This document shows, in pieces, positions 1 through 64,000 of a DNA stretch of 64,000 bases. The notes beneath the pieces are model-generated. The model searched no databases. It was not told where the DNA came from and was given only the letters and a program-made list of their open reading frames with translations. Within the stretch, counting starts at the first letter, position 1. Each line of letters begins with the position of its first letter. A program made the translations under genes and the position numbers. Origin of the DNA: Bacteroidota bacterium (GTDB taxonomy: Bacteria > Bacteroidota > Bacteroidia > Flavobacteriales > Flavobacteriaceae); contig JAGXRT010000064.1 in the NCBI GenBank assembly GCA_018335575.1, positions 1 to 64,000 on the forward strand. The letters are read 5' to 3'.

Positions 1-127
1 TTTTTCTTTTTGGTTTTTCATCCGTAGAAAATTTGGTTCTTTTTTCTCCTGATTGATTAGCAGTTCTTTGGGCGGGCTTTTTACGATCATAAAGTCGTCC
101 TCCCGACGAGTTTTTATTTGATTTCAT
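1..127 (-). CDS. N-terminal fragment of a protein running off the left edge; possibly an RluB-type pseudouridine synthase
   Basis: Reverse-strand open frame MKSNKNSSGGRLYDRKKPAQRTANQSGEKRTKFSTDEKPKRK... from ATG at 127; basic low-complexity N-terminus as in Bacteroidota RluB; the identity is a guess from neighbourhood and composition. Confidence 0.4.
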   Translation of the reverse strand, partial: MKSNKNSSGGRLYDRKKPAQRTANQSGEKRTKFSTDEKPKRK

Positions 128-244
128 TTTTACAATAATTTATGCTGCAAAATTAGTTTTTTCAAACCAATTACTTTATCAATTTTAATAAAATTTATCA
201 ATTATAAATGCTTTAATATCTGCAAGTTACCTATTATGTTATTT

Positions 245-1174
245 TTAAAACTCAACTATTCTTTCTATAATAATTGATGTATCAACAAGCATCAAGCTTA
301 AAATACCGGCAAGTAATAAGATTTTTAAAAAATTATGTAATATAACATAATGACTAACTTTAGATGCATACCAAAGGAAAATAAGAAAAATTATAAGTGT
401 AATAATTGATCCATAAAAGTAAAAACTCATCATACCAATTTCTGGATAATTAAAAATGAAATATATTGGATTAAAGGTTAATAATACAATTAAAGTTATA
501 AGTAACTTTGTAAAATGCTCGCCGTATTTTACCGGAATAGTATGGTAATTTTGTACCAAATCTCCTTTTAAATTTTTTAAGTCTTTGATAAGCTCGCGTA
601 TCAGTAAAATAAAAAATAAAAATGCTGCATGTATAAATATTACTTCAGAGAAGTTTTTATAATAAACAAATATGGCAAAAAATGGAGTTATCGATAAAAC
701 AGCACCTAAAAGCAACCCTATCAATGGTTTACGCTTTAATTTATGCGAATAAAACCAAATAAAAAAAATGTAGGTTGAGAAAAACAGAGCAGCTCTCCAT
801 GATACTAATAAAGCAATTAACACCCCAACAAAATTGAGAAAAAAGTAAATTTTTAATTTCGTTTCCTGACTTACTATACGGTCTAACTTCGATTTAAACG
901 GCCGGTTAATTAAATCGGTTTCAGAATCGTAAAAATTATTGATAATATATCCGGCAGCAATTACACAGATTGTAGCTAAGACTATAAAGTATAAATGAAG
1001 ATCTAGTAATACATGCCGCAGTGACTTTTCTGGAGAAAAAATAAAAATAGCTGCTAAATACTGCGCAATTACAACTATAAAAATATTGTATCCTCTTACA
1101 ACTGATAAAAGGCTAAGAAATTTAAAATACAACGGAAAATCTTTAGATTTTCTGGTATTGTTTACAGGCTGCAA
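245..1174 (-). CDS. UbiA-family prenyltransferase (geranylgeranylglycerol-phosphate geranylgeranyltransferase-like)
   Basis: Multi-TM protein with NNFYDSETDLINRP (NxxxDxxxD-type) motif; next to mevalonate genes. Confidence 0.8.
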   Translation of the reverse strand: MQPVNNTRKSKDFPLYFKFLSLLSVVRGYNIFIVVIAQYLAAIFIFSPEKSLRHVLLDLHLYFIVLATICVIAAGYIINNFYDSETDLINRPFKSKLDRIVSQETKLKIYFFLNFVGVLIALLVSWRAALFFSTYIFFIWFYSHKLKRKPLIGLLLGAVLSITPFFAIFVYYKNFSEVIFIHAAFLFFILLIRELIKDLKNLKGDLVQNYHTIPVKYGEHFTKLLITLIVLLTFNPIYFIFNYPEIGMMSFYFYGSIITLIIFLIFLWYASKVSHYVILHNFLKILLLAGILSLMLVDTSIIIERIVEF

Positions 1175-1185
1175 TGGTATGAATT

Positions 1186-2112
1186 TTAAAAACGGTAAAC
1201 TAACTCTAGTTTGTACTCTTTAAGTAATTCCTTTGTCTTTTCATAATCTTCGGTAAAACCAAGAATATAACCTCCTCCACCAGAACCACAAAGTTTTAAG
1301 TAATAATCATTGGTATCAATCCCTTGCTTCCAAATTCCTCTAAATTGTTCTGGAATCATGGGTTTAAAATGATTTAAAGCTACAGAAGACAATTTTTTTA
1401 CATTCCCAAACAGCGATTTAAAGTTTCCGCTTAAAAAATCGTCAATACAAGCATCAGTATGTTGAGCAAATTCTTCACTAATCATTTTTCGAAAACCTTC
1501 GTTTTTCATCTTATTCATAAAGATGTTTACCATGGGTTGTGTTTCACCAACTATTTCTGAGTCTAACAAAAATACGGCTCCCTTTCCTTCAGTTTGTGAA
1601 GGTATTCCTGTTGGCTCTATATGATCTTTTGAATTGATTAAAATTGGAATGCTTAAGTAACTGTTTAACGGATCAAGACCTGAGCTTTTTCCATGGAAAA
1701 AAGATTCCATCTCAGAAAATATTTCTTTTAATACCAATAATTTATCTCGAGTAAGATTCTCTAAAACAGTAATTTTATCGTTGGCGTATTTATCGTAAAT
1801 AGATGCAACTAAGGCACCAGAACTTCCAACACCATATCCTTGAGGTATTGAAGAATCAAAGTACATACCGCTTTCTAAATCTGCTTTTAATTCATCCAAT
1901 CGGAAATTAACTAAGCTCTTATCTAACTGAGTTAAATAATGATAAAACCTCCACAATTTTTTATTAGAAGCAGCAGTAGTTTCTGAAATTTCAGATGGAA
2001 TAATTAAAGCACCTTGGTAAACATTGTACGGTATGGCTAAACCTTTAGAATCTTTTATAATTCCATATTCTCCAAACAACAAAATTTTTGCGTAAAAAAG
2101 CGGTCCTTTCAT
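1186..2112 (-). CDS. GHMP kinase, mevalonate kinase-like
   Basis: KILLFGEYGIIKDSKGLAIP N-terminus, PQGYGVGSSGALVASIY GHMP motif, C-terminal KLCGSGGGGYILGF. Confidence 0.8.
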   Translation of the reverse strand: MKGPLFYAKILLFGEYGIIKDSKGLAIPYNVYQGALIIPSEISETTAASNKKLWRFYHYLTQLDKSLVNFRLDELKADLESGMYFDSSIPQGYGVGSSGALVASIYDKYANDKITVLENLTRDKLLVLKEIFSEMESFFHGKSSGLDPLNSYLSIPILINSKDHIEPTGIPSQTEGKGAVFLLDSEIVGETQPMVNIFMNKMKNEGFRKMISEEFAQHTDACIDDFLSGNFKSLFGNVKKLSSVALNHFKPMIPEQFRGIWKQGIDTNDYYLKLCGSGGGGYILGFTEDYEKTKELLKEYKLELVYRF

Positions 2113-2151
2113 ATACTTTCAAATTGACAATTGACAATGTAAAATTGACAA

Positions 2152-2499
2152 TTAAAGTTGTTTTGATGTTTTTATTATACTTATTAGGAGTTTTAAAATT
2201 TCTTTTAAATCGGCTTGAAAACTAATATATTCTTTTTCTCCTATATAATCTGTTTCTTTAAGCAAATCTAACCAATATTCTGTTTCATTAGCTTCTTTTA
2301 AAGCAATTGATAGCTTATGTATAAAATCAGCTTTACTTTCAGCATGTTCTGATTCTCTTACCAATGCGCCAATACTAGATCCTGAACGTAATAATTGTTT
2401 AGAAATTACAAATTCCTTTTTTTCTTGAACAAGCAATTTATATAAATTAACAATTTTAACAGAAAATAAAAAACTCTTTGTTTTAATTACATTTTTCAT
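2152..2499 (-). CDS. four-helix-bundle protein (23S rRNA-IVP family)
   Basis: LLRSGSSIGALVRESEHAESKADFIHKLSIALKEANETEYWLDLL is the family signature; the track ORF starts at 2520, but its first 7 codons (MDNEQLK) read through a repeat tract, so ATG at 2499 is preferred. Confidence 0.85.
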   Translation of the reverse strand: MKNVIKTKSFLFSVKIVNLYKLLVQEKKEFVISKQLLRSGSSIGALVRESEHAESKADFIHKLSIALKEANETEYWLDLLKETDYIGEKEYISFQADLKEILKLLISIIKTSKQL

Positions 2500-2537
2500 T
2501 TTTAATTGTTCATTGTCCATTGTTCATTATTCACTTT

Positions 2538-3638
2538 TCATTGTCCATTGTCCTTTGTCCATTGATACGCTCCCATTCCAATACTGTCGCAAATATAGGA
2601 ATTATTTTCACAGAATTTTATTAAATCTGTATTGATAAAATTAATAACTTCATCGGTATAACGCATAGGATAAAGCATATGAACATTGGCTCCAGCATCT
2701 AAGGTAAAGCACACTGGGATAGATGTTTCACGTCTAAAATCCCAGATTCTATTAATTATTTCCAATGTATTGGGTTTCATTAAAATAAAATATGGCTGAC
2801 TCGTCATCATCATAGCATGCAAGGTTAAAGCTTCACTCTCAACTATTTTAATAAAATCGTCTAAATTACCCGTTGTTAAACAAGTTGTGATACGTTCTAA
2901 GTTTTGATGTGCCTGTTCAAAACGCTGTTTTGCAAACGGATGATTCTCCATCAATCCATGACCAACGCTACTGCTCACTTGCTTTTTACCCTTATCAACA
3001 AGTAATATTGTATCTTGAAAATTTAAAAATACTGGATGTATTTTAAACGGGAATGGAACTCCAAATAAATCTGAACTTCCTTTAATTGTTTTATTTTTAC
3101 CCCAAACAACCACTTCGTTTTCTATACTTCTGCAAGCACTTCCAGAACCTAATCGGGCTAAAAAAGAAGCTTTTTTGTAAAAATAATCTGAAGAAATTGA
3201 AGGATTTAGTTCTTGTTCTAAACTCATTAAACACATAGAAAGTGCAGCCATTCCACTAGCTGAAGAAGCTATTCCGCTACTATGTGGAAATGTATTATGG
3301 GTATGAATTTTAAAATAAAAATCTTTTAAAAATGATTGATATTCAAAAATTCTTTTAAAAAAAGTTTCAATTTTTGGTTTAAAATCGTTGCTTAATTTAC
3401 CATCAACATATACTTCAATAGAGAAAGACTCGTCTTTTACGTCTTTAATTGAATAACTTAACGTTGTTTCTGTTTTACAATTATTAAGAGTAAAGCTTAT
3501 GGATGGATTAGCCGGTAATTGCGGTTCCTTTTTGCCCCAATATTTTACTAACGCAATATTACTAGGAGCTGCCCAAGAAAAGCTACCTTCTTTAATTTCA
3601 GCAGGTTGAGACTTGAAAATAAAATCTGTAGAGTTCAA
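2538..3638 (-). CDS. mvaD: diphosphomevalonate decarboxylase
   Basis: SNIALVKYWGKKEPQLPANPSISFTL and FPHSSGIASSASGMAAL motifs. Confidence 0.9.
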   Translation of the reverse strand: MNSTDFIFKSQPAEIKEGSFSWAAPSNIALVKYWGKKEPQLPANPSISFTLNNCKTETTLSYSIKDVKDESFSIEVYVDGKLSNDFKPKIETFFKRIFEYQSFLKDFYFKIHTHNTFPHSSGIASSASGMAALSMCLMSLEQELNPSISSDYFYKKASFLARLGSGSACRSIENEVVVWGKNKTIKGSSDLFGVPFPFKIHPVFLNFQDTILLVDKGKKQVSSSVGHGLMENHPFAKQRFEQAHQNLERITTCLTTGNLDDFIKIVESEALTLHAMMMTSQPYFILMKPNTLEIINRIWDFRRETSIPVCFTLDAGANVHMLYPMRYTDEVINFINTDLIKFCENNSYICDSIGMGAYQWTKDNGQ

Positions 3639-3718
3639 TTATATTTTTTTGAGCAAATATAATCATTTTGGTTTTTAAAAATTAATAGTACTTTAGCGCC
3701 TCTTTTTAAATCATTAAA

Positions 3719-3943
3719 ATGAAAATTGAACTAAAATCAACTATTACCTGTCCGGTTTGTTTGAATAAAAAGACAGAAGAAATGCCATTAAATTCATGTT
3801 CTTTTATGTATAAATGCGAACATTGCAACACTGTTTTAATTCCCAATAAATCTGATAGCTGTATATTTTGTTCGTATGGCTCATCTCCATGTCCTCAGGT
3901 TCAAGAAAATCATCTAGGGCATGCAGAACTTCAAATTTCTTAA
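3719..3943 (+). CDS. small Cys-rich GDCCVxC-domain-like protein
   Basis: 74 aa with TCPVCLNKKTEEMP...CEHC...SDSCIFCSYGSSPCPQVQ. Confidence 0.65.
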   Translation: MKIELKSTITCPVCLNKKTEEMPLNSCSFMYKCEHCNTVLIPNKSDSCIFCSYGSSPCPQVQENHLGHAELQIS

Positions 3944-5154
3944 GATTGAATTATTGACTGAGCAGCAAGGTAAGCACCTGTCCAAGCATTTTGAAAGTTA
4001 AAACCTCCCGTTACTGCATCTATATTCAACACTTCCCCAGCAAAATAAAGGTTTGGGATAATTTTACTCTCCATGGTTTTAAAGTTAACTTCTTTTAAAT
4101 CAACACCTCCACACATTACAAACTCGTCTTTAAAAGTACTTTTACCAGTAACTTTATAAGTAGCTTTTACTAATTCTACACCAAGGTTTTGTAAATCGAT
4201 TTTAGAAGCATCGGCCCAAATTTTTGATTCACTTATATTGCAATACGCACAAAATTGCATCCACAACCTGTTAGGAATATCTGCAAAAGGCGATTTTGAA
4301 CTAATGACTTTTTTAGCACTTGCAACCTTTATGTTTTTAAGTTCACTTTCAATAAATGCTTCCGATTTATTCAGCCAATTTACCTCTATATCGATATAAT
4401 AATTAACTTCTGCTAAGTATCGTGCTGCAAATGCAGATAGCTTTAATATTGCCGGCCCACTCATTCCCCAATGGGTCACTAACAATGGCCCATCCATCTC
4501 AAAAGCAGTATTTTTAATTTTTATTTTTGCCTTGGCCGCAACAATACCTGGTATGGATTTTAGGCGAACATCGTCTATTTCAAAGGTAAATAACGATGGT
4601 ACAGTGTGAATTATTTGATGCCCAAGCGTATTTATAATATTAAAAATTCTGTTATTACTGCCTGTTGCAATTAAAACAGTATCGGCTAAAAAATTTCCTT
4701 TAGAGGTAATTACTTCAAACTGTTGATTTTTTCTTAAAATAGTGGCAACTCTGTGTTGTACAAATACTTTAACACCTAATTCTTTTGCTGAATAGACAAA
4801 AAAATCAACAATGGTTTGTGATGAATTTGAAGCCGGAAAAACACGATTATCGTCTTCAGTTTTTAGCTCTATACCACGGTTTTCAAACCATTCTTGTGTT
4901 TCTTTGGTGCCAAAAGTATAAAAAGGACCTAACAATTCTTTTCCGCCTCGCGGATAAAATTTAACAAGTTCCCTTGGATCTTGACAAGCGTTTGTAATAT
5001 TACACCTACCACCTCCTGAAATCTTAACTTTTTGAAGTACTTGTTCGCTTTTTTCTAAAATAATCACTTCAACATCATTACGCATTTCGGCAATATTAAC
5101 AGCAGCAAAAAAACCAGCAGCACCACCTCCAATAATTACAACTTTCTTCGTCAT
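3940..5154 (-). CDS. NAD(P)/FAD-dependent oxidoreductase, HI0933/BaiN-like flavoprotein
   Basis: VVIIGGGAAGFFAA dinucleotide-binding motif, KVKISGGGRCNITN, C-terminal AGEVLNIDAVTGGFNFQNAWTGA. Confidence 0.85.
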   Translation of the reverse strand: MTKKVVIIGGGAAGFFAAVNIAEMRNDVEVIILEKSEQVLQKVKISGGGRCNITNACQDPRELVKFYPRGGKELLGPFYTFGTKETQEWFENRGIELKTEDDNRVFPASNSSQTIVDFFVYSAKELGVKVFVQHRVATILRKNQQFEVITSKGNFLADTVLIATGSNNRIFNIINTLGHQIIHTVPSLFTFEIDDVRLKSIPGIVAAKAKIKIKNTAFEMDGPLLVTHWGMSGPAILKLSAFAARYLAEVNYYIDIEVNWLNKSEAFIESELKNIKVASAKKVISSKSPFADIPNRLWMQFCAYCNISESKIWADASKIDLQNLGVELVKATYKVTGKSTFKDEFVMCGGVDLKEVNFKTMESKIIPNLYFAGEVLNIDAVTGGFNFQNAWTGAYLAAQSIIQS

Positions 5155-5308
5155 TTATAAATTATAAAGTGCAAATATACACTTTTTAAAAGTTGGGTTT
5201 TTAATACTTTTATCTGTAACAGATTCTACTTTTAATAGTTAATAAATAAAATTTTATGCGTTTAATAATTCAGTAAATTAGGAATCCAAAATTTTAAATT
5301 TTAATGAT

Positions 5309-5773
5309 ATGAAAAAAATTAGTGTAACAACAGTTATTTTAGTGTTAATATCAACTGTAGCATTTGCTCAAAACGGCAAAAAATACGGTGAAAAAATTAG
5401 TGTTAAAGAAAAAACCAACATTTCTACATTAGTTGCAAATCCAGATAAATATGATGGAAAAACCGTACTTGTAGAAGGATTAATTGTTGATGTTTGTGAA
5501 AAACGTGGTTGCTGGATAGAAATAGCCAGTGATAAAGAATTTCAAAAATTGCGCTTTAAAGTTGATGATGGAGTTATCATATTCCCAATGGAAGTGAAAG
5601 GAAAAACAGTTTTAGCGCAGGGCATTTTTGAAAAACAAGTTTTTACAAAAGAACAATTAATAGAACAAGCCAAACATCACGCAGAAGAACAAGGAACAAA
5701 ATTTAATCCGTCATCCATTACAGAAGGTAAAACTACCTACCGATTAAAAGGTTTGGGAGCAGTCATTCGCTAA
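5309..5773 (+). CDS. DUF4920-like secreted protein
   Basis: Signal peptide; VEGLIVDVCEKRGCWIEI motif. Confidence 0.7.
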   Translation: MKKISVTTVILVLISTVAFAQNGKKYGEKISVKEKTNISTLVANPDKYDGKTVLVEGLIVDVCEKRGCWIEIASDKEFQKLRFKVDDGVIIFPMEVKGKTVLAQGIFEKQVFTKEQLIEQAKHHAEEQGTKFNPSSITEGKTTYRLKGLGAVIR

Positions 5774-5797
5774 TTATAAATCATCGATATCTGGCCA

Positions 5798-6355
5798 ATG
5801 AGGCACTGGAGAAAATTATTAAGAGTATTACATAGAGATATTGGGTATTTAGCTGTTGGACTTACGTTAATTTACGGCATATCAGGAATTGCTGTAAATC
5901 ACATAGCTGATTGGAATCCAAATTACAGTATTCAGAAAACTACCATTGTTCTAGATTCAATTCCTAAACATCTTGGAAAAGATGAAATGACTACATTTAT
6001 TTTACAAGCTATTGGTGAAACTGGCAACGTAAAAAATAGTTTTAGGCCATCACCCAATGAACTTGAAATTTTTGTTGAGGGTAACACCATTTCAGTAAAT
6101 TATGATACCAAAACGGTAACTCAAGAAAAATTTAACCCTCGGTTTTTTATCAAAGAAACAAATGATTTACATTTAAATAAACCGAAGGGAATTTGGACTT
6201 ATATAGCTGATTTATTTGCCGTTGCACTCATGTTCTTAGCGCTAACTGGATTGTTTATTTTAAAAGGAAAAAACGGAATTACAGGTAGAGGAGCTTGGTT
6301 AACTGCTGTTGGATTTCTAATTCCTTTAATTTTCTGGTATATTTTTTATGGGTAG
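5798..6355 (+). CDS. PepSY-associated TM helix domain membrane protein
   Basis: LHRDIGYLAVGLTLIYGISGIAVNH N-terminal TM and DLHLNKPKGIWTYIADLFAVALMFLALTGLFIL. Confidence 0.75.
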   Translation: MRHWRKLLRVLHRDIGYLAVGLTLIYGISGIAVNHIADWNPNYSIQKTTIVLDSIPKHLGKDEMTTFILQAIGETGNVKNSFRPSPNELEIFVEGNTISVNYDTKTVTQEKFNPRFFIKETNDLHLNKPKGIWTYIADLFAVALMFLALTGLFILKGKNGITGRGAWLTAVGFLIPLIFWYIFYG

Positions 6356-7284
6356 ATTTTAAGTCTCATTTGCTCAAAAGGTAAAATTGTTTGAAACCCT
6401 TTTTTAATAAAATAATCAGGCGTATTTTCATTGCCAGTGGCCAAAATAAAGTCACCTCCCCAGGCTCCTAAACTTTTAATCTGGCCAAAATAATCATTAA
6501 AATACAAGTTTTGAATTGGTTTTTGATTTGATATTTTACCAATTATTTGTTCATGTAAATGCAACAATTTTTCAAAAATTTGAATATCAGATGAAGTTAA
6601 AATTTGTTCAGTTAAAGTAGAAATTTCTTCTATTTCAATTTTTAAGTTGTTTTTATTCTTTTTATACATTTCAATTCCATCGCGACTGTTTTGCTTTTTA
6701 TTGAGATGGATAAAAAAAAGCTGATTTTTAAATGATGGATTAAAATCTACTTCCATTACCAACGATTTATCATTAATTAACTGATATACTATTGGATTTT
6801 TATACTGAGCGCAAGCAATATCATAACCACTCCCGCCAAATGTATTTTTTAAGAGCAAATACGGATTTACATCAGCCCAATTGGCCAGATTATTTATTAA
6901 AGTTGATGATGAACCCAATCCCCAATTTCTGGGAAAATTAAGTTTTGTTACAATATTTACACCTTTTTTATCGGTTAAAAAATCTGATTTTAAATTTCGT
7001 ATTTCCTGAAAAATAGCTTTTAAGTTGTTAACAAGTTGCTGAATCTCATTTTTATGATTCAGGCTAAAATCAACCTTTTTAATTTCAAAATCAACTGTAG
7101 AAAGTATACAATCAAACCAAACTTCATTCTTTTCGTTTAAACTTTTCCATTGAATCTGAGGTAAATTATGAGTAATTACCTGCATTTCCTGACCGTATGA
7201 AGTAGGAATAGCTAATGCTTTTGCACCGTCTAACACTACATATTCTCCTGTTAGCAGTAATTTACCGTTACTATAAAAGTTCAC
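6346..7284 (-). CDS. GYDIA-type GHMP kinase
   Basis: KLLLTGEYVVLDGAKALAIP, GLGSSSTLINNLA, GGSGYDIACAQ; overlaps the HMG-CoA reductase gene by 14 bp. Confidence 0.85.
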   Translation of the reverse strand: MNFYSNGKLLLTGEYVVLDGAKALAIPTSYGQEMQVITHNLPQIQWKSLNEKNEVWFDCILSTVDFEIKKVDFSLNHKNEIQQLVNNLKAIFQEIRNLKSDFLTDKKGVNIVTKLNFPRNWGLGSSSTLINNLANWADVNPYLLLKNTFGGSGYDIACAQYKNPIVYQLINDKSLVMEVDFNPSFKNQLFFIHLNKKQNSRDGIEMYKKNKNNLKIEIEEISTLTEQILTSSDIQIFEKLLHLHEQIIGKISNQKPIQNLYFNDYFGQIKSLGAWGGDFILATGNENTPDYFIKKGFQTILPFEQMRLKIYP

Positions 7285-8557
7285 CTGTTTCCTTTAGTTG
7301 ATTAAACGCATCTCTAACCGCATTGTGCGAAATGGTTTTGTTTTTGAAATATGCTAGTAAAATATTAGTTTCTTCCTCGCTGGCATTTAATTGTTTAATT
7401 ATATTATTTAAATGCATTTTCATGTGTCCGTGTTGAATACCTTTAGTTGTTAAGGCTTTTAAAGCGGCAAAATTTTGCGCTAAGCCTATAACAGCAACTA
7501 TTTGCATCAATTCTTTAGCCGATGGATGTTGCATCATTTCTAACGAGAATTTTGATAATGGATGTAAGGATGTTAATCCGCCAACTGTGCCCAGTGCTAA
7601 CGGAACTTCAATCCAAAACTTAAATACTCCATTTTCAATAGAACAATTGGTTAAACTTTTATACACGCCACTTTTAGCAGCATAGGCATGAACACCGGCT
7701 TCAACAGCTCTAAAATCATTTCCAGTTGCCAACACAACAGCATCAATACCGTTCATGATTCCTTTATTATGTGTAACAGCTCTAAAAGGCTCAATTTGCG
7801 CTATTTGAACTGCTTGTAAGAATTTATTGGCATAATACACAGCGTCTTCTTTATACAACTCTTCAACCCTACAACTTACCTCAGCTCTTACCAAACACTC
7901 GGGAACATAATTTGATAAAATACTCATAACTACATGAATATCATCAGTTTTAAATTCATTTGCAATAGTTTCTAAACAGGTATTTATAAAGTTAGCTCCC
8001 ATACTATCAGCAGTTTCAAAAGTTACGTGCAGTTGATAGTAATTTGTCAAATCGGTTGTTTTATCTCTTAATTCGATATCAATAATGCCTCCACCACGCT
8101 TCTCCATATTTTGAGTAATGGATTTAGTGGCTAATAAAAGACTTGACTTTTTAGATTTAAAGTAGTTTATTAGGACATTTTTATCTCCTTCAAACATAAA
8201 ATGCACCTGGCCTACTTTAACTGTAGATATAACTTCTGCTTTAAAACCGCCACGTTTACTCCAAAATTTAGTAGTTAAAGAAGCTGCTGCTACAACCGAG
8301 CTTTCTTCAATAACCATAGGAACCGTATAAATTTTATCGTTAATAATTACATTAGGTACAACACTAAATGGCAGGTAATAATTAGAAAGAGTATTCTCTA
8401 CAAAATCATCGTGAAGTTTCTGCAACTTTTCGTCAGTATTCCAATAGCGTTTTAAAACTTTTACAGCTTCTTGAGCATCTGAAAACATATGATTTGCAAT
8501 CCATTCTATTTTCTCTTCTTTTGATAATTTTGAAAATCCGTTGATTGTTTTTGGCAT
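7271..8557 (-). CDS. hydroxymethylglutaryl-CoA reductase
   Basis: VPMVIEESSVVAAAS, DSMGANFINTCLE, GIMNGIDAVVLATGNDFRAVEAG motifs. Confidence 0.9.
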   Translation of the reverse strand: MPKTINGFSKLSKEEKIEWIANHMFSDAQEAVKVLKRYWNTDEKLQKLHDDFVENTLSNYYLPFSVVPNVIINDKIYTVPMVIEESSVVAAASLTTKFWSKRGGFKAEVISTVKVGQVHFMFEGDKNVLINYFKSKKSSLLLATKSITQNMEKRGGGIIDIELRDKTTDLTNYYQLHVTFETADSMGANFINTCLETIANEFKTDDIHVVMSILSNYVPECLVRAEVSCRVEELYKEDAVYYANKFLQAVQIAQIEPFRAVTHNKGIMNGIDAVVLATGNDFRAVEAGVHAYAAKSGVYKSLTNCSIENGVFKFWIEVPLALGTVGGLTSLHPLSKFSLEMMQHPSAKELMQIVAVIGLAQNFAALKALTTKGIQHGHMKMHLNNIIKQLNASEEETNILLAYFKNKTISHNAVRDAFNQLKETGELL

Positions 8558-8699
8558 TCTTAATACTTTAATAAAGACTTACAAATATAGCATTTCGTTA
8601 ACCAAATTTAACTTTTTGTTAGCAAGTTAATTAGAAAATCTACCTAAAGTATTATGATTTTTTCTTAAACTTGCGATGTTTTAACTAATAATTAATCTA

Positions 8700-10850
8700 A
8701 TGAAAAAATTAGTTCTAGTACTGTTTCTATTAACAGGAATAATATCAGCTCAACAAAAAAATGTAACTATTGATGAAATTTGGAATGGTACTTTTAGAGC
8801 AGATCGCATGCAGTCTTTCAGAGCACTTAATGGCAATTTTTACAGCGTTTTAAATTTTGACCGAATAACCAGAACTTCTTCTATAGATAAATACGACTTT
8901 TCTACTTTAGAAAAAGTAGCTACAATTGTTAGTTCTAAAGAAAATCTGATTTTAAAAAACATTCAGGATTATACTTTCAATGCAGATGAAACAAAATTGT
9001 TAATCAATACAGAATCAAAGCCTATTTACCGTCATTCTTCTTTAGGAAAGTATTTTGTTTATGATATCAATTCTAAAACAATTAACGAAGTTGATTCTGA
9101 TTTTATTCAAGAACCCTTATTTTCACCAGACAGTAAAAAGGTAGCATTTGTAAAAAACAACAATATTTACATCAAAAATCTTGAAAATCAAGAGATAACT
9201 CAAGTTACTTTTGATGGTAAAAAAAATCATATCATCAACGGTATTGCAGACTGGGTTTATGAAGAAGAATTTTCTTTTGTTAGAGCTTTTGAGTGGAATT
9301 CAGATAGTAGCCAATTAGCTTTTATAAAATTTGATGAACAACTGGTTCCGGAGTTTTCAATGGATATTTATGGCACTAAACTTTATCCTACTCAAGAAGT
9401 TTTTAAATACCCTAAAGCCGGAGAAAAAAATGCAGTTGTAACCCTTCATTCGTTTAATGTAATAAGCAAAAATATTAGCAACATTAAACTTGACAATTAC
9501 GAATACATCCCTAGAATTAAATGGAGTAACAAGGCCAATTTATTGTCTGTTATTACACTCAACAGACATCAGAATGATTTAAAATTATATCTTATTGACC
9601 CTCAGTTAAATCAATCTAAATTAGTATTGCAAGAAATTGATAAAGCCTATGTAGATATTCATGATAATTTAACTTTTTTAAGTGATAACAGTTTTATATG
9701 GACCTCAGAAAAAGACGGATTTAACCATATTTACCATTATGACGAGAGTGGAAAATTAAAAAATCAGCTTACAAAAGGCACTTGGGAAGTAACCAATTTT
9801 TACGGAGTTGATGAAAAAAACAAGTTGGTGTATTATCAATCAGTAGAAGATGGGTCTATCAATAGAAGTGTATATGTAATCGGTTTAAATGGAAAAAACA
9901 AAAAACGCCTAAATTCCTCTATTGGTACAAACAGCGCATCGTTTAGTAAAAATTATATGTATTACATTAATACTTTTTCTGATGTGAACACACCTGTAAC
10001 TTACACCTTACATAAATCAAACGGCCTTAAAATAAAAGACATCATTACCAATGATAATTTAAAAAACAAGTATGCGCAATACAATTTTGCTGCCAAAGAG
10101 TTTTTTACTTTAAAAACAATAAATGGAAATTTCAATGCTTGGATTATTAAACCAACCAATTTTGATGAAACTAAAAAATATCCATTATTGATGTTTCAAT
10201 ATTCAGGGCCAGGTTCTCAAAGCGTAAGTAATTCATGGGCTTCTTCCAACGATTTATGGCATCAACATCTTGCTCAGCAAGGCTATGCAGTTGTTTGTGT
10301 CGATGGAAGAGGAACAGGATATTTAGGTGCAGCATTCAAAAAAATGACCTATAAGGAATTAGGAAAATACGAGGTAATCGATCAAATAGAAGCTGCTAAA
10401 GAACTTGGAAAACTAGACTACATTGATGCAAACCGAATAGGAATTTGGGGCTGGAGTTACGGAGGATTTATGTCTTCCAATGCAATATTAAAAGGAAATG
10501 ACGTGTTTAAAATGGCCATTGCAGTAGCACCAGTTACTAGTTGGCGTTATTACGACAGTATTTATACAGAGCGCTTTATGCAAACTCCTCAAGAAAACCC
10601 AAGTGGTTATGATGATAACTCACCTATAAATCATGTAGATAAATTAAAAGGAAGTTATTTATTGGTACACGGTACTGCCGATGATAATGTTCATGTTCAA
10701 AACACTATGCAAATGATTGAAGCACTTACACAAGCCAATAAGCAATTTGAATGGGCGGTTTATCCCGATAAAAACCATGGTATTTACGGCGGAAAAACCC
10801 GTCATCATTTATTTCAAAAAATGACTGACTTTATTCTTAAAAATTTATAA
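8700..10850 (+). CDS. S9 family prolyl oligopeptidase / dipeptidyl peptidase IV-like
   Basis: C-terminal GIWGWSYGGFMSS nucleophile motif, catalytic region HGTADDNVH and DKNHGI, N-terminal DPP-IV propeller, signal peptide. Confidence 0.9.
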   Translation: MKKLVLVLFLLTGIISAQQKNVTIDEIWNGTFRADRMQSFRALNGNFYSVLNFDRITRTSSIDKYDFSTLEKVATIVSSKENLILKNIQDYTFNADETKLLINTESKPIYRHSSLGKYFVYDINSKTINEVDSDFIQEPLFSPDSKKVAFVKNNNIYIKNLENQEITQVTFDGKKNHIINGIADWVYEEEFSFVRAFEWNSDSSQLAFIKFDEQLVPEFSMDIYGTKLYPTQEVFKYPKAGEKNAVVTLHSFNVISKNISNIKLDNYEYIPRIKWSNKANLLSVITLNRHQNDLKLYLIDPQLNQSKLVLQEIDKAYVDIHDNLTFLSDNSFIWTSEKDGFNHIYHYDESGKLKNQLTKGTWEVTNFYGVDEKNKLVYYQSVEDGSINRSVYVIGLNGKNKKRLNSSIGTNSASFSKNYMYYINTFSDVNTPVTYTLHKSNGLKIKDIITNDNLKNKYAQYNFAAKEFFTLKTINGNFNAWIIKPTNFDETKKYPLLMFQYSGPGSQSVSNSWASSNDLWHQHLAQQGYAVVCVDGRGTGYLGAAFKKMTYKELGKYEVIDQIEAAKELGKLDYIDANRIGIWGWSYGGFMSSNAILKGNDVFKMAIAVAPVTSWRYYDSIYTERFMQTPQENPSGYDDNSPINHVDKLKGSYLLVHGTADDNVHVQNTMQMIEALTQANKQFEWAVYPDKNHGIYGGKTRHHLFQKMTDFILKNL

Positions 10851-10921
10851 TCGATCTAATTAATAAATTAAGTACATTTATCAACTTAAAAATCAACTTT
10901 TAACTATAAAAATTAACTATT

Positions 10922-12412
10922 ATGGCGTTTAAATCAATAAGTCAAGGTCATCCTCAAGGGTTAATGACTTTATTTTTCTCAGAAATGTGGGAACGCGTTT
11001 GTTACTACGGAATGCGCGTACTCTTAACCTTATATTTAGTAAAATCATTAATGAAAGGCGATGCCGATGCTGCTTTAATATACGGTGCATATACAGGTCT
11101 TGTTTATGCAGCTCCAATTTTAGGCGGTAGAATGGCCGACAAATACCTTGGTTATAAAAACGCGGTTTTATTCGGTGCAATTTTAATGGCTATTGGTGAG
11201 TTCTTAATCTTAGGAGGAACTGAAGAGTTTTTAATGATTGGTATGGGAGCATTAATTGTTGGTAATGGATATTTTAAAGCAAATATTTCAACCATCGTTG
11301 GTAAACTTTATGAAGATGGCGACCCAAGAAGAGACTCTGGTTTTACAATTTTTTACATCGGTATTAACATTGGTGCTTTACTAGCTACTACTGTAATTGC
11401 ATATGTTGGTGAGACCTATGGATTTAAATACGGATTCGGATTAGCCGGTTTTGGTATGTTGTTAGGATTGTTAGTTTTCTGGACAGGAAGACACAATTAT
11501 GCTGCTGCACCCGGATTAAATTTTACCGAAGAAGGCAAACAAAAAGTAGTTGGATTTTTAAATAAAGCACATTTAGTTTACATTTTATCGTTTGTGTTAA
11601 TTCCGCTTTGTTACTTCTTAATCTACCAAAATAGCTGGATGGATTACATCCTAATAACCTTATTCTTATTTATTTCATACACCTTAGTAAAAGCTGGGGT
11701 TGCTGCCGATGCAGAACAAAAAGTTTCTATTTGGAAAGACCGAATGATTGCCTTAATTATTTTCATGTTAATAAATATTACATTTTGGGCATGTTTTGAA
11801 CAAGCAGGAACTTCGTTAACCTTATTTGCTGACAGAAATGTTGACAGAGTTATTTTTGGCTGGGAAATGCCTGCTTCTATGACACAGTTTTTCAATCCAT
11901 TTTTCATTATTGTTTTCGGGTCTATTTTCTCTGTAATGTGGGTTAAGTTATCTAGTATTGGTAAAAATCCAAGTATTCCGTTAAAATTTGCATTTGGTAT
12001 TTTACAATTAGCCTTAGGATTCTTAGTTACCAATATTGGTTTACAATTTGTAAACGAAGCGTATCAAGTGCCGTTAATTACATTAGTAGTTTTATACCTA
12101 TTACATACAACAGGTGAATTATTTTTGTCGCCTATCGGATTGTCGATGGTTACCAAGTTATCGCCTAAAAACATAGCCGGAACTGCTATGGGTGCGTGGT
12201 TCTTAAGTTTTGCGATTGCTAACTATCTTGGTGGGCAAATTGCAGCTTTAACAGGAGGACACGGTGAAGGTGGACAAGTATTAACAGCTGGTGAAGGATT
12301 GGCAAAATACATTTCAATATTCTCAACCATTGGATTTGTATTAATTGGTATAGCTTTAATAATTATACTGTTTAATAAATCACTTAAAAAGTTAATGCAC
12401 GGCGTTGTTTAA
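10922..12412 (+). CDS. POT-family peptide MFS transporter (copy 1)
   Basis: SEMWERVCYYGMR (ExxER motif), multi-TM, FWACFEQAGTSLTLFADR. Confidence 0.9.
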   Translation: MAFKSISQGHPQGLMTLFFSEMWERVCYYGMRVLLTLYLVKSLMKGDADAALIYGAYTGLVYAAPILGGRMADKYLGYKNAVLFGAILMAIGEFLILGGTEEFLMIGMGALIVGNGYFKANISTIVGKLYEDGDPRRDSGFTIFYIGINIGALLATTVIAYVGETYGFKYGFGLAGFGMLLGLLVFWTGRHNYAAAPGLNFTEEGKQKVVGFLNKAHLVYILSFVLIPLCYFLIYQNSWMDYILITLFLFISYTLVKAGVAADAEQKVSIWKDRMIALIIFMLINITFWACFEQAGTSLTLFADRNVDRVIFGWEMPASMTQFFNPFFIIVFGSIFSVMWVKLSSIGKNPSIPLKFAFGILQLALGFLVTNIGLQFVNEAYQVPLITLVVLYLLHTTGELFLSPIGLSMVTKLSPKNIAGTAMGAWFLSFAIANYLGGQIAALTGGHGEGGQVLTAGEGLAKYISIFSTIGFVLIGIALIIILFNKSLKKLMHGVV

Positions 12413-12443
12413 CTCGCATGACTTTTTTTAACAAACATAACAA

Positions 12444-12480
12444 CAAAGGCTCTGGAATTATAAATTCTGGAGCTTTTCTT
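12444..12480 (+). terminator. putative intrinsic terminator after POT copy 1
   Basis: AAAGGCTCTGGAATT / AATTCTGGAGCTTTT hairpin (some G-U pairs) followed by T-rich sequence. Confidence 0.55.
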
Positions 12481-12499
12481 ATAAATACTGGTACTTTTA

Positions 12500-13987
12500 A
12501 TGGCAATACTTAAACCAAATTCGTTAGACGAGATTCAAAATTTTGAAGGAAAATATCCAAAGCAACTTTGGTATTTATTCTTTAGTGAAATGTGGGAGCG
12601 CTTCAGCTTTTACGGCATGCGTGGCATGTTAACCTTTTTTATGGTTGACCAACTCTTTTTTAACGAAGAAGCAGCAAACCTTCAATACGGTGCAACCCAA
12701 GCGTTTGTTTATGCCTTTACCTTTATTGGCGGTTTATTTGCCGATAAAATATTAGGTTACCGAAAATCTCTGTTCTGGGGAGGATTAATGATGATAATTG
12801 GTAGTGCTATACTGGCGCTCGATCCAAAATCATTTTTCTTCTTAGGAATTTCTTTTACAGTAATTGGAACAGGATTTTTTAAACCTAATATTTCTGCCAT
12901 GGTTGGCACATTGTACAAACCTCAGGATGTTAGACGCGATGCTGGGTTTTCACTGTTTTATTCGGGAATAAATATCGGAGCGCTTTTAGGAGGATATATC
13001 TGTGTGTTTATTGGCAAGAGTTACTCTTGGAATTTAGCATTTGGTTTAGCAGGTATTGTAATGACAATTAGTTTATTTACATTCCTTTTTACTCAAAAAA
13101 GTTTAGGCCCAATTGGAATATCGCCTTTGCTTAATCTAACAACTGCAAAAAGAAAATTATTTGAATATTTAACCTACGGAGGTTCATTAATTGCCATACC
13201 TATAATTTTGGTAATGGTTTCTAACCCAGATTATACAGATTATTTTATGTATACTATTGGTCCGGCAACCCTAATTTACCTGTTTCTTGAAATGCGAAAA
13301 TTCTCGTTTGAAGAGAACAAAAAACTAATTGCAGCTTTAATTTTTATCGTATTTTCAATTTTCTTCTGGGCATTTTTTGAACAAAGCGGTGGCTCATTAA
13401 GTTTATTTGCAGCCAACAATTTAGATAATGATTTTATGGGAGTTCCGTTGGATCCTAATGGAGTTAACAACGCTGCCAATGCACTATTCGTGATTGGTTT
13501 TGCACCGTTAATTGGAATCTTTTGGCTGTGGTTAAGCAAACGTAAAAAAGAGCCCAATACGGTGGTAAAATTTGGACTAGGATTTATCTTTTTAGCTTTG
13601 GCATTCTATATTTTTTACGCTACACGTTTTTTTGCCAATCAAGATGGGATAACCTCCTTAGAAATATTTACTACAGCTTATTTAGTTATAACTTTTGGAG
13701 AAATTTGCTTATCTCCGATTGGATTATCAATTATGACAAAATTATCACCACAATCTTTACAAGGTATGATGATGGGAATGTGGTTTTTAGCCAGTGCCTA
13801 CGGACAATATGTAGCCGGAATTTTAGGCGCCGGTATGGCCAAAGCAAATGAAAATGCTACTAAAATGGAAAAATTAATTGCCTATACAGACGGCTATTAC
13901 CAGCTGGCGGGGTATGCACTTATTGCCGGAATTGTACTAATCCTCATTTCGCCATTTGTTCGAAAATTAATGCAAGAAATTAAATAG
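12500..13987 (+). CDS. POT-family peptide MFS transporter (copy 2)
   Basis: SEMWERFSFYGMRGMLTFFMV, FWAFFEQSGGSLSLFA. Confidence 0.9.
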   Translation: MAILKPNSLDEIQNFEGKYPKQLWYLFFSEMWERFSFYGMRGMLTFFMVDQLFFNEEAANLQYGATQAFVYAFTFIGGLFADKILGYRKSLFWGGLMMIIGSAILALDPKSFFFLGISFTVIGTGFFKPNISAMVGTLYKPQDVRRDAGFSLFYSGINIGALLGGYICVFIGKSYSWNLAFGLAGIVMTISLFTFLFTQKSLGPIGISPLLNLTTAKRKLFEYLTYGGSLIAIPIILVMVSNPDYTDYFMYTIGPATLIYLFLEMRKFSFEENKKLIAALIFIVFSIFFWAFFEQSGGSLSLFAANNLDNDFMGVPLDPNGVNNAANALFVIGFAPLIGIFWLWLSKRKKEPNTVVKFGLGFIFLALAFYIFYATRFFANQDGITSLEIFTTAYLVITFGEICLSPIGLSIMTKLSPQSLQGMMMGMWFLASAYGQYVAGILGAGMAKANENATKMEKLIAYTDGYYQLAGYALIAGIVLILISPFVRKLMQEIK

Positions 13988-13998
13988 AAACTATAGTT

Positions 13999-15471
13999 AT
14001 GAATACAAACAAATCATTTTTTAGTGTCATGAAGTCTTATAATAAGAACTTCTGGCTTGCCAGTACCATGGAACTATTTGAACGTTGGGCATGGTATGGA
14101 CTATTTGCTGTACTAGCACTTTATTTAACTGGATCTACAGATGATGGTGGTTTAGGATTTACACATACCGAAAAAGGACAAATAATGGGTATTGTAACAG
14201 CTATCCTTTATCTCTTACCAATGATTACAGGAGTAATTGCCGATAAAATTGGCTATAAAATTTCATTAATTATTGCCTATGTACTGCTTATTTCTGGATA
14301 TTATTTTATGGGCGAAGTAAGTAGTTATACCGCTGTGTTTTTAGTTTTTTTATGGGTAGCTGTTGGTGCAGCCATGTTTAAACCAGTGGCTTCTGCTATC
14401 ATTACCAAAAACACCGACGAATCTAATTCTACCTTGGGATTTGGAATTTTTTATATGAGTGTTAATATTGGTGGATTTGTTGGTCCGGCTTTTTCATCAA
14501 CTTTAAGAACACAGTTTGGTTGGAAAATTATCTTTTTACAAGCAGCCATAGTTATTGCTTTAAACTTGATTATTCTGCTATTGTTTTATAAAGAAAAAGA
14601 CCGAGAAAAAAGCACAGATACCATGTCTGAAGCTATCGTAGGTGCAATTAAAAACATCTGGGAAGCTGTCAGAGATACTCGATTATCTGTGTTGTTAGTT
14701 ATTATGATTGGTTTTTGGACCATGTTTAACCAATTATTTTACACCCTACCAACCTTTATAGAAGACTGGGTAAATACCAATGCATTACACAATTCAATTG
14801 CAGAAATTTCGCCTTGGTTAGCAAGTTTTATGAGTGGTGGAGGAACATCTGTAAACCCGGAAATGTTAATTAATATTGATGCCGGGGCTATTATTCTCTT
14901 TCAGTTAATTGTATCCTATTTCGTGTTAAAAGTACGTCATGTCAGTGCTATGATTACTGGTTTTACAGTGGCTTCTATTGGTATTGGTATTACGTTTTAT
15001 ACCGGAAATGGTATTTTTACTATTATAGGTATTGTGATTTTTGCCTTGGGAGAAATGATGACCAATCCAACCTTTTCTTCCTTTATTGCGTTAATATCGC
15101 CTAAAGGAAAAGAAGCATTATACATGGGGACCTATTTCTTACCTATATTTTTAGGAAACTTTTTAACAACATTTATTTCAGGGAATTTATACCAAGCTTG
15201 GTCTGATAAATTAAGCTTATTGCAAACCGAAATGGGTAACAGAGGGATTGAAATGCCTGAAATTACTAAAGAATTTACCAAAAACGATTATTTTGCAATG
15301 GCATCTGATAAAATGGGGATGACAGAAATTGAAATGACTCAATTTATTTGGGATACTTACAATCCTAATAAAATATGGTATGTCATTGTAGGTATTGGTG
15401 TAGTAACAATTTTAGCACTTAGCATCTACGACCGTTTGGTTATTCGTCCTAAAGAAAAACGAACAGTTTAA
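13999..15471 (+). CDS. POT-like MFS transporter (copy 3, divergent)
   Basis: MELFERWAWYGLFAVLALYL, multi-TM, same orientation with short spacing. Confidence 0.8.
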   Translation: MNTNKSFFSVMKSYNKNFWLASTMELFERWAWYGLFAVLALYLTGSTDDGGLGFTHTEKGQIMGIVTAILYLLPMITGVIADKIGYKISLIIAYVLLISGYYFMGEVSSYTAVFLVFLWVAVGAAMFKPVASAIITKNTDESNSTLGFGIFYMSVNIGGFVGPAFSSTLRTQFGWKIIFLQAAIVIALNLIILLLFYKEKDREKSTDTMSEAIVGAIKNIWEAVRDTRLSVLLVIMIGFWTMFNQLFYTLPTFIEDWVNTNALHNSIAEISPWLASFMSGGGTSVNPEMLINIDAGAIILFQLIVSYFVLKVRHVSAMITGFTVASIGIGITFYTGNGIFTIIGIVIFALGEMMTNPTFSSFIALISPKGKEALYMGTYFLPIFLGNFLTTFISGNLYQAWSDKLSLLQTEMGNRGIEMPEITKEFTKNDYFAMASDKMGMTEIEMTQFIWDTYNPNKIWYVIVGIGVVTILALSIYDRLVIRPKEKRTV

Positions 15472-15480
15472 TTTTTTAAA

Positions 15481-15512
15481 AAACGTCCCGTAATAATCGG
15501 GACGTTTTTTTT
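15481..15512 (+). terminator. intrinsic terminator
   Basis: Perfect 10-bp stem AAACGTCCCG-TAATAAT-CGGGACGTTT followed by T run. Confidence 0.85.
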
Positions 15513-15552
15513 GTATCTTGCGGCTTTTTAAAACTTAATCTACTGTAAAATA

Positions 15553-17574
15553 ATGAATACAACATCAAACGAATTTTTTAAAACCCAAGTCTTAGGACAT
15601 CCAGCGGGTCTTTTTGTATTGTTCTTCACAGAAATGTGGGAGCGTTTTTCGTTTTACGGAATGCGCGCTTTATTGGTTTTGTTCTTAGTAAGCTCACTAG
15701 GTATTGGTGGTTGGGACTGGCCACGTGAAAATGCATTAGCACTATACGGTACGTATACAGCTTTATTGTATTTAACTCCAATAGTTGGTGGAATGTTAGC
15801 CGATAAATACTTAGGAAACCGCATGGCTATTGTTATTGGTGCCGTGATTATGACCTTAGGTCACGCCAGTATGGCAATAGAATCTAATCCTGTATTTTTA
15901 TACCTCGGATTAGCTCTTTTGGTTATAGGAACAGGATTTTTTAAGCCTAATATGACTTCTTTTATATCTATTCTCTACAAAGATTTTCCTGAGAAAAAAG
16001 ATGGGGCATTTACAATATTTTATATGGGTGTTAATGCAGGAGCATTTTTAGGCATTATGCTTTGCGGATATTTAGGCGAAATCTTAGGTTGGAGCTGGGG
16101 ATTTGGATTGGCTGGTATTTTTATGTTATTAGGTTTATTACAGTTTACACTGGCACAAGGTATTTTTGGTGATGTAGGGGCAAAACCAATCAAAATAGAT
16201 GCTAAAGCTCCGGTAATTAATCCAGAAGACAAATTAAATCCGTTTACGCTTATCGATAAAATATTGGTAGCTATTGTTTCTGTGGCTGGTTTAACCTGGG
16301 TTATAAATGATCCTCTATCAAAAATAGGTGATTTTAATATGTTGCGTTTTGGTGGAGTTGATTATTCTAACATCACTATAATTATCACATTGCTTTTATT
16401 CTTGTATTTATTAGGTTCTAGAATTCTACGCTATAGCGAAATTACCAGAGACCGCATGATTGCAGTTGTAATCTTTGCGTTTTTCATCATTTTCTTCTGG
16501 GCTTCATTTGAACAAGCAGGTGGGTCTATGAGTATTTTTGCTAAAGATTATACCAACAGAATTTTATCGGGCGATGCTGCTTTGTACTTTAATATCATTG
16601 ATATAATTATTACAGTTGTACCTATTGCTATTATTACCTACGTGCTGTTTTTACTATTTAAAGTAACCTTTAGAAGGTATTTGGTATCTAACTTAATTTT
16701 AGGTTTTAGCTTTGTTTTAATATGGAGTATTGTTATTTGGAAGATTAACAACAATTTTAGTACGTTTTCGTATGAAATTTCGTATCCTACGTATCAGGCT
16801 GTTTCAGTAAATGATTTGGGTGAAGAAATTAAAAGCGAAGGCATTATAACTTCTCAAACCATAGTTCCAGAAAATGCTATAATTGAAAATAAAGTAACAG
16901 TAATAAGATCGTCAACAGAATATGTAAAAGACGATAAAGTTTCTATTATTGACCTCGATAAAAAAGGAACGAATTTTAAATACATTCCTCACGATAAAGC
17001 GCAACAAATAGATACCGTAATTTCAGCTTCCATCATCCAAAAGAAAGACAACGAAATTCAAATTCCAGCAACTTGGTTTTTAATTTTAAACTCCTTGTTT
17101 ATCATCACTTTTGCGCCTTTATTTTCGCGTTGGTGGGAAAGTAAATACAATCCCAATCCCGCTGCAAAATACGCCATTGGGTTGTTCTTTTTAGGAACTG
17201 GATTTGCCTTTTTAGCTTATGGTGCTGCCGGCATTCCGCAAGGAGCTACAACGGCATCAGTTAGTATGGCTTGGCTTGTTTTAGCTTATTTGTTCTTAAC
17301 CTTAGGTGAACTTTGTGTGTCTCCAGTAGGATTATCGTATGTAAGTAAATTAGTACCTGCCAGAATGATTGCTTTTATGTATGGTGTGTGGTATTTAGCA
17401 TTGGCAATAGGTAATAAAACATCGGGTAAAATGGGAGCAATGATTGACGATATTACCGCAAATTACGATATCTCAACATTTTTCTTGATTTTTACGTTTG
17501 TGCCTATGAGTATTGGAGTAATTGCTTTATTATTAAATCCGGTGTTAAAAAAATTAATGCACGGTGTTAAATAG
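15553..17574 (+). CDS. POT-family peptide MFS transporter (copy 4, with about 110-aa hydrophilic insertion)
   Basis: TEMWERFSFYGMRALLVLFLV, FWASFEQAGGSMSIFA, C-terminal KKLMHGVK matching copy 1 KKLMHGVV. Confidence 0.88.
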   Translation: MNTTSNEFFKTQVLGHPAGLFVLFFTEMWERFSFYGMRALLVLFLVSSLGIGGWDWPRENALALYGTYTALLYLTPIVGGMLADKYLGNRMAIVIGAVIMTLGHASMAIESNPVFLYLGLALLVIGTGFFKPNMTSFISILYKDFPEKKDGAFTIFYMGVNAGAFLGIMLCGYLGEILGWSWGFGLAGIFMLLGLLQFTLAQGIFGDVGAKPIKIDAKAPVINPEDKLNPFTLIDKILVAIVSVAGLTWVINDPLSKIGDFNMLRFGGVDYSNITIIITLLLFLYLLGSRILRYSEITRDRMIAVVIFAFFIIFFWASFEQAGGSMSIFAKDYTNRILSGDAALYFNIIDIIITVVPIAIITYVLFLLFKVTFRRYLVSNLILGFSFVLIWSIVIWKINNNFSTFSYEISYPTYQAVSVNDLGEEIKSEGIITSQTIVPENAIIENKVTVIRSSTEYVKDDKVSIIDLDKKGTNFKYIPHDKAQQIDTVISASIIQKKDNEIQIPATWFLILNSLFIITFAPLFSRWWESKYNPNPAAKYAIGLFFLGTGFAFLAYGAAGIPQGATTASVSMAWLVLAYLFLTLGELCVSPVGLSYVSKLVPARMIAFMYGVWYLALAIGNKTSGKMGAMIDDITANYDISTFFLIFTFVPMSIGVIALLLNPVLKKLMHGVK

Positions 17575-17658
17575 CAAGTTGTTTTATAAAATGTTCCATT
17601 TACTTTCGTATTTTTGGCAATGTTTTTGATTAAATAAGTTTTTATAAAAAATAATTAA

Positions 17659-18213
17659 ATGAAGAAATATATCATTTTAGTAGTTGTTGCCGTATTAAGT
17701 ATCACTACATATGCACAAAAAAAAGCAACCGAAATTAAGTGGATGACTATAGAACAGGCTGTTGAAGCTCAGAAAAAAAATCCAAAAAAAATAATGTTGG
17801 ATGCTTACACAACCTGGTGTGGTCCTTGTAAACTACTGGATAAAAACACTTTTTCTAATGCCGATTTGATTGCTTATGTAAACAAGAATTATTACGCTGT
17901 GAAATTTAATGCAGAAGGTAATGATGTAGTAAAGTATAATGGTAAAACCTATACAAACCCAGGTTTTGATCCTAAAAAAACTGGCAGAAACTCACAGCAT
18001 CAATTAAGTCAGGTTTTAGGTGTTACGGCATACCCAACTATATTATTTTTAGATGAAAAAGCAGCAATTATTACACCTGTAATTGGATACAGAACTGCTC
18101 AAGAGCTAGAGTTATACCTTACCTTTTTTAAGGAAGATAAGCACAAAGAAATTAAAGATCAGGAAAGTTGGGAGAAATACAGCGCTGCTTTTAAACCAAC
18201 ATTTACTGAATAA
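17659..18213 (+). CDS. thioredoxin-family protein, exported
   Basis: Signal peptide; TTWCGPCKLLDKNTF redox motif; VTAYPTILFLD cis-Pro region. Confidence 0.88.
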   Translation: MKKYIILVVVAVLSITTYAQKKATEIKWMTIEQAVEAQKKNPKKIMLDAYTTWCGPCKLLDKNTFSNADLIAYVNKNYYAVKFNAEGNDVVKYNGKTYTNPGFDPKKTGRNSQHQLSQVLGVTAYPTILFLDEKAAIITPVIGYRTAQELELYLTFFKEDKHKEIKDQESWEKYSAAFKPTFTE

Positions 18214-18216
18214 TTT

Positions 18217-20265
18217 TTAATTGTCAACCAATATAAAAGCTCCTTTTTGTCCGGTGTAATGAAAAGGAGTTTTTGTTTGTTTACAACTTGCCTCCCAACT
18301 CTTCACATAGGAAACAAAATTAGAACCATCAGCAATAACAAGTCGAGGTTTAATTCTAGATAACAAGCGGTTTAAATTTATTTTAGGAGAACTCGATAAT
18401 ATCAAGATAGATGGATTAAAATCTAACTGACTAGCAAAGTTTTCATGGTCTAAAACCAAAACAGAATCTTTTTCCGTATAAAACACTTTTTTTAAGGGGT
18501 AAATAACCTGTTTGTCAATGCTTTTCTCTATTCTAAAGGATTTAAGAAATGAATTCTTAAATAATAATGTTGAATCTTGAGTTGTAAACAAATCCAACTT
18601 AATGCCTGTATGTTTACCTATCACTGTTGCTTTTGATTTATGAAAAACTATTAACGTCTTGTTAGTTACAGTGTAATATTTTTGATTGATTAACAGCAGT
18701 TGAAAGACAATTATAGCAACTAAAACCAAATTTAAATTTGCATAGCTTTTATAGTTGTAATAATTTAAAACGGTAATCAGTATTAAAAAAACAGCCAGCA
18801 ACATCCATACATTAAATGGAATTTCTTGTATTAAAAATTGCTCTTGTGTACCAACCCATTTTACACAAAGATTCATTAAATAAATAATTGATGTATAAGC
18901 TTTTAGTAAGAAAAACGGTAAACTGTTTATTAGTGCTAAAAAGAAAACCAATAGTCCACCCAATAAAATTATGCCCAAAAATGGAATAATTATCAAGTTT
19001 GTAAGGAAAAATAATCCCGGAAACTGATGAAAATAATATAAACTTACAGGTAAAACACCCAATTGTGCTGCTAAAGAAACCGTAAAAACATTCCAGTAAA
19101 ATAAGACAATTTTGTTTTTTGGTCTCCAAAAAGATTGAAATATGGGTTGAAAAATTACAATCGATAAAACCGCAGTATAACTTAACTGAAATCCTACTTC
19201 AAACAATAAATACGGATTAACAAGCAACAACACCAGGGCTGATAAAATTAAGGTATAGTATATATGGGTGAGTTTTTTTAAGTTCATGCCTATGGCTAAA
19301 ATTGAAAACATGCTAACTGCCCGTATCACAGAAGGCGATAAACCAGCAATAACAGCATACATCCAAAGCAGTATAATTAAACATAAAACCTTAAAAACCT
19401 TACCGTTTTTTAAACGCTCAATCGGACTTAATAAAAACTGAAGAATCAATAATATAATACCGATGTGTAAACCCGATACCGCTAAAATATGCACTGCTCC
19501 GGCATTGATGTAGTTTTCCATTAATTCTTGTGAAATATCTTGTCGCTGACCCAATAGTAAGGCATTTATCACTGCTATTTCATTGCTTGAAATATTAAAT
19601 TGGTTTAATTTATAATTGATTTCTGCTCTCAGTTCTGCTGCCAATCCGAACAGGGTAGTTTCTTTTGGTAAAAAATATAATTCATTATATTTTATGGTTG
19701 CTTGATGATGAATCTGCTGTTTTAGCATATAGCGCTGATAGTCAAATGTATACGGATTTTTAGGTGAATTTATAGAGGTAAGTGTAGTAAAAAAAGCAAG
19801 GTTTTGATCAACTTGTAAAAGTGTATTTGTGCTGTCATTTAATACATTAAGCAGTAATTTTCCGGTGTATTTTAATCCGTTAACAGTCTTAACGCTTGCT
19901 TCATATTTTTGATGATACTGTGTTGGTTTTAAAACTTTTCGTATGGATACTTCTATGTGATAAAAATTGTTGCCATCATTTTTTTGTATTAAATGTATGT
20001 AATGATTTTTCTGATTGATCGGTTTTTTAAAATGAATTAATCCCAAACCTATAGAAAATGAAACGAAAAAAAGAGCTATAGAAAAATAAACATTGAATAA
20101 ATCTTTACGCTTGGTTTTTATATAAAAAAACAACAAAAAGAAAGTGCTAATAAAAAGTAATGAGAGTAAAATCGATTTAGTTAATTCGAAATAATAACCA
20201 ACTACTATTCCAATAATCAAGAAAAACAACACATAGGTTGGTACATATTGAAGTATCTTTTTCAA
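18217..20265 (-). CDS. ComEC/Rec2-family competence protein
   Basis: ALLLGQRQDISQELMENYINAGAVHILAVSGLHIGIILLIL and PSVIRAVSMFSI motifs. Confidence 0.9.
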   Translation of the reverse strand: MKKILQYVPTYVLFFLIIGIVVGYYFELTKSILLSLLFISTFFLLFFYIKTKRKDLFNVYFSIALFFVSFSIGLGLIHFKKPINQKNHYIHLIQKNDGNNFYHIEVSIRKVLKPTQYHQKYEASVKTVNGLKYTGKLLLNVLNDSTNTLLQVDQNLAFFTTLTSINSPKNPYTFDYQRYMLKQQIHHQATIKYNELYFLPKETTLFGLAAELRAEINYKLNQFNISSNEIAVINALLLGQRQDISQELMENYINAGAVHILAVSGLHIGIILLILQFLLSPIERLKNGKVFKVLCLIILLWMYAVIAGLSPSVIRAVSMFSILAIGMNLKKLTHIYYTLILSALVLLLVNPYLLFEVGFQLSYTAVLSIVIFQPIFQSFWRPKNKIVLFYWNVFTVSLAAQLGVLPVSLYYFHQFPGLFFLTNLIIIPFLGIILLGGLLVFFLALINSLPFFLLKAYTSIIYLMNLCVKWVGTQEQFLIQEIPFNVWMLLAVFLILITVLNYYNYKSYANLNLVLVAIIVFQLLLINQKYYTVTNKTLIVFHKSKATVIGKHTGIKLDLFTTQDSTLLFKNSFLKSFRIEKSIDKQVIYPLKKVFYTEKDSVLVLDHENFASQLDFNPSILILSSSPKINLNRLLSRIKPRLVIADGSNFVSYVKSWEASCKQTKTPFHYTGQKGAFILVDN

Positions 20266-20471
20266 TCAAGCAATTTTTAAAATAGTTGAGATTTTACTCA
20301 ACAGTTTGTTATATCATAGCTAGGCTAAATATACATTTTTTTTACAATATATTGATTCACAATAATTTTTGTAATAATTGTTACTTAAATACTTTTTTTT
20401 TATGACATAAATCATGCAAAGAGAATTAAAGCGTAGTTAACTTTAACATGATTTAAAACCTATTAATTTTC

Positions 20472-21359
20472 ATGAAAAACTCTATTCTTTTTTCTGTACT
20501 ATTTTTATTGGCTAACTTTAGTATGATAGCTTCAGATTACAGTCCATATACCAAAGTTGGAAACTCATCACTTAATAAAGAGGTATTATCAGAAAACATT
20601 CAAAATGCCTTAAAAAATAAATCATTTGTTGTTTTAGGAATCTACAATCCTGAAAACAATCAAAACATAGAAGTTATTTCTTTTACACGAACTGATATTA
20701 AAAACAGTGTTATTAAAGTAAAAGATCGCGGTGCATTGGCAGCTGTATTAAAAATTGCTTTAGTTACTAAAAGCGGAACCACAACAATTTCATATACTAA
20801 TCCAGACTATATGTTTACTGCATACCTGCTTGATGACGTATCTAAATTTAATAGCCTTATTACCAAAGTTTCTGCAGACTTAAAAGATGCTTTATCAGAA
20901 TTTGGAAATGAATTTACCGAATTTGGCGGTAAAATTGAGGCCGATAAACTTAAGAAATATCATTATAAGATAATGATGCCTTATTTTACCGATCCGGTTA
21001 CCTTGAGAGAATTCAAATCATTTGAAGAAGGATTAAAAGTAATCGAATCTAACTTAAACCGTAAAAAAGGGAATACCAAACAGGTATATAAACTTATTTA
21101 TACGACAGAAAAAGTTGCTGTTTTTGGAGTAGGATTGGAAAACAAAGAAAAAGGAGAAGCTAAATTTTTACCTATAATTGGTCAACATCACGCAGCTGCG
21201 CTACCGTATGAAATGATTTTACAAGACAATAAACTTACCATGTTACATGGTAAATACCGAATTGCTTTGTATTGGCCGGAATTAACCATGGGCACGTTTA
21301 TGAAAATTATGAGTACCCCAGGAGATATTGAAGATACACTTAAAATGCTAGCATTTTAA
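20472..21359 (+). CDS. hypothetical protein with signal peptide
   Basis: Long ORF, N-terminal signal sequence; no family recognised. Confidence 0.6.
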   Translation: MKNSILFSVLFLLANFSMIASDYSPYTKVGNSSLNKEVLSENIQNALKNKSFVVLGIYNPENNQNIEVISFTRTDIKNSVIKVKDRGALAAVLKIALVTKSGTTTISYTNPDYMFTAYLLDDVSKFNSLITKVSADLKDALSEFGNEFTEFGGKIEADKLKKYHYKIMMPYFTDPVTLREFKSFEEGLKVIESNLNRKKGNTKQVYKLIYTTEKVAVFGVGLENKEKGEAKFLPIIGQHHAAALPYEMILQDNKLTMLHGKYRIALYWPELTMGTFMKIMSTPGDIEDTLKMLAF

Positions 21360-21413
21360 GCGGGTTTTTATTAGTTAATGTGTTTAAATCCTGTTTATTA
21401 ACTTAGGCAGGAT

Positions 21414-22523
21414 TTATTCTATTGCAGTAATTAAAGCCGCTATTCTGTCCGAAGCACCCTTACCACCTAACATCTTTTCTAGCTCAAAATAATTGGCAAA
21501 CATTTCTTTGCGGTATGGCTCACTCACTATTTTTTTGAGTTCTAGAGCTAAGCGGTCTGAATTAAAATCATCTTGCAACAATTCTGTTACCACTTCTTTA
21601 TCCATAATTAAGTTAACCAGCGATATGTATTTTAATTTTACCAACTGTTTTGCAATCCAAAAAGAGATAGCATTGGCTTTATAACACACCACCTGAGGCA
21701 CTTTAAAAAGTGCTGTTTCCAATGTTGCAGTCCCTGATGTTACCAAAGCAGCATACGAATTGCTCAGCAATTCATAGGTTTTGTTGCTGATAAACTTTAC
21801 ATCGTAATTTTTTAGGTATGGCTGATATACTTTAAAATCCTGACTTGGAGCTCCTGCTATTACAAATTGATACGCTTTAAATTTATCAACCATTTCTAGC
21901 ATAACCGAAAGCATTTTATTAATCTCCTGCTTTCGGCTTCCAGGCAATAACGCAATTATTGGTCGATTGTCTAACTGATACATTTTTCTAAACGATTCAA
22001 CACTTGGCGATTTTTCATCCTCAATAGCATCTAGTAATGGATGGCCTACAAAGTGCACTGGGTACTGATGTTTATCCTTATAATAGGGTTTTTCAAATGG
22101 TAAAATCACATACATTTCATCTACATCGCGTTTAATTTTATGGATACGGTTTTCTTTCCATGCCCAAAGTTGTGGAGAGATGTAATAATGTACTTCTATG
22201 TTTTTTTTCTTCGCAAATTCAGCAATTCGCATATTAAATCCAGGATAATCAACCAATATTAACTTATCGGGTTTATAAGCTAAGAGATCTTTTTTACAAA
22301 AGGCTATATTATTAAGTATGGTTCTTAAATTCATAATAACCTCAGCAAAACCCATAAATGCTAAATCTTTATAATGTTTTACCAGAGTGCCACCTTGCGC
22401 TTGCATCAAATCACCGCCCCAAAACCTAAATTCAGCTTTTGGATCTTTCATTTTTAACGATTTCATCATGTTGGAAGCATGTAAATCGCCCGAAGCTTCG
22501 CCGACTATAATATAATATTTCAT
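21414..22523 (-). CDS. lpxB: lipid-A-disaccharide synthase
   Basis: YYIIVGEASGDLHASNMM, YYISPQLWAWKENRIHKIKRDVDEMYVILPFE, LLPGSRKQEI. Confidence 0.92.
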   Translation of the reverse strand: MKYYIIVGEASGDLHASNMMKSLKMKDPKAEFRFWGGDLMQAQGGTLVKHYKDLAFMGFAEVIMNLRTILNNIAFCKKDLLAYKPDKLILVDYPGFNMRIAEFAKKKNIEVHYYISPQLWAWKENRIHKIKRDVDEMYVILPFEKPYYKDKHQYPVHFVGHPLLDAIEDEKSPSVESFRKMYQLDNRPIIALLPGSRKQEINKMLSVMLEMVDKFKAYQFVIAGAPSQDFKVYQPYLKNYDVKFISNKTYELLSNSYAALVTSGTATLETALFKVPQVVCYKANAISFWIAKQLVKLKYISLVNLIMDKEVVTELLQDDFNSDRLALELKKIVSEPYRKEMFANYFELEKMLGGKGASDRIAALITAIE

Positions 22524-22532
22524 TCTAAAATT

Positions 22533-22826
22533 TTAATTAAACAACTGATAAGCTGCCAACGTTAATACCATTAAAAATAAGGCTAACAAAACGCCCCTGG
22601 CTCGGTATTCTTGCTTCTTTTTCAAAAAAATGAAAAAGACTATCATGTTTGGCAAAGCTGATAAGGTAATCAATTTTCCAAAAAGTTGCCCAGTTTTGGC
22701 AATTTGAATAGTTTCTTCAAATGTATAAGCCGAAACATGTTCTACAAAGAGGTAAAATGTAAAAACAGCAGCTATAATTGCTGTTAAAAAACCTTTAAAA
22801 ACTTCTATTTTAATTACATTTTCCAA
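22533..22826 (-). CDS. small membrane protein
   Basis: Three hydrophobic segments; overlaps the surE end by a few bases. Confidence 0.6.
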   Translation of the reverse strand: MENVIKIEVFKGFLTAIIAAVFTFYLFVEHVSAYTFEETIQIAKTGQLFGKLITLSALPNMIVFFIFLKKKQEYRARGVLLALFLMVLTLAAYQLFN

Positions 22827-23578
22827 CTATTCAACTTTTGAATAAAGTGGTGCGCAGTTAAATCAAACTGAACCGGCACTACCGAAATATAATTATTGGC
22901 CAAAGCCCAAATATCGGTATCTTCGCCACCATCTAAATCTACAAATTTACCCGTAAGCCAGTAATATTCTTTACCATGCGGATTTACACGTTTGTCCATT
23001 TCCTCTTCCCAATTAGCTCTGGCTTGCCTGCATATTTTGATACCTTTAAATTCTTTTGATTTTGGAAAATTCACATTTAACACCACACCGTCGGGTAATT
23101 TATTTTCTAAAACATTTTCAGTTATAGTTTTGATGTATGGCTTAAGTGGCTCAAAATCGGCACTCCAAGAATAATCCAACAACGAAAACCCAATGGATGG
23201 AACGCCTTCAATACCACCTTCAATGGCAGCACTCATGGTGCCAGAATAAATAACATTTATAGATGCATTAGAGCCATGATTTATACCCGAAACACATAAA
23301 TCGGGCTTACGTTTTAAAATTTCACTCACTGCTAACTTAACGCAATCGGCTGGTGTTCCTGATGATTGATACTCTACCTGAGGCCCATCATCAATCTTAA
23401 TTCGGTCACAATATAAGGTCGAGTTAATGGTAATAGCATGTCCCATTCCGCTTTGCGGACTATCAGGAGCAACTACAATAACATCACCTAATTCATTCAT
23501 GACACTGATCAATGCACGAACTCCGGGAGCCGTAATTCCATCATCATTGGTAACTAAAATTAAAGGTCTTTTGCTCAT
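22814..23578 (-). CDS. surE: 5'/3'-nucleotidase SurE
   Basis: ILVTNDDGITAPGVRAL, SGINHGSNASINVIYSGTMSAAIEG. Confidence 0.93.
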   Translation of the reverse strand: MSKRPLILVTNDDGITAPGVRALISVMNELGDVIVVAPDSPQSGMGHAITINSTLYCDRIKIDDGPQVEYQSSGTPADCVKLAVSEILKRKPDLCVSGINHGSNASINVIYSGTMSAAIEGGIEGVPSIGFSLLDYSWSADFEPLKPYIKTITENVLENKLPDGVVLNVNFPKSKEFKGIKICRQARANWEEEMDKRVNPHGKEYYWLTGKFVDLDGGEDTDIWALANNYISVVPVQFDLTAHHFIQKLNSWKM

Positions 23579-23739
23579 CTTTTTTTATTTGTATCGCAAA
23601 TTTACTTCATTTGATTTAAAAATTAAGATAACATTTAACATTTTGTAAATAGGAAGTCTTCAAATATTTGTTTAACATTGTGTATCTATTTGCACACCGC
23701 ATTAAATGCAGTATGGCATTATTTTAGCAGTAAAATAAA

Positions 23740-25875
23740 ATGTTGAAGAAAATTATTATCCCGTTTATGAAAAGAAACTACAAAATTATACTGTCCTTAC
23801 TATTGGTAGTAAGCATCTTAGTTGGATTTCAATTAAAAAACAATAACGATCCTGAAAAAGACCGTATTCTTATAGGTTTATTGCGATACGTATTAACCAA
23901 TGGCCATTATGAACCAAGCGATATCAACGATGCTTTTTCGGAAGAAGTGTTTACAAGTTTTATTGAAAGCGTTGACCCTGCCAAACGTTTTTTCATTCAA
24001 TCGGATATAGATGAATTTGCACAACATAAAACTTTAATTGACGATCAAATTAAAACTGAGAACCTGTCTTTTTATTTTACGGTTCACCTAAGGCTTATGC
24101 AACGCATGTTGGAATCAAAAGCGTATTATAAAGAAATACTTCAACATCCCTTCGATTTTAATGTAGACGAAACCATCGATGTAAACTTTGAAAATCAGCC
24201 CTATGCTAAAAATCAGCTTGAATTGATTAAAGTTTGGCAAAAGCAATTGAAACACAGTACTATGGTACGTTTGCACGATAAATTAGAAGATGAACTGGAA
24301 AAAAAGAAAAATGACAGTTTATACGTTGCTAAATCATTTGCTGAATTAGAAAAAGAAGCCCGTGAATCAACCTTAAAAAATTTGGATGACTTTTTTAGCT
24401 TTATGGATGATCTAGATCATACCGATTGGTTTGCTAATTACATCAACAGCATAGCCGAAAATTTTGATCCACATACCTCCTATTTAGCACCAAAAGCTAA
24501 AAAACGCTTTGATATTTCAATGGCCGGAAAATTAGAAGGCATTGGGGCAGTGTTGCAAAAACGCAACGATTATACCCGCGTTGTTGAAGTAGTATCCGGC
24601 GGGCCAGCATGGAGAGCCGGAGAACTTGAAGTGGGCGATCTTATTTTAAAAGTAGCACAAGGTAATGAACCTCCGTTAGATATTGTTGGGATGCGTTTAG
24701 ACGATGCTATTGAATTTATTAAAGGTAAAAAAGGAACAGAAGCCCGACTAACTATAAAAAAGGTTGACGGTACGATAAAAGTAATTTCCATTATCAGAGA
24801 TATTGTAGAAATTGAAGAAACTTTTGTAAAATCAACCCTAGTAAACTATCAGGATAAAAAGTATGGAGTTATAAATCTTCCTAAATTTTACATCGATTTT
24901 GACGAAAAATCTTACCGAAACTCAGCCACTGATATGGCTAAAGAAGTAGAGCGTTTAAAACAAGAAAACGTTGAAGGATTAGTGATTGATTTACGCGACA
25001 ACGGAGGCGGATCACTTGAAACGGCTATTGATATAGCAGGTCTTTTTATTGCAGAAGGTCCGGTAGTACAGGTGAAATACCGAGGCGAAAAACCAATGAT
25101 TAAAAACGATACCGATAAACGTATTTTCTGGAACGGTCCGTTAGTGGTATTGGTAAATGAATTATCGGCATCGGCATCAGAAATTTTTGCTGCCGCTATG
25201 CAAGATTATAACCGAGCCGTAATTATAGGAAGTAAACAAACCTTTGGAAAGGGAACTGTTCAAAATTTATTACCGCTTAATAATTACTACCGTTACAAAG
25301 ATGATTTAGGAGCCTTAAAAGTTACTATTCAAAAATTTTATAGAGTAAATGGTGGATCTACACAACTTAATGGAGTAAATTCTGATGTTGCTTTGCCAGA
25401 CCGATATACTTATATGGATTTTGGAGAACGCGATCAAAAGAAACCGTTAGTATGGGATAAGATTGCTGAAGCAAAATACCAACCTTGGAATAATTACGAC
25501 AACTTAAAAGAAGTAATTTTAAAAAGTAATTACAGGGTTGCCAACAATCCGCATTTTAATTTAATCGATGAAAATGCCAAATGGTTAAAGAAAAATCAGG
25601 ATGAAACCACGGTAAGCTTAAAATACAGTACCTTTAAAAACGATGTTGAAAATCATAAACAAAAGAGTAAGAAATTTGAAAGTATAGCTAACTACAGTAA
25701 TAATTTAACGTTCAGCAGCCCAACCTATGAGTTACCTCTTATTGAAAAGGATTCCATTTTATCAAAAAAACGTGAGGTTTGGCACAAAAGCTTATCAAAA
25801 GATATTTATGTAGAAGAAGCGCTACATGTATTGTCTGAATTAAAAATTAAGCGAAACTTATTGGTTAAAAATTAA
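23740..25875 (+). CDS. carboxy-terminal processing (tail-specific) peptidase, S41 family with PDZ domain
   Basis: PDZ-like segment GKLEGIGAVLQKRNDYTRVVEVVSGGPAWRAGELEVGDLILKV and catalytic VLVNELSASASEIFAAAMQDYNRAVIIGSKQTFGKGTVQ. Confidence 0.9.
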   Translation: MLKKIIIPFMKRNYKIILSLLLVVSILVGFQLKNNNDPEKDRILIGLLRYVLTNGHYEPSDINDAFSEEVFTSFIESVDPAKRFFIQSDIDEFAQHKTLIDDQIKTENLSFYFTVHLRLMQRMLESKAYYKEILQHPFDFNVDETIDVNFENQPYAKNQLELIKVWQKQLKHSTMVRLHDKLEDELEKKKNDSLYVAKSFAELEKEARESTLKNLDDFFSFMDDLDHTDWFANYINSIAENFDPHTSYLAPKAKKRFDISMAGKLEGIGAVLQKRNDYTRVVEVVSGGPAWRAGELEVGDLILKVAQGNEPPLDIVGMRLDDAIEFIKGKKGTEARLTIKKVDGTIKVISIIRDIVEIEETFVKSTLVNYQDKKYGVINLPKFYIDFDEKSYRNSATDMAKEVERLKQENVEGLVIDLRDNGGGSLETAIDIAGLFIAEGPVVQVKYRGEKPMIKNDTDKRIFWNGPLVVLVNELSASASEIFAAAMQDYNRAVIIGSKQTFGKGTVQNLLPLNNYYRYKDDLGALKVTIQKFYRVNGGSTQLNGVNSDVALPDRYTYMDFGERDQKKPLVWDKIAEAKYQPWNNYDNLKEVILKSNYRVANNPHFNLIDENAKWLKKNQDETTVSLKYSTFKNDVENHKQKSKKFESIANYSNNLTFSSPTYELPLIEKDSILSKKREVWHKSLSKDIYVEEALHVLSELKIKRNLLVKN

Positions 25876-25878
25876 AAC

Positions 25879-26973
25879 ATGCTTCAAAATATAGATCCAA
25901 ATTCATCAGTTGCACTCCGGAAGTTTTTTAAAAACACTTCCGGAGTGTTTAGTTTTGGATTTATAATACTTTGTTTTTTTATTGCTGTATTTGCATATCT
26001 ACTTTCAAGTGATTCTTCTTCAAACGCAAATCAAATGCATTTGGAGATCCATTCTAAAAAACCAGGATTTAAAGCCTGGGTACTAAGCATTCCTAACCAA
26101 GCATTATCAAAGCAATCATTTATTAGTTTTTTGATGTATGGTAATCAAAATCCACCTACAGAACTAATTATTGACAGTTATCAGCTCAGAGCAGATCAAT
26201 TAATTTACATCCCATATTTTGAAGGATCTATACAAAAAGAAGCCGTATCAATTCCGTTGACTACGTTTAATGGAGTGCCCGCAGAGCAGTTTATAAAGCA
26301 GAAAACCTATTGGCTTGGCACCGATAAATACGGGCGCGACTTTTACAGTCGCATGCTCATTGGAACCCGCATCACCTTTTTTGTAGGTTTTATTGCTGTA
26401 CTTATTTCACTAATTATAGGAATGTCTTTAGGTGCTATAGCCGGTTATTATGGCGGAAAAACAGATGCCTTTATACAGTGGCTCATCAATGTAACCTGGT
26501 CAATTCCAACGCTTTTACTGGTTATTGCCATAACCTTGGCTTTGGGAAAAGGATTTTGGCAGGTGTTTATTGCAGTAGGATTAACTATGTGGGTAGAAGT
26601 GGCGCGAGTAGTGCGCGGACAGGTTTTAAGTTTAAAAAAATTGCAATATATAGAAGCTGCTAAAGTATTGGGGTTTTCAGACAGCAGAATTATTATCAAA
26701 CACATTTTACCCAATATTATGGCGCCCATTATTGTTATTTCTGCAGCCAATTTTGCCTCGGCTATTTTAATTGAAAGCGGACTTAGCTTTTTGGGAATTG
26801 GGGCACAACCGCCTATCCCTTCATGGGGGGCAATGATAAAAGATAATTATAACTATATTATATTAGGCAAACCGTACTTAGCTTTAATACCGGGTATGGC
26901 AATTATGTGTCTGGTACTGGCATTTATGCTGGTTGGAAATGCTTTACGCGATGCCTTGGATGTTAAAACTTAA
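25879..26973 (+). CDS. ABC transporter permease (DppC/OppC-like)
   Basis: YWLGTDKYGRDFYSRMLIGTRITFFVGF and EAAKVLGFSDSRIIIKHILPNIMAPIIV EAA loop. Confidence 0.9.
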   Translation: MLQNIDPNSSVALRKFFKNTSGVFSFGFIILCFFIAVFAYLLSSDSSSNANQMHLEIHSKKPGFKAWVLSIPNQALSKQSFISFLMYGNQNPPTELIIDSYQLRADQLIYIPYFEGSIQKEAVSIPLTTFNGVPAEQFIKQKTYWLGTDKYGRDFYSRMLIGTRITFFVGFIAVLISLIIGMSLGAIAGYYGGKTDAFIQWLINVTWSIPTLLLVIAITLALGKGFWQVFIAVGLTMWVEVARVVRGQVLSLKKLQYIEAAKVLGFSDSRIIIKHILPNIMAPIIVISAANFASAILIESGLSFLGIGAQPPIPSWGAMIKDNYNYIILGKPYLALIPGMAIMCLVLAFMLVGNALRDALDVKT

Positions 26974-26981
26974 GAACCAAA

Positions 26982-27419
26982 ATGTATACATTTACCACTA
27001 AATGGGCCGATTTTGACCCCAACAAACACATGCGCCACTCGGCTTATAATGATTATGCAGCAGAAGCACGTATTCGATTCTTTGGACAACACAGCATTGA
27101 CATGCGTTTCTTTTCTGCCAATCAACTAGGGCCAATTTTATTTAAAGAAGAAACTACCTTTTTAAGAGAAATATATTCTGGAGAAGATATAAAAGTTAGT
27201 GTAGAATTACAGGGCGTATCAACTAAGGGTGAACGCTGGAAAATTCGACATAAAATTATCAAAGCAAACGGTGATACTGCTGCACAAATAGAGGTGTACG
27301 GTGCCTGGATAAGCTATGAAACACGAAAGTTAACAACTCCTCCTACAACTATTATGCAACTGTTTAATGCTATTGACAAAACAGATGATTACAAACCCAT
27401 ACCTTTAAAAAATGAATAA
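26982..27419 (+). CDS. acyl-CoA thioesterase, hot-dog fold
   Basis: TTKWADFDPNKHMRHSAYNDYAAEARIRFF 4HBT motif. Confidence 0.8.
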   Translation: MYTFTTKWADFDPNKHMRHSAYNDYAAEARIRFFGQHSIDMRFFSANQLGPILFKEETTFLREIYSGEDIKVSVELQGVSTKGERWKIRHKIIKANGDTAAQIEVYGAWISYETRKLTTPPTTIMQLFNAIDKTDDYKPIPLKNE

Positions 27420-27486
27420 AAGAAGTTTAATTTATGTGCTTATCATACTGTGTACTGCCGCTTTGTTAATGTACTTGCAGCGCTAG
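27412..27486 (+). CDS. putative 24-aa single-TM micro-protein MNKRSLIYVLIILCTAALLMYLQR
   Basis: Small frame overlapping the thioesterase stop by 8 nt; positive N-terminus plus one hydrophobic helix; not in the ORF track. Confidence 0.4.
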   Translation: MNKRSLIYVLIILCTAALLMYLQR

Positions 27487-27732
27487 GTAATTTGCAACAG
27501 TAATTCTATTATATTATAGAATAGTAATTAAATTCATTTTTGGGTTAAAAATAGTTAAGAAACTGCCTATTAACAAAGTACAACATTAACTTTCAAAAGC
27601 TAAGCATCTTATTTTTTGATTTAATTTAGTGCTAATTTTACATTCTCACTTGTAGTCCAATGTATAGACTTAAAAAAGCATCTCTTTGATTATTACTAAA
27701 AAAAAACGTAACTTTCCTTAATCAAACTACGA

Positions 27733-30126
27733 GTGAAACACACCTACCACATACATGGAATGTCTTGTAACGGCTGTCGTAATCATGTACAGGAAACCCT
27801 AGCAAAAGTACCTGGGGTTACTCAGGTTGATGTACAGCTGGAAACAGCCGAAGCAGTGATTGAAATGCATACCCACCTTCCAATTAAACACTTTCAAAAA
27901 GCACTTCAAGACGATGGCGGTCAGTACAGCATCCATCCACACGGCAAACTGCCACCGCCAAAGCGTATCAAAAAAACAGCTGTTGAACATACAGGCAGCA
28001 AAATTTATTACTGCCCCATGCATTGTGAAGGTGACAAAACCTATGACTGTCCCCGAGACTGTCCGGTGTGCGGAATGGATTTAGTACCCATTCTGGATGA
28101 ACTTTCATCCGAAGAAAAACCCTACCGCAAACTGCAGCAAAAACTATTGATAGCAACACTCTTTACGCTGCCCATCTTTTTAATAGCCATGAGTGAAATG
28201 CTTATGCATAATCCCCTTTATGACCTCTTAGAACAAAAATATTGGAATTGGATACAATTGTTCTTATCACTACCGGTGGTGTTTTATGCCACCTGGATGT
28301 TTTTTGAACGGGCATACAAGAGCCTAAATACGTTGAATCTCAATATGTTTACGCTTATTGGCATCGGTGCAGGTGTTGCTTGGAGCTTTAGTGTAGTTGG
28401 ATTGCTTTTTCCCGATGTATTTCCTGAGCAATTTAAAACTGCTTCTGGTTCGGTACATGTGTACTTTGAGGCAGCCACGGTAATTCTGACGCTGGTATTG
28501 TTAGGTCAGTTATTGGAGGCTCGTGCTCACAGCAAAACCAATTCAGCTGTAAAAGAATTATTGAAACTAGCCCCAAACACTGCTTATAAAATTGTAGAAG
28601 GCCGAGAAGTTAAAGTTTCTATTGATGAAATAGCATTGCAGGATGTGATTAGGGTTAAACCGGGTGATAAAATCCCGGTAGATGGCGTTATTATTAAAGG
28701 ATCAACCAATATTGATGAATCGATGATTACCGGCGAACCTATACCCGTTCATAAAACCATAGGCGATCCCGTCAGCAGTGGTACCATCAACGGTCATCAA
28801 TCCTTCTTAATGCAAGCAAAAAAAATAGGAAGTGAAACCTTGTTGGCACAAATCATTCAAATGGTGAACGATGCAAGCCGTAGCCGCGCACCCATTCAGA
28901 ACCTGGCCGATAGGGTATCAGGCTATTTTGTACCAGTGGTTATCGGAATTTCAATGCTTACTTTTTTTGCCTGGGCTATTTGGGGTCCCGAACCAGCCTA
29001 TGTTTACGCCCTGATTAATGCCATTGCAGTCTTAATAATTGCCTGCCCATGTGCTTTGGGCTTAGCAACACCTATGTCTGTAATGGTGGGCATAGGTAAA
29101 GGTGCTCAAAATGGAGTCTTAATTAAAAATGCGGAGGCACTGGAAAAAATGAATCAGATAGACACGCTTATTGTTGATAAAACAGGCACCCTAACCGAAG
29201 GTAAGCCTTCTGTAGAATCCATAAAATCCTTCAGCGAGGGCTACAATGAGCAAGAAGTACTGAATTTTATGGTATCCCTAAATATACACAGCGAACATCC
29301 CCTGGCAGCAGCAATAGTCCAATATGGCCAAAAACACGAGGCCGTGATTTACGAGTTGAACGACTTCAAGGCTATATCGGGTAAGGGTGTTGAAGCACAT
29401 CTCAAAACCAACAAACTTGCCTTGGGAAATCCTGCTATGATGGATTATGTTCAGGCAGTAATTCCAAGCCACATACTAGAAAAAGCTACAGCCTACCAAA
29501 AGCAAGGTAAAACCGTATCCTATCTGGCTATTGATAGCAGTGTAGTTGGATTTGTAGTAATTAGCGATCGTATTAAGGTAAATAGCGCTCAAGCAATAGC
29601 AGCACTGCAACAGATGGGAATCGCAGTTATTATGCTTACAGGGGACAATGAAAATACCGCCCAGAGTGTTGCCATTTCGCTTAAACTTGACACCTACATG
29701 GCTGGTATGTTACCAGAGGACAAACTAAAGGAGGTTGAAAGACTACAAGCTACCAACAAAGTAGTAGCCATGGCGGGTGATGGCATCAATGATGCGCCGT
29801 CATTGGCCAAAAGCGATGTGGGAATCGCCATGGGAACCGGAACCGATGTAGCTATAGAGAGTGCTATGATTACCTTAATTCAAGGCGATTTAAGAGGTAT
29901 CGTCAAAGCCAAACGCCTCAGCAATGCCGTCATGCGCAACATTAGACAAAACTTGTTTTTTGCATTGATTTACAACACCTTGGGTGTTCCGGTAGCTGCC
30001 GGAGTCCTGTATCCATTTTTCGGAATCTTGTTATCCCCTATGATAGCAGCATTGGCCATGAGTTTCAGTTCGGTTTCTGTTATCGGAAATGCATTGCGCT
30101 TGCGCAGTTTGAATTTAAAGAATTAA
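27733..30126 (+). CDS. copA: heavy-metal (Cu-type) P1B ATPase with HMA domain and Cys-rich metal-binding domain
   Basis: GMSCNGCRNHVQETL HMA, YYCPMHCEGDKTYDCPRDCPVCGMDL, CPCALGLATP, DKTGTLTEG, GDGINDAPSLA; GTG start. Confidence 0.85.
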   Translation: MKHTYHIHGMSCNGCRNHVQETLAKVPGVTQVDVQLETAEAVIEMHTHLPIKHFQKALQDDGGQYSIHPHGKLPPPKRIKKTAVEHTGSKIYYCPMHCEGDKTYDCPRDCPVCGMDLVPILDELSSEEKPYRKLQQKLLIATLFTLPIFLIAMSEMLMHNPLYDLLEQKYWNWIQLFLSLPVVFYATWMFFERAYKSLNTLNLNMFTLIGIGAGVAWSFSVVGLLFPDVFPEQFKTASGSVHVYFEAATVILTLVLLGQLLEARAHSKTNSAVKELLKLAPNTAYKIVEGREVKVSIDEIALQDVIRVKPGDKIPVDGVIIKGSTNIDESMITGEPIPVHKTIGDPVSSGTINGHQSFLMQAKKIGSETLLAQIIQMVNDASRSRAPIQNLADRVSGYFVPVVIGISMLTFFAWAIWGPEPAYVYALINAIAVLIIACPCALGLATPMSVMVGIGKGAQNGVLIKNAEALEKMNQIDTLIVDKTGTLTEGKPSVESIKSFSEGYNEQEVLNFMVSLNIHSEHPLAAAIVQYGQKHEAVIYELNDFKAISGKGVEAHLKTNKLALGNPAMMDYVQAVIPSHILEKATAYQKQGKTVSYLAIDSSVVGFVVISDRIKVNSAQAIAALQQMGIAVIMLTGDNENTAQSVAISLKLDTYMAGMLPEDKLKEVERLQATNKVVAMAGDGINDAPSLAKSDVGIAMGTGTDVAIESAMITLIQGDLRGIVKAKRLSNAVMRNIRQNLFFALIYNTLGVPVAAGVLYPFFGILLSPMIAALAMSFSSVSVIGNALRLRSLNLKN

Positions 30127-30149
30127 AATCTCTTAAACTGCTTGTGACA

Positions 30150-31724
30150 TTATTCGTAATCGAGGCTAAAAAAGGCCCCGCGGTTTTCTTTGCGTTCAAG
30201 CGACTGGGTTACAATTAAAAAAGCAATGGCATTGAGGTTGCGTAGCTCTGCAAGCTGGGGCGACATTTTTGACTTGGCGTATAGCTTTTCGGTATCCTGA
30301 TACAAGTAGTTGAGCTGATCCAGTGCTTTTTCCAAACGCTCATTCGAACGTACGATGGATACTAAGTTACTCATAATGGTTTGCACCATTTTGCGGTTGT
30401 GAGTAATGAGAATCAGTTCGTCTGGAGCGGTAGTCCCTTCTTCGTTCCATTCGGGTATAGCTACTTTTTTAGGTTCTAAATAAGCCGGATGGGCAATGAT
30501 GTCTTCAGCAATTTTTTGGGCATATACCAGCGCTTCGAGTAGTGAATTGGAGGCCAAGCGGTTGGCACCGTGAAGTCCGGTTCTTGAACACTCACCACAG
30601 GCATATAAGTTTTTAATAGACGACCTTCCATGTATATCTACCTCAATACCTCCGCACAAATAGTGCGAGGCAGGAACTACCGGTATGGAATCGCGACTTA
30701 TATCTACGCCTATGCGTTTGCACTTACTGTAGATATTGGGGAAATGATTTTTAAAGGCTTCTTTATCCAAATGGGTACAGTCTAAATAAACACACTCATC
30801 GCCAGTACGCAGCATTTCCATATTAATGGCTCGCGCTACGATATCACGTGAAGCTAATTCAGCCCTGCCGTCGATATCAAGCATAAAGCGTTTGCCTTCC
30901 TTGTTGCGCAAGTAGGCACCAAAACCTCGAACAGCCTCTGATATGAGAAAAGATGGACTCTCGCCCGGTTTGTACAAAGCCGTAGGATGGAACTGTACAA
31001 ACTCCATTTCACTTACCTTGGCTTTAGCTCTGAAGGCCATAGCTATGCCGTCGCCAGTAGCAATAGTAGGGTTTGTTGTTGAAGCATACACCTGACCAAT
31101 ACCGCCTGTTGCCAGTATGGTTACCCCAGCCACATAGGTATCTATAGACTGGGTTTGCTGGTTCATGATGTAAGCTCCAAAACAGTTGATTTCTTCGTCT
31201 GGGGATATAATCTTTTTTTCTTCGGTATGGTGTTCTGTAATTATATCAATGGCAAAATGATAGGGTAATAAACTGATGTTCTTGAGTTGTTCAATTTGTT
31301 CGAGCAGGGTGAGTTCAATCTCCAAACCTGTTACATCTTTGTGGTGGATAATGCGATGGGCAGAATGGCCTCCTTCCTTTCCTAAATCAAGATCGCCCTT
31401 GGTATCCATATCAAATTCAGCTCCCCAGTTAATCAGTTTTTCCAGGCAAGCAGGAGCTTCTTTGATTACCATATTTACCACCTCCATATCGTTTAAATAA
31501 TCGCCAGCTTTAAGCGTATCGTCGATATGACTTTGAAACGAATCGAGCTTGTCCCAAACAACGGCGATGCCGCCCTGGGCGTATTTGGTATTCGACTCAC
31601 TTTCCTGAGCCTTGGTTACCACGGTAATTTTTTTGTTGGGATATGCTATGGCCGTTTTTATGGCAATGGCCAGTCCGGCGATACCCGAACCCAAAATGAG
31701 AATATCAGTTTTAAACCTACTCAT
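30150..31724 (-). CDS. nadB: L-aspartate oxidase
   Basis: ILGSGIAGLAIAIK, TKYAQGGIAVVWD, HGANRLASNSLLEALVYA. Confidence 0.93.
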   Translation of the reverse strand: MSRFKTDILILGSGIAGLAIAIKTAIAYPNKKITVVTKAQESESNTKYAQGGIAVVWDKLDSFQSHIDDTLKAGDYLNDMEVVNMVIKEAPACLEKLINWGAEFDMDTKGDLDLGKEGGHSAHRIIHHKDVTGLEIELTLLEQIEQLKNISLLPYHFAIDIITEHHTEEKKIISPDEEINCFGAYIMNQQTQSIDTYVAGVTILATGGIGQVYASTTNPTIATGDGIAMAFRAKAKVSEMEFVQFHPTALYKPGESPSFLISEAVRGFGAYLRNKEGKRFMLDIDGRAELASRDIVARAINMEMLRTGDECVYLDCTHLDKEAFKNHFPNIYSKCKRIGVDISRDSIPVVPASHYLCGGIEVDIHGRSSIKNLYACGECSRTGLHGANRLASNSLLEALVYAQKIAEDIIAHPAYLEPKKVAIPEWNEEGTTAPDELILITHNRKMVQTIMSNLVSIVRSNERLEKALDQLNYLYQDTEKLYAKSKMSPQLAELRNLNAIAFLIVTQSLERKENRGAFFSLDYE

Positions 31725-32728
31725 TATTTAGCAGATAACTCCAACATGCGTTGTATTGGTTTAAGTGCTTTGACGCGGATATCTTCGGGAACAGTAACTT
31801 CCGGAAGTTCGTGTTTCAAACAAATATAGAGCTTTTGCAGGGTGTTCATCTTCATAAAATGACACTCAGAACAGGCACAGGTATTGTCTTCTTTAGCTGG
31901 CGCCGGTATTAACTTTTTATGAGGAACCTCTTTCTGCATTTCGTGTAAAATACCTGCTTCTGTGGCTACGATAAACTCCAGCGCATCGGTATTTTTAGCG
32001 TAATTAATCAAACCAGAAGTTGAGCCTATGTATTCGGCAGCACGTAGTATAACCGCCTCAGATTCAGGATGTGCAATGATACGGGCATTGGGATATTTCT
32101 TATGAGTAGTCAACAGTTTCTCAATCGAAAATGCCTCGTGAACAATACAAGCCCCTTCCCAAAGCAACATATTTCGTCCGGTTAATTTATTGATGTAATC
32201 GCCTAAATTTTTATCAGGAGCAAAGATAATGGGTTGATCGAGTGGTATGGAATCAATGATTTTTTTGGCGTTTGATGATGTACATGTAATATCGCTAATC
32301 GCTTTAACAGCTGCTGTAGTATTTACATAGGTAACCACTAAATGATTAGGGTGCTTGTCTTTAAATGCCTGTAAATCTTCTGCGCTGCAGGCTTCAGCCA
32401 ATGAACAGCCCGCGTTTAAATCTGGAATAATTACTTTTTTTGACGGGTTTAAGATTTTGGCGGTTTCAGCCATAAAATGTACTCCGGCAAACACAATGAT
32501 ATCAGCCTCTACTTTCTCAGCTTCCTGTGATAAACCCAGACTATCTCCAACATAATCTGCAATATCTTGAATAGCAGGTTCTTGATAGTAGTGCGCAAGA
32601 ATTACAGCATTTTTCTCTTTTTTCAATCGTTTAATTTCAGCAACTAAATCGATCGTTTTGGGCACTTCAATATCGAGAAATCCCTTTTTATCAATATGTT
32701 GTATAGCTAATTTAATGTCAGTTTCCAT
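31724..32728 (-). CDS. nadA: quinolinate synthase
   Basis: [50 protein letters not shown]. Confidence 0.93.
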
Positions 32729-32907
32729 GCCGTTTCATTTCATTATATACGACAAAAATAATGCCTTTATGAATAAGTACCGCATGATTTGGGGAATTTT
32801 AGCCAAAATAAGGCATCAGGAGTATGTATAATAGCTTATTTAAAAGCAATCAGTGACTAAATTTTGTAACTTTGTAACTTTTAAAACAGCACTAGATCCC
32901 TAATTGG

Positions 32908-33906
32908 ATGAATCAACTGATTGACAAACACGGCAGAACCATTAACTACTTGCGCATGGCGGTAACTGATCGTTGCAATTTGCGTTGCCAGTACTGTATG
33001 CCTGCTACAGGCAACGACTTTGTAGAACGTAAACAACTGCTTAGTTATAAAGAAATGTACCGCATAACACGTGTATTGTCCGATCTGGGAATCACCAAAA
33101 TACGTCTTACCGGTGGTGAGCCTTTTGTGCGGACCGACTTTATAAATTTTTTACAGATGCTATCGTTCAATGATAAGCTTGAAGAAATCAATATTACTAC
33201 CAACGGCGTATTACTTTATAAATACTTGCCCGAATTGGAAAATCTGGGTAAAATAAAACACATTAACCTAAGTTTAGATACCTTAAAAGCAGATAAATTC
33301 AGGACAATTACCCGTATGGATGTATTTGACCGTGTAATGCAGAGTTTTGATTACCTTAAAAATTCGAATCAGCTTAAATTAAAAGTAAATTTCGTAGTGC
33401 AGTCGGGTATCAATACTGATGAAATAATTGATTTTATTGAACTTACTAAAGACAAAGCCATATCGGTGCGTTTTATTGAAGAAATGCCGTTTAATGGGGT
33501 GGGCTTAAAAGATTATAAGCAAACCTGGGATTATGAAACCATTTTAAATCATATTAATAAACATTATCAAGAAATCACTCCCTTGGTTTCTAAAAAATCT
33601 TCAACTTCAGTAAATTTCAGCCTTCCTTCTTATAAAGGAAGCTTTGGAATTATTCCAGCTTTTACACGTACTATTTGCCATGATTGTAACAGGATTCGCA
33701 TTACATCAACCGGAAATTTTAAAAACTGTCTTTTTGATGAAGGAGTCTTTAGTGTACGCGACTTTTTAAGAAAAGGCGTGTCTGATAATGATTTAAAAGA
33801 ACTTTTTATCAAAACAGTTCATCAAAAACCTGCAAACGGATTCATTGCCGAACAAAGCAGAGCAAACAAAAATATTTCTGAAAGCATGTCTAATATTGGC
33901 GGTTAA
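32908..33906 (+). CDS. moaA: GTP 3',8-cyclase MoaA (radical SAM)
   Basis: LRMAVTDRCNLRCQYCMP, IRLTGGEPFVR, C-terminal CHDCNRIRITSTGNFKNCLF, terminal GG. Confidence 0.93.
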   Translation: MNQLIDKHGRTINYLRMAVTDRCNLRCQYCMPATGNDFVERKQLLSYKEMYRITRVLSDLGITKIRLTGGEPFVRTDFINFLQMLSFNDKLEEINITTNGVLLYKYLPELENLGKIKHINLSLDTLKADKFRTITRMDVFDRVMQSFDYLKNSNQLKLKVNFVVQSGINTDEIIDFIELTKDKAISVRFIEEMPFNGVGLKDYKQTWDYETILNHINKHYQEITPLVSKKSSTSVNFSLPSYKGSFGIIPAFTRTICHDCNRIRITSTGNFKNCLFDEGVFSVRDFLRKGVSDNDLKELFIKTVHQKPANGFIAEQSRANKNISESMSNIGG

Positions 33907-33918
33907 AAGTAGTATACT

Positions 33919-35115
33919 ATGAGTTTAATAAGTGTAGAGAAAGCCACAGCAATTGTACTTGAAAACACCCTTAATTTTGGAAAGGAAACTGTAGATTTAA
34001 AAGAGGCTAACAACAGAATTTTAAAAGAAGCTGTATATGCTGACCGTGATTTTCCGCCTTTTGACCGTGTTAGCATGGACGGCATTGCAATAGTAACCGA
34101 CACATTTAAACAAGGCCAACGGGCTTTTACTGTTGAAAACATTCAAGCTGCTGGAAGCAAACAGCTTTCATTAATAAACCCAGCAAACTGTATAGAAGTT
34201 ATGACCGGTGCCATTTTACCTTTAAATACCGATGCAGTTATACCCTATGAATACGTGGAAATAGAAAACGGTATTGCTACAGTTACTATAAAGCAATTAA
34301 CCTATTTTAAAAATATTCACCCCAAAGGATTTGACCATCAAAATGGAACTTTGCTAATTGATGAAAATACCCTTATTACACCAGCAGAAATTGGCGTATT
34401 GGCTTCGGTTGGAAAAGCATCCGTTGTTGTAGCAAAGCAACCCAGAATTGCCATTGTGGCAACTGGTGATGAATTGGTGGATGTTGATAAGATTCCGGTC
34501 GATTACCAAATTAGAAAGAGCAATGTGTATACTGTTTTAGGCTTATTAAACTCGCTTCGTTTAACCGCTGAGATTTTCCATTTAAAGGACCAGCAAGAAT
34601 TGCTGAGAAATGAAATTAGCAAGTTGTTAAACACTTTTGATGTTTTAATTTTTAGCGGCGGTGTAAGTAAAGGGAAATTTGATTTATTACCTGAAGTATT
34701 CAATCAATTAGGAGTTCAAAAAGTGTTTCACCGTGTACAACAAAGACCCGGTAAACCGTTTTGGTTTGGTAGAAAAAATTCAAAATTGGTTTTTGCTTTT
34801 CCTGGGAATCCCGTGGCAACTTTTTTAAACTTTTTAAAATACTTTAAACCCTGGTATTTAAAATCGGTTGGACTTCCATTTAACATTGTTAATTTTGCTA
34901 TTTTAGATGATGATTTTGAGTTTACGCCTAATTTAACGTATTTCCTACAGGTTAAAGTGAACAATAGTGAAGGGCAGTTAATTGCAAAACCAATCGCAGG
35001 AAAAGGTTCTGCCGATTTAGTAAACCTGCTTTATGCAGATGGTTTTATAGAATTATCTGCATCAAAATCTGTATTTAAAAAAGGCGAAGTATTGCCCTAT
35101 ATTTCATTTAGATAA
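33919..35115 (+). CDS. moeA: molybdopterin molybdenumtransferase
   Basis: DFPPFDRVSMDGIAI, VIFSGGVSKGKFD, VFAFPGNPVATF. Confidence 0.9.
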   Translation: MSLISVEKATAIVLENTLNFGKETVDLKEANNRILKEAVYADRDFPPFDRVSMDGIAIVTDTFKQGQRAFTVENIQAAGSKQLSLINPANCIEVMTGAILPLNTDAVIPYEYVEIENGIATVTIKQLTYFKNIHPKGFDHQNGTLLIDENTLITPAEIGVLASVGKASVVVAKQPRIAIVATGDELVDVDKIPVDYQIRKSNVYTVLGLLNSLRLTAEIFHLKDQQELLRNEISKLLNTFDVLIFSGGVSKGKFDLLPEVFNQLGVQKVFHRVQQRPGKPFWFGRKNSKLVFAFPGNPVATFLNFLKYFKPWYLKSVGLPFNIVNFAILDDDFEFTPNLTYFLQVKVNNSEGQLIAKPIAGKGSADLVNLLYADGFIELSASKSVFKKGEVLPYISFR

Positions 35116-35126
35116 CTAACCACATT

Positions 35127-35633
35127 ATGGAGTTTACACATCTCAATAAAAATCAACAACCAACCATGGTAAATGTTGGTGACAAAAAAATAACAACCCG
35201 AACAGCTATTGCAAAAGCCACCATGCAGCTAGGTGAAGAACTTATCACTTTATTTGAAAATAATGAGTTGATAACTAAAAAAGGAGCTGTCTTTCAAACC
35301 GCCATCATTGCTGGTATTCAGGCAGTTAAAAAAACACATGAATTAATACCAATGTGCCATCCGTTATTAATTGATGGGGTAGCAATTGATATTCAATTGC
35401 TAAACAAAACAGATATAGAAATTTACTGTGAGGTAAGCATGGAAGGCAAAACCGGTGTAGAGATGGAAGCTTTAACAGGTGTATCTGTAGCTGCCTTAAC
35501 AGTTTATGATATGTGTAAATCTGTTTCAAAAGCAATCGTTATTAAAGAAATTTTGTTGGTAGAAAAAACTGGAGGAAAATCGGATTATAAGATGAAATAT
35601 CAAACAAATGACAAAACACCAAAAACACACTAA
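35127..35633 (+). CDS. moaC: cyclic pyranopterin monophosphate synthase
   Basis: THLNKNQQPTMVNVGDKKITTRTAIA, IPMCHPLLIDGVAI, EMEALTGVSVAALTVYDMCKS. Confidence 0.93.
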   Translation: MEFTHLNKNQQPTMVNVGDKKITTRTAIAKATMQLGEELITLFENNELITKKGAVFQTAIIAGIQAVKKTHELIPMCHPLLIDGVAIDIQLLNKTDIEIYCEVSMEGKTGVEMEALTGVSVAALTVYDMCKSVSKAIVIKEILLVEKTGGKSDYKMKYQTNDKTPKTH

Positions 35634-36726
35634 ATTACCGCTAAGAACTATGGGGACATTTGCTCCAAATGAAATAGCTATTTTAGGCAGTACATGTGGT
35701 ACAATAACAGATTTTGTCACTAACTTAGCATCTTTCCTAAAGCCATTATCATTGACTTATGTAGATGCGTCACATCATGCATTAACCGAAAAACCTAATA
35801 TAAATTACCTTACTTTTAATGCCAATCAAACCATAACTATTCAAAAAGATATTCAAGATAATAAATTTGCCAATTATCCACTTTTTCAAAACAGTGATAT
35901 TTGCTTTATCAATGGAAATCATTACCAAGGAACCCATCAAATTGTTATTATTGACAAGGAAAAAGAAGCATCACTTAAGAAAAGAATTAATCAACTAACC
36001 GATGTTATATGTTTTGTGTTAAAAGATAAAAATACTCCTGTATTTGAATATTTAAAAGATGTAATTGAAACTGTTGAAACAATTCCGGTTTATACCCTAG
36101 ATGAAATAGAAAAAACAGCAAAAACGGTTAACGATTTATATATTAGAAAAGAACCCCAATTACATGGTCTGGTGTTAATTGGCGGTAAAAGTGAACGCAT
36201 GGGAAGTGACAAAAGCTTGTTACAGTACTACGGAATTGCACAACGCGATTATTTAATTAAGTTGCTTTCAACCATTGTAAATGGTAGCGTTTATGTATCG
36301 AGCAGAAAAGAACAAGACGCTGATTTTGAAAATATTATTACAGATACTTTTATCGGTCTTGGACCCTTAGGAGGTATTTGCTCTGCCTTTATGCAACACC
36401 CAAACAATGCCTTTTTAGTAGTTGCAACTGACTTACCTTTTGTTAATAAAGAAACCTTGGAATTGTTAATTAGCAAAAGAAATCCGTCAAAAATTGCCAC
36501 CACATTTATAGGTAAAAATAATCCGTTTCCTGAACCCTTAATAACTATTTGGGAACCAAAAGCCTACCCGGTTTTATTAAATTACATAAGCTTGGGCTAT
36601 TCATGTCCTAGAAAAGTATTGATTAATTCGGATGTTGAATTGATTACTATAGACGAGAAGTATATTAAAAACATAAACACTCCGGCAGAGTTTAAAGAAG
36701 CTAAGAATCAACTTAACCAAAAATAA
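35608..36726 (+). CDS. MobA-like NTP transferase with additional N-terminal domain
   Basis: C-terminal GLVLIGGKSERMGSDKSLLQYYG and GPLGGICSAF; about 180-aa N-terminal extension. Confidence 0.8.
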   Translation: MTKHQKHTKLPLRTMGTFAPNEIAILGSTCGTITDFVTNLASFLKPLSLTYVDASHHALTEKPNINYLTFNANQTITIQKDIQDNKFANYPLFQNSDICFINGNHYQGTHQIVIIDKEKEASLKKRINQLTDVICFVLKDKNTPVFEYLKDVIETVETIPVYTLDEIEKTAKTVNDLYIRKEPQLHGLVLIGGKSERMGSDKSLLQYYGIAQRDYLIKLLSTIVNGSVYVSSRKEQDADFENIITDTFIGLGPLGGICSAFMQHPNNAFLVVATDLPFVNKETLELLISKRNPSKIATTFIGKNNPFPEPLITIWEPKAYPVLLNYISLGYSCPRKVLINSDVELITIDEKYIKNINTPAEFKEAKNQLNQK

Positions 36727-36728
36727 AC

Positions 36729-37829
36729 ATGAATCAACCATCGTTTAGCGAACTATACGAGCGCCAAATAAGCCTTAAAGAAATAGGCGAATTCGGTCAG
36801 CATTTGTTACAAAATAGCAGTATTGTTGTAGTTGGATGCGGTGGATTGGGAAGTATGGTTGCTGTTAAGTTAGCGGCCAGTGGCATAGGTACTATTCATT
36901 TGGTAGATTATGATGTGGTATCGATATCCAATTTACACAGACAAGTTTTTTATACGCTGGAAGATGTTGGTAAAAGCAAAGTTAATTGCTTAAAAAAATA
37001 TATCAACAAGATTACTCCGTTTGTAAAAATTATTGAACATCAATTAATGGTATCAAAAAATAATATTAACGAAGTATTACAACATGCAGAACTAATTGTA
37101 GATTGTACCGATGATTTATATATTAAATACCTGATAAATGATGCCTGCGTTATGAGTCAAAAAACATTGATATACGGATCATTGCATAAATTTGACGGAT
37201 ATATTGCCACGTTTAATCACCTTTTAGCAGATGGTAGTAGAACTGCCAATTTAAGAGATGCATTTCCTGAAATTCCAGAAAAATTACCACCTTCCTGCGC
37301 TGAAGTAGGAACACTCAATACCATTGTAGGCATAATCGCTTTATATCAAGCCAATGAAGTTTTAAAATTAGTTTTAAAAAAAGGCAGTTTATTTACTGAT
37401 AAACTTTTTATCTACAATAGCTTGTACAATACTTTTCAAACAATACAACTTCAAAAAAAAGTTACTGAAACCAAAATTAAAGCTGATTTTGAGCAGGCAG
37501 ATTACAGTTCAAAATCATGTGAAAGCAAGTTAGACATAGAATCATTATCAGTAAATGAATTCTTAGAAAAGTTAAAAAATGATAATGTAACAGTACTTTC
37601 ATTTGGAGGTAAATTACCTAAAAACAGACATAGCGACAAGGTAATACGATTGCCATATTTGAGTTTTGATCCGTTTAACATGCCAATAAAACATACACAT
37701 GAGTACATTATAGTGTGTGAAAGAGGCACTTTGAGTTATGATGCCGGATTAGCGCTTAAAGAAGCACATCCAACGTTAAAAATATATAACCTTACTAACG
37801 GACTTCAAGCTTTAACTAATTTGTTTTAA
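36729..37829 (+). CDS. moeB: HesA/MoeB/ThiF-family adenylyltransferase with C-terminal rhodanese-like domain
   Basis: SIVVVGCGGLGSMVAVKLAASGIGTIHLVDYDVV; C-terminal HEYIIVCERGTLSYDAGLAL. Confidence 0.85.
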   Translation: MNQPSFSELYERQISLKEIGEFGQHLLQNSSIVVVGCGGLGSMVAVKLAASGIGTIHLVDYDVVSISNLHRQVFYTLEDVGKSKVNCLKKYINKITPFVKIIEHQLMVSKNNINEVLQHAELIVDCTDDLYIKYLINDACVMSQKTLIYGSLHKFDGYIATFNHLLADGSRTANLRDAFPEIPEKLPPSCAEVGTLNTIVGIIALYQANEVLKLVLKKGSLFTDKLFIYNSLYNTFQTIQLQKKVTETKIKADFEQADYSSKSCESKLDIESLSVNEFLEKLKNDNVTVLSFGGKLPKNRHSDKVIRLPYLSFDPFNMPIKHTHEYIIVCERGTLSYDAGLALKEAHPTLKIYNLTNGLQALTNLF

Positions 37830-37830
37830 T

Positions 37831-38355
37831 ATGATCGAATTAACTAAAAATCAGCAACGAGTAAAAAAACTAATAACCCTAATTTCAATTGCGGTTCCAT
37901 TAGTAATTGTAGCCTTGTTTCAAGTTAAATTTGAGGGCAATTTTTCGTACTTACCTCATATATATGCCGTAATAAATGCCTTTACAGCACTAGTATTAAT
38001 ACTGGCAGTTTATTTTATTAAAAAAGGCAACAGGGCTAAACATGAGTTGTTGGTAAAAGTTGCTTTTCTCTTATCACTTACATTTTTAGTGATGTACATC
38101 TTATACCATGCCACTACCGAAGAAACTAAATTTGGAGGTGAAGGAATTCTCCGATATGTATATTTCTTTTTGTTAATTACCCACATTATCACATCCATCA
38201 TTTTAATTCCATTGGTGTTGCACACCTACTTTAGAGCTTTTATAAATGACCTTGAAGGACACAAAAAAATAGCCCCCATTACCTTTATGTTATGGGAGTA
38301 TGTTGCCATAACAGGTGTACTAGTATATTTAATGATTTCGCCTTATTACCAATAA
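37831..38355 (+). CDS. DUF420 membrane protein
   Basis: Multi-TM, LPHIYAVINAFTALVLILAVYFIKKGNRAKHELLVKVAF and HIITSIILIPLVLHTYFRAF. Confidence 0.85.
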   Translation: MIELTKNQQRVKKLITLISIAVPLVIVALFQVKFEGNFSYLPHIYAVINAFTALVLILAVYFIKKGNRAKHELLVKVAFLLSLTFLVMYILYHATTEETKFGGEGILRYVYFFLLITHIITSIILIPLVLHTYFRAFINDLEGHKKIAPITFMLWEYVAITGVLVYLMISPYYQ

Positions 38356-38491
38356 GTATTCAGAACTTGCTGACTTTTTTTATAGACTTATTAATTCTTA
38401 TTATAAATACATAAGTAATATTTATAAATTAATCATTTTAGACTTACCTCATTTGTATACATTGTGACAGAATTCGAATTCAATTATACAA

Positions 38492-39388
38492 ATGCATAAC
38501 ACAACTCTTCAAAGCACATTTATACAGCTATTTATTGCCAAAATTTCTGATTATTTACAACTGGTTAAAGTACGCTTAACGATGTCAGTGGTTTTTTCTG
38601 CTGGTATTGGATACGTTTTAGCATCGGACATAATCAATATTTTTAATTTCAGTCTATTACTTTTAGGCGGATTTTTCACCACAGGTGCTGCCAACGGATT
38701 AAATCAAATATTTGAAAAAGATTTAGATAAATTAATGACTCGTACAGGCAACAGACCGGTGGCTTCGGGCAGATTGTCTGTTTTAGAAGCGTATGCGGTG
38801 TCATTAATTCTTGGACTTGTAGGAGCTTTTATTCTGAACTATTTCTTTAATTTTCTTGCTTCAATGATTGGTGTAATATCAATTATTATTTATGCTTTTA
38901 TCTATACCCCTCTAAAACAACACTCAAGAATTGCTGTTTTTGCAGGCGCAATTGCAGGTGCTATGCCTCCGGTTATAGGTTATGTAGCTATTACGGGCAC
39001 ATTAGACTTTTGGTGTTTATTATTATTTACCCTTCAGTTTATTTGGCAGTTTCCGCATTTTTGGGCTATTGCCTGGATGTTAGACGATGATTACAAAAAA
39101 GCCAATTTTAGACTGTTACCATCAATTAAAGGAAGAACTCAATTTAGCGCAACCATTACATTTATCATTACAAGTTTATTAATACCATTAGTGGTATTTT
39201 TTTATGTAAACAATAACATAGGCTGGTTGGTTGGATTACTTATGATGGTACTTACACTTAACTTTACGTTTCAATCATACCAATTACACAAGGACTTAAG
39301 TTTAAAAAGTGCCAAGAAATTAATGTTTGGATCATTTTATTACCTGCCACTTGTACAACTATTGCTGATACTTTCTAAATACCTTTAA
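38492..39388 (+). CDS. cyoE: protoheme IX farnesyltransferase (heme o synthase)
   Basis: GAANGLNQIFEKDLDKLMTRTGNRPVASGRLSVLEA, YTPLKQHSRIAVFAGAIAGAMPPVIGY. Confidence 0.93.
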   Translation: MHNTTLQSTFIQLFIAKISDYLQLVKVRLTMSVVFSAGIGYVLASDIINIFNFSLLLLGGFFTTGAANGLNQIFEKDLDKLMTRTGNRPVASGRLSVLEAYAVSLILGLVGAFILNYFFNFLASMIGVISIIIYAFIYTPLKQHSRIAVFAGAIAGAMPPVIGYVAITGTLDFWCLLLFTLQFIWQFPHFWAIAWMLDDDYKKANFRLLPSIKGRTQFSATITFIITSLLIPLVVFFYVNNNIGWLVGLLMMVLTLNFTFQSYQLHKDLSLKSAKKLMFGSFYYLPLVQLLLILSKYL

Positions 39389-39419
39389 TTACTAATTATA
39401 GATAAATCAAACTAATTAT

Positions 39420-40394
39420 ATGTTACTACTCTCAGCGTTTGCGTTTATATTAATTCTTTTCTTGGTTACTTTTATTTATTTAAAAGGGGGTGAATTTAAA
39501 GAAATGTTTAAAGTAGATCCCGATGATTTAACTTTTAATGAACAAGAAAACAAAACTCAAGGATGGCTTTTTGCAGCTTTTGGTATTGCTTTTTTCTTAT
39601 TTATAGTTTTTTTGATGCTAAAATGGGGTGGTTCTATACTACCCGAAGCTGCATCGGTTCATGGAGAAGAATACGATTCATTAATGCTAATTACAGGAAT
39701 AATAATTGTAACAGTGTTTATTATAACGCATGTGTTGTTATTCCTTTTTGTTTATAAGTATGCTTTTAACAAAAACAGAAAACCAGCATTTTTTACGCAC
39801 AACCTAAAGCTAGAAATACTATGGACAGCTTTGCCTTCAATGGTATTGGTCTTGTTAATTTCTGTCGGATTATACAATTGGAATTCTATTATGAAACCTT
39901 TAGGAGATAAAGATGATAAAGTTTTAATTGAATTATATGCTAAACAATTTGATTGGACAGCGCGTTATGCCGGAGCTGATGGTAAATTAGGTCGCGCCTC
40001 TGTTCATTTAATTAATGGAGGAAATTTTTTAGGAATAGACACCACGGATGTCGTTGCGTTTGATGATAAAATTGTGAAAAACGAATTTCATATTCCGGTT
40101 AATAAACCCGTGCAATTTGTGTTTAGAGCTCAAGATGTTATGCACAGTGCCTTTATGCCTCACTTTAGAGCACAAATGAATTGCGTTCCGGGACTAAAAA
40201 CCCAATTCAATTTTACACCAAAATACACCACACAAGAAATGCGCAGAATAACAAAAAATCCAGATTTTGATTATATGTTACTGTGTAATAAAATATGTGG
40301 AACCGCCCACTTTGCAATGAAAATGAAGATTGTTGTTGAAAGCGAAGAAGATTTTAATACATGGTTAGCAAGCAATCAATCATTTAAACAATAA
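39420..40394 (+). CDS. coxB: cytochrome c oxidase subunit II
   Basis: N-terminal TMs, QFDWTARYAG, DVMHSAFMPHFRAQMNCVPG, CuA motif CNKICGTAHFAMKM. Confidence 0.92.
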   Translation: MLLLSAFAFILILFLVTFIYLKGGEFKEMFKVDPDDLTFNEQENKTQGWLFAAFGIAFFLFIVFLMLKWGGSILPEAASVHGEEYDSLMLITGIIIVTVFIITHVLLFLFVYKYAFNKNRKPAFFTHNLKLEILWTALPSMVLVLLISVGLYNWNSIMKPLGDKDDKVLIELYAKQFDWTARYAGADGKLGRASVHLINGGNFLGIDTTDVVAFDDKIVKNEFHIPVNKPVQFVFRAQDVMHSAFMPHFRAQMNCVPGLKTQFNFTPKYTTQEMRRITKNPDFDYMLLCNKICGTAHFAMKMKIVVESEEDFNTWLASNQSFKQ

Positions 40395-40413
40395 CCGAAA
40401 TTAAACAATTAAT

Positions 40414-42183
40414 ATGGATTTAACACATTCATCACATACACATAAAGAAAGTTTTATAACTAAATATATCTTTTCTACCGATCATAAAATGATTGCTAAA
40501 CAGTTTATGATAACCGGTTTTACCATGGGGTTTATTGGCATCATAATGTCTGTTTTATTTAGGTTACAATTAGGTTGGCCAGGAGAAAAATTCTTGATTA
40601 ACGAATTATTATTAGGAAGTTGGGCAAATGGCGGTGTTATCGCTCCTGATAAATACTTAGCGCTTGTAACCATGCATGGAACCATCATGGTTTTCTTTAT
40701 GTTAACAGCAGGGTTGAGTGGTACGTTTAGCAACTTATTAATTCCGCTTCAAATTGGTGCCCGCGACATGGCATCGGGTTTTATGAATATGTTATCGTAC
40801 TGGATATTTTTTGTTTCATGTATTGTAATGCTTGTTTCTTTAGGCGTTGAAGGCGGCGCTGCTTCTGCAGGTTGGACCATTTATCCACCCTTAAGCGCAT
40901 TACCCGAAGCGATTCCTGGTTCTGGGTTAGGAATGACACTTTGGCTAATTTCAATGGCATTATTTATTACTTCCTCATTGATAGGAAGTTTAAATTATAT
41001 TGTTACTATAATAAATTTACGAACCAAAGGCATGACTTTTAGCAGGTTACCACTTACCATTTGGTCATTTTTAGTAACAGCAATTTTAGGTGTATTGTCA
41101 TTTCCTGTGTTATTATCTGCCGTATTGTTATTAGTTTTTGACAGAAGTTTTGGAACAAGCTTTTACCTATCGGATATTTTTATTGGCGGGCAGGCCTTAG
41201 AACGATTTGGCGGAAGCCCGATTTTGTTTGAACATTTATTCTGGTTTTTAGGTCACCCCGAAGTATATATAGTTTTATTACCATCACTCGGTATTACTTC
41301 AGAGATTGTTTCTACCATGTCTAGAAAACCTATTTTTGGGTACAAATTTATGGTGGGATCTATTTTAGCTATCGGTGGATTGTCTTTTATTGTTTGGGGA
41401 CATCACATGTTTGTAACTGGTATGAATCCGTTTTTAGGAGCAGTATTCACAATCACAACCTTATTAATTGCCATTCCATCTGCTATTAAAGTTTTCAATT
41501 ATTTAACAACTTTATGGAGAGGTAATATAATTTTTTCTCCAGCCATGTTGTTTAGTATCGGTTTAATATCAACCTTTATAACGGGTGGTTTAACAGGACT
41601 TATTTTAGGTGATGCTACCTTAGATATCAATGTACACGACACTTACTTTGTTGTGGGTCATTTCCATATTGTTATGGGTCTTTCTGCTGTATTTGGAACT
41701 TTTGCAGGTGTATATCACTGGTTTCCTAAAATGTTTGGCAAAATGATGAATAATACCTGGGGACAAGTACATTTTTGGATTACCATAGTAACCGCTTATG
41801 GCGTATTTTTTCCGATGCATTTCTTAGGATTAGCAGGTGTTCCAAGACGTTATTACACCAACTCATCTTTTCCAATGTTTGACGATTTTATCAACCTAAA
41901 TGAAATTATAAGCATCTTTGCAATTTTGGCATTTTTAGGTCAATTAATATTTTTATTTAACTTCTTATACAGTATTTATAAAGGCAAAAAAGCCAGTCAA
42001 AACCCATGGAACAGTAACACCCTTGAATGGACAACACCTGTAGAACACATTCATGGTAACTGGCCGAATGATATACCAGAAGTTCATCGATGGCCATATG
42101 ATTATAACAAACCTGGTTACGAAGAGTTTATTCCGCAAAACGTTCCTTTGAAAAAAGGTGAAACCGATAGTGGAGCACATTAA
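40414..42183 (+). CDS. ctaD: cytochrome c oxidase subunit I
   Basis: STDHKMIAKQF, LFWFLGHPEVYIVLLPSLGI, VWGHHMFVTGMNP, VVGHFHIVMGLS. Confidence 0.95.
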   Translation: MDLTHSSHTHKESFITKYIFSTDHKMIAKQFMITGFTMGFIGIIMSVLFRLQLGWPGEKFLINELLLGSWANGGVIAPDKYLALVTMHGTIMVFFMLTAGLSGTFSNLLIPLQIGARDMASGFMNMLSYWIFFVSCIVMLVSLGVEGGAASAGWTIYPPLSALPEAIPGSGLGMTLWLISMALFITSSLIGSLNYIVTIINLRTKGMTFSRLPLTIWSFLVTAILGVLSFPVLLSAVLLLVFDRSFGTSFYLSDIFIGGQALERFGGSPILFEHLFWFLGHPEVYIVLLPSLGITSEIVSTMSRKPIFGYKFMVGSILAIGGLSFIVWGHHMFVTGMNPFLGAVFTITTLLIAIPSAIKVFNYLTTLWRGNIIFSPAMLFSIGLISTFITGGLTGLILGDATLDINVHDTYFVVGHFHIVMGLSAVFGTFAGVYHWFPKMFGKMMNNTWGQVHFWITIVTAYGVFFPMHFLGLAGVPRRYYTNSSFPMFDDFINLNEIISIFAILAFLGQLIFLFNFLYSIYKGKKASQNPWNSNTLEWTTPVEHIHGNWPNDIPEVHRWPYDYNKPGYEEFIPQNVPLKKGETDSGAH

Positions 42184-42193
42184 TTTTTAAACT

Positions 42194-42784
42194 ATGGAAC
42201 ATCAGTTAACATATTCAACATCATTTGAAGAAAACAAAAAAGCACATGAACCATTGCTTTGGATTGGGCTGGTAAGCATCATTATGTTTTTTGCCGGACT
42301 TACCAGTGCTGTTATTGTTAGTAGCACCAGTGCTACGTGGCAATTATTTAGCTTACCAAGCTCATTTTTAAATAGTTCAATTGCTATAGTTTTAAGCAGT
42401 GTAACCTATCAAGCAGGTTATGTTTTTCTTAAAAAACAACAGCAATCAATAGCCATATTACTGTTTGCTATTACTTTAACCCTTAGCTTATTATTTGTAT
42501 ATTTCCAATACGCTGGATTATCAAATTTATATCAGCAAGGTATTTTTGCAACAGGTTCTCAGAGCACTACATCAAGTTCTTATTTTTATATTTTAACAGT
42601 GCTGCACATTGCACATTTATTTTTTGGATTGATAAGTTTACTTTATGTATCGATTAAAACAATGTTAAACAAGTATAACAACAATAATTATTTAGGGGTA
42701 AAAATTAGTTTAACCTATTGGCATTTCTTAGGAATTCTGTGGGTTTACTTATATGTATTTTTATCTGTAATGATGTCGAAATAA
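42194..42784 (+). CDS. cytochrome c oxidase subunit III-like protein (first copy)
   Basis: Multi-TM, LHIAHLFFGLISLLYV and ISLTYWHFLGILWVYLYVFLSVMM. Confidence 0.8.
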   Translation: MEHQLTYSTSFEENKKAHEPLLWIGLVSIIMFFAGLTSAVIVSSTSATWQLFSLPSSFLNSSIAIVLSSVTYQAGYVFLKKQQQSIAILLFAITLTLSLLFVYFQYAGLSNLYQQGIFATGSQSTTSSSYFYILTVLHIAHLFFGLISLLYVSIKTMLNKYNNNNYLGVKISLTYWHFLGILWVYLYVFLSVMMSK

Positions 42785-42792
42785 CAAATTTT

Positions 42793-43653
42793 ATGTCTCA
42801 ACACAATCATACTGCAGTAAAATCGGATTGGAGCGGAGGAATTTCTCCTTTTAAAACCAGCTATGGAAAACTTATGATGTGGTTTTTCCTGGTATCTGAT
42901 GCCTTAACTTTTTCAGGTTTTTTAGTTGCCTACGGTTTTTACCGTCACTATTTTATCGATGTTTGGCCAAGCGCTGAAAATGTTTTTACACATTTTCCTT
43001 TTTTACACGGAAATCATCCGTTACTATATGTAGGTTTAATGACTTTTATACTAATCATGAGTTCGGTCACTATGGTTTTAGCTGTAGAATCGGGTCAGCG
43101 TTTGTATAAAAAAGGGGTAAAAATTTGGCTGAGTTTAACCATTGTAGGAGGCTTAATTTTCTTAGGATCACAAGCATGGGAATGGGGACATTTTATTAAA
43201 GGGACCGAAGCTGGATCAGTGCAGCTTAGCACTGGCTATTACCAACTACCCGATGGCGAAGTAAAATCGACTGACGGCGTTATTGCCCGTTGGTCAGATT
43301 CAACTAAGCAAGAACTTATTTTGCCATGGAAAAATAAGGATGATGCTTATTATACAGTTAATGGTACTGAATTGGTAAATCTTACTAAAAAAGCAACCCA
43401 AGTTCAAGGAGCCAATTTAACTGTTAACGAATACGGACATAAGTTATTTGGAAATTTTTTCTTTTTTATTACCGGATTTCATGGTTTGCACGTTTTTAGT
43501 GGAGTAATCTTAAATTTAATCGTCTTATTAAATGTATTTAAGGGAACTTATGAAAAAAGAGGACATTATGAAATGGTAGAAAAAGTTGGACTTTACTGGC
43601 ATTTTGTTGATTTGGTTTGGGTATTTATTTTCACTTTCTTCTACTTAATTTAA
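42793..43653 (+). CDS. cytochrome c oxidase subunit III (second copy)
   Basis: SYGKLMMWFFLVSDALTFSGFLVAYG, FHGLHVFSGVILN, GLYWHFVDLVWVFIFTFFYL; ATG at 42793 preferred over the track start at 42718. Confidence 0.88.
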   Translation: MSQHNHTAVKSDWSGGISPFKTSYGKLMMWFFLVSDALTFSGFLVAYGFYRHYFIDVWPSAENVFTHFPFLHGNHPLLYVGLMTFILIMSSVTMVLAVESGQRLYKKGVKIWLSLTIVGGLIFLGSQAWEWGHFIKGTEAGSVQLSTGYYQLPDGEVKSTDGVIARWSDSTKQELILPWKNKDDAYYTVNGTELVNLTKKATQVQGANLTVNEYGHKLFGNFFFFITGFHGLHVFSGVILNLIVLLNVFKGTYEKRGHYEMVEKVGLYWHFVDLVWVFIFTFFYLI

Positions 43654-43659
43654 TTTATT

Positions 43660-44022
43660 ATGGAACATCAGGACGAATCTTTACGATATTTTCACAAAAA
43701 AACCGCCGATGAAGGTGCGCACACCCGTAAATTAGTTTGGCGCATATTTTGGATTTTACTAGCCGTTACAAGCTTGGAAATTCTATTAGGGCTTTACTAT
43801 AAAGAATGGGAACTTTCTTGGAATTTTGTTAAAACTACTTTTTTATTATTAACAGTAGCAAAAGCCTATTTAATAGTGGCTTACTATATGCATTTAAAGC
43901 ATGAAAACTCTTTTTTAATAAAAATAATAGCAATTCCATATATTGTTTTAGCTGTTTATTTAACACTCTTAGTTTTAAACGAGGGTATTTATTCTGACCT
44001 TATGGAACGCTGGTTGTGGTAA
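43660..44022 (+). CDS. cytochrome c oxidase subunit IV-like membrane protein
   Basis: Small 3-TM protein following subunit III; AYLIVAYYMHLKHENSFL. Confidence 0.8.
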   Translation: MEHQDESLRYFHKKTADEGAHTRKLVWRIFWILLAVTSLEILLGLYYKEWELSWNFVKTTFLLLTVAKAYLIVAYYMHLKHENSFLIKIIAIPYIVLAVYLTLLVLNEGIYSDLMERWLW

Positions 44023-44031
44023 CATATATAT

Positions 44032-44712
44032 ATGAAATTAATTAAAAAAAATAATATCATTGTTCTTTTAATCGTTGCATTGCCATCGCTTTTTTACTTT
44101 TTGCTAAAAACAGGCAATCATCAGTATGAACGACTACCTATTTACGGTATAAACAAAGAAATTGTTAAAGTAAAGAAATCTTCCAATTTTTATACACTTC
44201 AAGATTTTAGTTTTACTACTCAATTTGAAGATAATTTCACTGCAGAGAATTTACATAATAAAATTACTGTAATTGGTTTTTTTGATAGTACCGATCAAAA
44301 CCTTTCTCTAGAAATTTTGACAAATATGAAGTATTTGCAACAGAAATTTGCTACCAATTCACAAGTTCAATTTCTAGCGATTGCTACTGATGGCATTTCT
44401 GTTTCTGTACTAAATTTATTAGCTAATAAAGTCACAAAAAACCATAAGAATTGGTTTTTCGTAACACAATCAAAAGAATTTACCTCAGATTTTATTAGCC
44501 AAAAACTTTATGCAGACCGTAATAATTCAATACAGATTCCTCACGAACTTGTTTTAATAGACTTTAGAGGACGTATCAGAGGTTATTTTGATGGAACAGT
44601 TCATAAAACAGTAAAACAAAATCTTATTGATGCTATAGATATTTTGTTAAAAGAAGTTTTTGTACCTTTAAAGGAAGATAAAGTTGCGAGTAAGATTACT
44701 ACAAAGCCTTAA
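44032..44712 (+). CDS. membrane-anchored SCO/redoxin-like protein lacking CxxxC
   Basis: NKITVIGFFDSTDQNLSLEILTNMKYLQQKF aligns by eye with NKITVVNFIFTSCPTICPKQTQQLKAIQEK of the downstream SCO gene. Confidence 0.65.
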   Translation: MKLIKKNNIIVLLIVALPSLFYFLLKTGNHQYERLPIYGINKEIVKVKKSSNFYTLQDFSFTTQFEDNFTAENLHNKITVIGFFDSTDQNLSLEILTNMKYLQQKFATNSQVQFLAIATDGISVSVLNLLANKVTKNHKNWFFVTQSKEFTSDFISQKLYADRNNSIQIPHELVLIDFRGRIRGYFDGTVHKTVKQNLIDAIDILLKEVFVPLKEDKVASKITTKP

Positions 44713-44717
44713 ATTTT

Positions 44718-44936
44718 ATGAAAAAGATTTATTCATTTTTACTATTACTTCTAGTTTCAACAGAATCAGTATTTGCACAGTGCGCAATGTGTAAAGCATC
44801 ATTAGAGGCCGAAATTAATTCTGGGGGAATTGGCTCTAACGGTATCAATGATGGAATTTTATATTTAATGTTTATACCTTACTTGCTCATTGGTGGAGTT
44901 GGATTTATGATGTATAAACATTTTAAATCATCTTAA
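44718..44936 (+). CDS. small membrane protein in the cytochrome oxidase operon
   Basis: Signal peptide, CAMCKASLEAEINSGG, C-terminal TM. Confidence 0.7.
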   Translation: MKKIYSFLLLLLVSTESVFAQCAMCKASLEAEINSGGIGSNGINDGILYLMFIPYLLIGGVGFMMYKHFKSS

Positions 44937-44937
44937 G

Positions 44938-45585
44938 ATGAAATTTAATTTCCTTAATTTACTTTTTACTTCTTTTGTTTTTCTATCAGTAGTTTCATGC
45001 GAATCAACTACTAAACCATTGCCTTTCATTGGAAATCATCAGACCATTGAAAAAAATGTTGAAGGTAAATTGGTACTAGATACTATCTACCATACCGTAC
45101 CAGATTTTCAGTTTATAAATCAAAATAATCAGTTAATTACACAAGATATTTTAAACAATAAAATTACTGTTGTTAATTTTATTTTTACAAGCTGCCCAAC
45201 TATTTGTCCTAAACAAACTCAGCAATTAAAGGCTATTCAAGAAAAAACACTTAAATTTGAGCATTATCAACAACTTTCATTTACTGTTGATCCGAAAAGA
45301 GACACACCCGAAAAATTAAAACAATTTGGGTTAAAATATAAGGCTGATTTTAGCAATTGGCATTTTTTAAGAGCCGAACAAGAAATTGTTTATACGTTGG
45401 GAATGAAAGGATTTTATTTAGGTATGGGTAAAGATCAAGCAGCAGAAGGAGGTTTTTTTCATTCATCAAACTTAGTTTTGGTAGATCAGCAAAAACACAT
45501 CAGGGGGATGTACGATAGTTTTGATGAAAATGCAGTAAAACAACTTATTAAAGACATAAAGCAACTATCTTTAAGCTATGAATAA
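44938..45585 (+). CDS. SCO1/SenC-family copper chaperone lipoprotein
   Basis: FIFTSCPTICPKQTQQLKAI (CxxxC), SFTVDPKRDTPEKLK, distal His. Confidence 0.9.
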   Translation: MKFNFLNLLFTSFVFLSVVSCESTTKPLPFIGNHQTIEKNVEGKLVLDTIYHTVPDFQFINQNNQLITQDILNNKITVVNFIFTSCPTICPKQTQQLKAIQEKTLKFEHYQQLSFTVDPKRDTPEKLKQFGLKYKADFSNWHFLRAEQEIVYTLGMKGFYLGMGKDQAAEGGFFHSSNLVLVDQQKHIRGMYDSFDENAVKQLIKDIKQLSLSYE

Positions 45586-46618
45586 AACACCTAAAATAAT
45601 TCAAAAATGGTTAATGCTTGGAGCAATTTTAGTAGTTACTATGATTGCCATAGGCGGTATAACTCGTTTAACACAATCTGGTTTATCTATTGTACATTGG
45701 AAACCAATCTCTGGTGTTGTTCCACCATTATCAGAAGCTGATTGGTTGCAAGAATTTGAACACTATAAAAGCTCACCCGAGTTTATTAAAAAAAATGCGC
45801 ATTTTAATTTAGACGATTTTAAAAAAATATTCTTTTGGGAATACATTCATCGATTGGTTGGCCGATTGTTAGGAATCGTATTTATTGTTCCTTTTGTATA
45901 CTTTTTAATTAGAAGAAAAATAAAAGATGCTAACTTAATTAAAAACTTGCTGGTCATATTTTTCTTAGGAGCCTTACAAGGATATGCCGGTTGGTATATG
46001 GTAAAAAGTGGATTGGTCAACAATCCGTATGTAAGTCATTATCGATTGGCAATTCATTTATTGCTTGCCTTGTTATTATTAATTTTTATAACATGGGAAA
46101 TATTAAAAATTAAATATCCTATTATTAGTTACAACTATCCAAAACACAGAAAAATTAGAAATTTAATACGATTCTCATTTTTGTTATTAATAGTTCAGAT
46201 TACTTATGGAGCATTTACTGCCGGATTAAAAGCAGGCTATATTTATCAAACCTTTCCAAAAATGGGAAATGAATGGTTTCCTGACAGCATTGTAAATAAA
46301 CTGGATCTTATTGGGTTAACAACTTTAACTAACAATCCTGCAACAGTACAGTTTATACATAGATGGTTAGGAATTTTTATTTTTGTATTTATAATGTGGC
46401 TCTACTTTAAAGTTCGTAAAAGAGCTGTTAGTGCGCAACAATTAAAAAGTGTAAAAATGGTTTTTCACACAACTAGTTTACAGGTAATTTTAGGAATAGT
46501 CGCAATTTTAAATGCCGTTCCTTTATTTATTGGAGTACTTCATCAATTAATTGCAGTAATGTTACTAATTAATTTAGTTATTGCATATTATTTCTTTAGA
46601 TATAGAATTTATAGTTAA
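45578..46618 (+). CDS. ctaA: heme A synthase (COX15/CtaA)
   Basis: GGITRLTQSGLSIVHWKPISGVVPPLSEADW, WEYIHRLVGRLLG, QFIHRWLGIFIF. Confidence 0.92.
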   Translation: MNKTPKIIQKWLMLGAILVVTMIAIGGITRLTQSGLSIVHWKPISGVVPPLSEADWLQEFEHYKSSPEFIKKNAHFNLDDFKKIFFWEYIHRLVGRLLGIVFIVPFVYFLIRRKIKDANLIKNLLVIFFLGALQGYAGWYMVKSGLVNNPYVSHYRLAIHLLLALLLLIFITWEILKIKYPIISYNYPKHRKIRNLIRFSFLLLIVQITYGAFTAGLKAGYIYQTFPKMGNEWFPDSIVNKLDLIGLTTLTNNPATVQFIHRWLGIFIFVFIMWLYFKVRKRAVSAQQLKSVKMVFHTTSLQVILGIVAILNAVPLFIGVLHQLIAVMLLINLVIAYYFFRYRIYS

Positions 46619-46648
46619 AAAAGGGAGCATTTTGCTTCCTTTTTTTAA
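46616..46648. terminator. intrinsic terminator between convergent ctaA and rlmN
   Basis: AAAAAAGGGAGC-ATTTT-GCTTCCTTTTTTT hairpin with A and T runs on both sides. Confidence 0.75.
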
Positions 46649-47685
46649 CTCTGTTTATTGGCTAATTGTCCACATGCTGCATCAATATCTTTACCTCTGC
46701 TACGTCTAACGTTTACAATAATTTTATGTCGTTCTAAGGTTTCAATATACTTATTAATAATTTCAGGACTTGCTTGTTGAAACCCACTATTTTCAACAGG
46801 ATTATACTCTATTAAGTTAACTTTACTTGGTACTTGTTTGCAAAATTTTACCAAAGCGCCTATGGCATCTTCCGTATCATTTATTCCTTTCCAAATTACG
46901 TATTCAAATGACACTTTTGATTTTGTTTTCTGATACCAATATAGTAAAGCTTCTTTTAAATCATCCAACGGAAAACTAGTAGAAAAAGGCATAATCTTAT
47001 TGCGTATTTCTTCTTGTGCACTGTGCAGCGATACTGCTAAATTAAATTTCACTTCATCATCAGCCAGCTTTTTAATCATTTTTGGTATACCCGATGTTGA
47101 AAGCGTTATTCTTTTAGGAGACATTGCCAATCCTTCATCAGCTGTAATTTTATCAATAGCTAACAATACATTGTTATAATTCATTAGCGGTTCTCCCATC
47201 CCCATAAAAACTATGTTAGATAATTTTCTGCCAAAATATAGCTTACTTTGTTGATTTATTATAGCTACCTGATCGTAAATTTCATCGGGATTTAAGTTTC
47301 TCTTTTTCTGAAGTTGAGCGGTAGCGCAAAAAGTACAATCTAAACTACAACCAACCTGACTAGATACACAAGCAGTTGTTCTGGTTTCTGTAGGTATTAA
47401 AACTGATTCAACTATAAAACCATCGTGTAATTTTACAGCATTTTTTATAGTTCCGTCTGCACTACGCTGCATTTGATCTACTTTGATGTGATTTATCACA
47501 AAGTACTCTTCTAAAAGTAATCTTGTTTCTTTAGAAATATTGGTCATTTCCTCAAAAGAATGTGCAGATTTAACCCAAAGCCATTCATACACTTGGTTTC
47601 CTCTAAACGCTTTTTCGTGGTTATTTTCAAAGAATTTTCTAAGTGCTTCTTTTGATAAGGTTCGTATGTCTTGTTTTTTGGTCAT
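46645..47685 (-). CDS. rlmN: 23S rRNA (adenine2503-C2)-methyltransferase
   Basis: SSQVGCSLDCTFCATAQLQKKRNLNPDEI, FMGMGEPLMNYNNV, VNVRRSRGKDIDAACGQLA. Confidence 0.95.
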   Translation of the reverse strand: MTKKQDIRTLSKEALRKFFENNHEKAFRGNQVYEWLWVKSAHSFEEMTNISKETRLLLEEYFVINHIKVDQMQRSADGTIKNAVKLHDGFIVESVLIPTETRTTACVSSQVGCSLDCTFCATAQLQKKRNLNPDEIYDQVAIINQQSKLYFGRKLSNIVFMGMGEPLMNYNNVLLAIDKITADEGLAMSPKRITLSTSGIPKMIKKLADDEVKFNLAVSLHSAQEEIRNKIMPFSTSFPLDDLKEALLYWYQKTKSKVSFEYVIWKGINDTEDAIGALVKFCKQVPSKVNLIEYNPVENSGFQQASPEIINKYIETLERHKIIVNVRRSRGKDIDAACGQLANKQS

Positions 47686-47700
47686 TAATCAAATTTAAAA

Positions 47701-47733
47701 AAATATTCCCGCTTAAAGCGGGAATATTTTTTT
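47701..47733. terminator. intrinsic terminator downstream of queA
   Basis: Perfect 12-bp stem AAATATTCCCGC-TTAAA-GCGGGAATATTT, A and T runs on both sides. Confidence 0.85.
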
Positions 47734-47746
47734 ATACCTTTTTAAT

Positions 47747-48796
47747 TTAGATAATTAACATGGCATCGCCGTAGGTGTAGAAACGGTATTTTTCTTTAAC
47801 CGCTTCTTTATATGCTTTCATAGTTAAATCATAACCAGCAAAAGCTGCAACCATCATTAACAAAGTTGATTTTGGCGTATGAAAATTGGTGATCATACAA
47901 TTAGCAACACTAAAATCGTATGGTGGGAAAATAAATTTATTAGTCCATCCGGTATATGGATTTAACTGTCCGTTTGATGAAACAGAACTTTCAATAGAAC
48001 GCATTACCGTTGTACCAACAGCACAAATTCTCTTATTATTCTTAATCCCATTATTTACAATTTCTGTTGATTTTGCCGGAATAATAATTTCCTCTGAATC
48101 CATTTTATGCTTTGATAAATCTTCTACTTCAACCGGATTAAAGGTTCCTAAACCAACATGCAAGGTTAGTTCTGAAAACTCAACCCCTTTAATTTCTAAA
48201 CGCTTCATTAAATGCTTTGAGAAATGCAATCCCGCAGTTGGTGCTGCTACTGCGCCTTCGTGTTTTGCAAAAATGGTTTGGTAACGCTCTTCATCTTCGG
48301 GCATTACATCGCGCTTTATATACTTTGGTATAGGTGTTTCTCCAAGTTCTTTTAATTTTGCTCTAAATTCTTCATAAGAACCATCGTATAAGAAACGTAA
48401 GGTTCTGCCACGTGATGTTGTATTATCAATTACTTCAGCCACCAAGCTATGATCATCACCAAAAAATAATTTATTTCCTATTCTAATTTTTCTAGCCGGA
48501 TCAACCAATACATCCCATAACCTACTCTCAACATTTAACTCTCTCAACAAAAACACTTCAATACGGGCACCTGTTTTTTCTTTTTCTCCGTATAAACGTG
48601 CTGGAAATACTTTAGTATTATTTAAAATCATAACATCACCTTCATCAAAATAGTCAATGACGTCTTTAAATAATTTATGTTCTATGGTTTTTTCTTTACG
48701 GTTAACAACCATTAAGCGCGATTCATCTCTGTTTTCTGCCGGATACTCTGCCAATAACTCTGATGGTAAATCGAAATCAAAATGTGATAATTTCAT
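47747..48796 (-). CDS. queA: tRNA preQ1(34) S-adenosylmethionine ribosyltransferase-isomerase
   Basis: [49 protein letters not shown]. Confidence 0.95.
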
Positions 48797-48959
48797 GTGT
48801 GGGTTTTAAATATTTTGTAAACTTTATACGATTATTTAAAATTTAACTCAACAATTTTAATTCCAAAATTAAAATTGCTGATAATTTTTTAAAAAATACA
48901 GCGGGCAAATATACAACATTGAGCAAGGGCTTGTCAAGTAATTGAGTATAAAGTTTTTG

Positions 48960-50183
48960 TTAATCTTTAAATAAAAAATTAAAATCATCCCAAAATTTAG
49001 GGTAGGATTTCTGAACAACTAGGGCATCGTTTATAGTTAAGGGCACCAATAAACTTAATGGAGCAAAAGCCATAGCCATGCGGTGATCGTGGTATGTTTC
49101 AATAAGTATATTTTCATTTAATTGTGATGAACAAATTAACTGCAAGCTGTTTTCTGTAATCTCAACAACAGCTCCAAATTTCTCCAACTCATTTTTAAGT
49201 GCAATTAATCGATCTGTTTCTTTAATTTTTAAGGTATGTAATCCTGTCAAGTAACAGTTTACCCCAAGTCCTAAACACGTAACAGCAATGGTTTGAGCGA
49301 TATCTGGAGTATTTATTAAATCGAGTTCTATTTCTGTTGGATACTTAAAATTAAGAACTTTTGATAGCTCCATTTTATTGCCTTCAAACAATGTTGAAAC
49401 ACCAAAGTTATTGTATATTTCAACTAAAGCAGCATCACCTTGCTGACTGTTTTTAAAAAATGAATTAATACTTACTTTTCCATTTTTGCTCAGTGCTATT
49501 AAACTAAAATAATAAGAAGCAGAGCTCCAATCTGATTCAATTTCTATTTCCTTAATTTTGATTTTTTCAGGCCTAACTGGCTTTACAACAATCGTATTTT
49601 CTTTCCAAGTAACATCAATACCTAAGGTTTTCAATTGCGAAATGGTCATTTTTAAATACGGAATCGAAGTTACTTCAGTTGTAAATGTTAAAGTTAAACC
49701 TTTAGTTAGTTTAGGTGCTATAAGTAACAATGCTGATAAATACTGACTACTTACATTGCCAGCTATGGATACTGTGTTTTTTATTAATTTTTTTCCATGT
49801 ATTTTTAAAGGAGGAAAACCATCTTTTTCTAGATATTCAATTTCAGCACCTAGCTCTTTTAAAGCATCAACCAGTATTTTTATAGGTCTGTTTTTCATGC
49901 GTTCCGAACCGGTTAAAACTACCTTTTTACCATCTTGAACAGCAAAAAATGCTGTTAAAAAACGCATAGCAGTTCCAGCATGATTAATATCAACACTTGT
50001 TTCATTACTGTTTAAGGCTTTTTGAAGTAAAACGGTATCCTCTGCATCTGACAAATTTGTGATGGAAATTGAACTCCACAATTGCTTTAGAATCAACCAT
50101 CGATTGGATTCGCTTTTGGAACCTCCAATTTTAAGTTCACCTTTAGGTTTTAAATTTCTGAAATCTAAACTAATTTTATTCAT
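48960..50183 (-). CDS. aroA: 3-phosphoshikimate 1-carboxyvinyltransferase
   Basis: GGSKSESNRWLIL, HAGTAMRFLTAFFAV, KETDRLIALKNELEKFGA, DHRMAMAFAPL; ATG at 50183 preferred over the upstream start at 50246. Confidence 0.92.
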   Translation of the reverse strand: MNKISLDFRNLKPKGELKIGGSKSESNRWLILKQLWSSISITNLSDAEDTVLLQKALNSNETSVDINHAGTAMRFLTAFFAVQDGKKVVLTGSERMKNRPIKILVDALKELGAEIEYLEKDGFPPLKIHGKKLIKNTVSIAGNVSSQYLSALLLIAPKLTKGLTLTFTTEVTSIPYLKMTISQLKTLGIDVTWKENTIVVKPVRPEKIKIKEIEIESDWSSASYYFSLIALSKNGKVSINSFFKNSQQGDAALVEIYNNFGVSTLFEGNKMELSKVLNFKYPTEIELDLINTPDIAQTIAVTCLGLGVNCYLTGLHTLKIKETDRLIALKNELEKFGAVVEITENSLQLICSSQLNENILIETYHDHRMAMAFAPLSLLVPLTINDALVVQKSYPKFWDDFNFLFKD

Positions 50184-50260
50184 GCTTTTTTTATACGCCA
50201 CTAATTTAAAATAATTTAATAGATTTACTGATAGCAATTCCATCAACCAAATTATAAATT

Positions 50261-53200
50261 ATGAAAATCAATCTTAATTTTTTATTTACTACATGTTTCT
50301 TTTTAATGTTTTCAACTTTATATTCTCAAAAGCAACAAAAAATATCATATCCAGAAGAATTATACAACTCCATTCAGTGGAGAAATATTGGACCATTTAG
50401 AGGGGGAAGAAGTGCCACAGTTACAGGAGTTCCAAACAAACCTAACTTGTATTATTTTGGTGCAACTGGTGGCGGTGTTTGGAAAACTACTGATGGTGGA
50501 AATACCTGGTCTAATATTTCTGATGGATTTTTTGGAGGTTCTGTAGGAGCAGTTTCAGTTAGCGAGTCTGATCCAAATGTTATCTATGTCGGAATGGGAG
50601 AAAAAACAGTACGTGGAAATGTTTCTTCTGGTGATGGCATATGGAAATCGGTTGATGCCGGAAAAACGTGGACACATATAGGTTTATCAAAATCCAGACA
50701 TATTCCGAGGATTAGAATTCATCCCAAAAATCATGACATAGTTTTTGCAGCCGTTTTGGGTGATTTATACAAATCGAGTGATGAACGAGGTGTCTACAAA
50801 TCAACCGATGGAGGTAAAAATTGGCGCAAGGTTTTATTCGCCAATGCAGATGCAGGGGCTATTGACTTAGTTATTGATCCTTCCAATTCCAGAATATTGT
50901 ATGCTTCTACTTGGAAAGTGCGAAGAACTCCTTACAGTTTAGAAAGTGGTGGCGAAGGGTCTGCACTGTGGAAAAGTGTTGATGAAGGTGAAACGTGGAC
51001 AAATATTTCAACAAACAACGGACTTCCAAAAGGGTTGTGGGGAATTTCGGGTGTTACAGTTGCTCCAAACAATTCAGATATTGTTTATGCTATTATTGAA
51101 AATGAAAATGGAGGCGTATATAAATCAACCGATGGCGGTAAAAACTGGAAATTATATAACAGTGATAGAGGATTACGTCAACGAGCTTGGTATTATACAC
51201 GAATTTATGCCGATTCAAAAGACGATAACATTGTTTATGTAGTTAATGTAAATTACCATAAATCTACCGATGGTGGTAAAACATTTAAAAACTACAATGC
51301 CCCTCATGGCGATCATCACGATTTGTGGATTGCTCCAGAAGACAATCAACGTTTGATTATAGCAGATGACGGTGGTGCACAAGTTAGTTTTGATGGAGGC
51401 GAAAATTGGTCTACCTATCACAATCAACCAACAGCACAGTTTTACAGAGTTACTACTGATAATTATTTTCCATACAGAATTTACGGTGCTCAACAAGACA
51501 ATTCAACTGTTAGAATACTACATAGAACAGAAGGGGGTTCCATTACAGAACGTGATTGGGAAGAAACAGCTGGTGGCGAAAGTGCACACATTGCCGTTGA
51601 TCCTTTAGATAATGATATAGTTTATGGCGGAAGTTATGGCGGATATTTAACACGTGTTAATCACAGAACCAAAGAAGAAAGGGCTATCAATGTTTGGCCA
51701 GACAACCCAATGGGACACGGAGCCGAAAGTTCTAAATACCGTTTTCAATGGAATTTCCCAATTTTCTTTTCTCCTCATAATCCTAAAAAATTATACACAA
51801 CTTCAAATCATTTGCATGTTACTTTTGATGAAGGAAATAGTTTTGAAACTATTTCACCCGATTTGACAAAAAACGACCCAACCACTTTAAAAGCATCTGG
51901 TGGTCCCATTACAAAAGATAATACCGGAGTTGAATATTACGGAACTATTTTTGCTGCAGCAGAATCACCTTTAGAAGCTGGTCTTATTTTTACAGGTTCA
52001 GACGATGGCTTAATCCATTATACAAATGACCATGGTAAAACATGGCAAAATGTTACCCCAAAATCAATGCCCGAATGGATGATGTTTAACAGCATAGATT
52101 TTCATCCAACGCAGAGAGGAACGGTTTATATTGCCGGAACACGCTATAAATTAGGCGACTACAATCCGTACCTTTACAAAACTACTGATTACGGTAAAAC
52201 GTGGCAGTTAATAACCAATGGAATTGATAAAGAATCTTTTACCCGCGTTGTTAGAGCAGATACAAAACAACATGGATTGTTATATTGTGGTACTGAAAAA
52301 GGAATGTATATTAGTTTTGATGACGGATTAAGTTGGAAACAATTTCAACTAAATTTACCCATCGTACCTATTACCGATATTACAGTAAAAAACAACAATC
52401 TAATTGTGGCAACTCAAGGTCGTTCATTTTGGATTATAGATGATCTTACACCTCTACATCAATTATCATCAGAAAAAATAAGTAAAAGCGAAATCTTGTT
52501 CAAACCTCAGTCTAGTTACCGGATGAAAGGCGGAACCAGAGGTAAATCAAAAACAGCTGGAGAAAATCATGCCGGAGGTGTTTCAGTTCACTTTTTTATT
52601 AAAGATACGTTAGAAAAGGATGTTTATGCACTTCAATTTAATGAGTATAACGGAAAACTCATAAAATCATTTTCAACTAAACCCAATAAAGAAAAAAATG
52701 AAGAAAAGCTTATGCTTAAAAAAGGAGCTAACTTATTTAACTGGAACATGCGTTATCCTGATGCTGAAAAAGTTGACGGTATGATTTTATGGTGGGCTTC
52801 ATTAAATGGTCCTACAGCCGTTCCTGGTATGTATAAAGTTTCCTTGTTAAAAAATAACTCCATAATAGACACTCAAAATTTTGAAATACTAAAAGACCAA
52901 AGAAGTACCAGTACATTAGCGGAAATTAAGCAACAATTTGATTTTACCTTAAGTGTACAAGAAAAATTATCTGAAATTCACACATCTTTAAAACAATTAA
53001 AAACTGTAAAAAATCAGTTAAATCATTTAAAATCGATGCTTGATAAAAACGAAAAATATAAAGCAATTTCAGAAAAAATTAAAACACTTGAATCTTCAAT
53101 CACCGCAGTTGAAAACGAGCTGTATCAAACCAAAAACAGAAGCAACCAAGACCCTTTAAATTTTCCAATTAAATTAAACAACAAATTGGGGCATTTAAAT

Positions 53201-53377
53201 GCATTGATTTCTATAGGTGATTTTAAACCAACCAATCAAATGTTAGATTACAAAGCTGAGTTATTCCAACTTATAGATTTACAATTAAATAAGATGAAAG
53301 AATTTGTAGATAAAGATATTACCGAACTAAACAATATGGTTAAAGAAAGCGATATACCGTTTATTTCAATTAAGTAA
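50261..53377 (+). CDS. VPS10/sortilin-like BNR-repeat secreted protein
   Basis: Signal peptide; repeated (W/Y)KSTDGGKNW-type BNR motifs. Confidence 0.88.
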   Translation: MKINLNFLFTTCFFLMFSTLYSQKQQKISYPEELYNSIQWRNIGPFRGGRSATVTGVPNKPNLYYFGATGGGVWKTTDGGNTWSNISDGFFGGSVGAVSVSESDPNVIYVGMGEKTVRGNVSSGDGIWKSVDAGKTWTHIGLSKSRHIPRIRIHPKNHDIVFAAVLGDLYKSSDERGVYKSTDGGKNWRKVLFANADAGAIDLVIDPSNSRILYASTWKVRRTPYSLESGGEGSALWKSVDEGETWTNISTNNGLPKGLWGISGVTVAPNNSDIVYAIIENENGGVYKSTDGGKNWKLYNSDRGLRQRAWYYTRIYADSKDDNIVYVVNVNYHKSTDGGKTFKNYNAPHGDHHDLWIAPEDNQRLIIADDGGAQVSFDGGENWSTYHNQPTAQFYRVTTDNYFPYRIYGAQQDNSTVRILHRTEGGSITERDWEETAGGESAHIAVDPLDNDIVYGGSYGGYLTRVNHRTKEERAINVWPDNPMGHGAESSKYRFQWNFPIFFSPHNPKKLYTTSNHLHVTFDEGNSFETISPDLTKNDPTTLKASGGPITKDNTGVEYYGTIFAAAESPLEAGLIFTGSDDGLIHYTNDHGKTWQNVTPKSMPEWMMFNSIDFHPTQRGTVYIAGTRYKLGDYNPYLYKTTDYGKTWQLITNGIDKESFTRVVRADTKQHGLLYCGTEKGMYISFDDGLSWKQFQLNLPIVPITDITVKNNNLIVATQGRSFWIIDDLTPLHQLSSEKISKSEILFKPQSSYRMKGGTRGKSKTAGENHAGGVSVHFFIKDTLEKDVYALQFNEYNGKLIKSFSTKPNKEKNEEKLMLKKGANLFNWNMRYPDAEKVDGMILWWASLNGPTAVPGMYKVSLLKNNSIIDTQNFEILKDQRSTSTLAEIKQQFDFTLSVQEKLSEIHTSLKQLKTVKNQLNHLKSMLDKNEKYKAISEKIKTLESSITAVENELYQTKNRSNQDPLNFPIKLNNKLGHLNALISIGDFKPTNQMLDYKAELFQLIDLQLNKMKEFVDKDITELNNMVKESDIPFISIK

Positions 53378-53387
53378 TGTACTAAAA

Positions 53388-53420
53388 AAAAGAGAGGTTT
53401 TTTTAACCTCTCTTTTGTTT
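53388..53420. terminator. intrinsic terminator between convergent genes
   Basis: AAAAGAGAGGTT-TTTTT-AACCTCTCTTTT, 12-bp perfect stem. Confidence 0.85.
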
Positions 53421-53654
53421 TTTAAGTCTATTGAGTGTAATTCTGGCCATAAACAATCCGTATGCAATTCCTATAATTAATTTTATGGCAAGGTATTTAA
53501 GCCATGTAAAATCATTAAAACTAACAGATACTGCATCTAAATTTCCAACCTTAATCAGTTCAAAAATCATTTCTATTATAATAACAATAATAACAAAGAT
53601 TGCAGAAAATCTAATTACCAAACTCCAATACGAAGGTAAATTTGTTGGTTTCAT
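53403..53654 (-). CDS. small membrane protein
   Basis: Two hydrophobic segments, basic C-terminus; directly follows the pyrophosphohydrolase gene. Confidence 0.6.
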   Translation of the reverse strand: MKPTNLPSYWSLVIRFSAIFVIIVIIIEMIFELIKVGNLDAVSVSFNDFTWLKYLAIKLIIGIAYGLFMARITLNRLKKQKRG

Positions 53655-53655
53655 T

Positions 53656-53982
53656 TTATTTTAATTTTTGATTATTTTGATGGCGATCATGATCGCGTTT
53701 TGTTTTGATATCCATTTTTTTATCAAAAGCTGCTTGTAAATCTACACCAGTTTGATTGGCTAAACACAAAACTACAAAAACCACATCGGCTAATTCTTCG
53801 CCAAGATCTTTAGATTTATCGCTTTCTTTTTCACTTTGCTCACCATACCTGCGAGCTATAATTCGGGCTACTTCGCCAACTTCTTCCGTTAATTGTGCCA
53901 TATTGGTAAGTTCATTAAAATAACGAACTCCGTGATTTTTAATCCACTCATCAACAACTAATTGCGCATTTTTTATATCCAT
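53656..53982 (-). CDS. MazG-like nucleotide pyrophosphohydrolase
   Basis: LTEEVGEVARIIARRYGEQSEKESDKSKDLGEELADVVFVVLCLANQTGVDL (EExxE-ExxD). Confidence 0.88.
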   Translation of the reverse strand: MDIKNAQLVVDEWIKNHGVRYFNELTNMAQLTEEVGEVARIIARRYGEQSEKESDKSKDLGEELADVVFVVLCLANQTGVDLQAAFDKKMDIKTKRDHDRHQNNQKLK

Positions 53983-54010
53983 TGTACTAATTTTAAGCTA
54001 AATATACGTA

Positions 54011-54655
54011 TTAAACTTTAATCGATTTTAAATAGGTCATAAACTCTTTTCTTGATATTTCTCTTGCACCAAAACTAGCTAAATAATCGGTATACATTTG
54101 ACAATCAATTAGCCTATAGTTTTCTTTTTTAAGTTTATCAACCAAATAAACTAATGCAATTTTAGAAGCGTTAGATTCTTTACTAAACATACTCTCGCCA
54201 CAGAAAACAGTTCCTAAATCTACTCCGTACAATCCACCAACCAACTCATTATTTTTCCAAACTTCTACCGATTTAGCAAAACCTGCTTTATGAAAGTTGA
54301 TATAAGCTGTTCTCATTTCATCGGTTATCCAAGTACTGTCTTGTCCAGTACGTTGAATTGTTTTACATTGACTTATTACCTTTTCAAAAGCCTGATTATA
54401 CGTAACGGTATACAATTCTTTATTAAGTAATTGCTTTAAACTTTTAGAAATTTTAAACTCGTTTGGAAACAATACCATTCGAGGATTTAAACTGTACCAA
54501 ATTATGGGTTCATTGTCAGAAAACCACGGAAAAATTCCACTTTTATATGCTAACAACAAGCGTTCAACAGATAAATCGCCTCCAATAGCAACCATTCCGT
54601 ATTTATTGGCTGTACTTACCGGAGGAAAATAAAGCGATGCTGTTACAACATACAT
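54011..54655 (-). CDS. aat: leucyl/phenylalanyl-tRNA--protein transferase
   Basis: GGDLSVERLLLAYKSGIFPWFSDNEPIIWYSLNPRMVLFP, GGLYGVDLGTVFCGESMFS. Confidence 0.93.
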   Translation of the reverse strand: MYVVTASLYFPPVSTANKYGMVAIGGDLSVERLLLAYKSGIFPWFSDNEPIIWYSLNPRMVLFPNEFKISKSLKQLLNKELYTVTYNQAFEKVISQCKTIQRTGQDSTWITDEMRTAYINFHKAGFAKSVEVWKNNELVGGLYGVDLGTVFCGESMFSKESNASKIALVYLVDKLKKENYRLIDCQMYTDYLASFGAREISRKEFMTYLKSIKV

Positions 54656-54675
54656 GATTGGTAATTAACTTCGGT

Positions 54676-55041
54676 TTAAAACGGCAAATCGTCTTCGTCT
54701 TCTGATAAATTAAAATCTGTAGTAGTTTCAAATTCTTGAACAGTATCAATTGGTGGTGGAGTTGAAGTATTGTTAAGTTTTTCTATTCTCCAACCTTGAA
54801 TCGAGTTAAAATACTTGGTTTCTCCCTGTGGACTTACCCATTCTCTACCTCTTAAATTAATGCTAATTTTAACCGGTTCTCCAATATTATAATTGTTGAG
54901 TAAGTCTGTCTTATCTTGAGTAAACTCAACTAATAAAAATTGCGGATATTGTTCATCTGTAGTAACCACTACTTCTCTTTTTTTAAAATTTCCAAAGGTT
55001 TGAGTTTCCCCAATTTTTTTGATTGTTCCTGTAATTTCCAT
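54676..55041 (-). CDS. DUF3127-like protein
   Basis: GTIKKIGETQTFGNFKKREVVVTTDEQYPQFLLVEF. Confidence 0.8.
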   Translation of the reverse strand: MEITGTIKKIGETQTFGNFKKREVVVTTDEQYPQFLLVEFTQDKTDLLNNYNIGEPVKISINLRGREWVSPQGETKYFNSIQGWRIEKLNNTSTPPPIDTVQEFETTTDFNLSEDEDDLPF

Positions 55042-55194
55042 CGTTTTCTATAATTTTACATTGTATATAATTGCAATTCACTTTATAATTAGTTAAAATA
55101 CTTATCTTTATTCCAGCTCAATTAATAGTGATAGCATACAAAGATAACATCAATTTTAATTGAAATAAAATAAATCCAATTATAAGGACTGATT

Positions 55195-56355
55195 ATGGTT
55201 TTTTCTTCGTTAAAAAAGACAACTCAGATAATTTTAATATTAATTTCATTTGGCATTGTTTCGCTTATTTTATGGAATACGTATGTGTTTTTTCAAGAAT
55301 TTAAAATACAAGAGCGAATTAAAATGGAAATTTTAGCCGCTGCTCAAAAAGATTTAGCTCTAAATACCGATTTAAACGCAAACATTCAATTACCATTAAC
55401 AATAATATCTACCAATAACAACATTCCAATGATTTTGGTAAATCAATTTGGAGAGATTGAGAGTTTTCAAAATTTAGACACTACCTTGGTTAAAGTACCT
55501 GGATATATTGAAAAGCAATTAGCGGTAATGAAAAAGGAAAATGAACCCATCATTATCAATTTTTATGAAAACAAACACAGCTATATTTATTATCGAAATT
55601 CTGATTTATTAAATAAACTAAGCTATTACCCCATTACATTAGTGTTAATTTTAGTTTTGTTTAGTACCGTTATTTATTTGTTTTTTAAATCGAATAAAAC
55701 TGCAGAACAAAACAGGCTTTGGACAGGAATGGCTAAAGAAACGGCACATCAAATTGGAACACCGCTTTCTTCGCTAATGGGATGGTTAGAAATTTTACGG
55801 GCAGAAAAGGTACCTGATGATATCTTACTTGAAATTGAAAAAGACATCAATCGTTTACACGAAATTACTGATAGGTTTTCAAAAATTGGTTCTGTACCTT
55901 CATTATCAATGCTAGATGTTATTGAATGTACCGAAAACTCTTTTGAATATTTAAAATCAAGGTGGTCTAAACAAATTGACTTTCACTTTAAACCTATAAA
56001 TTCTAAAGTTTTCACATTGTTAAACACTCCACTCTTTAATTGGGTAATTGAAAATATTGTAAAAAATGCATTGGATGCCATGAGTGGAAAAGGAAAAATT
56101 TCGATTTATTTTGAAGAATCTGAGGATATTATAACAATATTTATAAAGGATAATGGAAAAGGTATTCCGTATGAAATTCGAAAAAAAATATTTTCACCCG
56201 GATTTACTACTAAAAAACGTGGCTGGGGTTTAGGATTATCCTTATCTAAACGAATAATAGAAGATTATCACAACGGGAAACTTTTTATAAAAGAGTCCGA
56301 AATAAACAGAGGAACAACCTTTGGAATTAGCTTAAAAAAAGTTTCACCTTTATAA
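55195..56355 (+). CDS. membrane sensor histidine kinase
   Basis: MAKETAHQIGTPLSSLMGWLEILR H-box, NIVKNALDAM N-box, DNGKGIP, GLGLSLSKRIIEDYHNGKL. Confidence 0.9.
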   Translation: MVFSSLKKTTQIILILISFGIVSLILWNTYVFFQEFKIQERIKMEILAAAQKDLALNTDLNANIQLPLTIISTNNNIPMILVNQFGEIESFQNLDTTLVKVPGYIEKQLAVMKKENEPIIINFYENKHSYIYYRNSDLLNKLSYYPITLVLILVLFSTVIYLFFKSNKTAEQNRLWTGMAKETAHQIGTPLSSLMGWLEILRAEKVPDDILLEIEKDINRLHEITDRFSKIGSVPSLSMLDVIECTENSFEYLKSRWSKQIDFHFKPINSKVFTLLNTPLFNWVIENIVKNALDAMSGKGKISIYFEESEDIITIFIKDNGKGIPYEIRKKIFSPGFTTKKRGWGLGLSLSKRIIEDYHNGKLFIKESEINRGTTFGISLKKVSPL

Positions 56356-56739
56356 TTTATCGCTTATACTTTTGGCAGTATTTACAAATTCATCAGAAGT
56401 TAACTGTACTTTTTTTGTAAAACGCATATCGTCCATTTCATTTATCGGAATTAGATGAACATGAACGTGTGGCACTTCAAGTCCAACAACAGCCATTCCT
56501 ATTCGTTTACAAGGTATTGCTTTTTCTAATGCAATAGCAACTGTTCTAGAAAACTGCATTAAACCGCTATAGGCATCCTCATCCAAATCAAATAGTTTAT
56601 TGACTTCTTTTTTAGGAATAACAATAGTATGTCCTTTAGCATTGGGGTTTATATCTAAAAATGCTAAGAAATTATCATCTTCTGCTACTTTGTAACATGG
56701 AATTTCTCCCTGAACGATTTTTGTAAATATTGTACTCAT
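56350..56739 (-). CDS. HIT-family hydrolase
   Basis: IFTKIVQGEIPCYKV, GHTIVIPKKEV, PHVHVHLIP. Confidence 0.93.
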   Translation of the reverse strand: MSTIFTKIVQGEIPCYKVAEDDNFLAFLDINPNAKGHTIVIPKKEVNKLFDLDEDAYSGLMQFSRTVAIALEKAIPCKRIGMAVVGLEVPHVHVHLIPINEMDDMRFTKKVQLTSDEFVNTAKSISDKL

Positions 56740-56758
56740 AATTATAATTATTACAAAA

Positions 56759-56785
56759 AATCCCCTTAATTGGGGATTCTTATGA
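56759..56785 (-). terminator. putative intrinsic terminator for greA
   Basis: AATCCCC/GGGGATT stem with T run on the minus strand. Confidence 0.6.
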
Positions 56786-57259
56786 TTAGCGTGTTATATC
56801 TAAAATTTCAACTTTTATAGTTCCGTTTGGTACAGTTATATCAACAACATCTCCTATTTTATTTCCTAGTAATCCTTTTCCAAAAGGAGAATTTACAGAA
56901 AGTTTCCCCGATTTTAAATCGGCTTCAGAATCTGCTACTAGCTTATAGGTTAAAATCATATTATTTGATAAGTTTTTAATTTTAACCGTTGATAAAATCA
57001 ACACTTTTGAAGTATCAAGCTGAGTTTCATCTATAACTCTTGCTGTTGCTACAATTTCCTTAAGTTTTGAAATTTTCATTTCTAACATCCCCTGAGCTTC
57101 TTTTGCAGCATCATACTCTGCATTTTCAGACAAATCTCCTTTATCTCTGGCATCAGCAATTGCTTGAGAAGCTTTAGGGCGCTCAATGCTCTCTAAATAT
57201 TCTAGTTCGTCTTTTAATTTTTTTAACCCTTCGGGTGTATAATATGCAATACTGTTCAT
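56786..57259 (-). CDS. greA: transcription elongation factor GreA
   Basis: YTPEGLKKLKDELEYLESIERPKASQAIADARDKGDLSENAEYDAAKEAQGMLE. Confidence 0.95.
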   Translation of the reverse strand: MNSIAYYTPEGLKKLKDELEYLESIERPKASQAIADARDKGDLSENAEYDAAKEAQGMLEMKISKLKEIVATARVIDETQLDTSKVLILSTVKIKNLSNNMILTYKLVADSEADLKSGKLSVNSPFGKGLLGNKIGDVVDITVPNGTIKVEILDITR

Positions 57260-57383
57260 GTTCTAATCTTTTAAAAAATACAAAAATCCCAATGCTGATG
57301 AGTTCAGATTGAGACTTCATTCACAAATATACAAAATAATTGTAAATTGCAATATTCATTGCCTAACGTAATATCATTTAAAA

Positions 57384-57806
57384 ATGAGAGTATTTTTATT
57401 CTGTTTTTTGGTTATAATGATTTCTTTTGCTTGCGAAAGTGATCAACAAAATAACATTTTACCTCGGGTTCAAGTTAATGAAACTTTAAATTTATCAAAC
57501 CCAGAATTTATTAATTTACAGGTTGCCGGTGGATGGTCATACGCAAATGGCGGAATCAGTGGATTAATTGTTTATAACCTTAATGGAAACTCTTTTAAAG
57601 CATGGGAACGCAGTTGTCCGCATTTAAAACCTTCAACTTGTACTCGAATGACAGTAGAGAATAGTTTTAAGATGAAGTGTCATTGCGATCAAAGTGAATT
57701 TAATATACTTAATGGTTCACCTTTAACTGCTGGAATTAACTTTGGTGCACGCGAATACAAAGCAACACTAATTAATGCTACCACCTTAAAAATCACAAAT
57801 TTTTAG
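57384..57806 (+). CDS. Rieske-like lipoprotein
   Basis: Lipobox SFACES; CPH and CHCDQSEFNILNG motifs. Confidence 0.75.
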   Translation: MRVFLFCFLVIMISFACESDQQNNILPRVQVNETLNLSNPEFINLQVAGGWSYANGGISGLIVYNLNGNSFKAWERSCPHLKPSTCTRMTVENSFKMKCHCDQSEFNILNGSPLTAGINFGAREYKATLINATTLKITNF

Positions 57807-57831
57807 TCAATCTAACTAGAGATGTGTATTT

Positions 57832-58998
57832 TTGCACGAAACTACCATTGTGAAAAATTACTTTTCATCTCAATTTAAATTAGGAATCCTTGGTGGCGGT
57901 CAGTTAGGAAAAATGCTGCTTACCGAAACACAAAAGTTTGACATTTTTACTTCTGTTCTTGATTCTTCAAAAGATGCTCCTTGTGCTTTAATTGCTCATC
58001 AATTTACTGTTGGTGATTTAATGGATTTTGAAACCGTGTATCGTTTTGGAAAAACCGTTGACTTATTAACGATTGAGATTGAACATATAAACATTAAAGC
58101 CTTATACCAATTAGAAAAAGAGGGGCTTACCATTTACCCGCAACCCAGTGTCATTGAAACCATTCAACACAAAGGAAAACAAAAAGATTTTTATAAAACA
58201 CATCTAATACCAACAGCCGATTTTTATCGGTATAATTCAATTAAAGAATTAAAATCTTATCCATTTGATTTCCCATTTATATGGAAATCTGCTCAATTTG
58301 GTTATGACGGCATGGGTGTAAAAGTGGTGAAAAATGAAATTGACATACAAACCTTACCTGATGTAGAGTGTATTATAGAAAAAATGATTCCGTTTAAAAT
58401 GGAATTAGCTGTAATTGTTGCTCGTAATCATCAAAATGAAATAAAATCTTTTCCTGTTGTTGAGATGGAATTTCATCCGGAAGCAAATCAGGTTGAATAC
58501 GTTATTTGTCCAGCACGTATTCCTGATGCTATTGCTACTCAAGCTCAGGAAGTAGCATTAAAAGTTACAGAATCATTTAATCATGTTGGTCTTTTGGCTG
58601 TTGAATTGTTTTTGACAGAAAATGACGAAATTTTAGTAAATGAAGTTGCACCTAGACCACATAATAGCGGTCATTACAGCATAGAAGCTTCGTATACCAA
58701 TCAATTTGAACAGCATTTAAGAGCTATTTTAAATTTGCCTTTAGGAAATACCGATAGTAAATTAGCCGGAATTATGGTAAATTTGGTTGGCAGTGAGGGG
58801 TATTCAGGTGATGTAGTTTATCAAAATATGAATGAAATTCTAAAAATAAATGGTGTAACACCACATATTTATGGTAAAAAGCAAACTAGGCCGTTTCGTA
58901 AAATGGGACATGTAACCATTGTAAATAAATCGGTTGATACAGCTCGAGAAATTGCTGAAACAGTTAAGAATACTATAAAAGTGATAAGTACCAAGTAA
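57832..58998 (+). CDS. purK: 5-(carboxyamino)imidazole ribonucleotide synthase
   Basis: KLGILGGGQLGKMLLTE, FIWKSAQFGYDGMGVKVV, VNEVAPRPHNSGHYSIEA. Confidence 0.93.
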   Translation: MHETTIVKNYFSSQFKLGILGGGQLGKMLLTETQKFDIFTSVLDSSKDAPCALIAHQFTVGDLMDFETVYRFGKTVDLLTIEIEHINIKALYQLEKEGLTIYPQPSVIETIQHKGKQKDFYKTHLIPTADFYRYNSIKELKSYPFDFPFIWKSAQFGYDGMGVKVVKNEIDIQTLPDVECIIEKMIPFKMELAVIVARNHQNEIKSFPVVEMEFHPEANQVEYVICPARIPDAIATQAQEVALKVTESFNHVGLLAVELFLTENDEILVNEVAPRPHNSGHYSIEASYTNQFEQHLRAILNLPLGNTDSKLAGIMVNLVGSEGYSGDVVYQNMNEILKINGVTPHIYGKKQTRPFRKMGHVTIVNKSVDTAREIAETVKNTIKVISTK

Positions 58999-59017
58999 CG
59001 TTAATACATGTAAAAAA

Positions 59018-59515
59018 ATGGCTAAAGTAAGTATAATTATGGGAAGCAAATCAGATTTCCCTATTATGGAACAAGCATTAAATGTTTTAAAAGACTTTAA
59101 TATCTCTGTAGAAGTTGATATCGTTTCAGCACATCGTACCCCTGAAAAAATGGTAGAATTTGCAAAAAATGCTCATTTAAAAAATGTATCGGTAATTATT
59201 GCCGGTGCAGGAGGTGCTGCTCATTTACCAGGTATGGTTGCTTCATTATCTCCCTTACCAGTAATAGGAGTTCCTATTAAATCAAGTAATTCTATTGACG
59301 GCTGGGATTCTGTACTTTCTATACTTCAAATGCCTAATGGTGTACCTGTTGCAACAGTAGCTTTAAACGCAGGTCAAAATGCCGGAATTTTAGCTGCACA
59401 AATATTAGGAGCTTCAAATAAAGAAATTCTTGAAAAAGTGGTAGATTTTAAAATCAAGCTAAAAGAAAAAGTATTAAACGATTCTAAAAACTTAAATTCT
59501 CAAAATCATTATTAA
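59018..59515 (+). CDS. purE: 5-(carboxyamino)imidazole ribonucleotide mutase
   Basis: SIIMGSKSDFPIMEQA, VSAHRTPEKM, AGAGGAAHLPGMVAS. Confidence 0.95.
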   Translation: MAKVSIIMGSKSDFPIMEQALNVLKDFNISVEVDIVSAHRTPEKMVEFAKNAHLKNVSVIIAGAGGAAHLPGMVASLSPLPVIGVPIKSSNSIDGWDSVLSILQMPNGVPVATVALNAGQNAGILAAQILGASNKEILEKVVDFKIKLKEKVLNDSKNLNSQNHY

Positions 59516-59714
59516 AAATTTACTGTTTTCTAATTTTTCCGCTTTTTTATATTAAGAATAGTTTATTTATTTAAAATTATAGTACAGTTATTTTAAAATA
59601 TTTTAGATGTTTTAACATAATAATTAAAGTATTTATATATTTCAAAATTAGTGACTTAAGTCACTTTTTTTATTAAAATAAATTTATATATTCGCCCCCT
59701 AATTTCTCCCTTTA

Positions 59715-61754
59715 ATGATTGAAAGAAGTAATCCATTGTTATTACCTTTTGAGACGTTGTATGATACGGCTCCGTTTTCCAGTATTAAATCCAACCACTT
59801 TAAACCTGCAATTGAAGAATGTATAAAAATTGCACAAAGAGAAATTGACACAATTACAAATAATACTGAAAATCCTACTTTTGAAAATACAATCGAAGCC
59901 TTAGATTTTAGCGGTTCTTTACTTGAGGTAGTAACAAGTATTTTTTTCAATCTAAATACAGCTGAAACTACAGAAGAAATTCAAGTATTAGCAAAAGAAA
60001 TTGCTCCCTTGTTATCAAATTACAGCAATGACGTATTATTAAATACTACTTTATTTTCTCGCATTAAAAAAATATATCATCATAAAAAAGACCTAAATCT
60101 TAATGATGAGCAAAATATGCTTTTAGAAAGAACTTATAAAAAGTTTACAAGAAATGGTGCAAATTTAGATGATGAATCAAAGACCAATCTAAGAGAAATA
60201 GATCAGAAACTGGCTGTATTAAAACTAAATTTTGGCGAAAATGTATTAGCCGAAACTAATAATTTTGAATTACATATTACAAATGTAGAAGACCTTGAGG
60301 GACTTCCGACCATTAATAAAAAAGCAGCTCAGGAACTTGCTAAATCCAAAGGAAAAGAAGGATTTGTGTTTACTTTAGACTTTCCTTCATACATCCCTTT
60401 TATTACCTATGTTAAGAAAAGAGAACTACGTCAAATAATGGCAATTGCTTATGGTTCAAAAGCTTTTAAAGGTAATGAATACAATAATCAAGAAAATATT
60501 AAAAAAATAGTTGAACTGCGTCACAAAAGAGCCAAATTATTAGGATACGATTCACATGCGCATTATGTGTTGGAGGAACGAATGGCTAAAACTCCAACAG
60601 ATGTAAATATTTTTTTAAATGACTTACTTAAAAAAGCATTACCAGCAGCACTTAAAGAACTAGAACAATTGCAACAATTTGCTAAAAAAGATGGTATTGA
60701 AACCCTCGAAAAATGGGATGTTGCTTTTTATAGTGAAAAACTGAAAATGACTCGTTTTAATTTCGATGATGAAATCTTAAAACCGTATTTCAAGTTAGAA
60801 AATGTTGTAAATGGTGTATTTAAAATATGCGATATACTGTTTGATCTTAAATTTGAAGAATCATTTGAAATTGATAAATACCACCCAGAAATCAGAACAT
60901 ATAAAGTTACCGATAAACAAGACAATTTTATTGCAATTTTATATACAGATTTTCATCCACGAAAAGGAAAACGGAATGGAGCCTGGATGACCTCCTTTAA
61001 AAATCAATTTATTAAAAACGGAAAAAATTCAAGACCACATATTTCAATTGTTTGTAATTTTTCAAGAGCAACAGAAGACAGTCCTTCTCTGTTAACATTT
61101 AACGAAGTAAAAACCTTATTTCATGAATTTGGACATGCACTTCATGGGATGTTGGCAAATACTACATATAGAAGCTTGTCTGGTACCAATGTGTTTTGGG
61201 ATTTTGTTGAATTACCAAGTCAACTTTTTGAAAATTGGTGCTATGAAAAAGAATCCTTAAAATTATTTGCATTTCACTATTTAACTAATGAACCCATTTC
61301 TGATGAACTTATTCAAAAAATAAAGGAATCCAGAATTTATTTAGAAGGATTAGCTACTGTCCGACAGCTGAGTTTTGGTAAACTAGACATGGCTTATCAT
61401 GCAAACGCTGCTGTTAAGATTGATGATGTAAAAGACTTTGAACTAGCCGCTTTTGAAAACACTCAACTTTTTTCTGATATAAAAGAAAACTGTGTGAGCA
61501 CTTCGTTTTCCCATATTTTTCAAGGAGGCTATTCATCAGGTTATTATTCGTATAAATGGGCCGAAGTTTTAGATGCTGATGCCTTTGAGTATTTCAAATT
61601 AAACGGAATATTTAACAAAGAAATATCTACAAAATACAAAAATACCATCCTCTCAAAAGGAGGAACCATTCCCCCAATGGATTTATTCTTTCAGTTTACA
61701 GGTAAAAAACCCTCTATTAACCCGCTTTTAAAACGCGCTAATCTTATTAACTAG
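59715..61754 (+). CDS. M3-family metallopeptidase (oligopeptidase A / Dcp-like)
   Basis: TLFHEFGHALHGML (HExxH) and DFVELPSQLFENW. Confidence 0.93.
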   Translation: MIERSNPLLLPFETLYDTAPFSSIKSNHFKPAIEECIKIAQREIDTITNNTENPTFENTIEALDFSGSLLEVVTSIFFNLNTAETTEEIQVLAKEIAPLLSNYSNDVLLNTTLFSRIKKIYHHKKDLNLNDEQNMLLERTYKKFTRNGANLDDESKTNLREIDQKLAVLKLNFGENVLAETNNFELHITNVEDLEGLPTINKKAAQELAKSKGKEGFVFTLDFPSYIPFITYVKKRELRQIMAIAYGSKAFKGNEYNNQENIKKIVELRHKRAKLLGYDSHAHYVLEERMAKTPTDVNIFLNDLLKKALPAALKELEQLQQFAKKDGIETLEKWDVAFYSEKLKMTRFNFDDEILKPYFKLENVVNGVFKICDILFDLKFEESFEIDKYHPEIRTYKVTDKQDNFIAILYTDFHPRKGKRNGAWMTSFKNQFIKNGKNSRPHISIVCNFSRATEDSPSLLTFNEVKTLFHEFGHALHGMLANTTYRSLSGTNVFWDFVELPSQLFENWCYEKESLKLFAFHYLTNEPISDELIQKIKESRIYLEGLATVRQLSFGKLDMAYHANAAVKIDDVKDFELAAFENTQLFSDIKENCVSTSFSHIFQGGYSSGYYSYKWAEVLDADAFEYFKLNGIFNKEISTKYKNTILSKGGTIPPMDLFFQFTGKKPSINPLLKRANLIN

Positions 61755-61755
61755 T

Positions 61756-62283
61756 ATGGTAAAGTCACCACAAATTTTTAAATCAAACATTACTACAAAA
61801 TCACTTACAATTATTCTATTATTTTCAATTTTTTCAAATCTATTGCAATCATGCAGTAAAGATGATGATGAATTATTGCCTCAACAGAACATTACAGAAA
61901 TATATCTGGAAGGTTTAGAGGCAGAAGTTGTTAGCTCTGTTAACAAACACCGAGCTTCATTAGGTCTAAAGAATTTGTATCCCATTGCTCCGGCCTATAT
62001 GGAAGCTATAAATCATACTAATTATATGATTTTACAAGGGAAAATTAGTCATGATAATTTTGATCAACGAAAAGCTAATTTAATGGCAACAACCTCAGCT
62101 AAGATAGTTGCTGAAAATGTTGCTGCCGGCTTTAACAATGCTGATTCGGTATTAAGCGCCTGGTTAAGTAATCCATCACACCGAAAAAATATTGAGAATC
62201 CAGATGTTCAGTTTATAGGTGTTTCTGTTCAAAAAGACGGTTTTAACCGAAATTACTTCACTCAGATTTTTACTGGAAAGTAA
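61756..62283 (+). CDS. CAP/SCP-domain lipoprotein (copy 1)
   Basis: Lipobox LLQSCSKDDDE; VNKHRASLGL, ISHDNFDQR, AENVAAGF, WLSNPSHRKNIENP. Confidence 0.88.
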   Translation: MVKSPQIFKSNITTKSLTIILLFSIFSNLLQSCSKDDDELLPQQNITEIYLEGLEAEVVSSVNKHRASLGLKNLYPIAPAYMEAINHTNYMILQGKISHDNFDQRKANLMATTSAKIVAENVAAGFNNADSVLSAWLSNPSHRKNIENPDVQFIGVSVQKDGFNRNYFTQIFTGK

Positions 62284-62373
62284 GTTTTCATTTTAAAATC
62301 ACCCTTTATTTCAATGAAAATTACTTTGAAATTGGAATATTTTCATTTCTACAAATGACTGTTTTTACTAATG

Positions 62374-62408
62374 AATGGTATGTTTTTTATAACCAATGGT
62401 AATTTTTT
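62374..62408 (+). promoter_or_regulatory. paired direct repeat AATGGTA-N14-AATGGTAATTTTTT upstream of CAP copy 2
   Basis: Repeats start at 62374 and 62395 (21-bp period); nearly identical to the element at 63517. Confidence 0.7.
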
Positions 62409-62419
62409 TACATTTTTAC

Positions 62420-62450
62420 TTGCTTTTTAATTTTTTTCATTTTATATTTA
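62420..62450 (+). promoter_or_regulatory. predicted Bacteroidota promoter TTG-N20-TATATTTA
   Basis: TTG at 62420-62422, TATATTTA at 62443-62450; resembles Flavobacterium -33/-7 TTG...TAnnTTTG; same geometry as the 63563 promoter. Confidence 0.6.
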
Positions 62451-62629
62451 CACCGTAAAACAAGATTTACAACGTTCTTAAAAGTCTGATTGAATAAAGT
62501 ATAATAAACAGATTTATAAAAAGTATCTAATAATCGAACCGTTGAGTTTTAAGTTTAAGATTTTGTATAATAAATTCAACTCAGTAGTATTAATAACATA
62601 ATGTTCAATTCATAATCACCCCAAAAGAT

Positions 62630-63124
62630 ATGAAAACATCAGCTAAATTACTAGTGCTTTTTATTACCGTAATTGCACTTACTTCTTGTTCTAAAGAAGA
62701 CGACATCTTTAACTCTCCTGTAGTTTCTACAGAATTGGTAACCTTTAACAACAGTTTAGAAAACGAAGTGTTAACCTTAGTTAATATTCATCGCGAAGGA
62801 TTAGGTTTATCAAAAGTAGCTGCTCTTGCCCCAGCTTATTCAGAGGCAATAAATCACACAAAATACATGATTGATCAAAACAAAATTAGTCATGACAATT
62901 TTGAAGTCAGAAGTAGAAACTTAATGACTTCAGCTAAAGCTAAAGTAGTCTTGGAAAATGTTGCTGCTGGTTATACTACCGCAGAAGGCGTTGTAAATGG
63001 CTGGCTTAATAGCGAGTTACATCGTAAAAATATTGAAGACTCTTCTGTACAGTTTATGAGCGTTTCTGTTCAACAAAATGCTTCAGGCAGAAATTATTAC
63101 ACTCAAATTTTTGTTGGGAAATAA
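62630..63124 (+). CDS. CAP/SCP-domain lipoprotein (copy 2)
   Basis: Lipobox LTSCSKEDD; VNIHREGLGL, KISHDNFEVR, LENVAAGYT, HRKNIEDSSVQF. Confidence 0.88.
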   Translation: MKTSAKLLVLFITVIALTSCSKEDDIFNSPVVSTELVTFNNSLENEVLTLVNIHREGLGLSKVAALAPAYSEAINHTKYMIDQNKISHDNFEVRSRNLMTSAKAKVVLENVAAGYTTAEGVVNGWLNSELHRKNIEDSSVQFMSVSVQQNASGRNYYTQIFVGK

Positions 63125-63181
63125 AAATTACACGCTTTTACCTGTAAACCCTAAGAATTCTTTCAATTAAATTAGAAGATT

Positions 63182-63337
63182 ATGAAAACAATAGAAATAA
63201 ATCACCCAAAAAAATCAAATGTTTTTAACACTAAATCAAAAATTGAAAAAACATTGATAAACTCTTTATCTCCAAATTTTTTCTACGTGAACAAATCAGG
63301 AGGTATTGTGCACCCTGAACAATGTTGTTTGTATTAA
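63182..63337 (+). CDS. 51-aa small peptide A: MKTIEINHPKKSNVFNTKSKIEKTLINSLSPNFFYVNKSGGIVHPEQCCLY
   Basis: Not in the ORF track (<60 aa); same length and strong C-terminal identity with peptide B at 63621; 57 nt after CAP copy 2. Confidence 0.8.
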   Translation: MKTIEINHPKKSNVFNTKSKIEKTLINSLSPNFFYVNKSGGIVHPEQCCLY

Positions 63338-63422
63338 TGCAACTATTGTATATCATAATTCAGTGTATTATTTGAATTAAAATCGTATAAAAATAAAAGG
63401 TTAGTAATTTTAGTATTTAGCC

Positions 63423-63458
63423 AAAGAGCACTTTCATGTATTACAAGTGCTCTTTTGT
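63423..63458 (+). terminator. intrinsic terminator after peptide A
   Basis: Perfect 11-bp stem AAAGAGCACTT-11 nt-AAGTGCTCTTT followed by T-rich sequence. Confidence 0.85.
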
Positions 63459-63516
63459 TATTTTATTAACTTGCTTTAATATAATAAAAATCAATATTAG
63501 CGATTTTTATATAACC

Positions 63517-63551
63517 ATTGGTATGTTTTTTATAACAAATGGTAATTTTTT
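63517..63551 (+). promoter_or_regulatory. paired direct repeat ATTGGTA-N14-AATGGTAATTTTTT upstream of peptide B
   Basis: Repeats start at 63517 and 63538 (21-bp period); core GGTATGTTTTTTATAAC shared with 62374 element. Confidence 0.7.
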
Positions 63552-63562
63552 AATTTTTTTCT

Positions 63563-63593
63563 TTGGTTTATAATTTATTTTACTCTATATTTA
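63563..63593 (+). promoter_or_regulatory. predicted promoter TTG-N20-TATATTTA for peptide B
   Basis: TTG at 63563-63565, TATATTTA at 63586-63593; same spacing as at 62420-62450. Confidence 0.6.
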
Positions 63594-63620
63594 CATCATA
63601 AATAAACACCCCAAAAGTTT

Positions 63621-63776
63621 ATGAAAACACTTGTTGCAAATCATGCTTTAAAGTCTAAGCTTGCTTCTAAAGATGCTTACAAAGGACCTACATTAATCAA
63701 TTCCTTATCACCTAATTTTTCATACAAGAATAAGTCTGGTGGAATTGTTATACCAGAACAATGTTTAATATACTAA
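63621..63776 (+). CDS. 51-aa small peptide B: MKTLVANHALKSKLASKDAYKGPTLINSLSPNFSYKNKSGGIVIPEQCLIY
   Basis: Own promoter and CACCCCAAAAG leader as before CAP copy 2; 30/51 residues identical to peptide A by hand count. Confidence 0.82.
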   Translation: MKTLVANHALKSKLASKDAYKGPTLINSLSPNFSYKNKSGGIVIPEQCLIY

Positions 63777-63842
63777 GTGTTTATACTGAAAATGGAATTC
63801 AATTACGTATATAAAGTTGAGTTTAATGGTTAATTATTTAAG

Positions 63843-63910
63843 AAGGTTAGTAGATTTTTAAAATTAATCAACATTTAAGCTAGTAAAATTTAAAGGTTAG
63901 TAGATTTATT
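63843..63910 (+). repeat. tandem AAGGTTAGTAGATTT elements, 50-bp period
   Basis: Copies at 63843 and 63893; related AAAAGGTTAGTA at 63395 downstream of peptide A. Confidence 0.6.
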
Positions 63911-63921
63911 TTTTACACATT

Positions 63922-63949
63922 AAAAGCATCAGTCTGGATGCTTTTTTTG
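63922..63949 (+). terminator. intrinsic terminator (first of two tandem)
   Basis: AAAGCATC-AGTCTG-GATGCTTT plus T run. Confidence 0.8.
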
Positions 63950-63952
63950 TTC

Positions 63953-63982
63953 AAGAGCATCAGTCTGGATGCTCTTTTATTT
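63953..63982 (+). terminator. intrinsic terminator (second of two tandem, same loop)
   Basis: AAGAGCATC-AGTCTG-GATGCTCTT followed by T-rich sequence. Confidence 0.8.
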
Positions 63983-64000
63983 TACGTTAATAATTCACTA

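Follow-up and report, generated by a model that had tools for sequence, protein, structure and literature searches.

In the agr system of Staphylococcus (AgrC/AgrA, AgrD, RNAIII), a polytopic kinase and a LytTR regulator govern both a short peptide gene and an RNA that is itself regulatory, and the peptide has a conserved Cys near its C terminus; the circuit described here is predicted to share this layout. In the Qrr system, the two-component regulator LuxO drives an sRNA, which base-pairs with its target mRNAs close to the initiation region. Promoters controlled by LytTR-domain regulators (AgrA, BrsR/HdrR, YpdB, VirR) resemble those studied here in having two direct repeats of 9–10 nt about two helical turns apart, an ACC-type core, and a fixed distance between the site and the promoter downstream of it (PMC6193735, PMC4847170, PMC4227749). 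The LytTR site format is a pair of 9-nt repeats with a 12-bp spacer (PMC6193735, PMC4847170), as in the BrsR site, ACCACTTAT-12-ACCGCTTAT (PMC6193735), and likewise for YpdB (PMC4847170). A flavobacterial sRNA, Rfp18 of Flavobacterium psychrophilum, is conserved and trans-acting, with a stem-loop predicted to pair with mRNAs for secreted proteins (PMC9723704); judged by its description, it resembles the sRNA reported below. For Bacteroidota, which are without Shine-Dalgarno signals, there is hardly any documentation of LytTR binding sites or of sRNA seeds with their targets. A limited literature search found no earlier Bacteroidota case of a LytTR-regulated promoter, and nothing matching a LytTR/sRNA/peptide circuit in Bacteroidota or Lutibacter. 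From comparative sequence analysis, we consider it likely that a LytTR response regulator activates messages for CAP lipoproteins and small peptides together with an sRNA that represses those messages.

The element from which this prediction derives lies in a 64-kb stretch of DNA (the window) from the genome referred to as G000; three congeneric species are G001–G003, and the Lutibacter set, whose genus name comes from a named MAG, comprises G051, G332 and L. flavus DSM 27993. Two predicted CAP lipoproteins (PF00188) are encoded on the plus strand of the window. CAP copy 1 (61756..62283) begins 2 bp past the preceding peptidase gene, and we saw no box pair of its own. CAP copy 2 (CAP2; 62630..63124) is followed after 57 bp by the gene for peptide A (pepA; 63182..63337, plus strand; 51 aa, ending in INSLSPNFFYVNKSGGIVHPEQCCLY), and the two genes are probably on one transcript. 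Further along the same strand is the gene for a paralogue that is 59% identical to peptide A, peptide B (pepB; 63621..63776; 51 aa, ending in INSLSPNFSYKNKSGGIVIPEQCLIY). A terminator-like hairpin (AGAGCACTT...AAGTGCTCTTTTGTT; 63425..63460, plus strand) lies between pepA and pepB, and two tandem terminator-like hairpins (AAAGCATCAGTCTGGATGC... and AGAGCATCAGTCTGGATGC...; 63923..63979, plus strand) follow pepB.

Upstream of each transcript is a pair of boxes on the plus strand, AATGGTATGTTTTTTATAACCAATGGTAATTTTTT before CAP2 (62374..62408; in reverse complement, ACCATTGGT-N12-ACCATTCAT) and ATTGGTATGTTTTTTATAACAAATGGTAATTTTTT before pepB (63517..63551), both kept in G001–G003. The original prediction reported these two 35-mers as a duplicated regulatory module, and its positions proved exact to the base. 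The repeat starts are indeed 21 bp apart upstream of both CAP2 and pepB, the two boxes (AATGGTA or ATTGGTA) stand 69 and 48 bp from TATATTTA at both promoters, and TTG-N20-TATATTTA is exact in both cases (62420..62450 for CAP2-pepA and 63563..63593 for pepB, plus strand, each with 48 bp from the proximal AATGGTA to the -7 box). These promoters are of the Bacteroidota type, for which the -33/-7 consensus is TTTG/TAnnTTTG (PMC6847099). The sequence around the modules was also said to have diverged, and it has: identity between promoters is 15–19 of 20 positions over the boxes and 9–11 of 20 immediately 3′ of the -7 element.

TGGTA-N16-TGGTA occurs three times in the window, where 0.14 occurrences are expected and 0 of 100 shuffles reach three. 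The third exact match (11239–11264) lies outside the CAP/peptide locus, is not of the extended type, and is probably due to chance. A genome-wide scan separated the specific part of the motif from the unspecific part. The bare TGGTA-N16-TGGTA pair is barely above background (31 matches genome-wide versus 21 for a reversed-pattern control), as is a 14-base form of the pair with two mismatches allowed (106 versus 103); we therefore rejected the bare pair as a genome-wide marker. The extended element combined with its geometry is specific. With up to three mismatches, TGGTATGTTTTTTATAANNNATGGTAA has 10 matches and no control matches in the four congeneric genomes (G000–G003), and TGGTATGTTTTN8AATGGTA has six matches and no control matches in 400 Flavobacteriaceae genomes. 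The full element containing TGTTTT is present in 3 of those 400 genomes and in two genera only, that of the window and Lutibacter.

The genes that follow the element are consistent across these species. It is found upstream of CAP2 and pepB in all of G000–G003, and also upstream of a gene for a secreted LRR protein in G000 (at C11) and G002. In all three Lutibacter genomes it precedes CAP lipoprotein genes, which are followed by a related small peptide; the L. flavus CAP promoter has five half-sites, all in 21-bp register (5076, 5097, 5139, 5160 and 5181, counted as the starts of TGGT within AATGGT). No clear box pair was seen in the stretch read for a second CAP-peptide pair of G051 (L070). 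Between the proximal box and the -7 element there are 48 bp at CAP2 and pepB, and 47 bp at the LRR gene and the Lutibacter CAP genes, a distance held in 12 of 12 such promoters with a recognisable proximal box. In the thirteenth promoter, that of pepB in G001, the proximal box is mutated (TATGGCA) and the distal box is in phase at 69 bp. TTG-N20 is present in 11 of these promoters. Recent duplication could in principle produce two similar promoters, if pepA and pepB had been copied together with their upstream DNA and no functional constraint applied; the two peptides are paralogous (59%), and the likeness of the CAP2 and pepB promoters extends beyond the boxes. However, four species and Lutibacter share both the boxes and their distance, an unrelated LRR gene is preceded by them as well, and the flanks have diverged; we regard this explanation as very improbable. 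We conclude from the comparison that the paired boxes are real and conserved across genera, and that they mark the promoters of one predicted small flavobacterial regulon.

The original prediction proposed that a two-site activator, plausibly of the LytTR type, co-regulates both transcripts. The format of the sites, the fixed geometry in two genera and a regulator/kinase locus found in eight genomes favour a two-site co-regulator that is probably of this type. On the opposite strand each half-site reads ACCATTnnn; the spacer is 12 bp and the period 21 bp in the four congeners and Lutibacter. The box pair falls within the limits by which LytTR promoters are recognised (direct repeats of 9–11 nt separated by 11–13 bp), and it occupies a fixed position just upstream of the promoter, at 48/47 bp for the mRNAs and 63/62 bp for the sRNA described below. 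G000 has five LytTR genes. One of these, at G000:C65:10163-10918, encodes a response regulator (RR) with a receiver domain (PF00072) and a LytTR domain (PF04397), both above cut-off; the kinase at the same locus combines PF06580 with 7TMR-DISM. This RR is 90–94% identical in the three congeners, 73–74% in Lutibacter and 68% in G036, and the gene order at its locus is syntenic: trpS, acyltransferase-like, hemolysin-III-like, RR and 7TM kinase (names by inspection).

Each orthologous RR-kinase locus (about 12–14 kb) contains exactly one box pair with no more than one mismatch in all eight genomes (the four congeners, the three Lutibacter and G036). The pair lies 2 to 140 bp past a kinase stop codon in seven of these genomes and overlaps the 3′ end of the kinase gene in G036. 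Since pairs of this quality occur in G000 at a density of 14 per 2.2 Mb, about 0.09 would be expected per RR locus. Less related LytTR loci have no pair in 8 of 9 cases; the ninth has a pair with one mismatch. One observation runs counter to the assignment: at the mRNA promoters, the sites face the other way from the streptococcal LytTR sites that have been tabulated. A different kind of regulator, for example of the OmpR type, might bind the repeats, with the LytTR locus merely one of its targets, given that LytTR proteins are not alone in using direct repeats spaced by two helical turns. Nevertheless, the half-site length, the 12-bp spacer and the ACC core are all as in LytTR sites, and one pair accompanies each orthologous RR locus in eight genomes; we consider a non-LytTR regulator improbable.

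If the sites are of the LytTR type, the regulator could still be another of the five LytTR proteins, or several could share the site. The candidate at C29 deserves mention in this respect: the gene for this 243-aa RR stops some 100 bp short of a perfect ACCATTCAT-N12-ACCATTCAT pair, with half-sites at 84, 63 and 42 bp from a TAATTTTG box. However, only one relative of the C29 protein was found in the congeners (G001, 61% identical), whereas the conservation of the C65 RR in the congeners and Lutibacter matches the distribution of the sites. We regard a regulator other than the C65 RR, or one sharing its site, as unlikely. The C29 array itself (three half-sites near 4975, at the 84/63/42-bp spacing) has this second LytTR regulator gene on one side and a gene for a secreted protein on the other. 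We conclude that a LytTR-domain regulator is the predicted binder of the box pairs, and that it is most likely the one encoded at G000:C65:10163-10918. We infer that this RR is phosphorylated and acts as an activator, and that from its fixed distance upstream of the -33/-7 promoter it would activate the CAP2-pepA, pepB and LRR-protein (C11) transcripts.

The RR locus also encodes a putative sRNA, on the minus strand at about 12,496–12,586 of G000:C65, with a promoter box, a hairpin with a GGGG loop, and a terminator. In 9 of 9 genomes the TAnnTTTG box of the sRNA and the proximal half-site are 63 bp apart (62 bp in L. flavus), a count that includes G006 although its box site is weak. Downstream of the promoter are a short conserved sequence, a 9–10 bp hairpin with the loop UUUUGGGGU or UUUGGGGUU, and an intrinsic terminator; hairpin and terminator are found in 10 genomes, including G005, where the site is not recognisable. 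The sRNA would be about 75 nt long in the genome of the window and 118–135 nt in most others, and those of Lutibacter and G006 have an additional 5′ hairpin bearing GAGGGGUU. Pairing within the hairpin is kept in 98.9% of the cells scored, through one-sided (G-U) changes; only G-U exchanges were seen, with no compensatory covariation. Neither the sRNA nor the UTR elements matched an Rfam family at gathering level, and we set aside the sub-threshold Rfam matches as weak and chance-like. By sequence, this RNA has its own promoter, a terminator and an exposed conserved seed, the features expected of a trans-acting base-pairing sRNA.

The arrangement of sites around the sRNA differs between genera. 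In Lutibacter and G036, the strong pair is the one that precedes the sRNA. In the genus of the window, the sRNA is preceded by a degenerate pair (3–4 mismatches) after a first kinase gene; the strong pair there comes after a second kinase gene and upstream of the RR. This two-kinase layout suggests that an ancestral unit of RR, kinase, site and sRNA was duplicated in tandem. In this genus, the sites before the RR gene itself do not keep the 63-bp geometry, so the case for RR autoregulation is weak there; these sites may be relics of the tandem duplication. We propose that the same RR, acting through an oppositely oriented site at this second fixed distance, would activate the sRNA, which is encoded within the operon region of the RR.

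The sRNA loop is complementary to sequences immediately upstream of the predicted target genes. The loop AUCUUUUGGGGUG is a perfect complement of CACCCCAAAAGAU at positions -13 to -1 of CAP2, and of CACCCCAAAAG at positions -14 to -4 of pepB. In window coordinates, these are the 13-nt complement CACCCCAAAAGAT (62617..62629, plus strand), directly 5′ of the CAP2 start codon, and the 11-nt complement CACCCCAAAAG (63607..63617, plus strand), 5′ of the pepB start codon. The congeners retain 9–14 nt of complementarity at the same place in the leader, with the pepB-leader complement reaching 14 nt in all three. Within the genus, complementarity is confined to a constrained place, -14 to -1 of CAP2 and pepB. 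CAP2 has the best match among 168 gene starts of its own genome (13 nt, versus 9 for the next), and the duplex energies for CAP2 and pepB (-24.8 and -26.2 kcal/mol) stand against a mean of -13.7 (s.d. 4.1) for 54 starts in the window; one other gene reaches a similar energy, through a long interrupted duplex. Genome-wide, the only plausible starts with ACCCCAAAAG in the 20 nt or so before them are those of CAP2, pepB and a CsbD-like gene in G002; the sequence is also present, as antisense, in the sRNA of all four congeneric genomes. We found no good sRNA match for pepA or the LRR gene.

Both the sRNA loop and the target leaders have changed in Lutibacter. The complement is 14 nt for the G051 CAP gene (with hairpin 1), 14 nt for the G332 CAP gene, and 12 nt for the L. 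flavus CAP gene, where it lies within the first codons. Leader fragments from L. flavus and G051, which do not contain the whole matching segment, gave duplex energies no better than those of shuffles. The leader of a G051 gene for an 86-aa protein has a 22-nt perfect complement to the sRNA. This ORF (G051 L070 649–909), which ends in FCCGCILYIVF and lies upstream of a CAP gene, may be another small-peptide gene. In the CAP2 leader of G002 we also observed a possible upstream ORF of 10 codons (MKTTSCIPKK), with its own CACCCCAAAGGTT before the ATG.

We propose that the sRNA would expose UCUUUUGGGGU in its hairpin loop and pair with CACCCCAAAAG(AU), which immediately precedes the start codons of CAP2 and pepB, most likely blocking ribosome entry. 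Translation in Bacteroidota is sensitive to structure in the region of the start codon; in the initiation region of F. johnsoniae, structure lowers translation (PMC6847099). Because of this sensitivity, pairing at -14 to -1 most likely represses. A regulatory RNA of the opposite sign would make a coherent feed-forward loop, with pairing stabilising the message or opening the leader. A precedent for activation is Rfp18, which raises the levels of its predicted targets, since their mRNA drops in a deletion mutant (PMC9723704), and the CAP leader of Lutibacter G332 pairs far upstream, at -52 to -39. However, pairing in the genus of the window spans -14 to -1, the initiation region in which structure lowers F. 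johnsoniae translation (PMC6847099), and the leader alone is mostly unpaired, so that there would be little for the sRNA to open. We view activation as doubtful, and infer that the sRNA probably represses its targets. An RR activating both an mRNA and the sRNA that represses it would form an incoherent feed-forward loop, and CAP lipoprotein and peptide would then be made in a pulse or up to a ceiling.

The peptides themselves belong to a small family. CAP-linked peptides are 47–62 aa long across three congeneric species and Lutibacter, and peptides A and B have no match in Pfam or NCBIfam. They had been described as Gly-Gly peptides, a feature that did not hold for the family: GG is found only in the genus of the window, and the corresponding segments of the Lutibacter relatives are KKGTLITP, KDGKYVEP, HLGELITP and KKGQIITP. 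A Gly-Gly leader of the ComC/bacteriocin type is thereby ruled out as a family feature. A Cys four residues from the C-terminal end is conserved (CLIY, CCLY, CILL, CVLL). In G003, a third paralogue (G003:C278:16729-16881, ending in NKIGGIIHPVQCYLY) follows an XRE-type regulator gene and has no adjoining CAP gene.

Repeated elements follow the peptide genes. The 3′ region of peptide A has one AAGGTTAGTA element (63397..63406, plus strand), which is kept in the genus; two are present in the 3′ region of pepB (63843..63902, at 63843–63852 and 63893–63902, plus strand), where the congeners have three to five. The corresponding AAGGTTAGT(A) elements are found 3′ of every peptide gene in the genus, with one after pepA and up to five after pepB; the dense arrays have a spacing of 16–20 bp, and a search of 150 genomes gave no other place with such closely spaced tandem copies. 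A search of the loci examined for an RNA that could partner these repeats (ACTAACC) returned only the repeats themselves and unrelated coding matches. The 3′ regions in G332 and G051 carry tandem units of the GTTGT-CCCC-ACAAC-GGTAGT type (about seven in G332), and such CCCC-loop hairpins could be a sponge for the GGGG-loop sRNA.

No exporter was found near the peptide genes, and the peptide gene is elsewhere in the genome than the kinase genes. Export of the peptide and its sensing by the kinases are speculative, and the autoregulated peptide circuit of the original prediction is best treated as a hypothesis. A bolder scheme would be agr-like communication that arose independently in Bacteroidota, in which the 7TM kinase/LytTR pair drives the RNA, the secreted CAP lipoprotein and the Cys peptide, the matured peptide serves as signal or effector, and the 3′ CCCC-loop array of the Lutibacter peptide message acts as an sRNA sponge; we think this unlikely.

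The main product of the analysis is a predicted circuit of LytTR regulator, sRNA and targets, in which promoters follow either of two fixed geometries and seed and target change in parallel. One short DNA element leads to a candidate regulator, a two-geometry promoter rule, an sRNA, its targets, and an uncharacterised CAP-plus-peptide family. Lutibacter flavus DSM 27993, an isolate, carries the predicted circuit, which would make LytTR signalling and sRNA control of translation without Shine-Dalgarno signals directly testable. Set against known LytTR promoters, those described here have the Bacteroidota promoter TTG-N20-TAnnTTT[GA], use two geometries in which the site is oppositely oriented (48/47 bp at the mRNA promoters and 63 bp at that of the sRNA), and in Lutibacter have arrays that reach five half-sites. 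Relative to agr, the peptides match no known family, the peptide gene does not adjoin the kinase gene, the kinase has 7TMR-DISM and PF06580, and the sRNA, at 75–135 nt, is far shorter than RNAIII. Rfp18 differs in that its targets are metalloproteases, its pairing region is the third stem-loop, and no LytTR link is reported (PMC9723704). In contrast to Qrr control, the predicted regulator here is a LytTR protein rather than a sigma-54-dependent one, and it apparently drives the target mRNAs as well as the sRNA.
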